Assembly: GCF_964355755.1 (NCBI RefSeq)
Contig: NC_092673.1
Coordinates: forward strand, 8,003,001-8,067,000
Direction: 5' to 3'
DNA length: 64,000 nt
Source of the DNA: Antedon mediterranea
Taxonomy: Eukaryota; Echinodermata; Crinoidea; Comatulida; Antedonidae
Position 1 is the first letter of the stretch; the number at the start of each line of letters is the position of its first letter. A program made the position numbers and the translations under genes. The notes beneath the pieces are model-generated. The model searched no databases. It saw nothing but the letters and a program-made list of their open reading frames with translations, and was not told the DNA's origin. Shown here one piece after another: positions 1 to 64,000 of this stretch.

Positions 1-735
1 GATTCCAATATGTCATTCATAAATTGTAATTCAGATAATTCTTGGCAATCGAAGGTAGAAGGCAAGTATATTGCTACACCACCTCCACGTTGATCGCTAG
101 GTCTACTGTTTGTTAACAAATTATAGCCAGGGAGTGAGTAAAGGTTATGTGAAGAATCAGATAGCCAAGTCTCTGTGAGACCAACAATTGTAGGAGCAGA
201 ATCAATATGTGATAAAAAAGAATTATAGAGGTGGTCAAAATTTGTATTCATGCTACGGATATTGAAGTGTTCTGGAAGACCGCCGAATCGCAAGTTGTAA
301 GATCTTCAGTGCCGTTCGAGCTTATTCCGACAGTTGTTTTTGCATCGTTGACAACTTCAATTTTTCATTTCCAACATCAGCCGAAACATCTTTAATGTTC
401 GCATCTAGCAGTTTTATTTTTTAAATCCGATATTGAAGCACATGCGAATTCAATTGATTTTTCAAACTCAGACTGCTTGGTTTCAACATGGAGGTATATA
501 ATATATACCTCCATGGTTTCAAGCAGGGAGATTTCAAGTGTGTCCATCCTCGTACAAGCATGGTTTGTTGGTTACGCAAGACCGAATCCAGCTGGTCACG
601 AATACCGCGCAGATCTGTTGTTAGTCCTACAAGTTCACGCCTCAATAGCTCTGCGTCGGTTTCGGCGACAGCGGCTTCCAGTTTTGGTGGCTCAGGTGAT
701 GTTGGGGCTAGGACTATTTCCTTCTTTTTTGGCAT
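1..735 (-). mobile_element. LINE fragment, 5' part (ORF1-like start plus endonuclease N-terminus)
   Basis: Read on the minus strand, 735 to about 421 starts with a basic peptide (MPKKKEIVLAP...) followed by a short acidic, probably coiled-coil segment. From about 270 to 1 the frame reads like the start of an APE-type endonuclease of a CR1/Jockey-like LINE: a NIRSMN motif, then GLTETWLSD, then RGGGVAIYL. The two parts are not in one frame because a palindrome is inserted at 487-515 and other damage is present. The copy continues beyond the left window edge. No reverse transcriptase is visible here. Confidence 0.7.
480..522. mobile_element. Ultrashort palindromic insertion 1 (29 bp) with 7-bp target duplication
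   Basis: A 29-bp near-perfect palindrome at 487-515 has 13-bp arms starting CATGGAGGTATAT and a 3-nt centre. It is flanked on both sides, without gap, by GTTTCAA (480-486 and 516-522). It interrupts the LINE reading frame, so it is an insertion. Its outer 10 bp are identical to those of insertion 2 at 4222-4242. Confidence 0.75.
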
Positions 736-854
736 TCGGACTTAAAATTTCACCGTGTAATTAAGATGTGGTATACTAAAAATGAAATACTCACAGTTCA
801 AATATACTTAGACTTGATGATAGTTAGATATTAGTAACGTTTTAGAGGATATTT

Positions 855-966
855 ATATATATATAAACACAACAGGCAAAGAACATTAATTCTAAACCGC
901 CCGGTGATATACTGAAATTTAATTAATTAATTTGAAACGATAAAGATGAGGAAATCTGTGAGAATG
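855..966. mobile_element. SINE fragment (tail half, no tRNA part)
   Basis: About 110 bp (ACACAACAGGCAAAGAACAT... to ...GAGGAAATCTGTGAGAATG) match 32382-32480 almost base for base. There the same sequence is joined to a tRNA-like domain. Here it stops at the point where the tRNA-like part would begin and is followed by a 20-bp palindrome of TA-rich sequence (963-982). Confidence 0.65.
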
Positions 967-1074
967 TTTATATATATAAACATAGATCAGCATGCCATAA
1001 ACAATTTCAATTTAAAATGTATATTAATATTAATAAAACCAACAGTGAACTCATGGTTCAATCACCACTTTACA

Positions 1075-1206
1075 GGAGGGAACTTTGTGTGACAAAAAAT
1101 GAGATGTGCCCATTATACACACGATGATGTCATATCACTAGGGGCCTACCATATTTGGACACATCACATCTTTTTTATCAAAGAAGTTTGATAGTGTAGA
1201 CAGAAC
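1075..1206. mobile_element. MITE of the AGCTCTGTCTACAC family, copy 1
   Basis: The right end (TTTGATAGTGTAGACAGAACT) and internal words such as ATGATGTCATAT match the better copy at 52772-52911 and the copy at 26974-27093. The left inverted repeat is degenerate. It ends 34 bp before the start codon of gene A and is followed by TTATAAAATA, so it may contribute to the promoter or 5' UTR of that gene. Confidence 0.6.
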
Positions 1207-1240
1207 TTATAAAATATCTGATTTATTTTCCTATAGAACA

Positions 1241-4200
1241 ATGGCTGCCACAATGAAGATGATTGTTTTCATATTAGTAATACAAAGCCTGGTGCTATTT
1301 GTTTTCAGTACGTATGTGTTTCCTATCTGCCGTATTATTATTGTGATACAAAAATTTTCAATTTAAAAAGACAAATTTTGTCAATAACGGTATAATATTC
1401 CTCTACTACATATTCAATTTCCGTCTCTTTAGGCCTATTTACCAAGTGTCCAAATCAATGTTCCGAATATGAGACTTTTAAATGCAGACTTACATTATAT
1501 ATTTTTAATGCTAGGCCTATTATAAACTAAATTGTATGTTATATATTTTATATAGCCAAATTTTTTTGTAAATAATTTATTTTATCATAATTTAATTTAT
1601 CTTTTGTTTTGTTTTTTATTGGAACTTACGAGGGCCCCTGAATATCAACTCGCATTAATTTGTCGAACGGGAAAGGTTACGGTACTCTAAATAAAGTTGA
1701 AATACATCAACAATATAAGGAGTAAGCGTTGCATGCGCATTCTAATTTAGATGAATAAATACGCCTAATGGAAACCGGCTCGATAGCGCTCTATTATCCA
1801 AATTATGCGGGAAAACAAAAAGCTAAATAAATGTGTTTTATTTACTCAGCTTAGGCCTACATACAATTTACGATTTCGAGAAAAGATTTTCTTATTTTGT
1901 TTCTAAACATTATTTTTATTTTACAGGTGACAAGGTGTATTTTTCTGTAAAAGCACCTCCTGGTATTCATTCCATAGACCTAGGTTTGTTTTTTGCGTCC
2001 TTTCAGGAATTGGAATTAGGCCTACAGTCTAGTATCAACCAGCCTATTGGCCTAGATCTCAATCCATATACATCAACACTGTATTGGTCAGATGGTATTA
2101 AACATACCATCGACAGCTATTCAATTGAAACTGGTGAACAATCAGTTTTGGTTTCAACTGGAGATGGATGTAAGTGAATGTTTTCCTTTCTTTTAATGAT
2201 TTGTATATGCCTTTATATGTGCAACATAAACTATACGAGATCTTAAAATAAAAGTGAGGTACTATTATGTTGTTCTTTTACCTCTTATCTTCACAGTATT
2301 TTAGACTTAAGAAGACTATATTTACAGTATCAAGTTTTTAAACATACTACTAGCAGTTTGTGTTATAGCATCCACTTAAGCGTGGTTCCTACTAGCGACG
2401 CAACACAAGAAGGACGTAACGCAACGCAAGTGAATTGACCAATCACAAGCGATGGCTTATTCGCTTGTTATTGCTGTTACTGTCTATAACTTCGCTTGTC
2501 ATTGGTTAAAACGCTTGCGTTGCGTTTACGTCCTTGCGTTACGTTCTAGTGGGAACCAAGCTTAAGACTAAATTGTTATGTCATTCTGGCAATCGTTCTT
2601 TGTAGTGTTTGAGTGTATTGAATTTGAGTTTGAGTGTTTATTTCATCGTAATTGATCCTGACGATATTTCCTCGTAATCAACAATTCTTTAAAACTGTTT
2701 AGCTAATGTTTTTTTATTCTTCAAAACTTATTGATTCATCTTCATAATGTTAATTCTAGAAATATTGTTGAGAAATTTACAGTATACTTACAACTATATA
2801 ATATAACATAACATTTTTACATGGTATAATTCAAGTATAAATAACCAACACATCCTAGTATTTCCTGCTTAAATACACATGTACCTATGTACACATGTAC
2901 CTATGTACACATGTACCTATGTACACATGTACCTATGTACACATGTACCTATGTACACACGTACCTATGTACACACGTACCTATGTACACACGTACCTAT
3001 GTACACACGTACCTATGTACACACGTACCTATGTACACACGTACCTATGTACACACGTACCTATGTACACACGTACCTATGTACACACGTACCTATGTAC
3101 ACACGTACCTATGTACACACGTACCTATGTACACACGTACCTATGTACACACGTACTATGTACACACGTACCTATGTACACACGTACCTATTAGACTTGT
3201 CCCAAGTCTGTATTATCTTTTTTTTTTATTTATTTGTTTTTATTTCGACCGCGATTTTTGTCTGAAAATACAGACTTGTGATTGTGAAACACGTATAGAA
3301 ATCGATTTGCAGACCGCAAACATACGATAAGAATGACGTAGGTTATCATACCGTATTTGGCTATATGAGGCGGGCGGTATGTAAATATGGATTTCGAATC
3401 AACCAATGATCATTTTGTTTCAAAATGAAAGAGATCGAGTACGTAGGCCTACCAGTGCTTAAAGGGGGATTCTGGGTTTAAAATTGCTTTTAAATATCGT
3501 TTATTTATTAAATAAAAAATATTATAACAATATAGACATTTCAGAATGAAGAAGTAATAACGAGAAATTAAAAAAATTAAATTTCATATACATTTTAGGG
3601 TAAATTCATGGAAAGTCTGTTTTTTAGCAGCTTAGGGAAGCTCATTAATATTCATGAGATATTCACAAAATCACGTCACCAGTGGATTCCAAACTCGCGA
3701 CGTCATGTACGTTGTGTTTGTCAACTAATTTACATCTCTCTCTCCCCTGTCAAACGACGACCACCATTGTGATTATTGTGAAATACATTTTTTTGTAGAT
3801 TTTCTAAGCTAGGCCTAAAGTGTAATAATAACAGTAGTAGCATATATTTATTTGTCATTTAATGAAATACAAAATTTAGTACAGATACGGAGTCATAAAT
3901 TATACTATTTTTATACCTCTATAGTACAGATCGTATTATCGGCTTCACGTACAATACTACTCTAGGCCTAGCCTAATAATAATATGGGCGAGAGCCATTC
4001 TGACTAGGGATTCCATGCCACGATGGCTACGTTAAAACAATGGGGCCCATGGGCCTAGCTAGCCTACTACTAGACGATTGGCCCATAAATAACAAAACCC
4101 ATCCTATCAACCAAACTCCTAAACAATCTAAACCTAAAACATTCTACAAAATCGGCTGTAAATATTGAAGCAAAACAAGGTCCGATCGCCGTCCACACGT

Positions 4201-7200
4201 ATGGTGTCCCGATCGTCTAAGCATGGAGGTATTACCTCCATGGTCTAAGTAGGCCTAAAATAAATAGGTTTAGTTTACTCTCCAAAAAAGCGGATACTCA
4301 TGCATCAAGCAAGTAGACCAGGTAGTAGGAAGGAGACCTAGCCGATCCGGCCCAGTTAAAAATTGAGCTAGCTAGTGTAGTAGACCCTATGCGAATTGAT
4401 ACTACCACTGCCAGGCCTTTTACTATAGGCTGCACTACACAAATAATCCAACTCTCTCATTCGAGCTATATTGTCTATACCACCGGTAGGTCGAGTCGAC
4501 CTTCAATCAAATACTGTACATCGTTCATGTTGTGATTATAGACGGGGTATACTCGACCCGACCAGTTTGGTATTGTTGTATCTGCTTATCACGTGACGAT
4601 GCCAGGCATGGGCAGCAGAGAGAGCACGTGTATCGTCGTCTCGCTCGATCCTCAGCAGGAATGTACAGTATACGTTACGCTTCATTGATTTTGATTTTTC
4701 CCTAAGTCGGTGCGAAAATCGGCAAACGTAAAGTGCAAACATATCTAATTTTTCACTGTTTTGATGAATTTTCATAAAAAATTGACTTTATAAATGGGAA
4801 GACCGACTAAAATTACATCAGATAAGTATAATTTTACAAAAGTAATTGATATGGTTTATGATAACGAGTCGTCGGAAGATGGACCATTTCACGAATTTCC
4901 TATTTTGTAACCACAGTGTGATTTTGCCGTAGCTGCACTTGTAATCTGGCCTGATTTCACAGCCTTCGTTCTGCTTCACTGGACGCTTATATAAATTGAA
5001 ACTTTTACCGTTCAAGAGACAAACAAATATATTTTACATTTTTTACTATTCATTTAAAACCCGGAACCCACCTTTAATGTACGATCGAGACTGTTGAAAT
5101 ATAAAATAGTAATGCCAAGTTGTTTTGTTTATTAATTGTTTATTCCTTGGCCTAGGCCTCTTTCGTAGGTCCTACTCAACTCGCACGTATGACCTGCCAA
5201 ATAAAACGCCAATGAAATCAGAAGTAGGCCTACATAACCACCGGCACACAACAGGGCTACATCACCACACAGAACAGGACAGGGTCTCGGTGGGAATTAA
5301 ATCAAAATTATCTCCGCGTAATAAATGATCCATTCAATGTTTGATTTGCGGAGAAGCTAGCCTATCATATATCAAGACGAGTTTTCATGTTTCAAAGATC
5401 CCATCAAATGTTTACCAGACTACTAGGCATATAAAATAATTTCTAGCCTTCAGAACTTTCATAAATGTACCCAAGTACACATTGTCTAAACGTAACATAG
5501 CCCATGTGCATCATCTTAGTTAGACTTGCCCCAAGTCTGTATTGTTTTATTTGTTTTTATTTCGACCGCGATTTTTGTCTGAAAATACAGACTTGTGAAA
5601 CACGTATATACGGTGCAGCGTTGCCAGCGATAAAATTTAAATTATGCCGTATCCTGTCTCAAATAATGCCAGATTGGGAAAAATAATGCCAGATCCCCAA
5701 AATGTGGCCCTAAACAGCGCCACCAACGGTTGTATGTCTAATAAACGTTTGTAAAACCCCAACTGACACAAAATAGGGCCTAAATTGTATCCCTATGTCG
5801 TTCAAAAATTGTATTTTTAGTTTTGTGAGTAATAACTAATAATTCTAAAAATATCTGGGGTGAAATGGTAATTGCAAATGACACAAACACGAACCCACGA
5901 ACCCTTCTCCCCCCCCCCCACCCTCCAAAAAAAACCTGTTACAGCCATGGAAATTTAGAATTTTTGAGCTGAAATATGAGAGCTGCTCGATCTTTGCACT
6001 TAATTTCAAATATGAAAGGATCTTAGCCCACCATAATTAGAAAATTGCAATTATAATTTAAAATAGGAAATAAAAATATATATTAAGTGTCTCCAGGACG
6101 ATCAGCCCCACCATGGTTGATAAGAAAATTTTGAAAAATGCTGATGGCCGGAAATGCCACTTAATTTAAAATATGAAATAATAATATATTTATTAGTGTC
6201 TCCAGGATCTTAGCCCACCATAGTTCGAAAATGGCAATTATCATTGAAAATAGGAAATCAAAATATATATTAAGTGTCTCCAGGACCTCAGCTCCACCAT
6301 GGCTAGTGCTGAGGTAAGACAATTTGGGAAAATAGAGCTGCTCAATGGGCGGAAATGGCACTTAATTTCAAATATGAAATAAAAATATATTTATTAGTAC
6401 CTCCAGGATCTTAGCCCATCATAGTTTTGAAAATGGCAATTATAATTTAAAATAGGAAATAAAAATATATTAAGTGTCTCCATGACCTCAGCCCCAGCAT
6501 GGTTGGGGCTGAAGTAAAAAAAAAATGGAAAAATAGAGCTGCTCGATGGGCGGAAATGGCACTTAATTTTAAATAAAAATTACCTCGCCCACATGGTCAC
6601 TACTGGGGCTGAGAGGTGAAGAACATTTGGAAAAATAGGGTTGCTACGACGATGCAAATGGAACATAATTTGAAATATGGAAAAAAAATTCTGCTTGAAG
6701 AAATTCTTTTTAAAATTAGAGCTTCTAATAGTTACTGCAAATTGCCATTTCAAGGGTTGGGGTAGGGGTGCGGCCACTTATAATTATGAACTGAAACAAC
6801 AAAACCCCTTTCATAATGTTTTCGTTCAATTGTCTCTATATCTGGGGATCCAATAACCTGCATGGTCTCTGAAATAGAGCAACATAATTGGCCAATAGCT
6901 AGCCTCTTCCGGATTTGTTGTGCTGCCTATATCGCACACACGGTAGTTTTCGAGCAGCCTTCCTATCCGAAGAGTCTATTTAAGTCCGAAACAAAAGGAT
7001 GGAAGAACTATTGTACGGAAAACCCGAACAGATCTGTTTTCTACGATATGATATTGTGTAAGGTGATATGTATTAAATTGCATGATTAAACAAAATATTT
7101 TATTTTTGTTCTGTGGTATATTATTATTATTATTATTATTGGTTGTTCAAAAAACACAAAATTATGCCAGATTATGCTAAAAACGGCTAAATAATGCCGC

Positions 7201-10200
7201 GGCATTATGCCAGATGCCGTGGGCCTCTAAATAATGCCAAAAAGCATAATAATGCCAGAAATGGCAACTATGATACGGTGGCCTATAAGTGTCACGGCAA
7301 CTTTCAAAAAATATCACGGCAATTTTTTCAAAAAAAGCCACGGCAATTTGAAAAAGGCCACGGCAATTTGAAAAAAGCCACGGCAATTTGAAAAAAGCCA
7401 CGGCAATTTGAAAAAAGCCACGGCAATTTGAAAAAAGCCACGGCAATTTGAAAAAAGCCACGGCAAATTAAAAATAAAACATCACGGCAAATTAAAAATA
7501 AAACATCGCGGCAATTTAACAAAAATACCAGGGCAACTTAAAAATGAAACACCACGGCAAATTAGTATTGAAGCACCACGGCAAATTAATAGTGAAACAC
7601 CACGGCAAATTACAGAATGCCACGGCGGAAGTGAGTTACCACGGCGGAAGTGAAACCTTTGGAATCTTCGATTTTTTCTGAGGTAAGTAATTATTTGTGC
7701 ATTGATGTAAATATTATATTAATTTATTTAACTGCAGCAGTTTACGTGTTTATTGCACTCTTCTTGAACTTTCTAGGCCGGGCTAGACCATAGGCCTTAT
7801 TACAAGGTAGGCCTAGGCCCTATAACATTCTACAATGTTTTAATATATTTACAGTAATCTGTTTTTTATATAACAAGTTGTTTTTACAGTAGACCTAGCT
7901 ACTACTGTAGGCCTAAGGCCTAGGGCTAGTAGTAGGCATAGCTAGGCCTAGTGCAATAAACACGTAAATGCTGCAGTTAAATATAATAAATTAATATAAT
8001 AATATTTACTTCAATGCACAAATAATTACTTACCTCAGAAAAAATCGAAGATTCCAAAGGTTTCACTTCCGCCGTGGTAACTCACTTCCGCCGTGGCATT
8101 CTGTAATTTGCCGTGGTGTTTCATTACTAATTTGCCGTGGTGTTTCAATACTAATTTGCCGTGGTGTTTCATTTTTAAGTTGCCGTGGTATTTTTGTTAA
8201 ATTGCCGCGATGTTTTATTTTTAATTTGCCGTGATGTTTTATTTTTAATTTGCCGTGGCTTTTTTCAAATTGCCGTAGCTTTTTTTGAAAGTTGCCGTGA
8301 TATTTTTTGAAAGTTGCCGTGACACTTATAGGCCACCGAAATCGATTTGCAGACCGCAAACATCCGATAAGAATGACGTAGGTTATCATACCGTATTTGG
8401 CTATATGGGGCGGGCGGTATGTAAATATGGATTTCGAATCAACCAATGATCATTTTGTTTCAAAATTAAAAAGATCGAGTAGGCCTACGTACAGTGCTGA
8501 ATGTACGATCGAGACTGTTGAAATATGAAATCCTGTTGCCAAGTTGTTTTGTTTATTAATTGTTTAGTCCTTAGCCTAGGCCTCCTTCGTAGGTCCTACT
8601 CAACTCGCACGTATGACCTGCCAAATAAAACGCCAATAAGGTAGGCCTACATAATACCACCACCGGCACACAACAGGATTCACACACAACAGACAGGGGT
8701 GTGTCGAAAGCGAAGACATCGAAAGCGAAGATCGAAGACCGAAGACCTCGAAAGCGAAGACCCTACGAAATGGTAGTGTGCACAAAATCTGACCAAAATC
8801 ATACAAAATCGTGATAACACCTTGAATTTACAGATTCTAAAAAAAGATTTCGATTTTAATCGTTATGTTATCAAAAAACATGACTTTATCTATGAACAAG
8901 CTCACGCGTTTTCGCCAATGGAGTTAAATGTGATATGGTTTACGAACAAACACATCGCGCTATTTGCAAGGCGACGGACGCACAAGAAGGACACGCACAC
9001 TGTAGCATTGAATTGAATGCAATATTAATTATAATATTACTACGGTTCCGATAACTTTATGTCACACGTCGCCTACAATTTAAAACCATAGCCAATTGTA
9101 TAGAAAAGTATAGAAATAAACTACAAGTAAATTGTAAGAAGTAAAGGATTGCGATAGGCCTATTTAGGCTAATTTTAGAGCATATATAAAAAGTGTCCGT
9201 ATCATAGATTTTACACTTGTTTTTAAACATGTTATACGCGTGAATAGAACTTAGAGATCATTTTTCATTTTTTTTTTTGCATTTAAATATGTTGATATAT
9301 GTTTATTATCTATAATTAATCGGGAGACTGTTGAATAGTCGTCTCATCCACAAGCCTGTGAGATAGAAGGTTGGGGGTTAGAGTGGTTAAGCCCAATAAA
9401 AATTCACCATCATTTTTTATTTTTATTTATAGAGAGTATCTCTTTTAGTATTTACCACGGGCAATGCTTGAAAACAAAAGTCAGTTTCTTTTTTTTTACC
9501 GTTTGATGATGAGGACACTTGTGGTTGGCGGAACTGGAACTTCATTAAGCTTGGTTCCCACTAGAACGTAACGCAAGGACGTAAACGCAACGCAAGCGTT
9601 TTAACCAATGACAAGCGAAGTTATAGACAGTTAGCAATCACAAGCGAATAAGCCATCGCTTGTGATTGGTGGTCAATTCACTTGCGTTGCGTTACGTCCT
9701 TGCGTTGCGTTGCTAGTGGGAACCACGCTTTAAACATGTATTTTGACAGTGTCGGTAAACGTAATACCGATATATAAACACCCGTTTTAAAAATAATTAA
9801 ACGTGAACACACTATCGTCACTAATCACATTGCAACCGTAACAAAATCGGCAACTTTTTAAGCGAATATTTTTTTATTTCAATCTTTGTTTTGAATGGCT
9901 TTTGTGAACTTTGACATAATGGCATAATTAAATGTTATTCGGAATTATGGAAGCCGTGAAACAGATGATGTGTCGCAGGAAACGATCGATTTATAACCAA
10001 AATTTATAGAACGCTGATGCCTATTATCGTTCGTTCTTTTTAGCTTTTTGTCATATCATAATTTGAATATATTCTGTCAAATTTGGCCCGGGAAAAGTGC
10101 GCCTTCAGAACAAACTTGCGTGTCATTACAAGTGGGAACCGACGACGGAAGCACGGTCCGTAGACGTGTTCAACACTTTTGCTTTACGTTCGTCATAATG

Positions 10201-13200
10201 ATTCTCGATCGTAAGAGGGGATGCAAAATAGATAGAAGAGTATTTTCTTATGTTGCTCGCGTCAATACGATACAGTACATAGCGGCAGGATGTTTTTGTT
10301 TAGTGGTTCGTTGGTTAATGAAATATTTATTTTACTTTTTATATTTTTCTTCTTTACATAGTACTGTCGCTTCACCAACCACACTAACCGATACTGATAA
10401 TATCATTTGTCCATTATGAATACATTAGAAAAACATTTTTAAACTGGTGAATAATTAAATCAGCAATCTGTAGTATAGGCCTACAATGGGGAAAATGTAA
10501 AAGTTTAAAATACTGTACAGCATGACTAAAGGAAAATAAATATCTTATTGTATTTAATTATACATTTAGACAACAGGCAAATATTTCGTAGGGTCTTCAC
10601 TTTCGAGGTCTTCGGTCTTCGATCTTTGCTTTCGAGGTCTTCGCTTTCGACACACCCCAACAGACAGGGCTACACCACTACACAGAACAGGACAGGGTCT
10701 TGGTGGGAATTAAATCAAATTATCTCCGCGTAATATTAAATCAGGGAGATGTAAATTACATCTCCCTGATTAAATGATCCATATAAAATCCTTTCTAGCC
10801 TTCAGAAACTTTCATCAATGTACCCAAGTACACATTGTCTAAACGTAACATAGCGCATGCGTACCATCTTATTTGTTGAGTCTTTGAAATTCTGAAATAT
10901 GAATATTAAAACGGTGTACGAGTGAGTAGCCAATCGCATGCAGCTGAAACTAGTCAACCGGATAATCTATGCACCAAGAATTCTTGGTGTCAAACCACGT
11001 GACTTTTGCGTGTTTCCCCAGGCGGAGTATCCAAACTCAAGTAATACACGTATGAAACGCCATATGTGCAAAAATATTTATATTTTTACTAATATTAAGA
11101 AAAAACTCCGTCTGGAGTCCAGACTACATCTTAGTTGTTGAGTCTTTGAAATTCTGAAATATGAATATTTACACATTGTACGAGTGAGTAGCCAATCGCA
11201 TGCAGCTGAAACTAGTCAACCGGATAATCGTATGCACCAAGAATTCTTGGTGTCAAACCACGTGACTTGTGCGTGTTTCCCCAGACGGAGTATCCAAAAT
11301 CAAGTAGTATACGTATGAAACGTCATCTGTGCCAAAATATTTATCTTTTAACTAATATTAAGACAAAACTCCGTCTGGAACCCAGACTAACGTACCTATG
11401 TACACACGTACCTATGTACACACGTACCTATGTACACACGTACCTATGTACACACGTACCCAGGGCCGTAGCCAGGATTTGTCAAGGGGGGGGTTGGACA
11501 TTGGGTCACCCCCCCCCCCCCCCCACTCACCCCCACCCCCCCCCCCCCCCCCTGGGGTGGGGCCTAAGGCGAAGCGAATTTTGTTAAATGACACCCCTAG
11601 ATGGCCGGAAAAGACACTCTAATGCAGCGATCGTACTTGGACTCGTGGACTATTTAAACGATAACATTGTTGCCGTATGTTAGATGCGCGTGCTCTGTGC
11701 GGAACCGCCGATTGTTTGAACATTTACTCGGTATTTTATTTTGCGTTCAAGTTCAATGCGAACGTACGTCTAGGAGAAGCCCCGAAAAAAGCACACTGGG
11801 TGAAGGCAAATGCAATTCTTATTATAGCTCTATCTATAATATTTATTTACAGCAATTTGTTGAGGAAATTAATTATGCCAATGGTGATATTGATACATTT
11901 GAGTACGTATCGGCTGGTGGTCTAGAAAAAAATAATCGGACGCCATAATGTGAACTACAGTACATGATACCATAGATATTATAGTGTAAAATATTAATAT
12001 TCACTATAATCCTCTATGATGCATTACACTTCATAGCCACACATAAATACTGATGTATGTCGGAAGGCTATATACTTTATGCATGCTGTCTGACTGCCAG
12101 TGATCTAAACAATTGGTACGCAGTTGTCTGGCGGTGTCCTTTGTACGAATCGTTCGTGCCCCAGCTCGCTGTGAGACGCGTCAATATCATGTTACATGCA
12201 GGGACCAAACATTTATTTTTCAGGTTAAAATCGGCAATTCATTTGCAACTCTTAGAAATTTACAGACGCGTATCGCTCGAAGTACGCTCATACAGGGAAG
12301 AAGGTACTGTATGAGTTATTTCGAACGAGTTTACGAATTTTTCAATTTACGAACAACTTTTTGTACTGTGGGGCACGTATTTGGACGATTTTCGGAGATG
12401 AGGGTGAGGTATTGGGCATGTCGGGGATGGGGGTTCGCAGTCGGTTAAGGGGGGTTCGCTGTAAAGGGGGGGGGGGGGAGGGGGTTCGCCCGAACCATAA
12501 CCCCCCCCCCCCCCTGGCTACGGGCCTGCGTACCTATGTACACACGTACCTATGTACACACGTACCTATGTACACACGTACCTATGTACACACGTACCTA
12601 TGTACACACGTACCTATGTACACACGTACCTATGTACACACGTACCTATGTACACACGTACCTATGTACACACGTACCTATGTACACACGTACCTATGTA
12701 CACACGTACCTATGTACACACGTACCTATGTACACACGTACCTATGTACACACGTACCTATGTACACACGTACCTATGTACACATGTACCTAATCAAAAT
12801 GTACAGCAGATATAATTATCAGGGAAATCTAAAGCTCATAAATATTCATACCCCACCCTTGTAATTCCATAAATTAATCACTGAGGTCTGACTGTGTATA
12901 GAGAAATTGTAAGTGTGGGCTACTAAAATTGATACATCTATAATATGATATCTATGTGTTGATTGTTACATATAACTATTGTTTTTATAGCTAACGTTAC
13001 TGATATAGACGTTGATCCATTTGGAGGTAAACTTTACTGGAGTGACAAAGTTTTAAACACCATTGAATGTATTAACTTAGATGGTACTGGGAGAACAGTG
13101 CTATTTCAACTCTCCAAGGATGATCCAACGACCATTGCATTCAATTCGGAAACTCAGTACGTAACGTGTTTTTGAAAACATTGTGACGGCTTATTAAATC

Positions 13201-16200
13201 AAAAAATTAAGTTGTTGATTTTTTGTTGAGCATTATATCAATATTAAATTTTACATGTTCTGTCTTGCTACGTGAAAGGTTGCTACACACTAGGACGATA
13301 ACGATCGATGACAAATATAAACATATATTTGTTTTACTTAAACAAATGAAATTAGAAAAATGAGATATCTATTTATGCTGTCTCTAATAACAATTATATT
13401 AAAAGAAATCCAATCAAATGACGTCATAATCAATTAGTCACAATCGTCACGATATAATTACTCTTACTCATCATGACGTCAGTTGATGGGACGTGTGAAA
13501 ATATTATTTTTATCAAAGGCAGCATAGATTGTTATCCTATAGTTCTAGGATAAAAAGTGTTTATATTTCTTTCGTTTTTTGTAGGAAAAGTTCTGATCAT
13601 ACTTATCTATTTATCGTCGATTTTTATCGTCGTAGTGTAAAATGGGCCTGAAGCGAGGTTTTATAACACTCAAATTGTATGCTAAATTCTTGCTTGGTTA
13701 AAAACTTCCAAATGCATGAAGACAACTTTTTTTTTGTAGAAGTTACCGGTAGTATTCCGGTAACAGTCTGCAAGTATCTAAATTCAATACTTTACGCACA
13801 AAAAAGCAATACAAAATTAATTAATTTTTTACATAGGCTATAAATTAGATTTAGAAATTCAAACACTATAAAGCGATCCGTTCGATCACCTAATAATGTG
13901 CATGCTGGATTTTTCAGGTATCTGTACTGGGCTACAAGTGGGGGTTTTAAAGCAATATATCGAGCCAGAATAGGTGAAACCAAAGCTTTAGTTACAACAT
14001 TGAACGAGACATCAGGTGGAATTGATTTTAAAGGTAGCTATATTACCATATGAGGGAGTGAGTTTGAACTTTTGTTCGTTATAATTGGTCCTACTGCACA
14101 AATCCATACGTTGGCTATCAAAATGACCAGAATTGCATTGGCAAAGTTTATATGTTGACATTTGAATATTAACCGCTTCATCTTGAATCAAATATAGCTG
14201 TCAAAATGGCTTCTAAAATCCATACTTTCTCTAAGGAAAAGTATATAATGTGATGATGTTCTATTATTTAATAATGGAACATCATAATTATACAGAATTG
14301 AACGGCGCCGTTTTCCGTTTGTGAAACGGAGCAGGTGTGAATGTACAGTAGCTCTAGAATGTTTTTTTTCGGTACAAAATTCTTTAGTATTAAACGTATA
14401 CATACACAGAACCACAATTTGTTGATTAATAGATTTTTACTACCATTTTTGTACACCGTGATCCATCTTTTTTTAAAGAAGCCCACAACGGCCCCATAAT
14501 ATTATGGTCGTTTATACATAGTGAGGCAAAACGTTTTCTCTTCAACTCTAGACGCTGGTAAAACAAGAGAAGCATAGTACAATAATACAATTTAGGAGCA
14601 AGATGGCGGCCAAAATATGTTCGGGAAAAATTGGCTCCCAGTTGCAATGAATTCTGCTGGTCCTAAGGATTCCAAAACTGCCAAGAACTCAACTTGAGCA
14701 TTAAAATCTCACGGAATTACTAGTGGGGAACCTAATGTTCCAAAAATCAGTTCCGTGAGATTTCAATAACTTTACTTTAATGTTGCATTACAATAAATAT
14801 AAATATGTATGGTCTCAGCAATTTGAGACCATTTTTTAATTTCAATGACCAGCGTTTTTTAGATACAATGCAAGTCAAGGTCAAAGGTCAATAGTGCAGA
14901 AAAATAGCATTTCCTATTACATTTCGTCAAAATGTTCCATTACAATGAATATAAATATATACGCTCCGAGTATTTTGATACCAATAGCTTGTTGATAGTT
15001 AACTTAAGCTCATACTTTATGAAGAAGAAAATTTATGAAGCAAAATAAATTATTTACAGAAAAAAAAAAGAGATTCTAATTATATGTTTTTGTTTAAATC
15101 AAAAAAGAATTCTAAATACATTTTTTGCAATTATAGTATCTGATTTTTAAAACTGTCTAAAAAGTTCAGCAATAAAACCGCAATATGCTACATGGTGAAA
15201 TATTACTTACCCATCGCATTCGAATTCGTGTTAGTTAAGAATATATCTTTTAGAAACACCAAAAAAAGCCAACATAATTTAGTAATTGAAAATTTTAATA
15301 TTAGTAGTTATTTTATTTTTTAGTATCTCTATTGAATCTATGCTGTATTCTATATATAAGAGTGATAATTAATTAGAATTTGGTATGTTTTTTATTAATT
15401 TGTTTGATATCTTTAGATGACACCATATTCTGGATTGACAACTATCTACACAAGGCAGATTTAGATGGTAACAACATAATTGTTTCTCTGCAAACTTCAT
15501 TTACACCTGTCGCTAACATTGCGATCCACGGTGATAATGTGTACATGACAGACCGGAATTTGGGCGGTATTCGATGGAAAGATATTAATACAGGAAGTGT
15601 CAGTTCTCGCTACTCCACGTCTTTCATAGACCACATAGAAGACCTGGTATATTATGCAGGTAATACCATTTTCACATCAACTTCCCCCACAATCAATGTC
15701 AGAACAGCAGTAATAAGGTTAAGACAGCAGAATTGTTACGACTATACCATACCATATCATCATTTTATAGACAAATATCTTTTGTGATCCAGTTCAGACC
15801 GTAACAAATTTTCCAACAAGAAATCTGTGAGAATGCCCTAACCGAGTCCCGAACTCGGACCTTCTGTTTGATATGCAGCTGTCCTAACCATTAGACCATG
15901 GTAGTATTGTTCAAACTTGATTGAATAATGACTCTTTAACATTCTCTACGTGGTATGGCAGAACAGCATTAGTTCCTCAATTGTACGCACGCGCACCAAA
16001 GATCAACTTGATACCCCCAATTTATTCAGTATCTTTATTCACGAAGCGGGATCTCTAAAGAGATACTCTTTTACATATATAAATAAATCAGATTATATAA
16101 ACTATATTTTAGTGAGAGGAGGTACAAGTTCCATAACAACTTTCTAAATAGCTTGAGTGAAAGTGATAGTTGCAACATTTTCAATCAGAGAGATACCTGG

Positions 16201-17137
16201 AACACAACAAATGTTTTCTTCGTGCTATACAAGTTGGCAGTTCCGCCATGCCACTTCTTGATTTAAATTAGTATAATTCCATCCATAGTAGAAGAAATGG
16301 ACTTTATCCGTTACGTAATTTATTGAATCAGGGAAAAAATAATTTCCCGGGATTATAAAGCATGTACCATTATGATTTACATTGATGTAGGTCTGGCAGT
16401 TGAATGATACCAGGGAATGACTGGGTCATGGAAAGATTAACATAGTTTGTGCAACTAAACGGCTAATTCAACAGTGATTTTTTTTCTAATATACATCTTA
16501 CTAAATGATGGTTACTGTCCTCTATCCGCTTTTTTACAGAAAATTTTACTGCGTTTGGAACTATACCATTCTAATGTTCCATTACTGCACTCAAAAGTCT
16601 ACTCACAAACATAAGCAACGTTCTCAACAAAAAGTATTTGTGCTGTGTATAAACAATTGTTTACTAATTTAAATTTTCTTATAATTATGAGCACTGATCC
16701 ATGTCAATTTTTGGGACTTATATTTACATTAGATCCAGTCTGTGCAGAGGAATGCAACAACAACGGTAACTGCGAATATATTGAGGAGGATGTTATCGTT
16801 GGCTGTTCGTGCCCATTTGGTTTTGGTGGATCAACCTGCAACACAAGTATGTTTAACTTTTGTCTAGATACAAAGATATACCAAAATAATGTATTTAAAG
16901 TTGATTATTTTTTTCAAAAGTAAAAAATATATCTTGTGAAACGTCCAGAAAATATTAGAACCGATAACTTTATAACACTGTGAAAAATGTTGTTGTGAAA
17001 GTTTTAAGTCTGTTTAAGTTTGCTTAAACACTATATTTTATAATAAGAAAATCATGGTATTCTAATAAAATAGTGTTTCACTAAATATTTAATCATATTT
17101 TTTAGTTATGGGGTACTGCGACTGTTGGAACCCTTGA
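1241..17137 (+). CDS. Secreted single YWTD beta-propeller + EGF protein (gene A, intact)
   Basis: Seven exons joined by consensus GT..AG sites with matching phases: 1241-1307, 1927-2169, 12991-13156, 13918-14033, 15417-15659, 16733-16846 and 17106-17137. The sum is 981 nt, encoding 326 aa. Residues 1-22 form a hydrophobic signal peptide. Six LDL-receptor class B (YWTD-type) motifs follow: YWSD 75-78, YWSD 119-122, YWAT 162-165, FWID 202-205, YMTD 240-243 and VYYA 275-278, the count for one complete six-bladed propeller. An EGF-like domain follows with six cysteines (282, 286, 292, 303, 305, 314), then a short tail with two more cysteines and a stop. There is no transmembrane segment, so a secreted ligand-binding or matrix role is inferred; the partner is unknown. 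LRP5/6 and LDLR pair a propeller with EGF in the same order but are far larger. A CTATAG acceptor-like site just before the ATG leaves room for a 5' UTR intron. No ortholog name can be given from sequence alone. Confidence 0.82.
2376..2564. mobile_element. PIF/Harbinger-like MITE, GGTTCCCACTAG family, copy 1
   Basis: A 183-bp element with imperfect inverted ends (AGCGTGGTTCCTACTAG / CTAGTGGGAACCAAGC) and subterminal repeats of ACGTAACGCAACGCAAG. It is flanked by TTA. Copy 2 lies inverted at 9548-9729, and a decayed copy is at 26637-26773. TTA target duplication is typical of PIF/Harbinger; there is no coding capacity. Confidence 0.75.
2873..3191. repeat. 16-bp minisatellite, array 1 (about 20 units)
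   Basis: Tandem units of GTACCTATGTACACAC. The first four or so units carry ACATG in place of ACACG, and one unit is short by a base near 3154. Because 16 is not a multiple of 3, all three forward frames show the same repeating Tyr/Val/His/Thr/Pro peptide. These are not genes. Confidence 0.95.
3459..5077. mobile_element. Non-autonomous DNA transposon with TTAA ends (Kolobok/T2-like)
   Basis: Inverted ends TTAAAGGGGGATTCTGGG and, from the right, TTAAAGGTGGGTTCCGGG. A TTAA tetranucleotide is at each edge, and the unoccupied R2 copy has TGAA at the same point (about 8494). The TTAAAGG start with TTAA target duplication fits the T2/Kolobok group; piggyBac ends differ. The 1.6-kb interior has no transposase-like ORF and carries ultrashort palindrome 2 at 4222-4242. 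Confidence 0.72.
4215..4249. mobile_element. Ultrashort palindromic insertion 2 (21 bp) with 7-bp target duplication
   Basis: The palindrome at 4222-4242 has perfect 10-bp arms CATGGAGGTA / TACCTCCATG around a single T. It is flanked on both sides by an exact GTCTAAG (4215-4221 and 4243-4249). The arms equal the outer 10 bp of insertion 1. Confidence 0.8.
5973..6600. repeat. Tandem repeat of about 200 bp, three copies
   Basis: The phrase GGATCTTAGCCCA(C/T)CATA recurs at about 6009, 6206 and 6408. It is followed each time by AAAATxGCAATTATxATTxAAAATAGGAAAT and a CTCAGC(C/T)CCACCATGG block. Units of 197-202 bp have diverged. No coding content. Confidence 0.8.
7275..8337. mobile_element. Foldback element with CCACGGCAA sub-repeats
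   Basis: The left arm (7275-about 7760) and right arm (about 7951-8337) are inverted copies. Both start GGTGGCCTATAAGTGTCACG, run through a ladder of CCACGGCAA units spaced by A-rich 8-16 bp, and end near GTGTTTATTGCAC. The spacer is about 190 bp. The left arm has extra ladder units (7340-7465). Foldback structure with internally repeated arms resembles FB-type elements; no ORF of its own is convincing. Confidence 0.85.
8696..10658. mobile_element. Non-autonomous DNA transposon with ~75-bp TIRs (Mutator- or hAT-like)
   Basis: The left end (GGGGTGTGTCGAAAGCGAAG..., to about 8772) recurs inverted at about 10577-10658 with only a few mismatches. The TIR is itself built of CGAAAGCGAAGAC words. 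The target duplication is AACAGACA (8688-8695 and 10659-10666), extendable to 9-10 bp, which with long TIRs favours a Mutator-like origin; hAT (8 bp) is not excluded. The 1.96-kb interior holds a PIF-like MITE (9548-9729). ORFs at 8822-9016 and 10048-10419 resemble nothing I know. Confidence 0.75.
9545..9732. mobile_element. PIF/Harbinger-like MITE, GGTTCCCACTAG family, copy 2
   Basis: 182 bp with ends AGCTTGGTTCCCACTAG and CTAGTGGGAACCACGCT, and TTA on both sides (9545-9547 and 9730-9732). It is an inverted near-copy of 2379-2561 and is nested inside the long-TIR element. Confidence 0.8.
10735..10775. mobile_element. Ultrashort palindromic insertion 3 (27 bp) with 7-bp target duplication
   Basis: The palindrome at 10742-10768 has perfect 13-bp arms CAGGGAGATGTAA around a single A. 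It is flanked by exact ATTAAAT (10735-10741 and 10769-10775). The related R copy at 5312-5330 reads straight through (CCGCGTAATAAATGATCC), giving a near-empty site. The ends share CAKGGAGRT with insertions 1 and 2. Confidence 0.82.
10865..11389. repeat. Two tandem copies of a 262-bp unit
   Basis: Both units (10865-11126 and 11127-11389) start CATCTTA(T/G)TTGTTGAGTC. Each contains a perfect ACCAAGAATTCTTGGT palindrome and ends near CTCCGTCTGGA(G/A)(T/C)CCAGACTA. Divergence is about 5-10 percent by eye. Confidence 0.85.
11391..12797. repeat. 16-bp minisatellite, array 2, split by an insertion
   Basis: The same GTACCTATGTACACAC unit as 2873-3191. About 4 units lie at 11391-11460 and about 17 at 12529-12797. 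The CAGGGCC element sits between them. Confidence 0.93.
11461..12528. mobile_element. CAGGGCC-ended DNA transposon, copy 1
   Basis: Inverted ends CAGGGCCGTAGCCAGG and CCTGGCTACGGGCCTG, followed inward by long G-runs on one side and C-runs on the other. It is 1068 bp and matches copy 2 (43570-44618) along its whole length. Flanks are CGTACC on each side, within the minisatellite. The interior frames are short and unrecognised, so it is non-autonomous. Confidence 0.82.
14702..14768. repeat. Inverted repeat in intron 4 of gene A
   Basis: AAAATCTCACGGAA and TTCCGTGAGATTT are separated by about 38 bp. Between them GGGAACCTAATGTTCC forms a second small inverted pair. The surrounding sequence (14590-14960, with AAGATGGCGGCC at 14601) looks like a decayed interspersed repeat. 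Confidence 0.5.
15818..16050 (-). mobile_element. tRNA-derived SINE in intron 5 of gene A
   Basis: On the minus strand this holds GGTCTAATGGTTAGGAC (A-box region) and GTCCGAGTTCGGGACTCGG (B-box and T arm), as in the more complete copy at 32490-32560. Both copies share the flank ACTCTTTAACATTCTC and the ATTCACGA(A/G)GCGG end. The tRNA acceptor stem is damaged, so this is a SINE and not a tRNA gene. Confidence 0.72.
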
Positions 17138-18122
17138 GATTGGAGTTTACAACAAACGAACTATTACTGGTGGTTGTTGATAATCAAAGGTTAAGAATAT
17201 GTATTTTTAATAATAGGTGACATATGTAGTGAACAAACTAAGAACAATTATTAATTTGTATAGCATATATATCTGGTATAATATATTATTTGTAAATGTT
17301 GTAAACAATAACATGTGTGTAAGTAGTACATGTAATAGTGTGTATTTTTTATTTGTAAGGTTAGTTTTATTTTCTTTTAATTCATTTTACATTTTACTTT
17401 TTTGATAATTTCAAGTTATGTGACTGCGATTGTTAATTAGTCATTATCTCACATTCTTTTAAGTATTTCTTAGTTAAGTTTATAATAGTTAGAACTCCCA
17501 CTTCCTTGGTTTTGTCCCCATTGCAAATAACATCTGGAGATCATGGAAACACGACACCAAGGGAAGCAAGTCACGAAAACCATTATTAATTAATCAACAA
17601 TCCATAGAAGCACTATAAACAAAGAAACAAACAAATCAATAACCAATCAGGACCAATGACTTAGAAACACAGAGACCAAACGAAGAAAATCCAGATACAG
17701 ATAGACCAAAGAAAGACAAGAGAACTGTTGCAGAAACAGAAAAGTATCGTTCCGGACTCTTTCTGGACGAAACAATTTGGTCATTTCAAGATTTGGATGA
17801 AAAAGAGAACCCGCTTTCTATCACTTAATAATTCTGCTTTATTGAATGGAAGAGAAGAGAAGAAGGCTAGTGTCGACTAGATACTAGACTGTCAACTTGT
17901 TATTAATTCTTTTTATTTGGATCGGACACTGTTTCTCTTATCGTTTGATTATTCGTTTCACCTTTTGCTTAACTACAACACTTGGACGCGCAAGTACGTC
18001 TGAACTTGAACATTTTGTTCACATCCCCAATTATCTCACGTTAGTAGTGCTAGGTTAGACTAGGTTTAATTTAAATATTCTTTTTTATATATAAAAGTGT
18101 ATTCCTAATTATTATTTAATAT

Positions 18123-18128
18123 AATAAA
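18123..18128 (+). terminator. Likely polyadenylation signal of gene A
   Basis: AATAAA about 1 kb after the stop codon of gene A, followed within 30 bp by GT-rich sequence (TTTTGTGTTTAGTGTGTTT). It is the best signal downstream of exon 7; no alternative closer to the stop has both parts. Confidence 0.45.
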
Positions 18129-18240
18129 GTAATGTTCTTCAATTTTAGTTTTGTGTTTAGTGTGTTTCTTTCCTGCTTTGTGACGTAGCTATATACCGGT
18201 TAACCACGAATCCTTTGTATCCTTTTTAGTCGCGTGGAAG

Positions 18241-18311
18241 CGACTCTATAGTTCACTATGTCAGTCGGTCGGTCGGTCTGTCTGTCTGTCGGTCTGTCTG
18301 TCTGTCGGTCG

Positions 18312-18342
<31 letters not shown>

Positions 18343-19025
18343 GGTCCGGTATCACTATGCGTTTTATCGCTTTCTGACCTTATCTTGATATCAGTTTAAT
18401 CTAGCTAGGTCAATTTTTCACAGTATATTCCTTATGGCCAGGAATCAATGTGGTTATGTTTTCACGGTGCGCAATAAAAAATTACACGGTCTACGCACGA
18501 TTTAACGAAATCACGTTTGTAATCATATCTTCACAACCATGAATCACAATTAAATAAAATTTGGTACTCATAAATTTCAGGGCATAAATCATCATATGGC
18601 AATACAATTACGTGCGTAGCGCATGTAACGCATGCGTACGCGCGCTTAACATTTTCAAAATTTATTTTCGATGAAATAAGAGTACATTTCAGGCAATTTT
18701 AAGCGTTTACAAAATTGCCATGAGTGCGCATATTTTTGCGCGCGCACTGCGCGTTAAATCTTATTGCGCACTCTTTTTGCCCGATTTCTGTTTTCTTGAC
18801 TTACTTTTCAACTCGAAATTACGTTATACGAGCACGTCGAAAGTGACAGGCTACGCACGTGTAAATTAAAAAAAAAAATGTTTTTAAACATTTCAACATT
18901 TTTAAACATGTTCAGTAATTTCGGTCAGTATAGTTCACTATGTCGGTCGGTCGGTCTCTCTGTCTGTCTGTCTGTCGGTCTGTCGGTCTGTCTGTCGGTC
19001 TGTCTGTCGGTCCGGTATCACTATG
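18241..19025. repeat. Two TCTG/TCGG microsatellites with shared flanks
   Basis: Both tracts (18258-18352 and 18940-19014) start after TATAGTTCACTATGTC and end in TCGGTCCGGTATCACTATG. A longer repeat containing the microsatellite is therefore duplicated about 690 bp apart in direct orientation. Confidence 0.85.
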
Positions 19026-20420
19026 AATTGTAGCACGCGACTTAATGGCTGTTGGCCTTGTTTTTTATTAATTTGGAAGTTCGAGAGACCAATCAGTGCA
19101 GCTGTGTTTTGGTCTTACAAGGAACCTTTGTTCACCTGGGTGTCTTGTCTAAGCTACAATCAATGAGCGTTGAATTTGAACTCACAACGTCCAACACGCC
19201 CTCACTATACGCTACCATATCGTATTAACTTATGATAATAGCCACTATGACACGGAATGACCGCTGACTTTTTGGATGATGGTCTTCTATAGTGATTAGG
19301 CCCTTATTGTCATTTACCTTGATCCTGGATGTAATCATTTGTCTGTCAATAATCTGGAAGAGTTACCTGAATTATTTTGGCGGTACTGAAAGTCTTGTGA
19401 TTATTGATATGTTTTCTTACCCTATTAGATTAGATAGCCAATTCCAATTTTTTACAATAATAACAATTATTTATATTTGAACTTTACGAAAGTCCGCTGC
19501 AGCTAGAGCTTCGTGAAATAAGCCCCTCTTTTAAGAGTGGACTATTTTTAAGGTAGGACATTTACTAATTTCCTATGTTATAAAAGGTTAACCGGGTAAT
19601 AAACTTCTAATAAAATAGTATTTTCTTGTTTAAAATTGATTGTTTTGCTTTATATAATTTTTCTTTCTTATTTTTACAAAACGGGCTTATTTCATATGAC
19701 GCTCGTTCTGCTTTCCGCTGACGAAAACGTAAGTGGGGTTGTGTTGTTTCAAAGGTTTCAATTTATAAAAACAATATAAATGATGGTGGTAAGTGCTGCT
19801 TATTCCAGTGTGATTTAATAATAAATTTAAAGAAGATATTTTTCATCTACTAATCCCATAAGAAGTTTCACTCATAGTGGGGGAATGGATATGTAGCAAT
19901 GGATAGCATATTTTATGACTTTCATTTGATACAAAATAGTTATTCCGAACACTTGAGTTATTTTATATTATATAAATATACACAAATTAATTACCAATAC
20001 CAATATTAATTTTTTGTATAAAAAATAATCGAATTATTCTCATTTTCCATTTTCCCAAAAATAGCTTTACGGTTAACACCCAGAACATTTAAAATGGTAA
20101 ACTGGAATTCAGATATTCTTTGGCAGTCTTATCTTTCGTAGAAATAAAATAACATTTTCTTATAATTATTACCAAAGTGTAACTGTACTTCTATAATATA
20201 GATACTATGTATGAATAGGCCTACTAACTAAAGATAATATAAAAATAAAAAAATTAAATATTGAAAATTGTCCTAAACAAACTAAATTCAATTGGTCAGA
20301 AACATATAGGGGCCTATTGAAACATTTAAATTAAGATTACAGCATAATAAAATCGATGAGCTTAAAAATGAAATAACTAACTTGATTAATGATAACCTAA
20401 TTGATTAAGCTGTTTCAACT
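19026..20420. other. Intergenic, no gene seen
   Basis: AT-rich sequence between the microsatellites and the LINE fragment. Short ORFs (for example 19292-19480) have no recognisable content. Confidence 0.5.
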
Positions 20421-21301
20421 GTAGGTAGATTGTATGAATATGCATATAAAGGAATTATCCATAGGAAATCCAACAATAAAACATCTAAAGCTAAAGACAC
20501 ATGGTATGACATTCAATGTCTTACACTTAAAAACAAAGTTCGAAGAAGTTTAAATAGATTCCGACACAATCGAACACAAACATTACTTAATGCATGGCGA
20601 AGAAAATGCCACCAAGTATATAGACGACTTGATTTCTGGCTAATATCAAACAATATTTTTGATCATGATGGAATAAAATCTTGTGACATAAGACCTGCAA
20701 TATTTACAGACCATCAGGCAATCTCAATTAAGATTGAGTTTATTGATTTAAGAAAAGGCCCTAACTACTGGAAAAGGAACAATGAACTATTACAGAATAT
20801 TGAATATCGAAATTCTATTCGGAAAATAATTTTAAAAACATAAATAAATGAAAATAATCTTGACCCTGAAATATTATGGGAATTAATCAAAATCAGAGTT
20901 AAGAATATATCAATTCTATATGGAAAGAAAATAAATAAAAATAAAAATAAACAAAAAGAGAAACTACAAAAAGAAATAAAGCAATTAAATGATTCATTAT
21001 TATATAGTTGCTCTAAAGAAACCATAGAAATAAACATTGAAACAAAAACTAAAGAGTTAGAAAACATTTATGATAATGAAACAAAAGGTGCATACGTACG
21101 TTCAAGGGTAAAGTGGATAGAAGAAGGTGAACGTAGCACAAAATACTTTTTAAATTTAGAAAAAAGAAATGGTAATAAAAAGGTTATAAAAAGTCTTAAA
21201 AAATTGAACGGCGAAATTATAACAACCTCAAAAGATATTCTTCGAGAAGAGGTTAGGTTTTATAAACAGCTTTATGCAAAGAAAGAGATTTCAGATAGAT
21301 A
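20420..21301 (+). mobile_element. L1/Tx1-type LINE fragment
   Basis: Frames across 20430-21301 hold the stretch between endonuclease and reverse transcriptase of L1/Tx1 elements: RLDFWLIS, then TDHQAISI, then GPNYWKRNNELL, a stop at about 20841, and after it RSRVKWIEEGERSTKYFLNL, EKRNGNKK and FYKQLYAKK. The first 200 bp (20430-20630) seem to be joined from a different part of the element. The RT itself is absent. Several stops are present, so it is dead. Confidence 0.75.
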
Positions 21302-21785
21302 GTCTGAAAATCCTACTAACTATCGATGACATTGTATCAGTAAATAATAATTTTCAGACCCATTTTGCGGAATTCTGGAACGGAACGGGAGCCTCGTTTA
21401 AAGTAGAAGAAACACAATAAAAAATCACACAAACATATTAATTGTGTTTTTAACGAGCTACACTACTATATATAGATACAGTACATGGTGTCGCCTAATT
21501 GCAACAAGCACGTTTGAAATTTGTGAATTTACGAATAAAAAAGCAGAATAAAATGTATCTGACGCTGGACAAAAGTTATATTAATCCATGCAAAAAAAAA
21601 AAAACAAAAAAAAAAACAAACAAAACACTTTGCAAGAATAATAGTCAATCATTGAGGAGAGATATGTTTTTTAATGTTAGAGATTGAATGTAGAATAGTG
21701 GGTTTAAATTACAATTTAATCATAATTACGGTAAATAATTAAGTAAATGGATGACATTATTGTTGGAAAAGAATGTTGAAAACGG

Positions 21786-22018
21786 TCACTACCAATCTCT
21801 TTGAATTCAGTGGCTCTTTTATTTTCTCGTGTGGTTTCCTTTGTGCCATTTTTTTTTCAACTGGACTTGAAATACTGCATTACTTTCATCATAGTTACTG
21901 GTTTCTGTCATATAATCATTCTTAAAATCTGACCCTTTTTTCTTTATGATGTCCAATTGTATTAACAATTCTGATGTCTCATACTCTCTCAACGCAGGCT
22001 TCAAAAACTTGGGAGAGC
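21786..22018 (-). pseudogene. Relic of the FKBP-like/TPR gene
   Basis: On the minus strand this 230-bp stretch matches codons of about residues 82-155 of the intact gene at 27136-28053 (shared ETSELLI, LDIIK, TETSNYD, NAVFQVQLKK). It carries a 10-bp deletion relative to the intact copy around 21981 and damage near 21850. Both ends of the gene are missing. The position, between YWTD genes A and B, mirrors the intact gene downstream of B. Confidence 0.85.
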
Positions 22019-22624
22019 CCAAAGGTTATTGAAAAGTGTGTCAGTTTTGTATACGTTTTGACCTTATTTAAACAATCACTGAAAGGCAATGAAATCCCAA
22101 CAAATCAGATGTTGTATACAAAAAAAAACTATTTTACTAATTTAAAAACCTTTGGTTAAGTGATAAGAGATAAAAAAGAAATGATTGTGTCGTATTCTTT
22201 TTGTGAACAGAGCAAAAGTGCAATTAACAATTGGTTGGAATTTTCATAAATTCGCCAAACTTATAATGGTATAGGCGTAACTCTCAATGAACTCAACTAG
22301 GTACAAGGTCCTAGATAAAAATGCTATAATAAAAGGTGAAGTTCACTACTAAACTAAAAAGGTAAGTCATATATTAAACAGAAACTCTAAAGAAAATTAT
22401 TGATTATATCGGTCTAGGTTAGGCCGATGTTTCACGGTTTTCTGTTTCTGTTTTGTTTAGAATTCGTCTTCGTGGGCTTACCTTTAGGCTTTGTATCTAA
22501 ATAAGCTCTATAAAGACGTTGGTTTAAACATAAATACACTCTAGGCCTAATATGTAAATGAATACTTTTATGTTTCATGTGTTTTCTACTATTTCTTTCA
22601 TGTTTTATATCCCAAATAAGGACA
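22019..22624. other. Intergenic, upstream of gene B
   Basis: No gene, clear promoter element or repeat recognised. It does not match the region upstream of gene A, which is occupied by a MITE. Confidence 0.5.
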
Positions 22625-25600
22625 ATGGCTGACATAGTGAAGATGATTGTTTTCTTGCTAGTAATACAAAACAAGGTTGTATTTATTCTTTCTTGTAGTA
22701 ATCTGTAGTTAGTTTTCACTGTGATTGAAAAATTCAATCAAACAGCAAAAGAAAACAATTTAAACTGCCAAAAACACTTGCAATCAATAACAGAATATTT
22801 GGTAGACCTATTCATCAATTTATTCAGGAAAGGTATAAAATAAGGTGTAAAGAATCAGCATGCACACAGCATAAATCGTGTTAAACTCGTGAGGAAACGA
22901 ATCGACTATTTTTTTATTTTACAGGTGACAAGTTGTATATATATCTGTTAAATCTCCTCCAGCCATTTATGTCACCGAAATATATTCAACTAGTGATCCC
23001 CTATTCTTTGAAGAATTGGTTTTACCAACTAAACTCGGCCAGCCTATTGCGCTTGATTTTAACCCATATACATCGACAATGTATTGGTCAGATGTTGCAA
23101 ATTTAACTATCGAGAGCTATTCCTTTGAGACATACGAACATTCAGTTTTGATTTCAACGGGAGATGGATGTAAGTGAAGGTTTTCTTTACAGATTAGTGT
23201 ATTACCCGATTATCAGTGCTGTATCTCCACATATTACTACTGTACATTTGCCCAGTATCTTAGGAATAGTTGATAATATTAGCATCTCATTTGTATTATG
23301 TGGTTTCTATATCATGTAAGGTTAGGTTAAGGGTTACCTTGGTCTGATTCAATGTGAAACACATGTGATGTTGTATTACCAAATATATACTGGAGAATCA
23401 GGATACAGTACTAGTAGAGAATCGAGTGAGTAAATCAATCAATCAATCAATCGTTCGATTTCAGTGCATATCGGTTACCTTTACAAGCTTTTGAAGTTCC
23501 ATTGCAGTTGATCAAAGAATATAATTCACTGCCTACTGTACACCTTACAAAATTCACAAAAAAACATGATACAAAACGTTCTTTTTTGTTTTATATTAGC
23601 TAATGTTTTATTGATTTTGTTGGAGGCCAAAAGCTTTACTTTTCTATAGTTTAAAAATACAATCATACCTTAAACTTGTTTTATAGCTTACGTTTCTGAT
23701 ATAGACGTTGATCCATTTGGAGGTAAACTTTACTGGAGTGACAACGTTTTAAAATCTATTGAATGTATTAACTTAGATGGTACTGGGAGAACAGTGATAT
23801 TTTCTCTCATCGACAATCCCACAACCATTGCATTCAATTCGAAAACTCAGTACGTATTTCTTTTAGAATTTTGAATGCTAGAAAATTGGGAAAATTAAGA
23901 TAAAGGCAAAATTACTCCAGGTGAAATTTGAAATAGCTATAAAAATAATATTATAATGTATTATTTATAACAATATTTTTGAATACAGGAAGAATGTTTC
24001 ATTCAAATACGTAAAAAAAGGTCATACAGTTATATTTATACGATAGATTTAAAAATGTGTTGGTTAAATTGTTTTTTTCAGATATTTATACTGGGCCATA
24101 AGTGGGATTTCTAAGAGAATAGAAAGAACCAGAATAGACGATTTAGAAACTCGAGATCAAATTACGAGATTGAATAGGGGATCAGGCGGGATTGATTTTA
24201 AAGGTAAACAGTATAGGTCTACAGTAGGCATATCCTTAATTTGTTTTACTACTCGCCAATTACTGAATAATTTTAATACACTCTTTAAATGTTCATATTC
24301 TTTTGGTTGCCTGTCTATTTGTCTGTCAAATCAAAGTAGTTCATAATTTGCTCCATGGTATTAATTATAGCACAGTTTATCTATATAGGCCTATGTATTC
24401 AAGTTTACCGTATTTAGTATCAAAAGTCAAGACAATGTGACGTGATAGTAGTCATTTTAATTTTGTTTGTTGCGTGGTTTATTTTTAGATCAAAACATAT
24501 ACTGGGTCGATAGCACTCTTTTCCAGGCAGATATGAATGGTACCAATAAAATTTACTTTGGAGAACACACATTTCGAAATACATATAACATTGCTATTCA
24601 CGGTAACATCGCTTACATGACAGACGGTCTCGGCGGTATTCGCCTGGTAGATATCAATATAGGATTTCAAATCTCTTTAATGTTGTGATCTTTGTTTATG
24701 TTTGTGTTATTTAGGCCTATTTGAATACATTTTATAGTTTATTATGTTTAGATTCAACCTGTTAGTGGCGGTTTCATCGCTGTTGGTTGACAACTGAATA
24801 AAATAAATAAAATAAAATAAAATTTCAATATGTCGCACTGTACAATATGGAAGACTTGGTATGCTACGCAGGTAATCAGCAACTCATACATACACTTTTA
24901 AAGATGTATAAATTAAAATAATTTTTGTTGTTGTTAAATATGCAATTCTAATTTTACATTTTTTTAAAAAAAATTGGATTAAAAAAAACAAACAATATTT
25001 ACCTTAAAAAAATGAAATTTAAAGCAAGTGAAAAATCAATTGGTTTTTCGTTGAATTTAACAGTTTATTTTGTCTTTTTATAAGTGAAAACATTATTTTT
25101 CCCGTTTTTCTACGACGAAAATGGCCAATTCGAAGTTTTAATAATCTTCATTTTGCTACTCGGAGACTGCGGCAATTAACAAACTCATAGAATAATAAAT
25201 AAAGACGCATACAACATAAGTTCTGGCTTAGGCCTAAATAATTTAATTAGTAAATGAACATTCACCCATGTAAAACTGCACATAAAAGTCATAAGCAAAT
25301 ATAAGTTATATAGCAATAATTTTCCAATTCTAAGTAAGCACAACAGGGATGCTCAGATAAAAATTACTTGTAAAAATGTTGTCGTGTTAGGATGGAAATC
25401 GGTGATGGAAAATAGGGAAAATTGTCTTCAACTTAATGTGATCGTGTTAACAGAGAGGATGCTTGATCAAAGAGGTCGAAAACCCGCCCTCTCCGTTCTC
25501 AAAATAGAATTGTGTTTCCAACTCAATTCTTGATTTTTTCATGTTTTTGGGGAACATTACATCTTCGTTTCTTTTATATAATTACATAATACAATAAATG

Positions 25601-26045
25601 ATTTCTTATATTTTCTTCTATCCGTGATAATTTGTGGACTATGTACTTACCTTTCAGACCCAATGTGTGTAGATGATGAATGCAAAAACAGATTGCAACA
25701 CAGGTTTAGATACCGGTACAACTAATGTATTTAACGTGTTGTCTAGTGATCTTTACTTGCATTTGATTAACAAAAACAAAATTAATAAGAGGTACATAAC
25801 AAATATTTGTATCTAGACCTATGCAAAATCCATAACTTTAGAAAACTGTGAAAGTGGACAGGTTTAGCCTGTCAATTCAACGGCAGCTATAAAACAAAAT
25901 AATATAATAATAACATTATTTATTTATCGTCCAGTAAGATTATTATGGAAAAATAAATTCTACTTGATATTTTTTGTTTACTTAATTCTGCTTTTTTTTG
26001 TTTATTTCCATAGTTATGGGGTACTGCGAATGTTGGAACCCTTAA
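22625..26045 (+). pseudogene. YWTD + EGF gene B, broken tandem copy of gene A
   Basis: All seven exons of gene A are recognisable in order: 22625-22694, 22925-23169, 23687-23849, 24082-24203, 24489-24871, 25658-25703 and 26014-26045. Three lesions are visible. Exon 2 has two extra bases in a TA run (22936-22944), which shifts the frame before the first YWSD. Exon 5 contains a 151-bp retroelement tail (24671-24821) that brings in a TGA. Exon 6, the EGF exon, is 46 nt instead of 114, losing four of its six cysteines and shifting the frame. Splice sites and motifs such as LYWSD and GGKLYWSDN are still well preserved, so decay is recent. A shorter protein from exon 5 alone is not plausible. Confidence 0.85.
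24671..24821 (+). mobile_element. LINE/SINE 3' tail inserted in exon 5 of gene B
   Basis: A 151-bp insertion ending in (AATAAA/ATAAA)n, flanked by ATTTCAA at 24664-24670 and 24822-24828. Removing it restores a reading frame that aligns with exon 5 of gene A up to the GCAG|GTAATC donor. The poly-A-like tail and 7-bp-plus target duplication show target-primed retrotransposition. Confidence 0.85.
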
Positions 26046-26127
26046 ATGTGAAGTTTGCAGTACTTTAAATTGCTGATAATCAGAGCATACTCACAACTCG
26101 TACACACATTAGTGGTAAAAGTATAAT

Positions 26128-26133
26128 TAATAA
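26128..26133 (+). terminator. Polyadenylation signal of gene B
   Basis: AATAAA 83 bp after the TAA in exon 7, followed about 55 bp later by GGTGGTGGTGTTTTAT, a GT-rich downstream element. Confidence 0.5.
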
Positions 26134-26636
26134 ACTGATTCTTTTCCGGTATTTTATGTGGTAAACAATATATAAATTCTATAGCTTGGTGGTGGTGTTT
26201 TATTTTTATGCTCACTTTATCTATATTATTACTGTTTTACACAAACAAATAAATATTTAAAATGTACACTTTTTAAGCGTAGATGTTTGACTTTGACAAT
26301 CTTTGATACATTTTTTTACTGTTAACATTACATTTTAATAGAGCTGTAAAAAAAGTAGAAAACTCGATACATCAAAAATTGAAAAATTAATTTATTATAC
26401 AGATCTTTTACGGACCGATAACAGCATATTTTCTTTTTCCTCTTTATCTGGTGCAGTAAAAATTAGAAATATACAGATATTTGTTTGTTTATCCAAACTA
26501 TTAGGGAAATTACTTTTTGTTGAGACTCAAAATATCTGGAGACGCTTGCCATTACCGGGAGAGTAAGGAGGTCTGTATTATAATTATCGACGGTGAAGAA
26601 TTGAAACCTGTTTCGCGCATGATATAGTATAGTCCG

Positions 26637-26773
26637 TTGGTTCCCATAGGACGTAACGCAACGACGTAAGTGTGACGTGAGCCAATCACAAGCGATGGAT
26701 TATCCAAATTTTCGCTTAGGATTGGTCAAGTCATTTGCATTGCGCTTACGTCCTAGTGTGAACCAAGCTTTAT
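26637..26773. mobile_element. PIF/Harbinger-like MITE, GGTTCCCACTAG family, decayed copy 3
   Basis: Contains TTGGTTCCCATAGGACGTAACG at the left and TTACGTCCTAGTGTGAACCAAGCT at the right, plus ATCACAAGCGATGG inside, as in copies 1 and 2. It is shortened to about 137 bp. Confidence 0.7.
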
Positions 26774-26973
26774 GTGCTAAGCTAATTTCACGAAATAGAC
26801 ATGCAAATTATTTATCACATATGAACGTTCTTCTTCAAAAAAGAAACAACATAGCAGAAACAAAGTCGTTTTTACGCCGAGATAAATTTTTATTTTGGGA
26901 TATGCACTGTATTCATATGAAATTGAAGTACTGTACAGGTAACTATCGTACTGGCACAATAGATCTCAAAATA

Positions 26974-27093
26974 GTTTGACAAAGAAATGTACCCAAATAT
27001 GGTAGTGATATGCTTATATGGTAGTTATATGACATCATCATGTCCATACATTTTTTTTATCACATAAAGTTTGATAGTGTAGACAGAGCTAAA
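26974..27093. mobile_element. MITE of the AGCTCTGTCTACAC family, copy 2
   Basis: Starts TAGTTTGACAAAGAAATG and ends TTTGATAGTGTAGACAGAGCT. It matches the interior and right end of 52772-52911 but lacks the left 20 bp. Confidence 0.7.
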
Positions 27094-27135
27094 GAATGTA
27101 ATACCATTAAAACAGACTGTCCCCTACAAAAATAC

Positions 27136-28053
27136 TTATGTCACTGGTCCACCAAACATTTTACTCATGCCTTTTTTATACTGTTCACAATGTAATTTGA
27201 TTTTGGAGTTTAATGCCTTCATTTGCGTTATAACCGCTTTATTTTTAGGCTCTAATTCCAATGCATGATTCAAATCCTCTTTTGCTTTTTCAAATTCATT
27301 TATAGCAGTATAAGCCTGACCTCTCCTGTAAAGACCTTTGACATTTTTGGGGTCAACAGCTAAAGCTTTTGTACAATGTTCAATGACAAACTCAAAGCGG
27401 TTGCACTTTAACTGACATGCTGCAAGATTGAGTAACGCAGCACATCTCACAGAATTGTATGCACTTATTTGATCTTCATCGTACTCTGTTATGGTCTTTT
27501 CAACTCCCATTGTGATCAAAACTTTTAGACATTTTGTGTAGAATTTTTCAGCTACAGAGAATTTTCCACGTTTAAAATTGTCACTACCAATCTCTTTCAA
27601 TTCAGTGGCTCTTTTTATTTTCTCGTGTGGTTCCAATTCCCAAATTTGTTTCCTTGGTGAGAATTTTTTCAACTGGACTTGAAATACTGCATTACTTCCA
27701 TCATAGTTACTGGTTTCTGTGATAGATTCATTCTTAAAATCCGGCCATTTGTTCTTTATGATGTCTAATGGTATTAACAATTCTGATGTCTCATTTTCTG
27801 TCATACTCTCAACGCATGCTTCAAAAACTTCAGAGAGTTCAGCATCACCATTTCCAATACACATAGCAACATCTTCATTTAATTTATAACCAATAACTTC
27901 ATCTGTTACACTGTTAGCAACCAATGGTATGATGTTAACTAAACATTTTGTTCCATCATTTGGCTTTGAAAGTCCTTTTCCTTCTTGTTTGATTATTTTA
28001 ATGAATGATTTATCAGGTGATTCCCATCTTGATTTTTCTTGTTGATTATCCAT
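27136..28053 (-). CDS. FKBPL: FKBP-like protein with C-terminal TPR repeats (FKBPL-type)
   Basis: A single uninterrupted 305-aa ORF. Residues about 15-130 align with an FKBP fold (IKQEGKGLSKPNDG, then IGNGDAELSEVFEACVESM) but lack the residues needed for prolyl isomerase activity: the DNGxxFDS strand is gone, the GWE tryptophan position reads FEA, and there is no YAYG. Residues about 149-271 form three TPRs (AELKEIG-type, CAALLNLAACQLKC, GLYRRGQAYTAINEFEKA) as in FKBP4/5/8 and FKBPL, which dock Hsp90. The tail KKGMSKMFGG is like other TPR-FKBPs. The best family match is FKBPL (WISp39), a non-catalytic Hsp90 co-chaperone; FKBP4/8-like is the alternative. The absence of coding introns may mean an old retrocopy. 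A CACAG acceptor-like site 30 bp upstream suggests a 5' UTR intron. It lies tail-to-tail with gene B and head-to-head with GOLGA1. Confidence 0.82.
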   Translation of the reverse strand: MDNQQEKSRWESPDKSFIKIIKQEGKGLSKPNDGTKCLVNIIPLVANSVTDEVIGYKLNEDVAMCIGNGDAELSEVFEACVESMTENETSELLIPLDIIKNKWPDFKNESITETSNYDGSNAVFQVQLKKFSPRKQIWELEPHEKIKRATELKEIGSDNFKRGKFSVAEKFYTKCLKVLITMGVEKTITEYDEDQISAYNSVRCAALLNLAACQLKCNRFEFVIEHCTKALAVDPKNVKGLYRRGQAYTAINEFEKAKEDLNHALELEPKNKAVITQMKALNSKIKLHCEQYKKGMSKMFGGPVT

Positions 28054-28239
28054 TAATTAATCTTTTTATATTCTTCCTGTGTTGAAAAGAAAAGTTATAC
28101 TAATTAATATATAAATTTAAAACAATTAAACCATTAATTCAAAAATTGTAAACACTTACTACACTAGGTATACTATCCTATTAAAACTTTAAACATCTAA
28201 GAATGTAATAGACTTAGACTAGAGAGATACTACTAGCAA

Positions 28240-28720
28240 ACTACTGTACTATCTAACTGAGGGCCTAGCCCTACTATTTTTTCTAGCTAGGCCTATGCTA
28301 GTAAATTAAAGTACCGGTAGTACTACTACTAGACTAGATTGATAGGCTTACTAACTAGCCTTGCTACTGTGTAGGCCTTGTGGGCCCCTAAGCTCCATGA
28401 TTATAAAGAAATTAATGAACCCCTACTACTACACCCATATTTTTATAATGGTATAATAGGCCTAGTCCATACATACAGGTTGAGGTGGCCGAAACCGGCA
28501 CCTGATCCGCCTACTGTACTACTCTACCTAGTTCCCATCTCTAGTAGTAGCCTAGCTAGGCCTACTACTATACTACCAGGCAGGCCCAGGGCAGGGGCTA
28601 GCCTACTCCTTCCTAGGCCTACTATAGTACTAGCCTAGTACTAGGCTAGAGACCTACTGTACTACTAGCTAGTAGGAGGCCTAGCTAGGCTAGACTGAAT
28701 ACCCACTAGACTAGGCCTAT
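28240..28720. repeat. CTAG / AGGCCT-rich segment
   Basis: Unusually dense in CTAG, TAGTAC and the palindrome AGGCCT (about nine AGGCC-type hits in 480 bp), far above the rest of the window. A second patch is at 29205-29410. No ORF or unit repeat. It lies in the shared upstream region of the FKBP-like gene and GOLGA1. Confidence 0.55.
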
Positions 28721-30097
28721 TAGTTTACCGATTTAAAGCCAAACAATTAAAAACCAAATTTAAGAGATAAGATCCTTTTATCATATGATATGAAAAATAA
28801 AGCTGAACAACCTACACATACAAGGAGGAAATATCCAGCTGATTCCTCGGTGATTTTGTTAATTTATCACTATCTTTGGTAAAGCTGTCTGCTTCTTAAT
28901 TCCACCAATCACATTTAGGTTAACAAAAGTTAATGATTGCGACAACCAATAGGATTAGCTGTTTCGTGAATCCTGCTGTTTAGTCATGATTGACCTTCAT
29001 AACCTGTGACACAATAAAATAGAAAGGTGAAATACAAACATTTCTGATCCACGTAAACATGTCCTGTATATTCTTAATTTAATAGATTGTAAGGTAACAT
29101 TAGCCATTTATTATCAACTATATTTATAATCATCAACATTTGAATCTTAGAAAGTGTTATGTTGACAAAAATAATGGAATTTATTACCTTGTATGTTGTC
29201 TAGCCTCCTCTAGATGGCCTAGCTATCCGACCCAGCCAAACAACTACAGTAGCCTATTATAGTATCCACTTCACTAGGCCTAGCCTAAGGCCTAGTAGGC
29301 CGGCGAACCCCTAGTAGGCCCAGAGTCTAGGCCTACTAGAGTCTAGAAGGCCTAGACTAGCTTACAGTCTATTAAACTATTTAGGGTATTTAGGCTTAGA
29401 CTAAAGCCTAAGTAAATCCAAATCAAACTTTTTTTGACATAAATAAACAAATAGACTGCTTTCTGTGTCAACTTTCATGTGTGTGAATGTGCAGAATGAC
29501 AATTTGACTGGCTTATCAGAACTTTTTTATCAAGACTACTGAAATGAATTTAAATTTGTTGAGAACTCTTGCTTTATGTTGACTCGAATTTTGGCGATTG
29601 ACATGAAAAAATGTCAAAATCAACGCTAGAAATGTACAAAACATGTCATATAGGTAAGGTTGCAGTCATCAAGAACTCAGAGTTTTTTTGTTGTGTGACA
29701 TGCTATGGTTTTGTAACACTCTATTCCTGCCTTTCCCAGCAATTATGGAGAGAGAGAGAAACGCTATAACAACGTTTAAAACAATTTCCAAGCAACTTGT
29801 GATCATTTGTGTAAATATTGGCGGTCTGGCCTAATCATTTTTGGTTATTAGTTCTCAATAAAAATAGTTAGGAAACTTACCATCCATAAATTATTCAATC
29901 TTATTTATTATATGAAACAAATAACATATCAACTATTTGTGCAAATATGGGAAGAAATGATTTCATTTTATAAGTTAACATAAATAAATTGATGTTGTTT
30001 TGGCCAATCATCAAATAATGTATCTGATTATTTTTATTTTCATTTACTGTATGGTGTCAGATAAAGTGTAGCAAATATTCACAACGGTAAAACAAAG
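28721..30097. other. Intergenic region between divergent FKBP-like gene and GOLGA1
   Basis: No gene seen. Presumably includes the two divergent promoters and 5' UTR exons. There is no obvious TATA box placed for GOLGA1. Confidence 0.5.
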
Positions 30098-33000
30098 ATG
30101 TTTGCAAAACTTAAAAAGAAAATTGCATTAGAGGAAGGGATTGAAGGAGGAGATCTAAAGAAAGCGTATGGGCCAGGCTCACCAGTAACATGCCGAGAGG
30201 ATCAATCCAGCAGGAATGGTTCAGAAAGGGCTATATCACCATCCGGAAGTGTCTCAAGTTTAAAGGATGCTGTGTCTTTGAAATCTGATAGCAAAGAGGT
30301 AGGGTAGCGTTTTTGTCTTTTATATTGATTTCCCATTCTTAAAATAAATAATATTTTAAAAATACTTGTAGTACAGTCAACTCTACCATCAGACAACTTT
30401 GTAAAGTCAACTGACCTTTGGGCCATGTACTAAAAAGACTGTTTTCCACCAGACTTAAATTAACTACTATAACCTGTCAAATCGAATGTGACAGCTCAAC
30501 TTTAACAGTGAGTCGCCACGAATATGGCTGAAAAATTTTAGCCAAACAGTTCTAACTTACTAACTACAACCTATTACTTCCAGATAAAGTGGCTGTTTTG
30601 AGCAGGGGTCATTTCATTTTACTTTTCTGTCACCTACTTTACAGTCTTTTTCAGGCCTTATCTTTTAAGACGGGAGTGTGAAATACTTCTAAAATGCCAT
30701 AGGAGTCCGATTCACAACTTCTACACACCATGATACAAACAGCACACCTACACAATACCCCTGAATAATGCATGCCAACAGTCCAGTTTTAGCCAGGGTA
30801 GGCGTGATACTAGCGTGACGATCGAAATTTACATCACCGCGCTAGGGCCTACTGTAGATGGACATTGACATTGTAAATATAGCGCCCTCTGGGGTTATTG
30901 CTTATTGGTCTCGTCTCCCAGCCTACAATCATTCTCCCGGTTTTAAACGTTTTCTCTCGGATTACAGTGGAAAAATAACTGAATTTTGAAGTATATATTG
31001 TTTTTTTACAATGACAAAAAAGCTCAAACACATTCAAATATAAAATATTTAAGCCATTGTAAGACCATTTGAGTTTATTAAATTTTTCCCCTCACATACT
31101 AACCACCATGGTATTGCTTGTCACACCGCGCTCCACTCACCTCCTGGTCTCAATGATAAAATAGGCTTTGTTCAGCTAAACAACTATCACCTCCCATCTT
31201 TTGAACTGTTGACATGTAGCCTACTGTATGCTGAATGTGTCAAGGAGTACAATTTGTAGCACACCTCTAATTTTCAAAAGACCTGGTTCTTACAATACTG
31301 TACGTCCTACAATGTGTTTTCTAGAAATGAAAACATCCTCTTGACCACTCTTATGAGGTAGACAATTTATGAGATGTTCGGTTATAGATGTTCAAACTTT
31401 ATCGAATGTTACAGGATATACAGTATTTCCAATATTTCGCAGAATTTAGAAATTGTATATTGTTAAATGAATTTTTTCAGGTGGCCACTAATTATAGGAG
31501 GTCACACTGTATTATGTAACCAAGGAATACAAATATATAGACCGGGTAGTCATTTCATAGGTACAGGTTTTCAATTATTTCTGTTTCCCAATGAGGTTGA
31601 TTTTGGCGATACAGTATGTAACAATTAGCAGGTGTACTGTAGCTAATCAATAAAAACAATACAAAGGCAATATTGATTTCCTGTCTGATGTTTATAAATG
31701 TTTTTCCTTGGCTGTGATTTCATTTGGTAAACAACAAAAGAATTTTGTAATTTAAACAAAAAATGTTTAAACAATTAAAATGAATTATTTTATTTATATT
31801 ATTTTTATTTTTAATAATCTACTTTTTTGGTAGAAAATAAAAGCTTAGATAATCGATTTCATTGTATATGTGCCTTTTACTTTAGACAAAACAATACATT
31901 ATTGACATGTACAATCTACTAATTTACTTTCAGATGCTTTAATATGATCCACATCTCATTCATTTAATCTTTATTGAGCATTAAGAACAAATACAATTTA
32001 TTTTTTAAAGTAAAGTACATTTTACATAATTACTGTACTGAATTTTTATAACCTGTCTTTCTCTTTCTACAAATGTGTATCTTTGAGTGTGAAAGACCTT
32101 CAAACACATAATGTTGAGTTAACCTTTGGTTTATTTTATTTTATTCATTTTGATAGTATACACAAATATTTAAAAAAAGAATATAAATATAAATCCAAAG
32201 GAAAATTACTGAAAAAAATGGCATTTATATAGGTATCAGTGGCTGGATCTCAATCGAGATAAATAAAATAAGCAAAAAGCTAAATCAAAACGATATAGTA
32301 AAACAGCCAGAAAAATTAGCAGAGCTTTCGGGCAACACTAGCCCTTCATCAGTGCAAGAGAATATATATATATATATAAACACAAGAGGCAAAGAACATT
32401 AATTCTAAACCGCCCGGTGATATACTGAAATTTAATTAATTAATTTGAAACGATAAAGATGAGGAAATCTGTGAGAATGAGAAAAAGTCGCCCCAACCGA
32501 GACTCAAACTCGGACCGCCTGCTTGATATGCAGATGTCCTAACCATTAGACCACTGGGGCTTTCATGGTATTGTTCGAACTCGATTGGATAACGACTCTT
32601 TAACATTCTCGGCGTGGTACGGCGGAACAGAGATCAAATTGATACGCCCTCATCTTTCAGTATTTTTATTCACGAGGCGGTGGAAAGAAAAAAGCAATAT
32701 TAAAAAGCTGTCATCTGTACAGTAGGTGTGTCTCTCCCACTAAAAGTTAGTTTCAAGTCCTCTCTTATTACAGGTTAATGTTGCGCAATCCAAATAAATA
32801 AATCCACATATTTTTAATCAACATTTTGAAGTTTTTGAAAGAGGATTTTATTGACAATACATCTACAAAACATAAAATATAACATAAAATTCACTGAGCA
32901 GTTATCTTAAGATCAATTTTACAGTATGTACAGTTGAAGTATGCAAATTATTTTTGATACTATAATGTACTTCACTGAGACCAGTCAATTAACATACATA

Positions 33001-36000
33001 CATAAACGTCATGTCAGCATATGGCCAACTTATTTTTTTCCATTAATATTATGGTGTTTATTATGCATGACAAGTACCATTTTTCAATACAAGGATGAAA
33101 TACAGTATCAATTTTTTTTTTCAGTTTCAAATAGTTTTTTTTATTCATTTGAGAAATATTGTAGTTGTGAATTTTTATTATTAATTATGTTTTAAAAATT
33201 ATTTTTTACACAATTTTATAAATGAAATGTTAATAATTGTAAATTGCAGTTAGGCCTAAAATAAACTACTGGTTACAAACAGTTTTAATAGTGCAACATT
33301 GGAGTAGAATCCCTATTTAGGGGACACCTTTGGGACTCAACAAAGGTTCCCTTTAGTCTGAATAAGCATCCCAAATGGTTTTTAGTGTAAGTGTTTCTGA
33401 AATTATTGTTCAACTATTATTACTCGACTATATTGTTATCATTAAATAATTGATTTTCATACCCAGAATTCAAAAATAATATTTTATTCAAATAAATTAC
33501 TGTAATAACATTATTTATGTAATTTTAAACAATTTAAATGTATTTGTTACAGGGAGGAAACACAATGAGCAAAGCAGAAATGCTAACCCTTTTAAATAAA
33601 CGAACAGAACAAGTACGCAAATTAGAAGGAAAACTGGATGAATACCATGTAATGGTTAAGGATACATTGAAAATGAAGGAAAGGCTTGAAATAGCACTTG
33701 AAAAACAACAAGATGGTAGGTAGATAACTGTATAATATTATTTCATTTTAATAATAATAATAATAATTAATCAGCAATGAATAACCAGGAGAATAACCAA
33801 AATCAGCAGGATTGAGAATAACCAAAAGCAGCAGGATTGAGAATAACCAAAAGCAGCAGGATTGAAAATAACCAAAATCAGCAGGATTGAGAATAACCAA
33901 AATCAGCAGGATTGAAAATAACCAAAATCAGCAGGATTGAAAATAACCAAAAGCAGCAGGATTGAGAATAACCAAAATCAGCAGGATTGAGAATAACCAA
34001 AAGCAGCAGGATTGAGAATAACCAAAAGCAGCAGGATTGAGAATAACCAAAAGCAGCAGGATTGAGAATAACCAAAAGCAGCAGGATTGAGAATAACCAA
34101 AATCAGCAGGATTGAGAATAACCAAAAGCAGCAGGATTGAGAATAACCAAAATCAGCAGGATTGAGAATAACCAAAATCAGCAGGATTGAGAATAACCAA
34201 AAGCAGCAGGATTGAGAATAACCAAAAGCAGCAGGATTGAAAATAACCAAAAGCAGCAGGATTGAAAATAACCAAAAGCAGCAGGATTGAGAATAACCAA
34301 AATCAGCAGGATTGAGAATAACCAAAAGCAGCAGGATTGAGAATAACCAAAAGCAGCAGGATTGAGAATAACCAAAATCAGCAGGATTGAGAATAACCAA
34401 AATCAGCAGGATTGAAAATAACCAAAAGCAGCAGGATTGAGAATAACCAAAATCAGCAGGATTGAGAATAACCAAAAGCAGCAGGATTGAGAATAACCAA
34501 AAGCAGCAGGATTGAAAATAACCAAAAGCAGCAGGATTGAGAATAACCAAAAGCAGCAGGATTGAGAATAACCAAAATCAGCAGGATTGAGAATAACCAA
34601 AAGCAGCAGGATTGAAAATAACCAAAAGCAGCAGGATTGAGAATAACCAAAATCAGCAGGATTGAGAATAACCAAAAGCAGCAGGATTGAGAATAACCAA
34701 AAGCAGCAGGATTGAGAATAACCAAAAGCAGCAGGATTGAGAATAACCAAAATCAGCAGGATTGAGAATAACCAAAATCAGCAGGATTGAGAATAACCAA
34801 AAGCAGCAGGATTGAGAATAACCAAAAGCAGCAGGATTGAGAATAACCAAAAGCAGCAGGATTGAGAATAACCAAAATCAGCAGGATTGAGAATAACCAA
34901 AATCAGCAGGATTGAGAATAACCAAAATCAGCAGGATTGAAAATAACCAAAATCAGCAGGATTGAGAATAACCAAAAGCAGCAGGATTGAGAATAACCAA
35001 AAGCAGCAGGATTGAAAATAACCAAAAGCAGCAGGATTGAGAATAACCAAAATCAGCAGGATTGAGAATAACCAAAAGCAGCAGGATTGAGAATAACCAA
35101 AAGCAGCAGGATTGAGAATAACCAAAAGCAGCAGGATTGAGAATAACCAAAAGCAGCAGGATTGAAAATAACCAAAATCAGCAGGATTGAGAATAACCAA
35201 AAGCAGCAGGATTGAGAATAACCAAAAGCAGCAGGATTGAGAATAACCAAAATCAGCAGGATTGAGAATAACCAAAAGCAGCAGGATTGAGAATAACCAA
35301 AAGCAGCAGGATTGAGAATAACCAAAAGCAGCAGGATTGAGAATAACCAAAATCAGCAGGATTGAGAATAACCAAAAGCAGCAGGATTGAGAATAACCAA
35401 AATCAGCAGGATTGAGAATAACCAAAATCAGCAGGATTGAGAATAACCAAAAGCAGCAGGATTGAGAATAACCAAAAGCAGCAGGATTGAAAATAACCAA
35501 AAGCAGCAGGATTGAGAATAACCAAAATCAGCAGGATTGAGAATAACCAAAATCAGCAGGATTGAGAATAACCAAAAGCAGCAGGATTGAGAATAACCAA
35601 AAGCAGCAGGATTGAGAATAACCAAAAGCAGCTGGATTGAGAATAACCAAAATCAGCAGGATTGAGAATAACCAAAAGCAGCTGGATTGAGCATAACCAA
35701 AAGCAGCAGGATTGAGAATAATCAAAAGCAGCAGGATTGAGAATAACCAAAAGCAGCAGGATTGAAAATAACCAAAAGCAGCAGGATTGAGAATAACCAA
35801 AATCAGCAGGATTGAGAATAACCAAAAGCAGCAGGATTGAGAATAACCAAAATCAGCAGGATTGAGAATAACCAAAAGCAGCAGGATTGAGAATAACCAA
35901 AAGCAGCAGGATTGAGAATAACCAAAAGCAGCAGGATTGAGAATAACCAAAATCAGCAGGATTGAGAATAACCAAAATCAGCAGGATTGAGAATAACCAA

Positions 36001-39000
36001 AATCAGCAGGATTGAGAATAACCAAAAGCAGCAGGATTGAGAATAACCAAAAGCAGCAGGATTGAGAATAACCAAAAGCAGCAGGATTGAGAATAACCAA
36101 AATCAGCAGGATTGAGAATAACCAAAATCAGCAGGATTGAGAATAACCAAAATCAGCAGGATTGAGAATAACCAAAAGCAGCAGGATTGAGAATAACCAA
36201 AATCAGCAGGATTGAGAATAACCAAAATCAGCAGGATTGAGAATAACCAAAATCAGCAGGATTGAGAATATCCAAAAGCAGCAGGATTGAGAATAACCAA
36301 AAGCAGCAGGATTGAGAATAACCAAAAGCAGCAGGATTGAGAATAACCAAAATCAGCAGGATTGAGAATAACCAAAAGCAGCAGGATTGAGAATAACCAA
36401 AAGCAGCAGGATTGAGAATAACCAAAATCAGCAGGATTGAGAATAACCAAAAGCAGCAGGATTGAGAATAACCAAAAGCAGCAGGATTGAGAATAACCAA
36501 AATCAGCAGGATTGAGAATAACCAAAAGCAGCAGGATTGAGAATAACCAAAATCAGCAGGATTGAGAATAACCAAAAGCAGCAGGATTGAGACTATTCTG
36601 CAAATTATTAAAGCAAGCATATTATTGCAATTAAACAAACAGTAACAATAAAATATCAAATACACAAATTCCCCCTCTCCACCTTCTTCCAAAAATTAAA
36701 CAATATGCAAGTCTGTGTTGTAATTTGTAGTTATGGAAATATTACATGCTACTTGAAGCGACGACATAAGGTGTGAACATGTTCAATCACCAGCTATCTA
36801 ATACTGCAGTTTATAGACCAACATGGTTCCCAATCCTATGTACATTAAATGCATTACTGAAATATGGTATAGACACATCGTTTTGTCAGTATGTACAATA
36901 GTGTTGTCATATTTACTTTATTATATATTATTTCTGTATTACTATTATTTACTTTTGTTTTCTTGACCACCACACAACCACATCTATGGAGTTCATTCAT
37001 ATGCTTCTAAGTGCATGTGGTGGCTAATGACTTTGTCTAAACAGCTGTGTGGCATGTCATGAAATCGAAAAGCAAAATATTGATATAACTTGATGATCTT
37101 AGGGCGCGTTTATACAACACGCTATTACACGCATATTCTACACGCCTACGAGAAGTGTGTTGTATAACAACAAAGAGATTCCGTGTAATGAGATTTTAAT
37201 TGCAAAAAAGGCTACTTGGCTGAATCCTAAAATTTGGTGGATTCCCGGTCGCCGTTACCGTGTTGGAAGTGTCCTCAGGGTATATTTTGACCTCTCGTTA
37301 AAACAGGTCGTAATATCAATCATGTCATGCGACGTCTAACAAGATTGGGCCCATTTATTGCTGCTTCGCTGCCAGCAATCATCCTCCTACCACGTCTTAC
37401 GCCTAGCCTGGTAGGGCCAACTCGTAGTGGTAGTAAGCCTCTATAGACTATCGTTTCCCACTCCAAACAGAATAAAAAATAACATCGCAAAAATGGCATC
37501 TTCTTCTATAGTGTATAGATGAAACAATGAAACCCTTAAAATAACTTTTATTAATTTAAATGAACCGAGAACAAAATAAACAACAATGCAAACGTGAACG
37601 AATACAATAATGAAAATGGTAAAAACCGCGCGAATACATCGGACAGCGAGGAGGCGACGATGATTTGTTGACAACAACCCAGCCAACAATTCAATTCAAG
37701 CGATCAACAATTTGACCTTTTATCCTAGCATGCACTGCGTGTTGATGAAACTTCCGGTACAACACGGTATCGTGATTTCTAGTATAACAGCAAACGTTAA
37801 GGTGGGTTGACCTCGGTCCGAACAACACGCTAAAAATTTAAGCCGTGTTCAAATTTAGGGTGTTGTATAAACACGACCTTAGACACCTAATATTTTATAG
37901 TTTTTTTGACTTACACCACCATAAATCTAGAAACTTATACAATCTTTTTTATTATATGACTTTCTACATATAGTTTCCATGAAACGGCTACAGGAAGCTA
38001 ACGAGGAATTTCAATTAAAGCGGGCAAAGATGGTAGAAAAGTTGGAGGGCTTTGTACAAAGAGAAGATGACATGCATGGCAAGATTGAAGCTATGAATAT
38101 GGTAGGTATAGTATACAAATATTTAATGTTTATACGTAAAATGGTAAAAAATGAAATAATTTTATGATGTGAAAGATGAAAGGTTCTATTTCCATTGTTT
38201 ATTGAATGAAATTATTCGTTCCATTGCACAAATATTAATGAGCTTGAAGCCTGTTTTCCACTAGACTCATTAATCAATTTATATAAGCATGCATGTTTAT
38301 ATTTCCGATCTTCTTTTTTTTGTTCAAAAGTACGGAAAACCAATCAGTCATTGCATAGAATATTGGTTTCACACGAATATATATATTGGAATTACAAGGT
38401 TATGAAATACAGTATATTCAAACTGGAAATAGTTTTCACTTTTGTGTGAAACTAACTTAAAATTGTTGCCAATATAATTTAGAAAAAATATATAACAATT
38501 ATTGTTTGTAATTAATGGAATATTAAAACATAAAAATTGGGAGCGTGCTGTCCAAGTTAAATATCCTGGAGTCTTACGAGAAATTAGAGATTTCATACAA
38601 AATAATGAAATTTAATTTTCATTTCACGTTTACAGAAATTAGAAATTGCAATAAAAATAAAAGTTAATATACCAAAAATGCTATACTATATATTTGTCCT
38701 TCACTACAAACGAAAATTTGATTCTAAAAATATTTTTGGGAAGGAGATGAATTTATTCAATTTTATATATTTTTATATGACAGGAGAAGCAGAGTTTGCA
38801 AGAACGTTTACAGAAGTTAGAGATGAGTCATTTTATTAAACTTGAAGAGAATGATGAACTACATGGCTTTCAGGTTCAGGAGATGGCAAAGGTTAAGCAC
38901 ATGGTGAGATTTTAAATTATCAGTTCAAATAAATAATGATTGTGAGAAAATTATTATTGTCACAACTACTGTACAGAAAACAAGAGAATAGGAAAAAACC

Positions 39001-39102
39001 CCAACATATGAGAATGAAAAATATGAATAGCATACTGAACTAGAAAGCCACTCCGAAAGTGCATACCTACTGTAAAATTCTCCTACATAAGATTTCTCTG
39101 GG

Positions 39103-39149
<47 letters not shown>

Positions 39150-42100
39150 GTGTGTCTTAATGCTGTTTGTGATTTAGGCTAATTTCACTACAAGCATGTG
39201 TATGCGAGTTTGGTGTATTGGTTATGTAACAAGCCTTTCAATTAACAATAGCTTCAGTTGACTACAATAGAACAGCAACGCGAAAATCAAACAAGTTAAT
39301 TTGAAAAGAAATAGGTTTTTTAAACTACTCGCATAAAAAAGGGTGCACATTAAATCAAATTATGTTTTAAAATTACAAATCACAAATTATAACTCTTGCC
39401 TCTGGTCCAAAAATGAAGTTTTTTGGACAAGTAGTTCTCTAGAAAATGCAATTTGAGTTTACTTGTTACTTTAAAACTGCTCGCCGACTCTTGAAAAATG
39501 TTGTCCTATCTTTTAACACTAGCAGGTTTGAAAAGTACACTAAAAAAATTACTTTTTGAGTAATCCTGCTAACAAACAAACAGACAAACAAACAAACACG
39601 CGATCGATTACATATACCTCCTTGGCGGAGGTAAATAAGTTATAGTTTTATGTATAGGTGGCAAACTTTGTGTTCACAATATATTATTGTGGTTTGATGG
39701 TTGTGATGCTTGGATACCAATCCACAGGTCCTCGGTTCAAGTCCTGTCATATGTCAGGATTTTTTCTCATCACAATTTGCAACTCCACTCCCAAAGACTT
39801 GTAATAAGTCTTTGTTTATGTAGAGCATCTTGTGTATATGTTTGTCGTGTGAACAGGAGAGCCACCTTTGAGAGAAGGACAGTGATTGAGTTCACTTGTG
39901 GTTATCCTTCGCAATTTGCCTAAAATTGAATAAAAAAATATGTGTGCTACATCATAAATTTGTGTAGCGTGACATTACTCTATATGATGCAATTAGTAAC
40001 AAAATGTTGACTAGGCTATCTATCAAATCAACTTACTACAGGCTAGTCCATGAAATAAGATATAAATTTGCACTTATCAATTACAAACATCTTTGCAATA
40101 GCAATAGAAGTATTTTTTTGGTAAGAAATTGAATCTATAGTGTCTTTGACGCAAATTGGCTAAAATAAAATACAAAAAAAATGATGATAATATCCAAATA
40201 ACCTACCTTGTTTTTTCATAACTAAATCAATATCTAATTTTGGTCATCAGTTTCATCATTGTCATCTTTTTAATTAGTTTTAATAAAAAAATATGTCTAA
40301 TAATAATATTTTAATATAACTCAATAGTTTAATTGCAGTTACTATACAATACACAATAACAATTTTATATGTATTTAATTTCAAACTTTTAACTTTTAAA
40401 ATATTTAGTTATATTTAGAATAAATGTTCTTGTTTTCTACAGTTTTTAAATAGTCAAGAAGAGTTAAATAAATGTAAGTCAGAAATGGAAAGTGTGAGGG
40501 AGCTGTTGAGAGATAGAAGTCAACAACTTGAACAAAAAGTATCACAGTTGGAATCTTTTAAGGCTGATAAGGATATGCTACAGAAAGAACGGTAATTATG
40601 ATAAATAAATAAATGAAAATGTTTTTGTTTGTTAGTAGTTCACAGAAGTTGCTACTGTAGTTTAGTTGTTTGATTTTGTTATAATGATTGGTAAATACAC
40701 TAAAACCCCCAAATTTTTACAGCAACAGACCTTTGGCCATTTGTAATTGGAAATATATGTAAACAAATTAAGGGAACTGTATTATAGTGAATTTTGAAAA
40801 ATGATACACTGGTGTAAGTGACTATCAACCATGCCTGTGATTTTTTAATTTTTTTATTGACACAGTATTTTTTATTGATACCTCTTTACAACTTTTGACC
40901 TGAAATCCGATTTAATGAACTCTTTTCTAGGGTCATATATGTTTATGGACCTAATGATAATAAAACAATAAATACAAGGTTCTTTTTTGTGGCAATTTAA
41001 AGTAGGTGTAAGCTATTATTAGTGTGTCTCAACTTCCAAAAAATATTTTTCAGTATCTTAATTATTTAATAATAAGGTGTTTGTACTATGTTACTTCATT
41101 ATGTACCTACTTCAATACAGTGCAATTGTACTGTGGTAACACACACAGTGTATTCATATAAATTGATTTTAGTGAAACAAACATTTAACCAGCTGTTTAT
41201 AATATTACGCCTATCTACTGTACCTACCATCTGCATTTATATAAAGACTCATTTCATTCAAGTGTTTCAGCTACTGATGTTAACTATTCCATTCTCATTC
41301 CATAGGGAAACTTTCATGAGCCAAAAGATGGAAGGGGAAGGGACAATGCTACAGTTAACGCAACAGAAGAAGACTTTAGAGGGAACTGTTGCCAGTTTAG
41401 AAAAAGAATTAAAGGAGGTAAGGATTTATAGTACAAACTTTTTGCAAAAAGTACAATGCCTGTTTATTCTACAAATGATAAACAATGATAAATAGATGAA
41501 CATACATTTAATTACATAAAACAAAAGGTACTTAGTTTTCATTTGACCTATAGGATAACCATTGCAAATAGTATTTTTTTAAATCCAATCAAATGACGGC
41601 ATGATCAATAAAAACAATAATATTGTCATATCATTACTGTTACTGATCATGGTGTTATTTGATGTTTGTTTCAAATAGATTCAGTTCCTTATAGTATGTT
41701 TTTTTATCTGAATGCTATACAATGCAAATCATTTTTTATGTACAAAATAAACCATGTGAGTGGGAGAAAAAACTAAGAGACATAGTAAGGCCAAACTAGA
41801 CCTACAAAATTGTAAAACGCTTAGTTAAAGTACATTCAATATATAATATACTAACATTCATCCTGTGTCAGTTCTTAAGTATCTGCTGTTCCTACTGTAC
41901 TAGCCTCTATATCACTAAATAAGCCATTGCCACAACAAACACAGAGATTGTGCTTGACACATCATACTACTAGCATTTCATGTTTTAAATAAAATATGTA
42001 TTTTCTTTATAGAAAAATGCAAAACTATATAATATAGAGTCAAATCTGAATGCATTACAAGATAGTTATGACACAATAAAGCATCAGAAAAGTATACATT

Positions 42101-45100
42101 CAAAACAGGTAACAACATTTTAACTTCTGTTGTCATTTTAATATTCAATATTTTAACAAATTGTTTTATTAAATTTTACTCACTATCATTATGCTTCATT
42201 TTAATATATAACTAACATTTTGTCAGTATAATCATTTTGTTTATATTTCTCTAAAAATGTTGTTTAATCATAATTTCAATTTATTATACTGAACTGAACT
42301 ATTGCTTTGCTTTAAAATTGTAGGCACTTTATTTCAAGTTAAATTGCTTATTTTAAAATGATTATCAACTAGTATACAGTACTATAAATATGACCATTGC
42401 CCATAGCAAAAACAGTAGTAGATTTAAAATAGATTTAGGTAGATATAGCTCTATCCTTAATAGTAGCCTTAGTAGTACTTTTTTTCTAATATTTTTTTCT
42501 ATAAATTTTGCTCTATTCTGCAAAAAAAAACCCCATATTTTAATTAGCATCCTTGCAATTGGTAATTTCTTTTTATACATTGTATTGACAAACTAGACCA
42601 GTGTGTGCAATATTTTATGACCATGCTTGTCAAAATAAAAACAGTATAAAGCTATAGAAAGAAATGATATGCATGGCATTAGTATTTTTTTTCTCACTAG
42701 TTTGATTAGTTTATTTTCCCTTTCCCATTGCCTAGCAAAGCTCAAAAGTTTACACACATCGAGGCACACACCATACAGTACGCCAATACTGGCTCCCTGG
42801 TGTGTGTGTGTGTAATTCGTGAGTTTTGCTAGCCGATATGAGGTATTAGAATTAGATATATTTATTTAGCTACTTTACTTTACTTTGCATGTTAAAAATA
42901 GTGATACATTACACTTAATTGTAAGAGAATTAGAATTGAAAGTTAGATAATTGCTTATACAGTTAAATCGATAACTAAATAAATTTTACTTGATGAATGA
43001 TTACGGTTAAAATATGATTAGCATTGTTTTTTGATACATTTGTAGATATATAAGAGGATTTGTTTTATGCTGTACATACTTTTTGTGGTTGCCCTTATTT
43101 GTTATTATTTTATGTCTTCCTTTCCCACAATCCATTGCTGCTGGAAACAGACACAGGTAAAAGTTAACTGTTGTTATCATACCCTAAAGTTCTTCCTAAA
43201 CCCAAGCATCTTGTAGTCGTGTTGGTGGCCGAGGCTGTTATTCACCAAAAAAGCGTCTTCTCCCCACTCGTGATGCCTTAATGCGTTTTACTGTTGACAT
43301 CTTGTTTTAAAAATTGCTCTTGTTTGTGTCCTACAGTATTCTCTCTCATTTCCCATGTTTCACCCTCTGTCCTTCTGAAAACCCTCTCATTAGTGTTTGT
43401 GTTGGTTATTCTGTACATTGCCACCTATAGAATGGTACTAAAACTGAGAGTATTACAAATTGTAAAAATTAGAAAGAAGGAATGTTTAAAAAAAAATGTA
43501 TAATGAATACAGTGTAAATTGTACATTGTGTCTAATATCCTTGTAGAGTGTATACTACAATATCTATCACAGGGCCGTAGCCAGGATCTGTCAAGGGGGG
43601 GTTCGGACACTAAATATTTGGGTCAACCCCCCCCCCCCCCTTCCCCAGCCTGATGCGAAGCGAATTTTGTTAAATGACACCCCTAGATGGCCAGAAAAGA
43701 CACTCTCGTGCAGCATGCTATATAACCAATGAGCAAAAAGATCGTACTTTTTTCCTCCTCCTCAAACACGTCGATAATTTAAAGGACGATAACTATTTGT
43801 TGCCGTATGTTAGATGCGCGTGCTCTGTGTGCGGAACCGCCGATTGTTTGATCATTTACTCCGTATTTTGTTTTGCGTTCAAGTTCAATGCGAACGTACA
43901 TCTAGGAGCAGCCCCGAAAAAAGCACACTGGTTGAAGGCAAATGCTATTTGCTAGCTCTATAATATTTATTTACAGCAATTTGTTGAGGAATATAAATAT
44001 GTAAATAGGTGATATTGATACATTTTAGTACGTATCGGCTGGTGGTCTAGAAAAAAATAATCGGATGCCATAATGTGAACTACAGTACTTGATACCATAG
44101 ATATTATAGTGTAAAATATTAATATTCACTATCCTCTATGATACATTATACTTCATAGTCGCACATAAATACTGATGTACGTCGGAAGGCTATACTTTAT
44201 GCATGCTGCCTGACTGCCAGTGATCTAAACAATTGGTACGCAGTTGTCTGGCGGTGTCCTTTGTACGAATCGTTCGTGCGCCAGCTCGCTATGAGACGCG
44301 TCAATATCATGTTACATGCAGGGACCAAACATTTATTTTTCAGGTTAAAATCGGCAATTCATTTGCAGCTTTTAGAAATTTACAGACACGTATCACTAGT
44401 TGACGCTCATACAGAGAAGAAGGTTCACGAACAAGTTTACGAATTTTTCAATTTACAAACAACTTTTTGTACTGTAGGGCACGTATTTGGAGGATTTTTG
44501 GAGATGAGGGTGAGGTATTGGGCATGTCGGGGATGGGGGTTCGCAGTTGGTTAAGGGGGGTTTGCTGTAAAGGGGGGTTCGCCCGAACCTTAAAAACCCC
44601 CCCCTGGCTACGGGCCTGTATCAAGTAGTAGTTGTATCTATTGTAGTACTGTAAGTGTATACATTGTAATTTCTTTTTCTCTAGCTAAAGTAGAATGTTC
44701 ATGGTAAAAATCTTAATACGCTATAATTTTAACAATTTAATATTATTGGAAAAATAACATTTTTTATTGTATTTTGTATTGAGGTGCATGTGTTTACCAA
44801 GGGACAAACGTCTTGTAATTTAATTTGACAATAATCACAAATTTGGTTCATAATTAAACAATTGTTTGCACATTGCATGGTTTGCATGATGGATATGTTT
44901 CAATTTAAAAACACCATTTAGTTGAAGTGTGTTATTATTTACATATACATTATCTACAAACACAAAATAAATAAAATGAATACAAACTAATAGATTTGTT
45001 ACACCATTGTCGCATAGTACATGTGTATTGATAGGTTGTCTGGACAGATCTACCACCATAGTTATTAAAATGTCTAAAACAAACATTATGATTGATTTAA

Positions 45101-48100
45101 CCAAATCACATGATGTTCTCAGTTGATTGAATTCTGCATAACATTCACATTGATGAATAATTTTTAGTTTTCAATATAAACAGAAAATATGCAAATAACA
45201 TGTGGTTGATTGTTTTTAAGGGTTTCATATTTCATACAGCTTATATATATTAAAAAGATAATTGACATGTTCATAATTTTACTATAAGCTGATTCTTCAT
45301 ATTTCTGTTTATATTTCTAGACAAATAATTTATTTGAAGAGAAGGAGACAATGATTAAACAGTTACAAGAAAAAGTAGAGGTATTAGAACAAAGGCTACA
45401 AGATAATAATCTATCTGAAGATGAGCAGTATACTGCAGTAGTTAAGGAAGTAAGTGGTTGTGTGCACTATAAACAACTGGTTGATCATGTTGACCATGAT
45501 GATATACAGTCAACTCTCCCAATATCCCCTAAAACAAACATTTTTATTCAGATTTAAAGGTTGAATTACACCACATATGTAGTTCTAAAAAGAATTGTTG
45601 AGTTTCCTAACGTTTTGATTAATAATATGCTTCTCTAACGTTTGAGGCATCAAATGATCATCATTATCATTATCAAAGCATATTAAATTGGGGAGGATTC
45701 TAATTGGAAACCAAAGCTACTAAAGACCACTAAAACCTGGGTCCCAAAAGTGGTCTTTAATTGGAGGGAAACCTGTAATTTCATTGTTATGTAATTTGAG
45801 TACAGTATGATTGAACAATTTATTTTTGGCCAACTTCCGTACCCATGATCCATGAAACTATACTCTGTCTGAATGTATTTAAATTAAATTTTGAAAACCA
45901 TACTTTTTGCAAAAAATTAGGCATTTTTGGGCTAGCCCAACATTCTTGGCTATTGAGAGAGTTGTATTTAGTATATAGATAACCTGTCTTGATCAATTAA
46001 ATTGTAATACATGTGACACTGTTGCAACTATGCCCGAAACCGACCCTACACTTACAAATAATGACCATTATTAATGATATCTTAAATTCTGTTCTAAGTT
46101 TTGAATTCTTTCCATTTTGTTATGTATCTTGGTTTGCTTTTTGTAATGTCCTCTCCATTTCTGGAGACTTGTTGTTGGATAAATTGAAATTGAATTGAAA
46201 TTTGTACATTTAAATACCATTATCTCAGTCATTGTAAATTACTTTATTGGCTTTAATATTTCCAAGAAACAGACAATTGTTTTTCAGTGACAACAATTTA
46301 TTAAAATCATAATAGATTGAAATATGTAAATGTTTGTTGAGTGGTGGTTGTACACTTTCCCATTCAGTTTCTGTTTTTCTTTTACTTTCTTTTTATTTTG
46401 ATATTTTTGCTTGATTTCATTTAAATTTAAATATTTAAAATTATTTTGTAGAGAGATTCTCTTGAAGAGAAACTTGAAGAAACACGAAAAAGTCTTATGG
46501 AGAGCAAAAATGCTGCAAATGAAAAGATTTGTCTTCTAGAAAACCAAGTAAGTCTTGATAAGTTTTACTGGGCAAGCGAGAAACTTACCATAGTTATTGG
46601 CCTGTTCACACATGTAAAATAATTCGGTAATAGTACTTCATACAAATGTGGCACATTTGAAAATATGTTACAATAATAATTGTTTGCAATTGTTTTATGC
46701 AGATTTCCAATTTAAATATAAAGATGGGAGAAGATACAGAAGAGCTTCGAGATAAATGTAAAGACCTTGAGCAAGTAAAGATAAACTTCACAACGCAAAT
46801 TAGTAATTTACAAGCTAGATTAGATGCCTCTGAAGAAAATGCTACCAAACTACACAAGACAATTGCATTGAAAGATACTGAAATAACATCACAGGTATTG
46901 TGTTTTATTTTGTTTTTCAAAATTTAAGCATAACTATTTTTATTACAAAGAAATATCACAATATTTATTTTTCAATGATATTTGTTACTGTATTATAATA
47001 GTAGTAATAACTTCATTAAATATGATGGAAAGATTTTTCAAATTGGTTAGTTAGAAAAGTTTTGTTCTTTGAGTTAAACCTGATACCGTAATAGTATACA
47101 AACATTCTTTTCTTTGAGAGTGTTTTTTTTAAATGTGCTGAGATGCCTGAAATAGTATTGTACTATTCGCTGATTGCCTTCAAATGGTATAGCCCTACTA
47201 TTCAGGCACTGAGGCATGTAGATTTAACCCCACACCAAGTTGTGACATCATTTATTGGCAAAGAGTAAATACTTAAATACAGTATCTCCATTTGTATGAT
47301 GATATTGAAAACATTACATTTTTTTTGGTAGAAATCTAAGTTGGACTCACAGGTGCTATCATCTCAAAATCATGTAAGTGAGTTAAAGAAACAGTCATTA
47401 GAATCTATGAAGATGTTGCAGGAGAAAGCTGCAAGCCTGGAGGCTCAAGTGTCTGCCTTGGAAACTGCCAGGGACCTAGATAAAAATGCATCTAGCCATA
47501 GAATTGTAAGTGTTCATTCTTAACAACTTTTATCTTTTATTACATTTACAATAACAGAGAGTCTTGTGCAAATTTACGCTTATGGTTTGTCAAACATTTT
47601 CTTTCTGTTTGAAGTCACAAATCGTCTTTTATGTATAGACCTAGAAAGTTGATGAAGGCTAAATTGTGATGTCACCATTTGCTGATTTAGGCCTACATTT
47701 TATGCTTTGTATAGATTTACATTAAAAAAAACTCTACAGGATAATAAAATAACAGAATAAATATGTATGAGTTGCTTTTATACTTGTAGTCCATGTTAGA
47801 AAGTCTACAAGATGAATTTTTAGAAAAAGAAATTGAACATGAAAAGAAAATATCTGAAATGGAAGACAAACATGAAAACTTGAGGGTTAGTATTTTTCAT
47901 TAATTCTTTAATTTTTAATATCACTATTATTAATTATTAAAAAGATTTTATTTTAATGATATTGAAATGGTATATTGTTGAAATTGGTTGATGTTATATA
48001 TGATTTAACACCTCATGAGCATTCATTTATTTGACTGATGTCCTGGCATCAATTAAAGAATTGAGCAAATTATTACATTCAGATATAAAATAATAATTTA

Positions 48101-51100
48101 GTTATTTGTCAAATTAAACTTCAGTTTTATTGTATATTATATATATAGTGACTTTATGCCATGCTTGCAGTTATTACAAAATATTTGAAATAAATGATTT
48201 TAGTGCCTTATAATTCAACATAGTTTTTACTGCAAATTGCGTGTCTATAAATAGTAATTGACTTTCAGTACTGAAATAGCATTTTTTCAGTGCTATACAA
48301 ATTGGAAAATTTGAATAGTTTTTGTTGATTTTATTGGTTGTGTATATGTTTGGTTCTTAGGTCAAAATTAAAGAGAAAGATAAAGAATGTACTGAAATAG
48401 TGTCAGAGTTAGAAGCTGTCCGTCAGCTTGTGGTAACACTCCAGAAAAAAGTAAGTAACTGCTATCAATGTCTATTTTTAGTGGATTTTTAATTGCATGT
48501 CAAAGGGCAATACCAGCAGGATATGATGTTGCCGTCCATACTAATTTCATGTGCAATTAGAATATACAATAAGCAATTTAAATAATAAGTGTTCAGTATT
48601 TTTAAAACTTAATTGATCATAGTGCAACTTTATCAAGTCCTGTTTTTTACATTTTACTCTTTTTACTTTACTATTTTTACATTTTAATATTGTAATGTTT
48701 TGTGTGTATACGAATTAGAATTACTTATGTATTTTACAATAAATTTGAACTTGAACTTACTCTAAGCAAAACCATTGTCCTGACTGTCATGTCATGGAGA
48801 CTCTTTAAAAAAGCCAGTAATTGTGTAATCTTTTATTTGTTGGCAATCCCCTGCACAAATGAAAAAATTTAATATGGATGATTTTATCTTAGGCATTTTC
48901 TTCAACAAGATGAGTAGCTTTGTATAAAATGTCTTTTAGATTTGTAAAGAGACTAGTTTTTCTGTAAATGTTAGTAGTTTATTAATGTTATTAATTTATG
49001 TTTTTTAAATGCTTTTCCAAATAGATTAAAATCAAATCAACTATCCAGGGCATTTTTGTTCCAGTATTTTTACAAAATTATGAATAACATTAAATTCTGT
49101 TTTTTAAACAAAGATAAAGCAGAATGAAGAAAGCTTAAGTGAAAAGGAAAAAGAAATAAAGCAATTACAGACTGACATTAAAGAAAAAGAAAAAAGGATA
49201 CAATTACAAGAAAAAGGTAAAATGAAATCATAAACTCACATCTTGGAAAATGTGATCTCAAAACCAAACTTTCTACAGTAGAAGCATTTTTCATCAAGAA
49301 AAACACATTGAGAGAAGACTTTGTGAAATACCATATTACATTCAGGGCCATGTTTCTACGCAAAAAAGCAAAAAATAATTAGATAGTTTGTGAATAAATT
49401 ACTTTTATTTTCAATGTAAAAAATTTCTTATTTGCTGCAAAATTGAAGCATTTCAACACATAATTATATTATGTATTGCAGTCATTTTCTGATTATCATT
49501 GTATACACACAACACAAATATCAATTATTGTCTTGATTTGAACCTCATGTTGGCGAATTATAATAATTATATTTCAACGATTTCAATTTCTATAAAAACA
49601 GTTTCCTTTGGAGAAAAATCAGCAGAAATAGTTTATTAGATTTTGTTTTGTTTTTAAGTAGATGCAACCCTAAATGTTTATTATTTAAGTCAGGTGGCTT
49701 AACTCCAAAAAATGAGGAAAACGTTATATGGTGGACAAAAGCGCCAAATTTGGCATGGAGCTTCGTTGGGACCTACCAATTGATTTTTGCCTAGGAGCCA
49801 CTCAGGTTGTAAATTATTTTTCAAGATAGCGGCCAAAATCCAAAATGGCCGCCAATAAATTGGAAAATCACATTTCATTTGTTGCAGAAGTCACATAGAC
49901 AAATGAACTATCAAAACATAAGTATTCATGGTCATTGAAACATATTTTAGACATGTTGCATGACATGGGTCATTCGTTGTTAAGATGGTGGCCAAAATCC
50001 AACATGGCTGACAGTAGCCTAAACTGGATCATCATATCAATCGCATATAGGTATCAAACGAAGTAGGAAAACATGGAGTAGGCCTAATCATGGTCAATGA
50101 AACATATTTTAGACATGGTACATAATATAGGTCACTCGTTGCAAAGATGGTGGGAAAAATCCAAAATGGCTGCCAGTAAACTAGGAAATCACATACAGTA
50201 TCTGTGGACGGCAGAAGTAATATGTAAATGAAGTAGCTGTAGTAAATGGAGGAGGTGGTATGTAAATTACAAGTAACTGTACAAAAAATCTATAAAAAAA
50301 AGTTATAACCAGTTCAGTTTCTGAAACCACATAAAATGTGGTATTTTTGGGAAAATAAAGATTGAGGGCGCTGTTCACATAAGTAAAAGTACACTTTTTT
50401 ACCTGTAACTAACTAAGTTTTTGTCAGAATATTTTATTAAGATAATGAGTGACTTTATGTGATAATGGTTACAAACTGTTTTTTTTTTGTAGAGAAACAT
50501 TCATTAGAAAACAGTAATAAGGAACTTTGTCAGAAGATTGAGCTACAAAGTAAACAAATGAGGGCAGCAGACAATGAATCACAGAAAATATTACAAGAAA
50601 AAATTGATGAAGTTAAAACATTAAAACAAGAAATTGTGACAAAAGAGGATGAAATTAAACAAATTAATGATAAGGTTTGTTAATAATGGAATACTAAGTT
50701 TTTAAGGTAGGAAAATTAAGAATTGGATAGTTATACAAATATCCAAGAAAGAAAATACTCCCTAGTATTAATACCAATCTTTATTTAAAGCGCCACTTTA
50801 TTTCACAGCCTTCTTTCATAGTTTTAATTTTGCTTGTCAAAAAGAAAATTCATCATCATCAATTGATGTTTTAGTAACAAAGTTACTCTTCTTTGCCTGT
50901 TTCTGTGAATGAATTTCTCCTGGCCTTTAAGGCTAAATATTTTCTGTTTATTTTAAATAATTTTTTCTAAATATGTTTTTTTTTCAATTTTGTAGGTACT
51001 GCATAAACACATTGTTGTCTGCTGCATAAGCTTTCTATGACGTTTCTATACTCATTCAGTGTGCTGTAGGAATAAACTCACAACTACCTTTTTGTTTAAT

Positions 51101-53200
51101 TCTGTTTCTAAATACAGGTGACAGATCTTGAGAAAATCATTGAAACTTCAGCTCCTGAACTATCACCAGATGAGATCCAGAATTTAAAAGATGATGCTGG
51201 AGAGAAGGAGAAGACAATTCAGGGTCTAGAAGAGCAATTGGTTGAGAAGAATAAAGCAATCAAAATGCAGCAACAGAGGCTAGCAGACCTCAAGAAAACA
51301 CTACAAAGGGAACTGGTAAGTTAAAATGGTAAATATACCCGAATACTCTTTTGTGGTATTATTTAAATAAGATTATAAACATTTCTGGAATTATGAAAAT
51401 ATATCATGAATGAAAAACATTAATCTTGATCTGCATCAATACAATACTTATTTCCTTTATTCCTATGGATAAGATTCTAGAAAATATTATAAATAATTGT
51501 AATGGAATTTTCACATGTGGACATATATGCTTGCTCAAAAACGTATAGAGTAGTGAACACAAGTGAGACACGTGATGTCTAAAAACTACTAGCATTTAAG
51601 AAGAAAGAGATATATTGTAAAGAGACAATTTTTTTTTTATAGAAAATGCAATCTGGTAGTGGTGGAGGTTATAACTCATCAGATGAGGATCCTCGTCATG
51701 CCCGTGATAACAATCATCTTGCCCCGAACAATTTACCTCGTGTGTCAACGTCACCAGCTGCTATAAGTAGCATCGGTAATGCCAAGAATGACCTACGCGA
51801 GATCAACTTCCAGTATCTAAAACATGTTGTGTACAAATTTATATGTAGTACTGAAATGGAGGTAATAATTATAGCCATTATGGAATATGTGTGATCCTCC
51901 TACTGACAGGATGTATCACTTAATGTGATTGTTGAAAATCCAACTTCTATCATTTTCTTTCTCTCTCCTATGATTTTTTGTTGTTGCTGTAATATCTTAA
52001 AGTATGCTATTAACATGAAACATAGAAATTGTACACTTTCAGTGTGATTTACTTTTGTGACATCATTTACTGTACATCAGTTAAAAAAAAAACATGTTTG
52101 TGCATGTAATATCTTAACACACTGTAGTAACCAGAAACGTGAAAACTTCTACAAACTTTCACCTTGGTCTCAAATAGAAAAGATGCTTTTATTTTGCTTG
52201 AAATATTATTAAATATCAAACTCTCTTGTTGTAAAGTTACAATTAGCTTTTTTGAGTATGTATTAACTATGTTCATTTAAAGACTACTGCCTAATTATTT
52301 AGTTATATTATGTATTATAATTATGTTTATTTATATAATTTTGTAAACTTCTATTGTTGTACTTTTCAGGCTCTGCAGTTATTAAAGGCAGTAGCAACCG
52401 TTTTAGAATTAACACCTACAGAAGTTCAAGGAATCAAGCAGGTGATAGAATGGAAGGTAATTCATAATTTATTTATATGTACAGTATACTTCAAGTAACG
52501 TAAATCATTGCAAAATGTTCCACAATATTGGTGGGTTTTTCCCAGGCCTAAATAACACACCTGAAAGTGCCTAGCAGTGTGATCATGCTTTTATACCAAC
52601 AATTTATTTTTTTCGAACAGCAAAATGTAGAAATAACCTGTAAATACTGGCCTGAATTATTGCTTACAGGTCAAACTGAAAAAACCTTCTCCCACTCTTC
52701 CAAAGATGCACTGTGTTCTTCAAAATGTAAATTATGTATAACCTCCAAAACTATGGATGACGAGAGCCTTAAGCTCTGTCTACACTATCAAACTAGTTTG
52801 ACAACGAATGTGTGATGCACTCAATATGGTAGTAATACAGTATGACATCATCCTATCCATAAATGGGCACACCATATTTTTCACATAAAGATTGATAATG
52901 TAGACAGAGCTTTAAACATGTGCCAATTTCAGGGCGTAAGGTTTTTGCAGTGTTCTTTATTTATATGCTTAATAAAAATGACATGCCCATACTCAAAATT
53001 ATTATTATTATTCAAAATGATTACATTTTTAAACATACACATTGTATAATTATGTATTATTTGTATTTATTGTCTTATTCTGCCATTCCTGTGTATGATT
53101 TGATGTTTATTATCAATCATTTAAATTGTTTTTGTTTTTATAGCAATCCTGGTTTGGTTCCAAGCCATCCCAGAAGAAAGGTTTCATTTCTCACAGGTGA
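30098..53200 (+). CDS. GOLGA1: Golgin-97 (GRIP-domain trans-Golgi tether)
   Basis: Nineteen coding exons with consistent phases: 30098-30298, 33553-33715, 37974-38101, 38784-38903, 40443-40591, 41306-41417, 42013-42108, 45321-45449, 46452-46547, 46703-46894, 47332-47505, 47790-47885, 48361-48450, 49114-49216, 50493-50674, 51118-51315, 51643-51861, 52370-52456 and 53144-53200. The total is 2592 nt, encoding 863 aa (human golgin-97 is 767). The N-terminus MFAKLKKKIA, the block TEQVRKLEGKLDEY...MKERLEIALEKQQD, and the block LVEKNKAIKMQQQRLADLKK match golgin-97 specifically. About residues 70-735 are coiled coil. The GRIP domain starts near 795 (REINFQYLKHVV); its tyrosine 801 corresponds to the one in golgin-97 known to bind Arl1-GTP. 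The protein tethers endosome-derived vesicles at the trans-Golgi. The stop overlaps a donor-like CAG|GTGATT, so an alternative last exon is possible. Introns carry several mobile elements. Confidence 0.93.
32225..32360 (-). mobile_element. Retroelement tail with a hammerhead-like core
   Basis: The minus strand reads CTGATGA, A, GGGC, TAGTGTT, GCCC, GAAA at 32352-32326, then GCTCTGC..., and ends GAGATCCAGCCACTGATACC. The CTGATGA / 4-bp stem / GAAA order matches the hammerhead ribozyme core except for one extra A. Hammerheads are known in Penelope-like elements. I cannot see the full three-stem fold, so the function is uncertain. Confidence 0.4.
32380..32690 (-). mobile_element. tRNA-derived SINE, most complete copy
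   Basis: The minus-strand sequence 32560-32490 folds as a full cloverleaf. Acceptor GCCCCAG / TTGGGGC; D stem GTCT / GGAC; anticodon stem TCTGC / GCAGG with loop ATATCAA; T stem CCGAG / CTCGG. The A-box GTGGTCTAATGGTTAGGA is tRNA-Glu/Asp-like. The 5' flank (32561-32680) and tail (32382-32489) are shared with copies at 15818-16050 and 855-966. The tail, rather than a clean 3' end, marks it as a SINE. Confidence 0.75.
33791..36590. repeat. 25-bp minisatellite, 112 units without indels
   Basis: Exactly 2800 bp of GAATAACCAAAAKCAGCAGGATTGR in GOLGA1 intron 2. Every unit is 25 bp. Variation is almost confined to base 13 (G or T) and base 25 (G or A); rare changes are at 35632, 35682, 35692, 35721 and 36271. 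All minus-strand frames lack stops but also lack ATG; no gene. Confidence 0.97.
37099..37881. mobile_element. Harbinger-like non-autonomous element
   Basis: 777 bp (37102-37878) with inverted ends GGGCGCGTTTATACAACAC and GTGTTGTATAAACACGACC, and TTA directly flanking both sides (37099-37101 and 37879-37881). GG-start TIRs with a TTA duplication fit PIF/Harbinger. No transposase ORF. Lies in GOLGA1 intron 2. Confidence 0.82.
39104..39146. repeat. (TA)n microsatellite
   Basis: About 20 TA units followed by TTTGTGTGTG, in GOLGA1 intron 4. Confidence 0.9.
39510..39642. mobile_element. Interspersed repeat end with CCTCCTTGGCGGAGG hairpin
   Basis: Runs through AATCCTGCTAACAAACAAACAG and CGCGATCGATTACAT to TACCTCCTTGGCGGAGGTA, a layout common at the ends of marine invertebrate repeats. 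The boundaries are uncertain. Confidence 0.5.
42109..45320 (+). other. GOLGA1 intron 7
   Basis: 3.2 kb. Contains the CAGGGCC element (43570-44618) and AT-rich sequence. Frames around 43294-43503 and 44835-45104 are not recognisable. Confidence 0.6.
43565..44623. mobile_element. CAGGGCC-ended DNA transposon, copy 2
   Basis: 1049 bp (43570-44618), collinear with copy 1 (11461-12528), with the same ends and the same internal words (GTTAGATGCGCGTGCTCTGTG, GGTACGCAGTTGTCTGGCGG). The target duplication is TATCA on each side (43565-43569 and 44619-44623). Confidence 0.85.
46075..46205 (+). mobile_element. Probable LINE 3' tail
   Basis: TTTGTTATGT..., a short C/T-rich hairpin (CTCTCCATTTCTGGAGA) and a tail GATAAATTGAAATTGAATTGAAAT, the layout of CR1/L2-type 3' ends. 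GOLGA1 intron 8. Confidence 0.4.
48640..48760 (+). mobile_element. Probable LINE 3' tail
   Basis: T-rich stretch ending TTTACAATAAATTTGAACTTGAACTT, like other LINE-type tails in the window. GOLGA1 intron 13. Weak evidence. Confidence 0.35.
49690..50200. repeat. Three ~160-bp units with AAGATGGxGGCC / AAAATGGCNGCC motifs
   Basis: The paired motif AGAT(A/G)G(C/T)GGCCAAAATCC + AAAATGGC(C/T)GCC recurs at about 49824, 49981 and 50144. Each is followed by a CACATxxxATxxGTxxxxGAAGT section, and two of them by AACATATTTTAGACATG. These are diverged tandem copies. The motifs resemble the YY1 consensus. GOLGA1 intron 14. Confidence 0.6.
52769..52914. mobile_element. MITE of the AGCTCTGTCTACAC family, copy 3 (best)
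   Basis: 140 bp (52772-52911) with ends AGCTCTGTCTACACTATCAA and GATAATGTAGACAGAGCT and TTA on each side (52769-52771 and 52912-52914). PIF/Harbinger-like MITE in GOLGA1 intron 18. Confidence 0.85.
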
Positions 53201-53754
53201 TTATCAAAGAATGTTTCCAGTAATGAAACAAATTTACACAGTGGTCAAGCAAAATGATCCAATGATCATCTGAAGTGATAAAATTTAAATGCATTGGTTC
53301 ATGGAAATATAAATGAATAGAAAGTAATGTAGTAGATATGTAAATGTAACACATACATTGTCAATTACAACTTAGGGTCTTATAGTCTTTTCACATCTGC
53401 ATCTTCATTCAGTGCCTTGAGCACTTTGTGGATATAGATAGATATTATTATCTTATCTTAATATAAAATGTAACAACTTGTAACACGTTATACAGTGTTG
53501 AATCTCTAGACTTATTACATGTTTTCACACACGCATACGCGAACCTCGTGAAATCTTGCACTATTTTATTACTATGATTGGTCAGTTAAACCTGGTTTCA
53601 AATTGTAACAAGTTGTTACATGTTGCAGATGTGAAAAGGGTAAGCAAATCAATTGATCTCTATCAAATGTAGAAAATATGATATAAATTCACAGGTATAG
53701 ACAACATTCTAAACTGTTTTGTTATATACGGTTTTGTTATATACGGTATACAGT

Positions 53755-53905
53755 ATTAATCTGTGAAAATGATAGAGCCGCCCCAACCAAGATTCTGTAT
53801 CTAGCCAAATGTTTCTAGTTTGAATCGTGGTTGGAGCGCCTTTTTGTCATTTTCATAGATTTCCTCATCTATAATGTTTCAAAATTACAAAATTTAATAT
53901 ATTAT
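53755..53905. mobile_element. Rearranged SINE downstream of GOLGA1
   Basis: Left part AATCTGTGAAAATGATAGAGCCGCCCCAACCAAG is oriented as at 32470-32500. The right part (GTTTGAATCGTGGTTGGAGCGCC...TTTCATAGATTTCCTCATCT) is the same sequence inverted. The tRNA-like part is thus framed by inverted copies of the tail. Confidence 0.55.
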
Positions 53906-54563
53906 ACAATATCTAAATAGAAAAAAAAGATCCAATTGACAAAATATAGCATTGTGTGTGATTAATGGCTAGGCCTAACTTACCACTACTAGTACTAGAC
54001 AAGTGTTTATTTTATTTCATTTCATTTTTAATACCAGTGGGAACCTGGGAAATCTTGCGAAAAAACCTTATAAATTACAAAAATAGTTTTAAAAATACAA
54101 TTTTAAAAGTCCTAATTGGACAGTATATTTTACAGTTAATCACAATTTACTTGTTGGTGACAGCAAATTTGGGTTTTTATATGTGAGAGGTTTTGATCCA
54201 TAAATGATCAAAATGTCGTAATTTCAATCACTGTTTTTGGTTTTAATGTTAAGAGATACCTACTTATAGAGATATAGTGACAGCATATAATTGTATATAC
54301 ATAAATTATTATTATATTATTAATCTATATAAACTCATGTTTGTGTTCATTCCTGTATAATATTAGCTTGCATATAGGCATGCTCACAAACAAAAAACTA
54401 TTTGCTTAAATCTATCCTGGAATGTGAGCAAAGTCAGTGGTCACAAAGTTTTGTGTATAGATGTATATTGAATGGTTTTCACAGAATACCATAACCATAC
54501 TAATTTATTATTGAATTGAAATTATTTTACACTTTACACAGTATGTTTATTCAATTACAGTAT

Positions 54564-54569
54564 AATAAA
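54564..54569 (+). terminator. Candidate polyadenylation signal of GOLGA1
   Basis: First AATAAA found after the stop codon at 53200, 1.36 kb downstream. A non-canonical closer site cannot be excluded. Confidence 0.3.
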
Positions 54570-56580
54570 TCAAATTAAGAAATGAAATTATAAATATGTA
54601 TATTTTAGTAACTGTAAATAACAAATGTCACACTAATGCTATTTGCCATTTGGTAATAATATTCAGAAATGGTTTGAGAATTAATACTTTATCAGACTTT
54701 AAGTATACTGTTACTGGTGCAAATTTTCCACTAAGTTTATAGTATGGATTCAGGTTTTCTTTTAAGAATTAAACTGTGCTGTAGGTAGGGTTTTCTTGGT
54801 TTTTGGCAATTAATCTGAGGGAGCTTAATATTACTGCATAGAGGTATTCTAGTATTGTAACTGTAAATTGTTGTAGATGAATGTTATATTAAAATGTATT
54901 ATAATACAATTTTATATTATACAAGAGTAAGCGCTGTATGTTCAGTATCCATTTCTTTGAATTATATATATATTTATTTTTAAAAGAGAAGAAAATGTCT
55001 CCCAATATAGAAAAAACAAAACACTAATTAAAACAGATATACTTTACTAAAATATTATTTAAAAAAATGAATAATTTTAAAATCTAAAATGAAAATTATC
55101 GAAAGTGCTATTAAAGGTTGAATCACATAAATATAGTATCAACTGTAATTGAATCCGAGCATGTAATATAGTATGAAAATGAATGATTTCATTCAACAAA
55201 ATTAGCAGTAAACTTTATTTGAATTTCAACATCTACATAGTTGAGGAAGCTGCGCTTGGGATATTTAAAGGCAACAATACTGACTTTTTTAACACTACCT
55301 AGTTGAAAGTCTCTATTGTTAGCAAGTTTTACCAAGCTTCCTCGCCATTGATTTACAAGTCAAACGTTAAAATGGCACAATTGATAAACCATGTAGAATT
55401 CCTCCATGGATAAACTTCCTTGTATTTAAATTCATAGTACCAATTACAATTACCATTGTGTGCAAACAATGAAGTACGACCAAACTAATATTGTATAATG
55501 CTATTCATTGTGCACAAGTAACTGTACAACAAAAATCTTTTTGTATAAGGTATTGTGTGCACAAAAGTGAACTGGCTGTGTATGTAGTTCATCATGCATT
55601 CACTGTGTGTGAGTAAGTACAGTAGTACAGTCGATACAGTAACTAATTCAGTTAGATTATCATTATTGATGTACGGCATATGTATAGATTTTAAGATTTG
55701 CCTTTTATAACTATACGGTATAACACCATCGATAGGAACTCAATCATGAATTGAGAAGTATTTCACGTACAATATCAGGCAGTTCATTACGTGAATGAGG
55801 CATACCCAACTCAATTATGGTAAGTTGGCCATACTTTTCATCACTTGTTTTGGCATTAAACGGAATCAAAGTTGTATGGTTAGATTTTGCATAGATACAA
55901 GGCTGAACAAAAGAATTGTTTTAATGAAAAACGATAGTTGAAGAAACATTATTTATTTACATTATCTTGTTTTTTTATTATAAGACAAATAATACTTGAA
56001 TTTTAACATTTTGTGTTGGTTAAAAAATGTTGTAAACTGTGTATGATTTTCATAGAACCTACCATTTTTTATGCTTAAAATTAAAGCGTTCCAATGGGTT
56101 GTTTTTAACGAAAAGTATGCGTAATAATAGAACAATAGTCAATGAACGAATCATCGCCATTTAAAGTTTTTTCTTTTTATCTTTCTCCGTTTATTATTGC
56201 AGATAAAATTATATTTTATTATAAAATTAATACATACTTTAGAATCTCAGTAATATCTGCAGCACATGTTAATTAAAAAACACAAATTGTCAATCTAAAT
56301 GTAAACTATATAAACTTTATGTACTGCTTGAAATAGATAAAAATTATAATTAAATGGAATGAAATTAGGTGGTTAAACCGAAAGTATGCACAAACTTTCT
56401 ATACCATTGTGTAAGATGTTAGATGTTACACGCGGTTACCGAATTTATTATCTATTTATAATCTATGATCAAGCTTGGTTCCTTTCAATTGTATTTCTAT
56501 TATAGTGCAACAAGTCCAAGCCTAAGTTCCGTATATTTATACTATACATATTTTCCATTTTCAGAAACGAAAATAAGAGA
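54570..56580. other. Intergenic, no gene seen
   Basis: AT-rich. A loose inverted pair (GAGGAAGCTGCGCTTGG at 55241 and CCAAGCTTCCTCG at 55332) suggests a small decayed element. Nothing else recognised. Confidence 0.5.
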
Positions 56581-56606
56581 GACTAACAAAACGACTATTA
56601 GACAAC

Positions 56607-59600
56607 ATGCCTAAATCAGGTACACAATGGGATTTAGTTTTACAAAATCAACATATTCTGCTACGAATAGGAAGAGGATTTGTTTTCTTCCTTCTGCGAT
56701 GAGATGTTTAGAATTAATTATTTGCTTAACTATGACATATTTTAACAAACTTTTAACATATTGGTTTCTTTTATTCATCTATACTTAAACTCCTAACATT
56801 TCAAATGTTTTTGACATAAAGAGTAATAAATGAAATTATTGGCTTACTGTAACTTTTTCATCATAAAGTATTTTATTGTAATGATAAAACTTTCACTTTA
56901 CACGCCCTGATACCATGGTATGTAAATAAAGATTTCACTGTATTTTTTCATGAGATGTTATTTTTAAAACAGTTCTGAAAGGTTTTAATGTGTAATTTTA
57001 TTCTTCCTTTTCCTAGAAATATCTGACAAATCTTTTAACAAAATTTTAACATGTTTTTCAACCTGGTATGATGAGCGGCCTCTCATCAGGAAACTAAAAG
57101 TTTTGTATCATCGTTATATCGCAGAAGCTGAATTATACAATGCCACTAAAACGATGGACTTACTGAATCAATTAATTGATTCTGGACATCTAAGTTCTAA
57201 AGATCCCACTATTATGTATGATACCATAAAGGTCACTGAACAGTTTGGCATTGTAGACGAACTTCAAAATCACATACCATCCATTCCAAATGTTAAAGAT
57301 GTTATAATTTCAAAATTCAGCCATCATCAACTACACATTCTGGATTTAGGAAATGTACTAAGACAACAGGATGTGATAAAAATTGATGGGTTATACAATA
57401 AACCACCAAAGAATTACCAAGATGCATGGGGACTTCTTATAGATCTACAATATGAATAAATCATTTGTAATCAAAGGGAAAAGATGGATGCATTTATTGA
57501 CAACTTAAATGTTCTTAAACTACATCGACCTGTGCAAACTCTTACTAAAGGTATGTTTTTCATAGAACAGCATTCTGCATTTTATACATTGCATATGCAA
57601 GACAAATGGTATCTTTTGACCACCACGGTCATTTCTGCTGCCATGTTTGAAGCGCCCAAATTCATGATGTTCTCAATTCACATGGAACTTTCCCAAATAA
57701 TGATTGCAGTAAAAAAACTTTTTATTTGAAAAATCCTACATTTACTATACCTATGTAATCTAGCTAGTAGCAATTATTATCATAATTTTAAACCCAAGCC
57801 TATCATAAAAATTTGTAAAACGACGGCACTCAACATACAAATTGTTTATGTATAAAATAACTCGCGTACCCTATTTAGTGCCAACGGATGGTTCTCTAAA
57901 ATATAACGTTTCTACGTACAGCGCACTCCACATACAATACAGAGATGATAGAATGGTAGTTGAATATAATTGTGCCCATAAATATATGAACCCACTTTCT
58001 AACTATTGAGAAAAAGGTTACGTGCGATTTACTGCAATTTGTAGCGAACGCTAGTATTTATTCGTAAACAAAACCTATCCCACCTCTGCAGTCACAGATT
58101 TAAAACTGGATCTCTGGATACTGGTGTACTGGTATTTGTTGGGCATTGATTTATTGTATAGAGGGCGAGCGAACGCTAGTATTATTCGTAATCAAAACCT
58201 ATCCCACCTCTGCAGTCACAGATTTAAAACTGGATCTCTGGATACTGGTGTACTGGTATTTGTTGGGCATTGATTTATTACGCCTGAGGGAATTGACACA
58301 CACAAAGAAAAATTGTAATGTTCCATTCATCGGCAAGCAATGTTTGTATAAACGTATTTTACTATTTAAAATAGTATTTTTTAAATAATCTTGACCTGTC
58401 TTCCACATTATAATGCTGTTTTGAGGAATGAAAAACATTTTTTGTACAAGAAGATAGGTAAATGCCAAGCATTCTCACAGTATTTTTCAGCATCGACGGG
58501 TGTAATAATAAGAAAACAGGTTTACATTATGTGTTAAAAATCACTACCGAAAATATGTACCAACTTACTATACAATTGAGTACACATTCTATTTCTTTTT
58601 ATTATTACAGAGGTTACGATACCCGTAAATCTGAAACGCAAAATAACAGAATCTGAGCCGAATCTTGCACCTCAAAAAAGACCTTGCGGTGAATCTATGA
58701 AAAAAACATCTTAATGAAAAACTAAAATCGTTTCAAAGGACTGTTGATGAAATTCTACAATCTTTACAAACTGTCACTTATGATGGGCCATCACCAATAC
58801 TAAGAGATATTAATCAAAATCTACAATCTTTACAACCTAGTACTCTTATTGGCAATGTATCATCGGTACTAACTATTGAGAAGAATCTGTTATCATTACA
58901 AAGAACTGTTAACGAAAATCTGCAATCATTACAAAGTGGACCTACTCTCGCTAAAAGTAGCTCTGAACAAATGTGTATTGATGAAAAACTTCGATCATTA
59001 CAGCGTTTTCTGATAGAACTTCAACAGAATTTGGCAATGTTTCCACCAAGCATTTGCTATTTCATAGGAAAACTTTACAAAGGTGAGGACACTGTGACAA
59101 TAACTGATGAGAACAACTTATTTTTGATAGTGGAACGTCTTGTTGTTTTCTGCCGAAACTATGGATGCGAACTAAGAAAACTAGAACACAAATGTATAAT
59201 ATTTCATTTGGCTGTGCTTGATCCTATTGCGTTGGTGAATCTAAAGCAAATGGATCAAAGTGGAGAGCTTCTTATAAGATTATCAGAAATATTTGTGGAG
59301 GAGGAGCACCGGCAGATATTTCAAATAGAATGGACAACCTACATTGACAAAAACAAATACGAAGAAGCTCTTGGTTTACTTGAAAAAGAAGGTGAGAACA
59401 TTATTTATTTTGCAATATTTCCTAAAATTATGCCTGATAACAAAAAAAGGCAATTTATTTTATAATTGCATTCTTCAGCCAAAACCTAAAGATGTTAATG
59501 GTATGTTAAATTTACAATAACAGTTTTTCAACAACAAGTAGGCCCTGTTTCTGCAGCTACTGCTGCTGCAAAAAAAATTAAATTTAGATAAAACATTTCA

Positions 59601-61590
59601 ATGAGAAATTGTTGCAGTAAAGATTGAAAGAAAATATTGTAAACTAATCTTGCTTGCTTGAGATATGTATGTACACTGTATTATTAACCAATCTTGAAGG
59701 TTTTTTTTAAAGTGATGATCGATTGATTTTATTGTTATCTTGCTATATGTACTCACAGTAGTAGAACCAGTGGATTTACACCATAGTGCACCAACTGAAA
59801 TATTAAATTTATTTATTATTATTTATTAATTTTATTATTTCCAGTAAAATTTAAAAATATAAACGTATTAGATTCACATAATAATTTCTTGTTTTGTTTG
59901 TTTTTGTTATATTTTTTTTATTTATGATATCTCATTCATAGCCATGGGTTTAATGTCATTCATTATAAGGTATTGGAAATTCATACACAAATATATCCTT
60001 CCTCTACTATTATAGAGACCACTGATAGTGCTTCTAGCTTAGGTGCTACATCAGCAAGCGGGTTTTTTTTCTGAATCCTTCAAACCCCCTCAGCACACGG
60101 TCCTGTCAATAATTATTGAAGAGGAACGTGGAGAAGGTGAACTTGTTGAATCAAAAATAGGTCAGTTTCATAATTGTAATTATTTTCATAATATTATATA
60201 AATACGAATGCTATGTTTTTAACATATCGCATCTAGAGTAGGTAACATATATTTTAAGAAAGTACATCTTGACAAAAATATTTTATTTAAAGATTTGCTT
60301 GAGGGATAAGCGGACTCAATGTGAATCAATGGGGGATACATACCTTATTACCTGTCTCAAACCTGCAACGGACTTAACTGTTATTATTGATTCAAACAAA
60401 CAAAACTTGTATTAGCATGTAACAGTACAACTTTGTTGCATTGCATTTTTTTTTTAAGTACTGAAATAATTCATAATGGTCTATCATTACTTATATTGTT
60501 TGTTTCAATTTAGTTTTCTTCAAAAATCATTGCATCTTATTGCGCCATAATCAATTGCAATAATTTTCAATGAAATCAAATCAAGTATTTGATACATGGT
60601 AACGTATAGAATAATGTAGCGCGTAAAACAAAAAAAAAACACTATAGAAAACACTCACGTTGTAGGGTAAGATAGACTTTCTACCATAAGTTTCTACCAA
60701 TTAGCTGGCTATAAATATTCGGATAATTTGTATGGGCCCTCCCGATTCATGTTGTTTTTATGTTTATGTATGTTTTATGTTTCTGTATCTAAATACAAAT
60801 GTTTCGCATGTTTATGTGTAAGTCTATAGTTTCCTGTGTGTTCAGTATTTGTTCACAGTCAGGAATGTAAAATAGTTTAAAAATGTAATCAACGAATGTT
60901 CATATCACACAAATAAAATACCCTAATAATATAATAACTCTTTCCCGAAAGTATTATGATGATCTAAAGTGTCCTTTAATTTTTTATAAAATTAATAAAA
61001 TAAATCACATTAGGCCTACTTTAATTTACTTTTATAACAAAAACAAAAAAGGAAAGTGCAAAAACCAGATGAGCAGGTACTGCAACTTGTTCAAAAAGGT
61101 CTTGCACTATTTTGTAAAACTCCATGACAAATTCAAAAATTCTTAAGCAAGAAATAATTATATTATGGCATTAATGAATCATAAATGAATACCAAGTTAT
61201 ATTTTCTTTCTTTATATTTCTTTCTTTGATAGAGTATTTACAGGAAAGAATCAGAACAGTTAGGTTAACAGGTGAGTTAATTTAGTTAATTTAGTTAATT
61301 TTTAGTTAATTGTATTTCATTGTAAAGCGATAAAACTATTATACCACTTTAAATAGATACAATGGAGTCATAAATATATAGTCTACATGTCAATTATAAT
61401 TGTAATAATACAAGATGGAATTCAACTTGTCCTGAGTAGTACATGCTGTTGTTACTTTACAGGTAATGTACACAGACTCATGGGTGTTCTACTTTTAATT
61501 GCATACACAATCATATTCTATTCTATTCTATACAGGTTTTTATATAACGCCCTACAAAGAACAGAGCGCCTAACAATACTTAGTAATTAA
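56607..61590 (+). pseudogene. Death-fold gene (DED + second death fold + TRADD-N-like), three frame lesions
   Basis: Exons 56607-56619, 57017-57550, 58611-59391, 60016-60160, 61233-61271 and 61463-about 61590, all joined at phase 1. Residues about 10-90 read as a death-effector domain (LIRKLKVLYHRYI, MDLLNQLIDSGHLSS). From about 95 a second death-fold domain starts (FSHHQLHILDLGNVL) and is cut by TAA at 57457-57459; its last helix continues in frame after it (KMDAFIDNLNVLKLH). Exon 3 has repeated NLQSLQ-type linker words, then a domain (CIIFHLAVLDPIALVNLKQM, GELLIRLSEIFVEEE) that I read as TRADD-N-like. One extra A in an A7 run (58700-58706) and one extra T in a T8 run (60063-60070) shift the frame. 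Removing one base at each returns both exons to phase 1. Recent pseudogene or sequencing/assembly error; an innate-immune or apoptosis adaptor if functional. The last exon runs into a LINE tail. Confidence 0.6.
58044..58280. repeat. Tandem duplication, about 125-bp unit x 2
   Basis: The unit from GCGAACGCTAGTATT to GGGCATTGATTTATT is present twice (58044-58168 and 58169-58280) with only a few differences. Recent duplication in intron 2 of the death-fold gene. Confidence 0.9.
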
Positions 61591-62078
61591 TTAAAAAGAA
61601 AAGGTTTAAGTTGACGTTTAAATAGAGGTGCCGAATTCGCTCCTCTCAAATCGACGGGTAGCGCGTTCCAGATCCGCGGAGCAGCAACAGAAAAAGCATT
61701 GTCACCAGCTTTCCGATTAGATCGTGGAACTAAAAGTCGGGTGGGATCATTAAAGGAGCCGCGAAGTCGACACCTGTAATTAAATAAAATCTGGTCACGG
61801 TTAAATTTAATTAAATCAAAAATGTACAAAGGAACAACAGAGTAAATACATTTATAAACAAAAACAATAACTTTGTACAAAATTATTTTTTTTTTATATG
61901 AAGCCAATGGAGATCTTTCAATAAACCATGCGAGGGCTTATCCCGTCTACACGCAAAGACCAGCTGCCGCCTTGTTCTGCAATCGCTGTAATCGTTTAAG
62001 ATCAACTTCGCGGGCATCAAGCAAGAGCGAATTAGCATAGTCAAGGCGGGACAGGATTAGTCCCCTGACTGCATTGTG
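61505..62078 (-). mobile_element. LINE 3' end (CR1/L2-like), truncated
   Basis: On the minus strand: SRLDYANSLLLDA, then LQRLQNKAA, then after frame breaks LVPRSNRKAGDNAFSVAAPR followed by IWNALPVDLR and FKRQLKPFLFN, the usual C-terminal end of CR1/L2-type reverse transcriptase ORFs. A short 3' UTR ends in (ATAGA)n near 61515. The 5' end is missing. Confidence 0.8.
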
Positions 62079-62289
62079 GCATTTTTATTTTATTTTTTTT
62101 TTATTCAATTTCCAGGTAACATACAAAAATCATAAACAAGGTACGGCATCATTCAACAAAACAGAACAAAAGTACTATCAGCACCTGCGGGTAACCAAAA
62201 GTGGATTAGTTCAAAAGAACTGCACTGTCGAGTGGCCTTCCCAACTAATAGTACGAAAAACGCAATAGACATAAAAACACAGTGATAGT

Positions 62290-64000
62290 CTAGATGAATT
62301 CGATATCAGTAATACATTTTTTCAAATCCCTTCTAAACCCCCCAAAGTTAAACAGGACTTTGTTACGAACTTCATGCGGGATACATTCCCATATTCGAGG
62401 GAAATTAACAAACAGGGAGTTTTTAAATGCATTAGTTCTAGCATACATGTGTTTAAAGGTGAGGAACTCTGGATACCGAGAATTAATTGTAAGGTATTCA
62501 AATATATCAAAATCAATTAAATTATGCAAACACTTAACTACAAAAATTATACTATGAAATTTCATTCTTTGAACCATATCTGGTAAATTTAGTATCTTAA
62601 GCCTGTCAGTGAAATCGCCTTCAACACACAATTTAGTAACCCGTCTTAATGACTTGTTAATAGCTATATTATGTTGTTTTTGATGTGGATCCCACACAGG
62701 AGCACCATATTCAATAACAGGTCGACATAGTGCATTAAAAAGTCGTAGTAAAATGTCGGTGTCATTGAAAACCTACAAACCGTTTGATAAACCCAAGCAT
62801 TCTCATAGATTTCATCGATACATCATTAACGTGAGCAGACCATGTTAAATCACGTGAGAAGTTAATACCAAGATATTTATGTGAATTAATTAACAGCTTC
62901 AAGGGGATTGGATTCGATTGTATAAATAAAATGAGGGATATAATTACGTTTCCTAGTTATGTGCATGACTTTACACTTCTTTGCATTTAATTTCATTTTA
63001 TTATCCTCACACCATTTGGAAATTTTACAAAGATCCTGTTGTAAGGTAAGTGCATCATGACGACTGAATACAGGTTTATAAATTACTGTATCGTCTGCAT
63101 ACTGCTTCATAACAGAAGAGGTATTTAGAGGTAGGTCATAAACAAAGAGATTAAATAGAAGCGTGCCTAACACTGATCCCTGAGGAACACCCGAGCCCAC
63201 TCTATCCCAATCAGAATGCTCCTTATTAAGAACAACACGTTGGAATCTGTCACTGAGAAAGGAGTGAAGACACTTTAGGAGAGATCCACATACTCCCATG
63301 TTGTGCAGTTTCTTGATTACTAAATCATGGGGAACACGGTCAAAGGCCTTCTCCCAATCAAGGAATATTGCATCAATTACAGGAGGTTGTCTAACATCCA
63401 TTGTTTGTGACCAATCATGATATAACGCTGAGGCCTGTGTAATACACGATCTACCTGGATAAAACCCGTGTTGCGTGGGACTTATAAATCCAAAAATTGA
63501 AGATGAAAAAGAATGTTATCTGCTATAATACGTTCAAAAACCTTACCTATAATAGAACATAGCGATATGGGTCGATAATTATTAACATCGTTACGATTAC
63601 CTGACTTAAAAATAGGAGTGACATTCGCGAGTTTCCAATCTTTTGGTACAAAGCCATCCGTTAAGAACTTGTTAAACATTTTGCACAACACTGGGGCAAT
63701 AATTGGAGCTGACATGGATAACATTTTAGGTGTAATCCCGTCTGGTCCAGGGGATTTGTTGGGTTTCAATGACAATAGAGCCTCGAAAATAGTTTTTTCA
63801 GTAATATTAATGTTATTAAGGGGAACAATATCTGGGTGAACACAATTACAGATCTCATGGTTAACATTGAAATTACGATTAGGTTCGTTAAAGTTTGACG
63901 CAAAGAATGTGGAAAATGCATTTACCGCATCGATATCGGAAACCAAGGGTATACAGTTAAAAACAAAGTTTTTGACTTGTCCAGTCTTACGCCTAGTCTT
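62290..64000 (-). mobile_element. LINE with reverse transcriptase (CR1/Jockey-like), frameshifted
   Basis: Minus-strand frames contain SPGPDGITPKML, NYRPISLCSIIGKVFERI, FLDWEKAFDRVPH, SGVPQGSVLGTLLFNLF and the catalytic QYADDT, followed by the thumb region and a C-terminal RIWECIP motif at about 62370. At least three frameshifts (about 63490 in a short A run, about 62900 and about 62775) break the ORF. The frame is open to the right window edge, so the endonuclease probably lies beyond. Different family member from 61505-62078. Confidence 0.85.

What the first reader, a model, noticed from the sequence alone, without database searches (positions are those of the whole stretch)
480..10775. A family of 21-29 bp palindromic insertions, each with an exact 7-bp target duplication
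Three loci in 10 kb share one design: a palindrome with 10-13 bp perfect arms around 1-3 nt, ends CAKGGAGRT, and a gap-free 7-bp direct repeat on each side (GTTTCAA, GTCTAAG, ATTAAAT). All three duplications have T at position 2 and A at position 6, a symmetric preference. These elements would be only inverted termini with no interior, far shorter than ordinary MITEs. A cut-and-paste enzyme leaving 7-bp duplications is inferred; I know no eukaryotic superfamily this fits well (Dada elements give 6-7 bp).
Basis: partly seen in the sequence, partly recalled or inferred. Interest (0 to 1): 0.85.

Follow-up and report, generated by a model that had tools for sequence, protein, structure and literature searches.

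The report
Palindromic scars left by excised P-elements
The tiny palindromes are repair scars left where cut-and-paste transposons of the P-element superfamily jumped out of the chromosome, and this animal genome carries more than a thousand of them, which records how the enzyme cuts and how the cell mends the break.

Summary
Genome-wide the first kind occurs 760 times (reversed-pattern control 0), the second kind 163 times (control 0); about two thirds of sampled copies have an exact 7-bp duplication. They are not tiny mobile elements. A 6.3-kb P-superfamily transposon in the same genome has exactly these ends (32-bp inverted repeats), a 7-bp duplication and a P transposase. A sister family with about 50 intact ends gives the clean test. 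Its scars keep 18-19 bp of an end and never 20-22, while intact ends run on; in the first family the limit is 20 bp. That is how P transposase works: it cuts one strand about 17 nt inside each end, leaving two single-stranded inverted-repeat tails that are rejoined. Laboratory P excisions in Drosophila give the same palindromes between duplications. Sister copies of two window loci lack the insert and have a single target copy. The "unknown superfamily" reading therefore fails. What remains of interest is the scale of the scar archive, cut offsets of 18 and 20 nt, scars far outnumbering elements, and transposases with a zf-AD-like rather than a THAP N-terminus.

The parts
480..486 (.). target duplication GTTTCAA, left copy
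   Evidence: six sister copies of the surrounding repeat have it once
487..515 (.). excision scar 1, 29 bp, CATGGAGGTATATAATATATACCTCCATG (family 1 ends plus short filler)
516..522 (.). target duplication GTTTCAA, right copy
517..538 (.). second, one-sided scar: TTTCAAG - CAGGGAGA - TTTCAAG (8 nt of a family 2 end between a 7-bp duplication), overlapping the right duplication of scar 1
   Evidence: the sister copies lack it
4215..4221 (.). target duplication GTCTAAG, left copy
4222..4242 (.). excision scar 2, 21 bp, CATGGAGGTATTACCTCCATG (family 1 ends)
4243..4249 (.). target duplication GTCTAAG, right copy
10735..10741 (.). target duplication ATTAAAT, left copy
   Evidence: empty site with one copy at C6:14975660-14975880 (L111)
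10742..10768 (.). excision scar 3, 27 bp, CAGGGAGATGTAAATTACATCTCCCTG (family 2 ends); the same scar occurs at the same place in other copies of the host repeat, so it was copied along with that repeat
10769..10775 (.). target duplication ATTAAAT, right copy
55383..55415 (.). probable further scar: GATAAAC - CATGTAGAATTCCTCCATG - GATAAAC (4 nt of one family 1 end, filler, 8 nt of the other)
   Evidence: weaker, because shuffled sequence gives 0-3 partial matches of this looser type

Best explanation
The palindromes are excision footprints of P-superfamily DNA transposons that make 7-bp target duplications. The transposase cuts one strand at the element's edge and the other strand 18-20 nt inside the inverted repeat, so each chromosomal break end keeps the duplication plus a single-stranded tail of 18-20 nt of inverted repeat. 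The element leaves. The two tails, which are inverted copies of each other, are trimmed, paired at short microhomologies or joined directly, sometimes with short filler, and sealed. The product is [7 bp][up to 20 nt of left end][up to 20 nt of right end][7 bp], that is, a palindrome of about 18-40 bp. Shown here: family, duplications, ends, transposase, empty sites, length limit, microhomology. Inferred: the order of strand cuts, polymerase-theta-type joining, and that the transposases found are the ones that acted.
For: 1) Matching donor: a 6324-bp element at C11:13871856-13878179 (in L069) has 32-bp perfect inverted repeats CATGGAGGTATAAAAATAGAAGGAGAGAGCTC, 7-bp duplication GATACCG, and ORFs matching P transposase RNaseH_N (4.9e-24), GTP-binding insertion (8.2e-6) and RNaseH_C (1.2e-5). 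2) Length limit: of 57 genome sites with >=19 nt of this end, 13 stop at 19, 32 at 20, 7 at 21, 0 at 22-31, and 5 are full 32-nt ends. Family 3 (CATGGAGTAAAGAATAAGAGGAG...): of 100 listed sites with >=18 nt, 30 stop at 18, 20 at 19, 0 at 20-22, and 50 run on as element ends; 10/10 intact elements tested have an exact 7-bp duplication and 17/20 scars do. 3) Palindromes of 42-72 bp number 61, many of them compound, against 760 of 18-38 bp. 4) Microhomology at clean joints averages 1.70 nt against 0.77 for random joining; 4-nt TATA joints 7/33 against 1.9% expected. 5) Empty sites with one target copy for scars 1 and 3. 6) One-sided and filler-bearing products occur. 7) Drosophila P excision yields acccagac-CATGATGAAATAACATA/TATGTTATTTCATCATG-acccagac joints with the same product classes (PMC5466332 Table 1) and a 17-nt stagger (PMC7776569).
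Against: The limit is 18-20 nt, not the 17 nt of Drosophila. Few intact family 1 ends (about 5-8) and no intact family 2 element were found, so the family 2 donor is inferred. Some copies (about a third of those sampled) lack an exact duplication; part of this is decay, nesting or rearrangement. Some scars are copied within larger repeats, so the number of independent excisions is below the copy number.
Confidence: 0.94

Rival explanations
1. The palindromes are themselves mobile: ultra-short non-autonomous elements made only of inverted termini, inserted in trans by a P transposase.
For: Exact 7-bp duplications and clean empty sites; hundreds of copies; some recurring identical palindromes.
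Against: Interiors vary almost from copy to copy (lengths 18-38 in 50 unselected copies) instead of forming a few lineages; retained end length stops sharply at 18-20 nt although the inverted repeat continues; one-sided products exist; recurring identical copies examined lie within larger repeats or are the joints favoured by microhomology. From general knowledge P transposase needs more than 100 bp of each end.
Confidence: 0.03
2. They are extreme internal deletions of P elements made by interrupted gap repair from a template, the way KP-type elements arise, rather than joins of the original overhangs.
For: Such deletions are common in P elements (general knowledge); a few palindromes keep more than 21 nt, for example C2:35210478 and C4:35183704.
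Against: Gap repair copies variable, usually longer, stretches; the observed limit at one position per family and the scarcity of 42-72 bp products do not fit. It may account for the few long exceptions.
Confidence: 0.05
3. Chance palindromes or a satellite-like hairpin repeat unrelated to transposition.
For: The genome is AT-rich and rich in repeats.
Against: Reversed-pattern control 0 against 760 and 163; duplication matches 45 at shift 0 against 1 at shifts 1-5; empty sites.
Confidence: 0.005

Closest known systems
Drosophila P element excision products (P{wa} assay, PMC5466332; review PMC7776569)
   Same: Two copies of the target duplication around two truncated inverted-repeat ends, microhomology, blunt and filler classes, one-sided products; limit set by a long staggered cut; ends begin CATG.
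   Different: 8-bp duplication and 17-nt stagger in Drosophila; here 7 bp and 18-20 nt. There induced in the laboratory, here a natural archive of more than a thousand.
Galileo (P superfamily, Drosophila; PMC4168063)
   Same: 7-bp duplications with a palindromic GT...AC consensus (GTANTAC; here GTYNRAC); P transposase.
   Different: Long foldback-like inverted repeats and a THAP domain in Galileo; here 32-bp inverted repeats in families 1 and 4, and a zf-AD-like N-terminus in families 1 and 3.
Zebrafish Pdre2 / THAP9 (PMC10983969)
   Same: P-like elements in a non-insect animal, with internally deleted copies.
   Different: 13-bp inverted repeats and 8-bp duplications in zebrafish.
Dada elements
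   Same: 6-7 bp duplications.
   Different: The transposase found here with the matching ends is P type; no Dada transposase was looked for.

Membership tests
P superfamily of DNA transposons (the source elements) | Transposase with P-type RNase H catalytic fold and GTP-binding insertion | tested here: met
   PF21787, PF21788 and PF21789 in the family 1 element; PF21787 plus Tnp_P_element in family 3 and PF21787 plus PF21788 in family 4; sequence match to the solved Drosophila P transposase 6p5a at 1.5e-14 (family 4) and 1e-4 (family 3)
P superfamily of DNA transposons (the source elements) | Inverted repeats around the transposase gene, flanked by a 7- or 8-bp target duplication | tested here: met
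   Family 1: 32 bp, 7-bp duplication; family 3: 10/10 exact 7-bp duplications including a 12.7-kb element holding the transposase ORF; family 4: 32 bp, 7 bp
P superfamily of DNA transposons (the source elements) | Palindromic GT...AC-type target preference | tested here: met
   GTYNRAC from 38 exact duplications
P superfamily of DNA transposons (the source elements) | THAP DNA-binding domain at the N-terminus (usual in described members) | tested here: inconclusive
   No THAP hit in the ORFs scanned; a zf-AD-like zinc domain instead, below its curated cut-off (1.9e-5, 25.3 against 28 bits; 0.0012, 19.5 against 28). Further exons were not searched, so a THAP exon upstream is not excluded.
P-type excision footprints (the palindromes) | Both duplication copies kept, with truncated inverted-repeat ends between them | tested here: met
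P-type excision footprints (the palindromes) | Retained end length limited by a staggered cut about 17 nt inside | tested here: met
   Sharp limit at 20 nt (family 1) and 18-19 nt (family 3); same kind of limit, offset 1-3 nt longer
P-type excision footprints (the palindromes) | The same site seen both filled and as a scar | not tested
Miniature inverted-repeat elements (MITEs) | Copies share a common interior and descend from few master copies | tested here: not met
   50 unselected copies have 18 different lengths and mostly different interiors

The most novel reading that the evidence does not exclude
The stagger of P-superfamily transposases is not fixed at 17 nt but is a family trait (18 nt and 20 nt in two families of one genome, with 7-bp rather than 8-bp duplications), and in this animal excision is so often repaired by end joining that scars of family 1 outnumber recognisable intact ends by about a hundred to one.
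Probability: 0.5. Interest if true: 0.5.

Novelty: new member of a known kind. Interest (0 to 1): 0.42.

Why it matters
The palindromes amount to a natural experiment: more than a thousand germ-line repair products at a break of known shape, from several P families, readable from one assembly. They allow the cut offset, the target preference and the end-joining rules (microhomology, filler) to be measured outside Drosophila without any experiment. They also warn repeat annotators that very short palindromic 'insertions' with target duplications can be excision scars, which makes extinct or nearly extinct transposon families (such as family 2, for which no intact element was found) countable by what they left behind.

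Tried and rejected
Looking for same-site, different-scar series: the family 4 CCTACAT group and the family 1 GTTTGAC group are copies of one repeat whose interiors differ mostly by small changes, so they cannot separate independent excision from later mutation; not used as evidence. L112 (only the right half of scar 3 left at the same site) could be a second product or a later deletion. A 501-bp element at C4:13125127-13125627 looked like a miniature element but sits in a large inverted duplication with inverted, not direct, flanks. The ~80-95 bp of extra sequence in some paralogues of the scar 3 repeat is an older sub-type of that repeat, not an unexcised element. No published genome-wide scar survey for P elements was found in the paper searches; this is weak evidence, since the library is open-access only.

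Full report
OBSERVATION. The three palindromes are in the window exactly as described, with perfect 7-bp direct repeats on both sides. They are the only such structures in 64 kb apart from one (AT)n run. In the whole assembly (354 Mb, 18 contigs; the window is C4:8003001-8067000) the first type, CATGGAGGT-N0-20-ACCTCCATG, occurs 760 times against 0 for the reversed-pattern control. The second type, CAGGGAGAT-N0-30-ATCTCCCTG, occurs 163 times against 0. Thirty-eight of 55 distinct first-type loci have an exact 7-bp duplication and 5 more have one mismatch; displaced comparisons gave 1 match in all against 45 in register. For the second type 13 of 20 are exact and 4 more have one mismatch. The target consensus is GTYNRAC. 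So the pattern is far beyond chance and the duplications are real.

EMPTY SITES. Scar 1 lies in a repeat of which six sister copies lack the palindrome; five read CTTGGTTTCAAG, with one GTTTCAA, and the sixth has TTTGTTTCAAG. The comparison also shows that the window copy contains a second event: TTTCAAG-CAGGGAGA-TTTCAAG at 517-538, where only one end of a family 2 element was kept. Scar 3 has a matching empty site at C6:14975660-14975880 (99% identical, a single ATTAAAT) and the same scar in several other copies of its host repeat. That scar was therefore copied with the repeat and is not an independent event in the window.

THE SOURCE. A search for the P-transposase RNase H domain found 35 matches. 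One lies in a 6324-bp element with 32-bp perfect inverted repeats CATGGAGGTATAAAAATAGAAGGAGAGAGCTC and a 7-bp duplication GATACCG, the same ends as scars 1 and 2. Its ORFs match the three P-specific catalytic and GTP-binding Pfam domains. A second P family (family 3, CATGGAGTAAAGAATAAGAGGAG[AG]CACAAC) is still plentiful as elements of about 2.3 kb, with a 12.7-kb copy that holds a P transposase ORF; all 10 elements tested have exact 7-bp duplications. A third (family 4, CTGAGACAACAATCAA..., 32-bp inverted repeats, 7-bp duplication) has a 794-aa ORF that matches the solved Drosophila P transposase 6p5a at 1.5e-14; 82 palindromes with its ends exist, 9 of the 20 read out with an exact 7-bp duplication.

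THE DECIDING MEASUREMENT. If the palindromes were small elements or random internal deletions, the amount of end sequence retained would have no reason to stop at one place. It does stop. Family 1: among all 57 genome sites with at least 19 nt of the end, retained lengths are 19 (13), 20 (32), 21 (7, no more than the chance that the next base is A), nothing from 22 to 31, and 5 complete 32-nt ends. Three of the 19- and 20-nt sites (C4:13125127, C4:13125593, C5:20505418) look like ends of variant elements rather than scars; this does not change the limit. Family 3: among 100 listed sites with at least 18 nt, 30 stop at 18 and 20 at 19 (again about as many as chance A would give), nothing at 20-22, while 50 run on into element sequence. 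Palindromes of 42-72 bp are rare, 61 against 760, and many of those are compound. In Drosophila the P transposase cuts 17 nt inside the inverted repeat, which leaves long 3' tails (PMC7776569). Laboratory P excisions there give joints of exactly this design, acccagac-CATGATGAAATAACATA/TATGTTATTTCATCATG-acccagac, with microhomology, blunt, filler and one-sided classes (PMC5466332). The same classes are seen here: microhomology is enriched (mean 1.70 against 0.77 nt; TATA joints 7 of 33 against 1.9%), filler occurs and is sometimes a copy of the adjoining end, for example AATAAG-AATAAG in L170 and L177, and one-sided scars occur.

MECHANISM. Transposase cuts at the edge of the element on one strand and 18-20 nt inside on the other. 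The element leaves. Both chromosome ends carry the 7-bp duplication plus an inverted-repeat tail, and the tails are joined after trimming. The steps before joining are inferred from Drosophila biochemistry; the products are observed here. That the joining is of the polymerase-theta type is an inference from microhomology and templated filler.

WHAT IS NEW AND WHAT IS NOT. Excision footprints of P elements are known, and 7-bp duplications with a GT...AC consensus are known from Galileo (PMC4168063). Not found in the accessible literature: a natural, genome-wide archive of this size, stagger offsets of 18 and 20 nt in different families, and P transposases with a zf-AD-like N-terminal domain. 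The host species was not identified.

LIMITS. Counts are of exact matches to patterns that require 8-9 nt at both ends, so trimmed, one-sided or mutated scars are missed. Copies inside larger repeats inflate the number of events. The filled-versus-scar comparison at one site could not be run. The family 2 donor element was not found.

Noticed in passing
L069:3788-5554 (-) and L068:2795-4657 (+): P transposases of families 1 and 3 begin with a zf-AD-like zinc domain and show no THAP hit; the family 3 protein also has a weak RAG1 importin-binding-region match (0.0049) in the same stretch.
   Followed up: partly
window 517-538: One-sided excision scar of the second family, TTTCAAG-CAGGGAGA-TTTCAAG, directly beside scar 1: two different P families used the same spot.
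   Followed up: yes
window 55383-55415: Probable further scar, GATAAAC-CATGTAGAATTCCTCCATG-GATAAAC.
   Followed up: partly
G000:C2:11742667-11742721: A scar inside a scar: CATGGAGTAAAGAATTACTCCATG (family 3) between TATAAAT copies, within a family 1 palindrome.
   Followed up: no
L113 and L115 (C2:26078460-26078710, C6:26419540-26419780): Another scar type, CATGGAGGAAAATTTCCTCCATG between ATGTACC copies, in copies of the scar 3 repeat that lack scar 3.
   Followed up: no
window 7431-8285: Foldback structure: 287-nt arms, 98% complementary, 281 nt apart, containing tandem CCACGGCAATTTG-type units.
   Followed up: partly
window 2370-2570 and 9545-9735: Two copies in opposite orientation of an inverted-repeat element of about 200 bp with ends like AAGCGTGGTTCCCACTAG.
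   Followed up: no
window 2880-3195 and 11385-11460: Tandem repeats of a 14-bp unit ACACGTACCTATGT at two places.
   Followed up: no
e.g. G000:C1:1873394-1873438, C2:4894885-4894929: A 45-bp family 2 palindrome-like sequence in about 25 identical or nearly identical copies, probably carried within a larger repeat.
   Followed up: no
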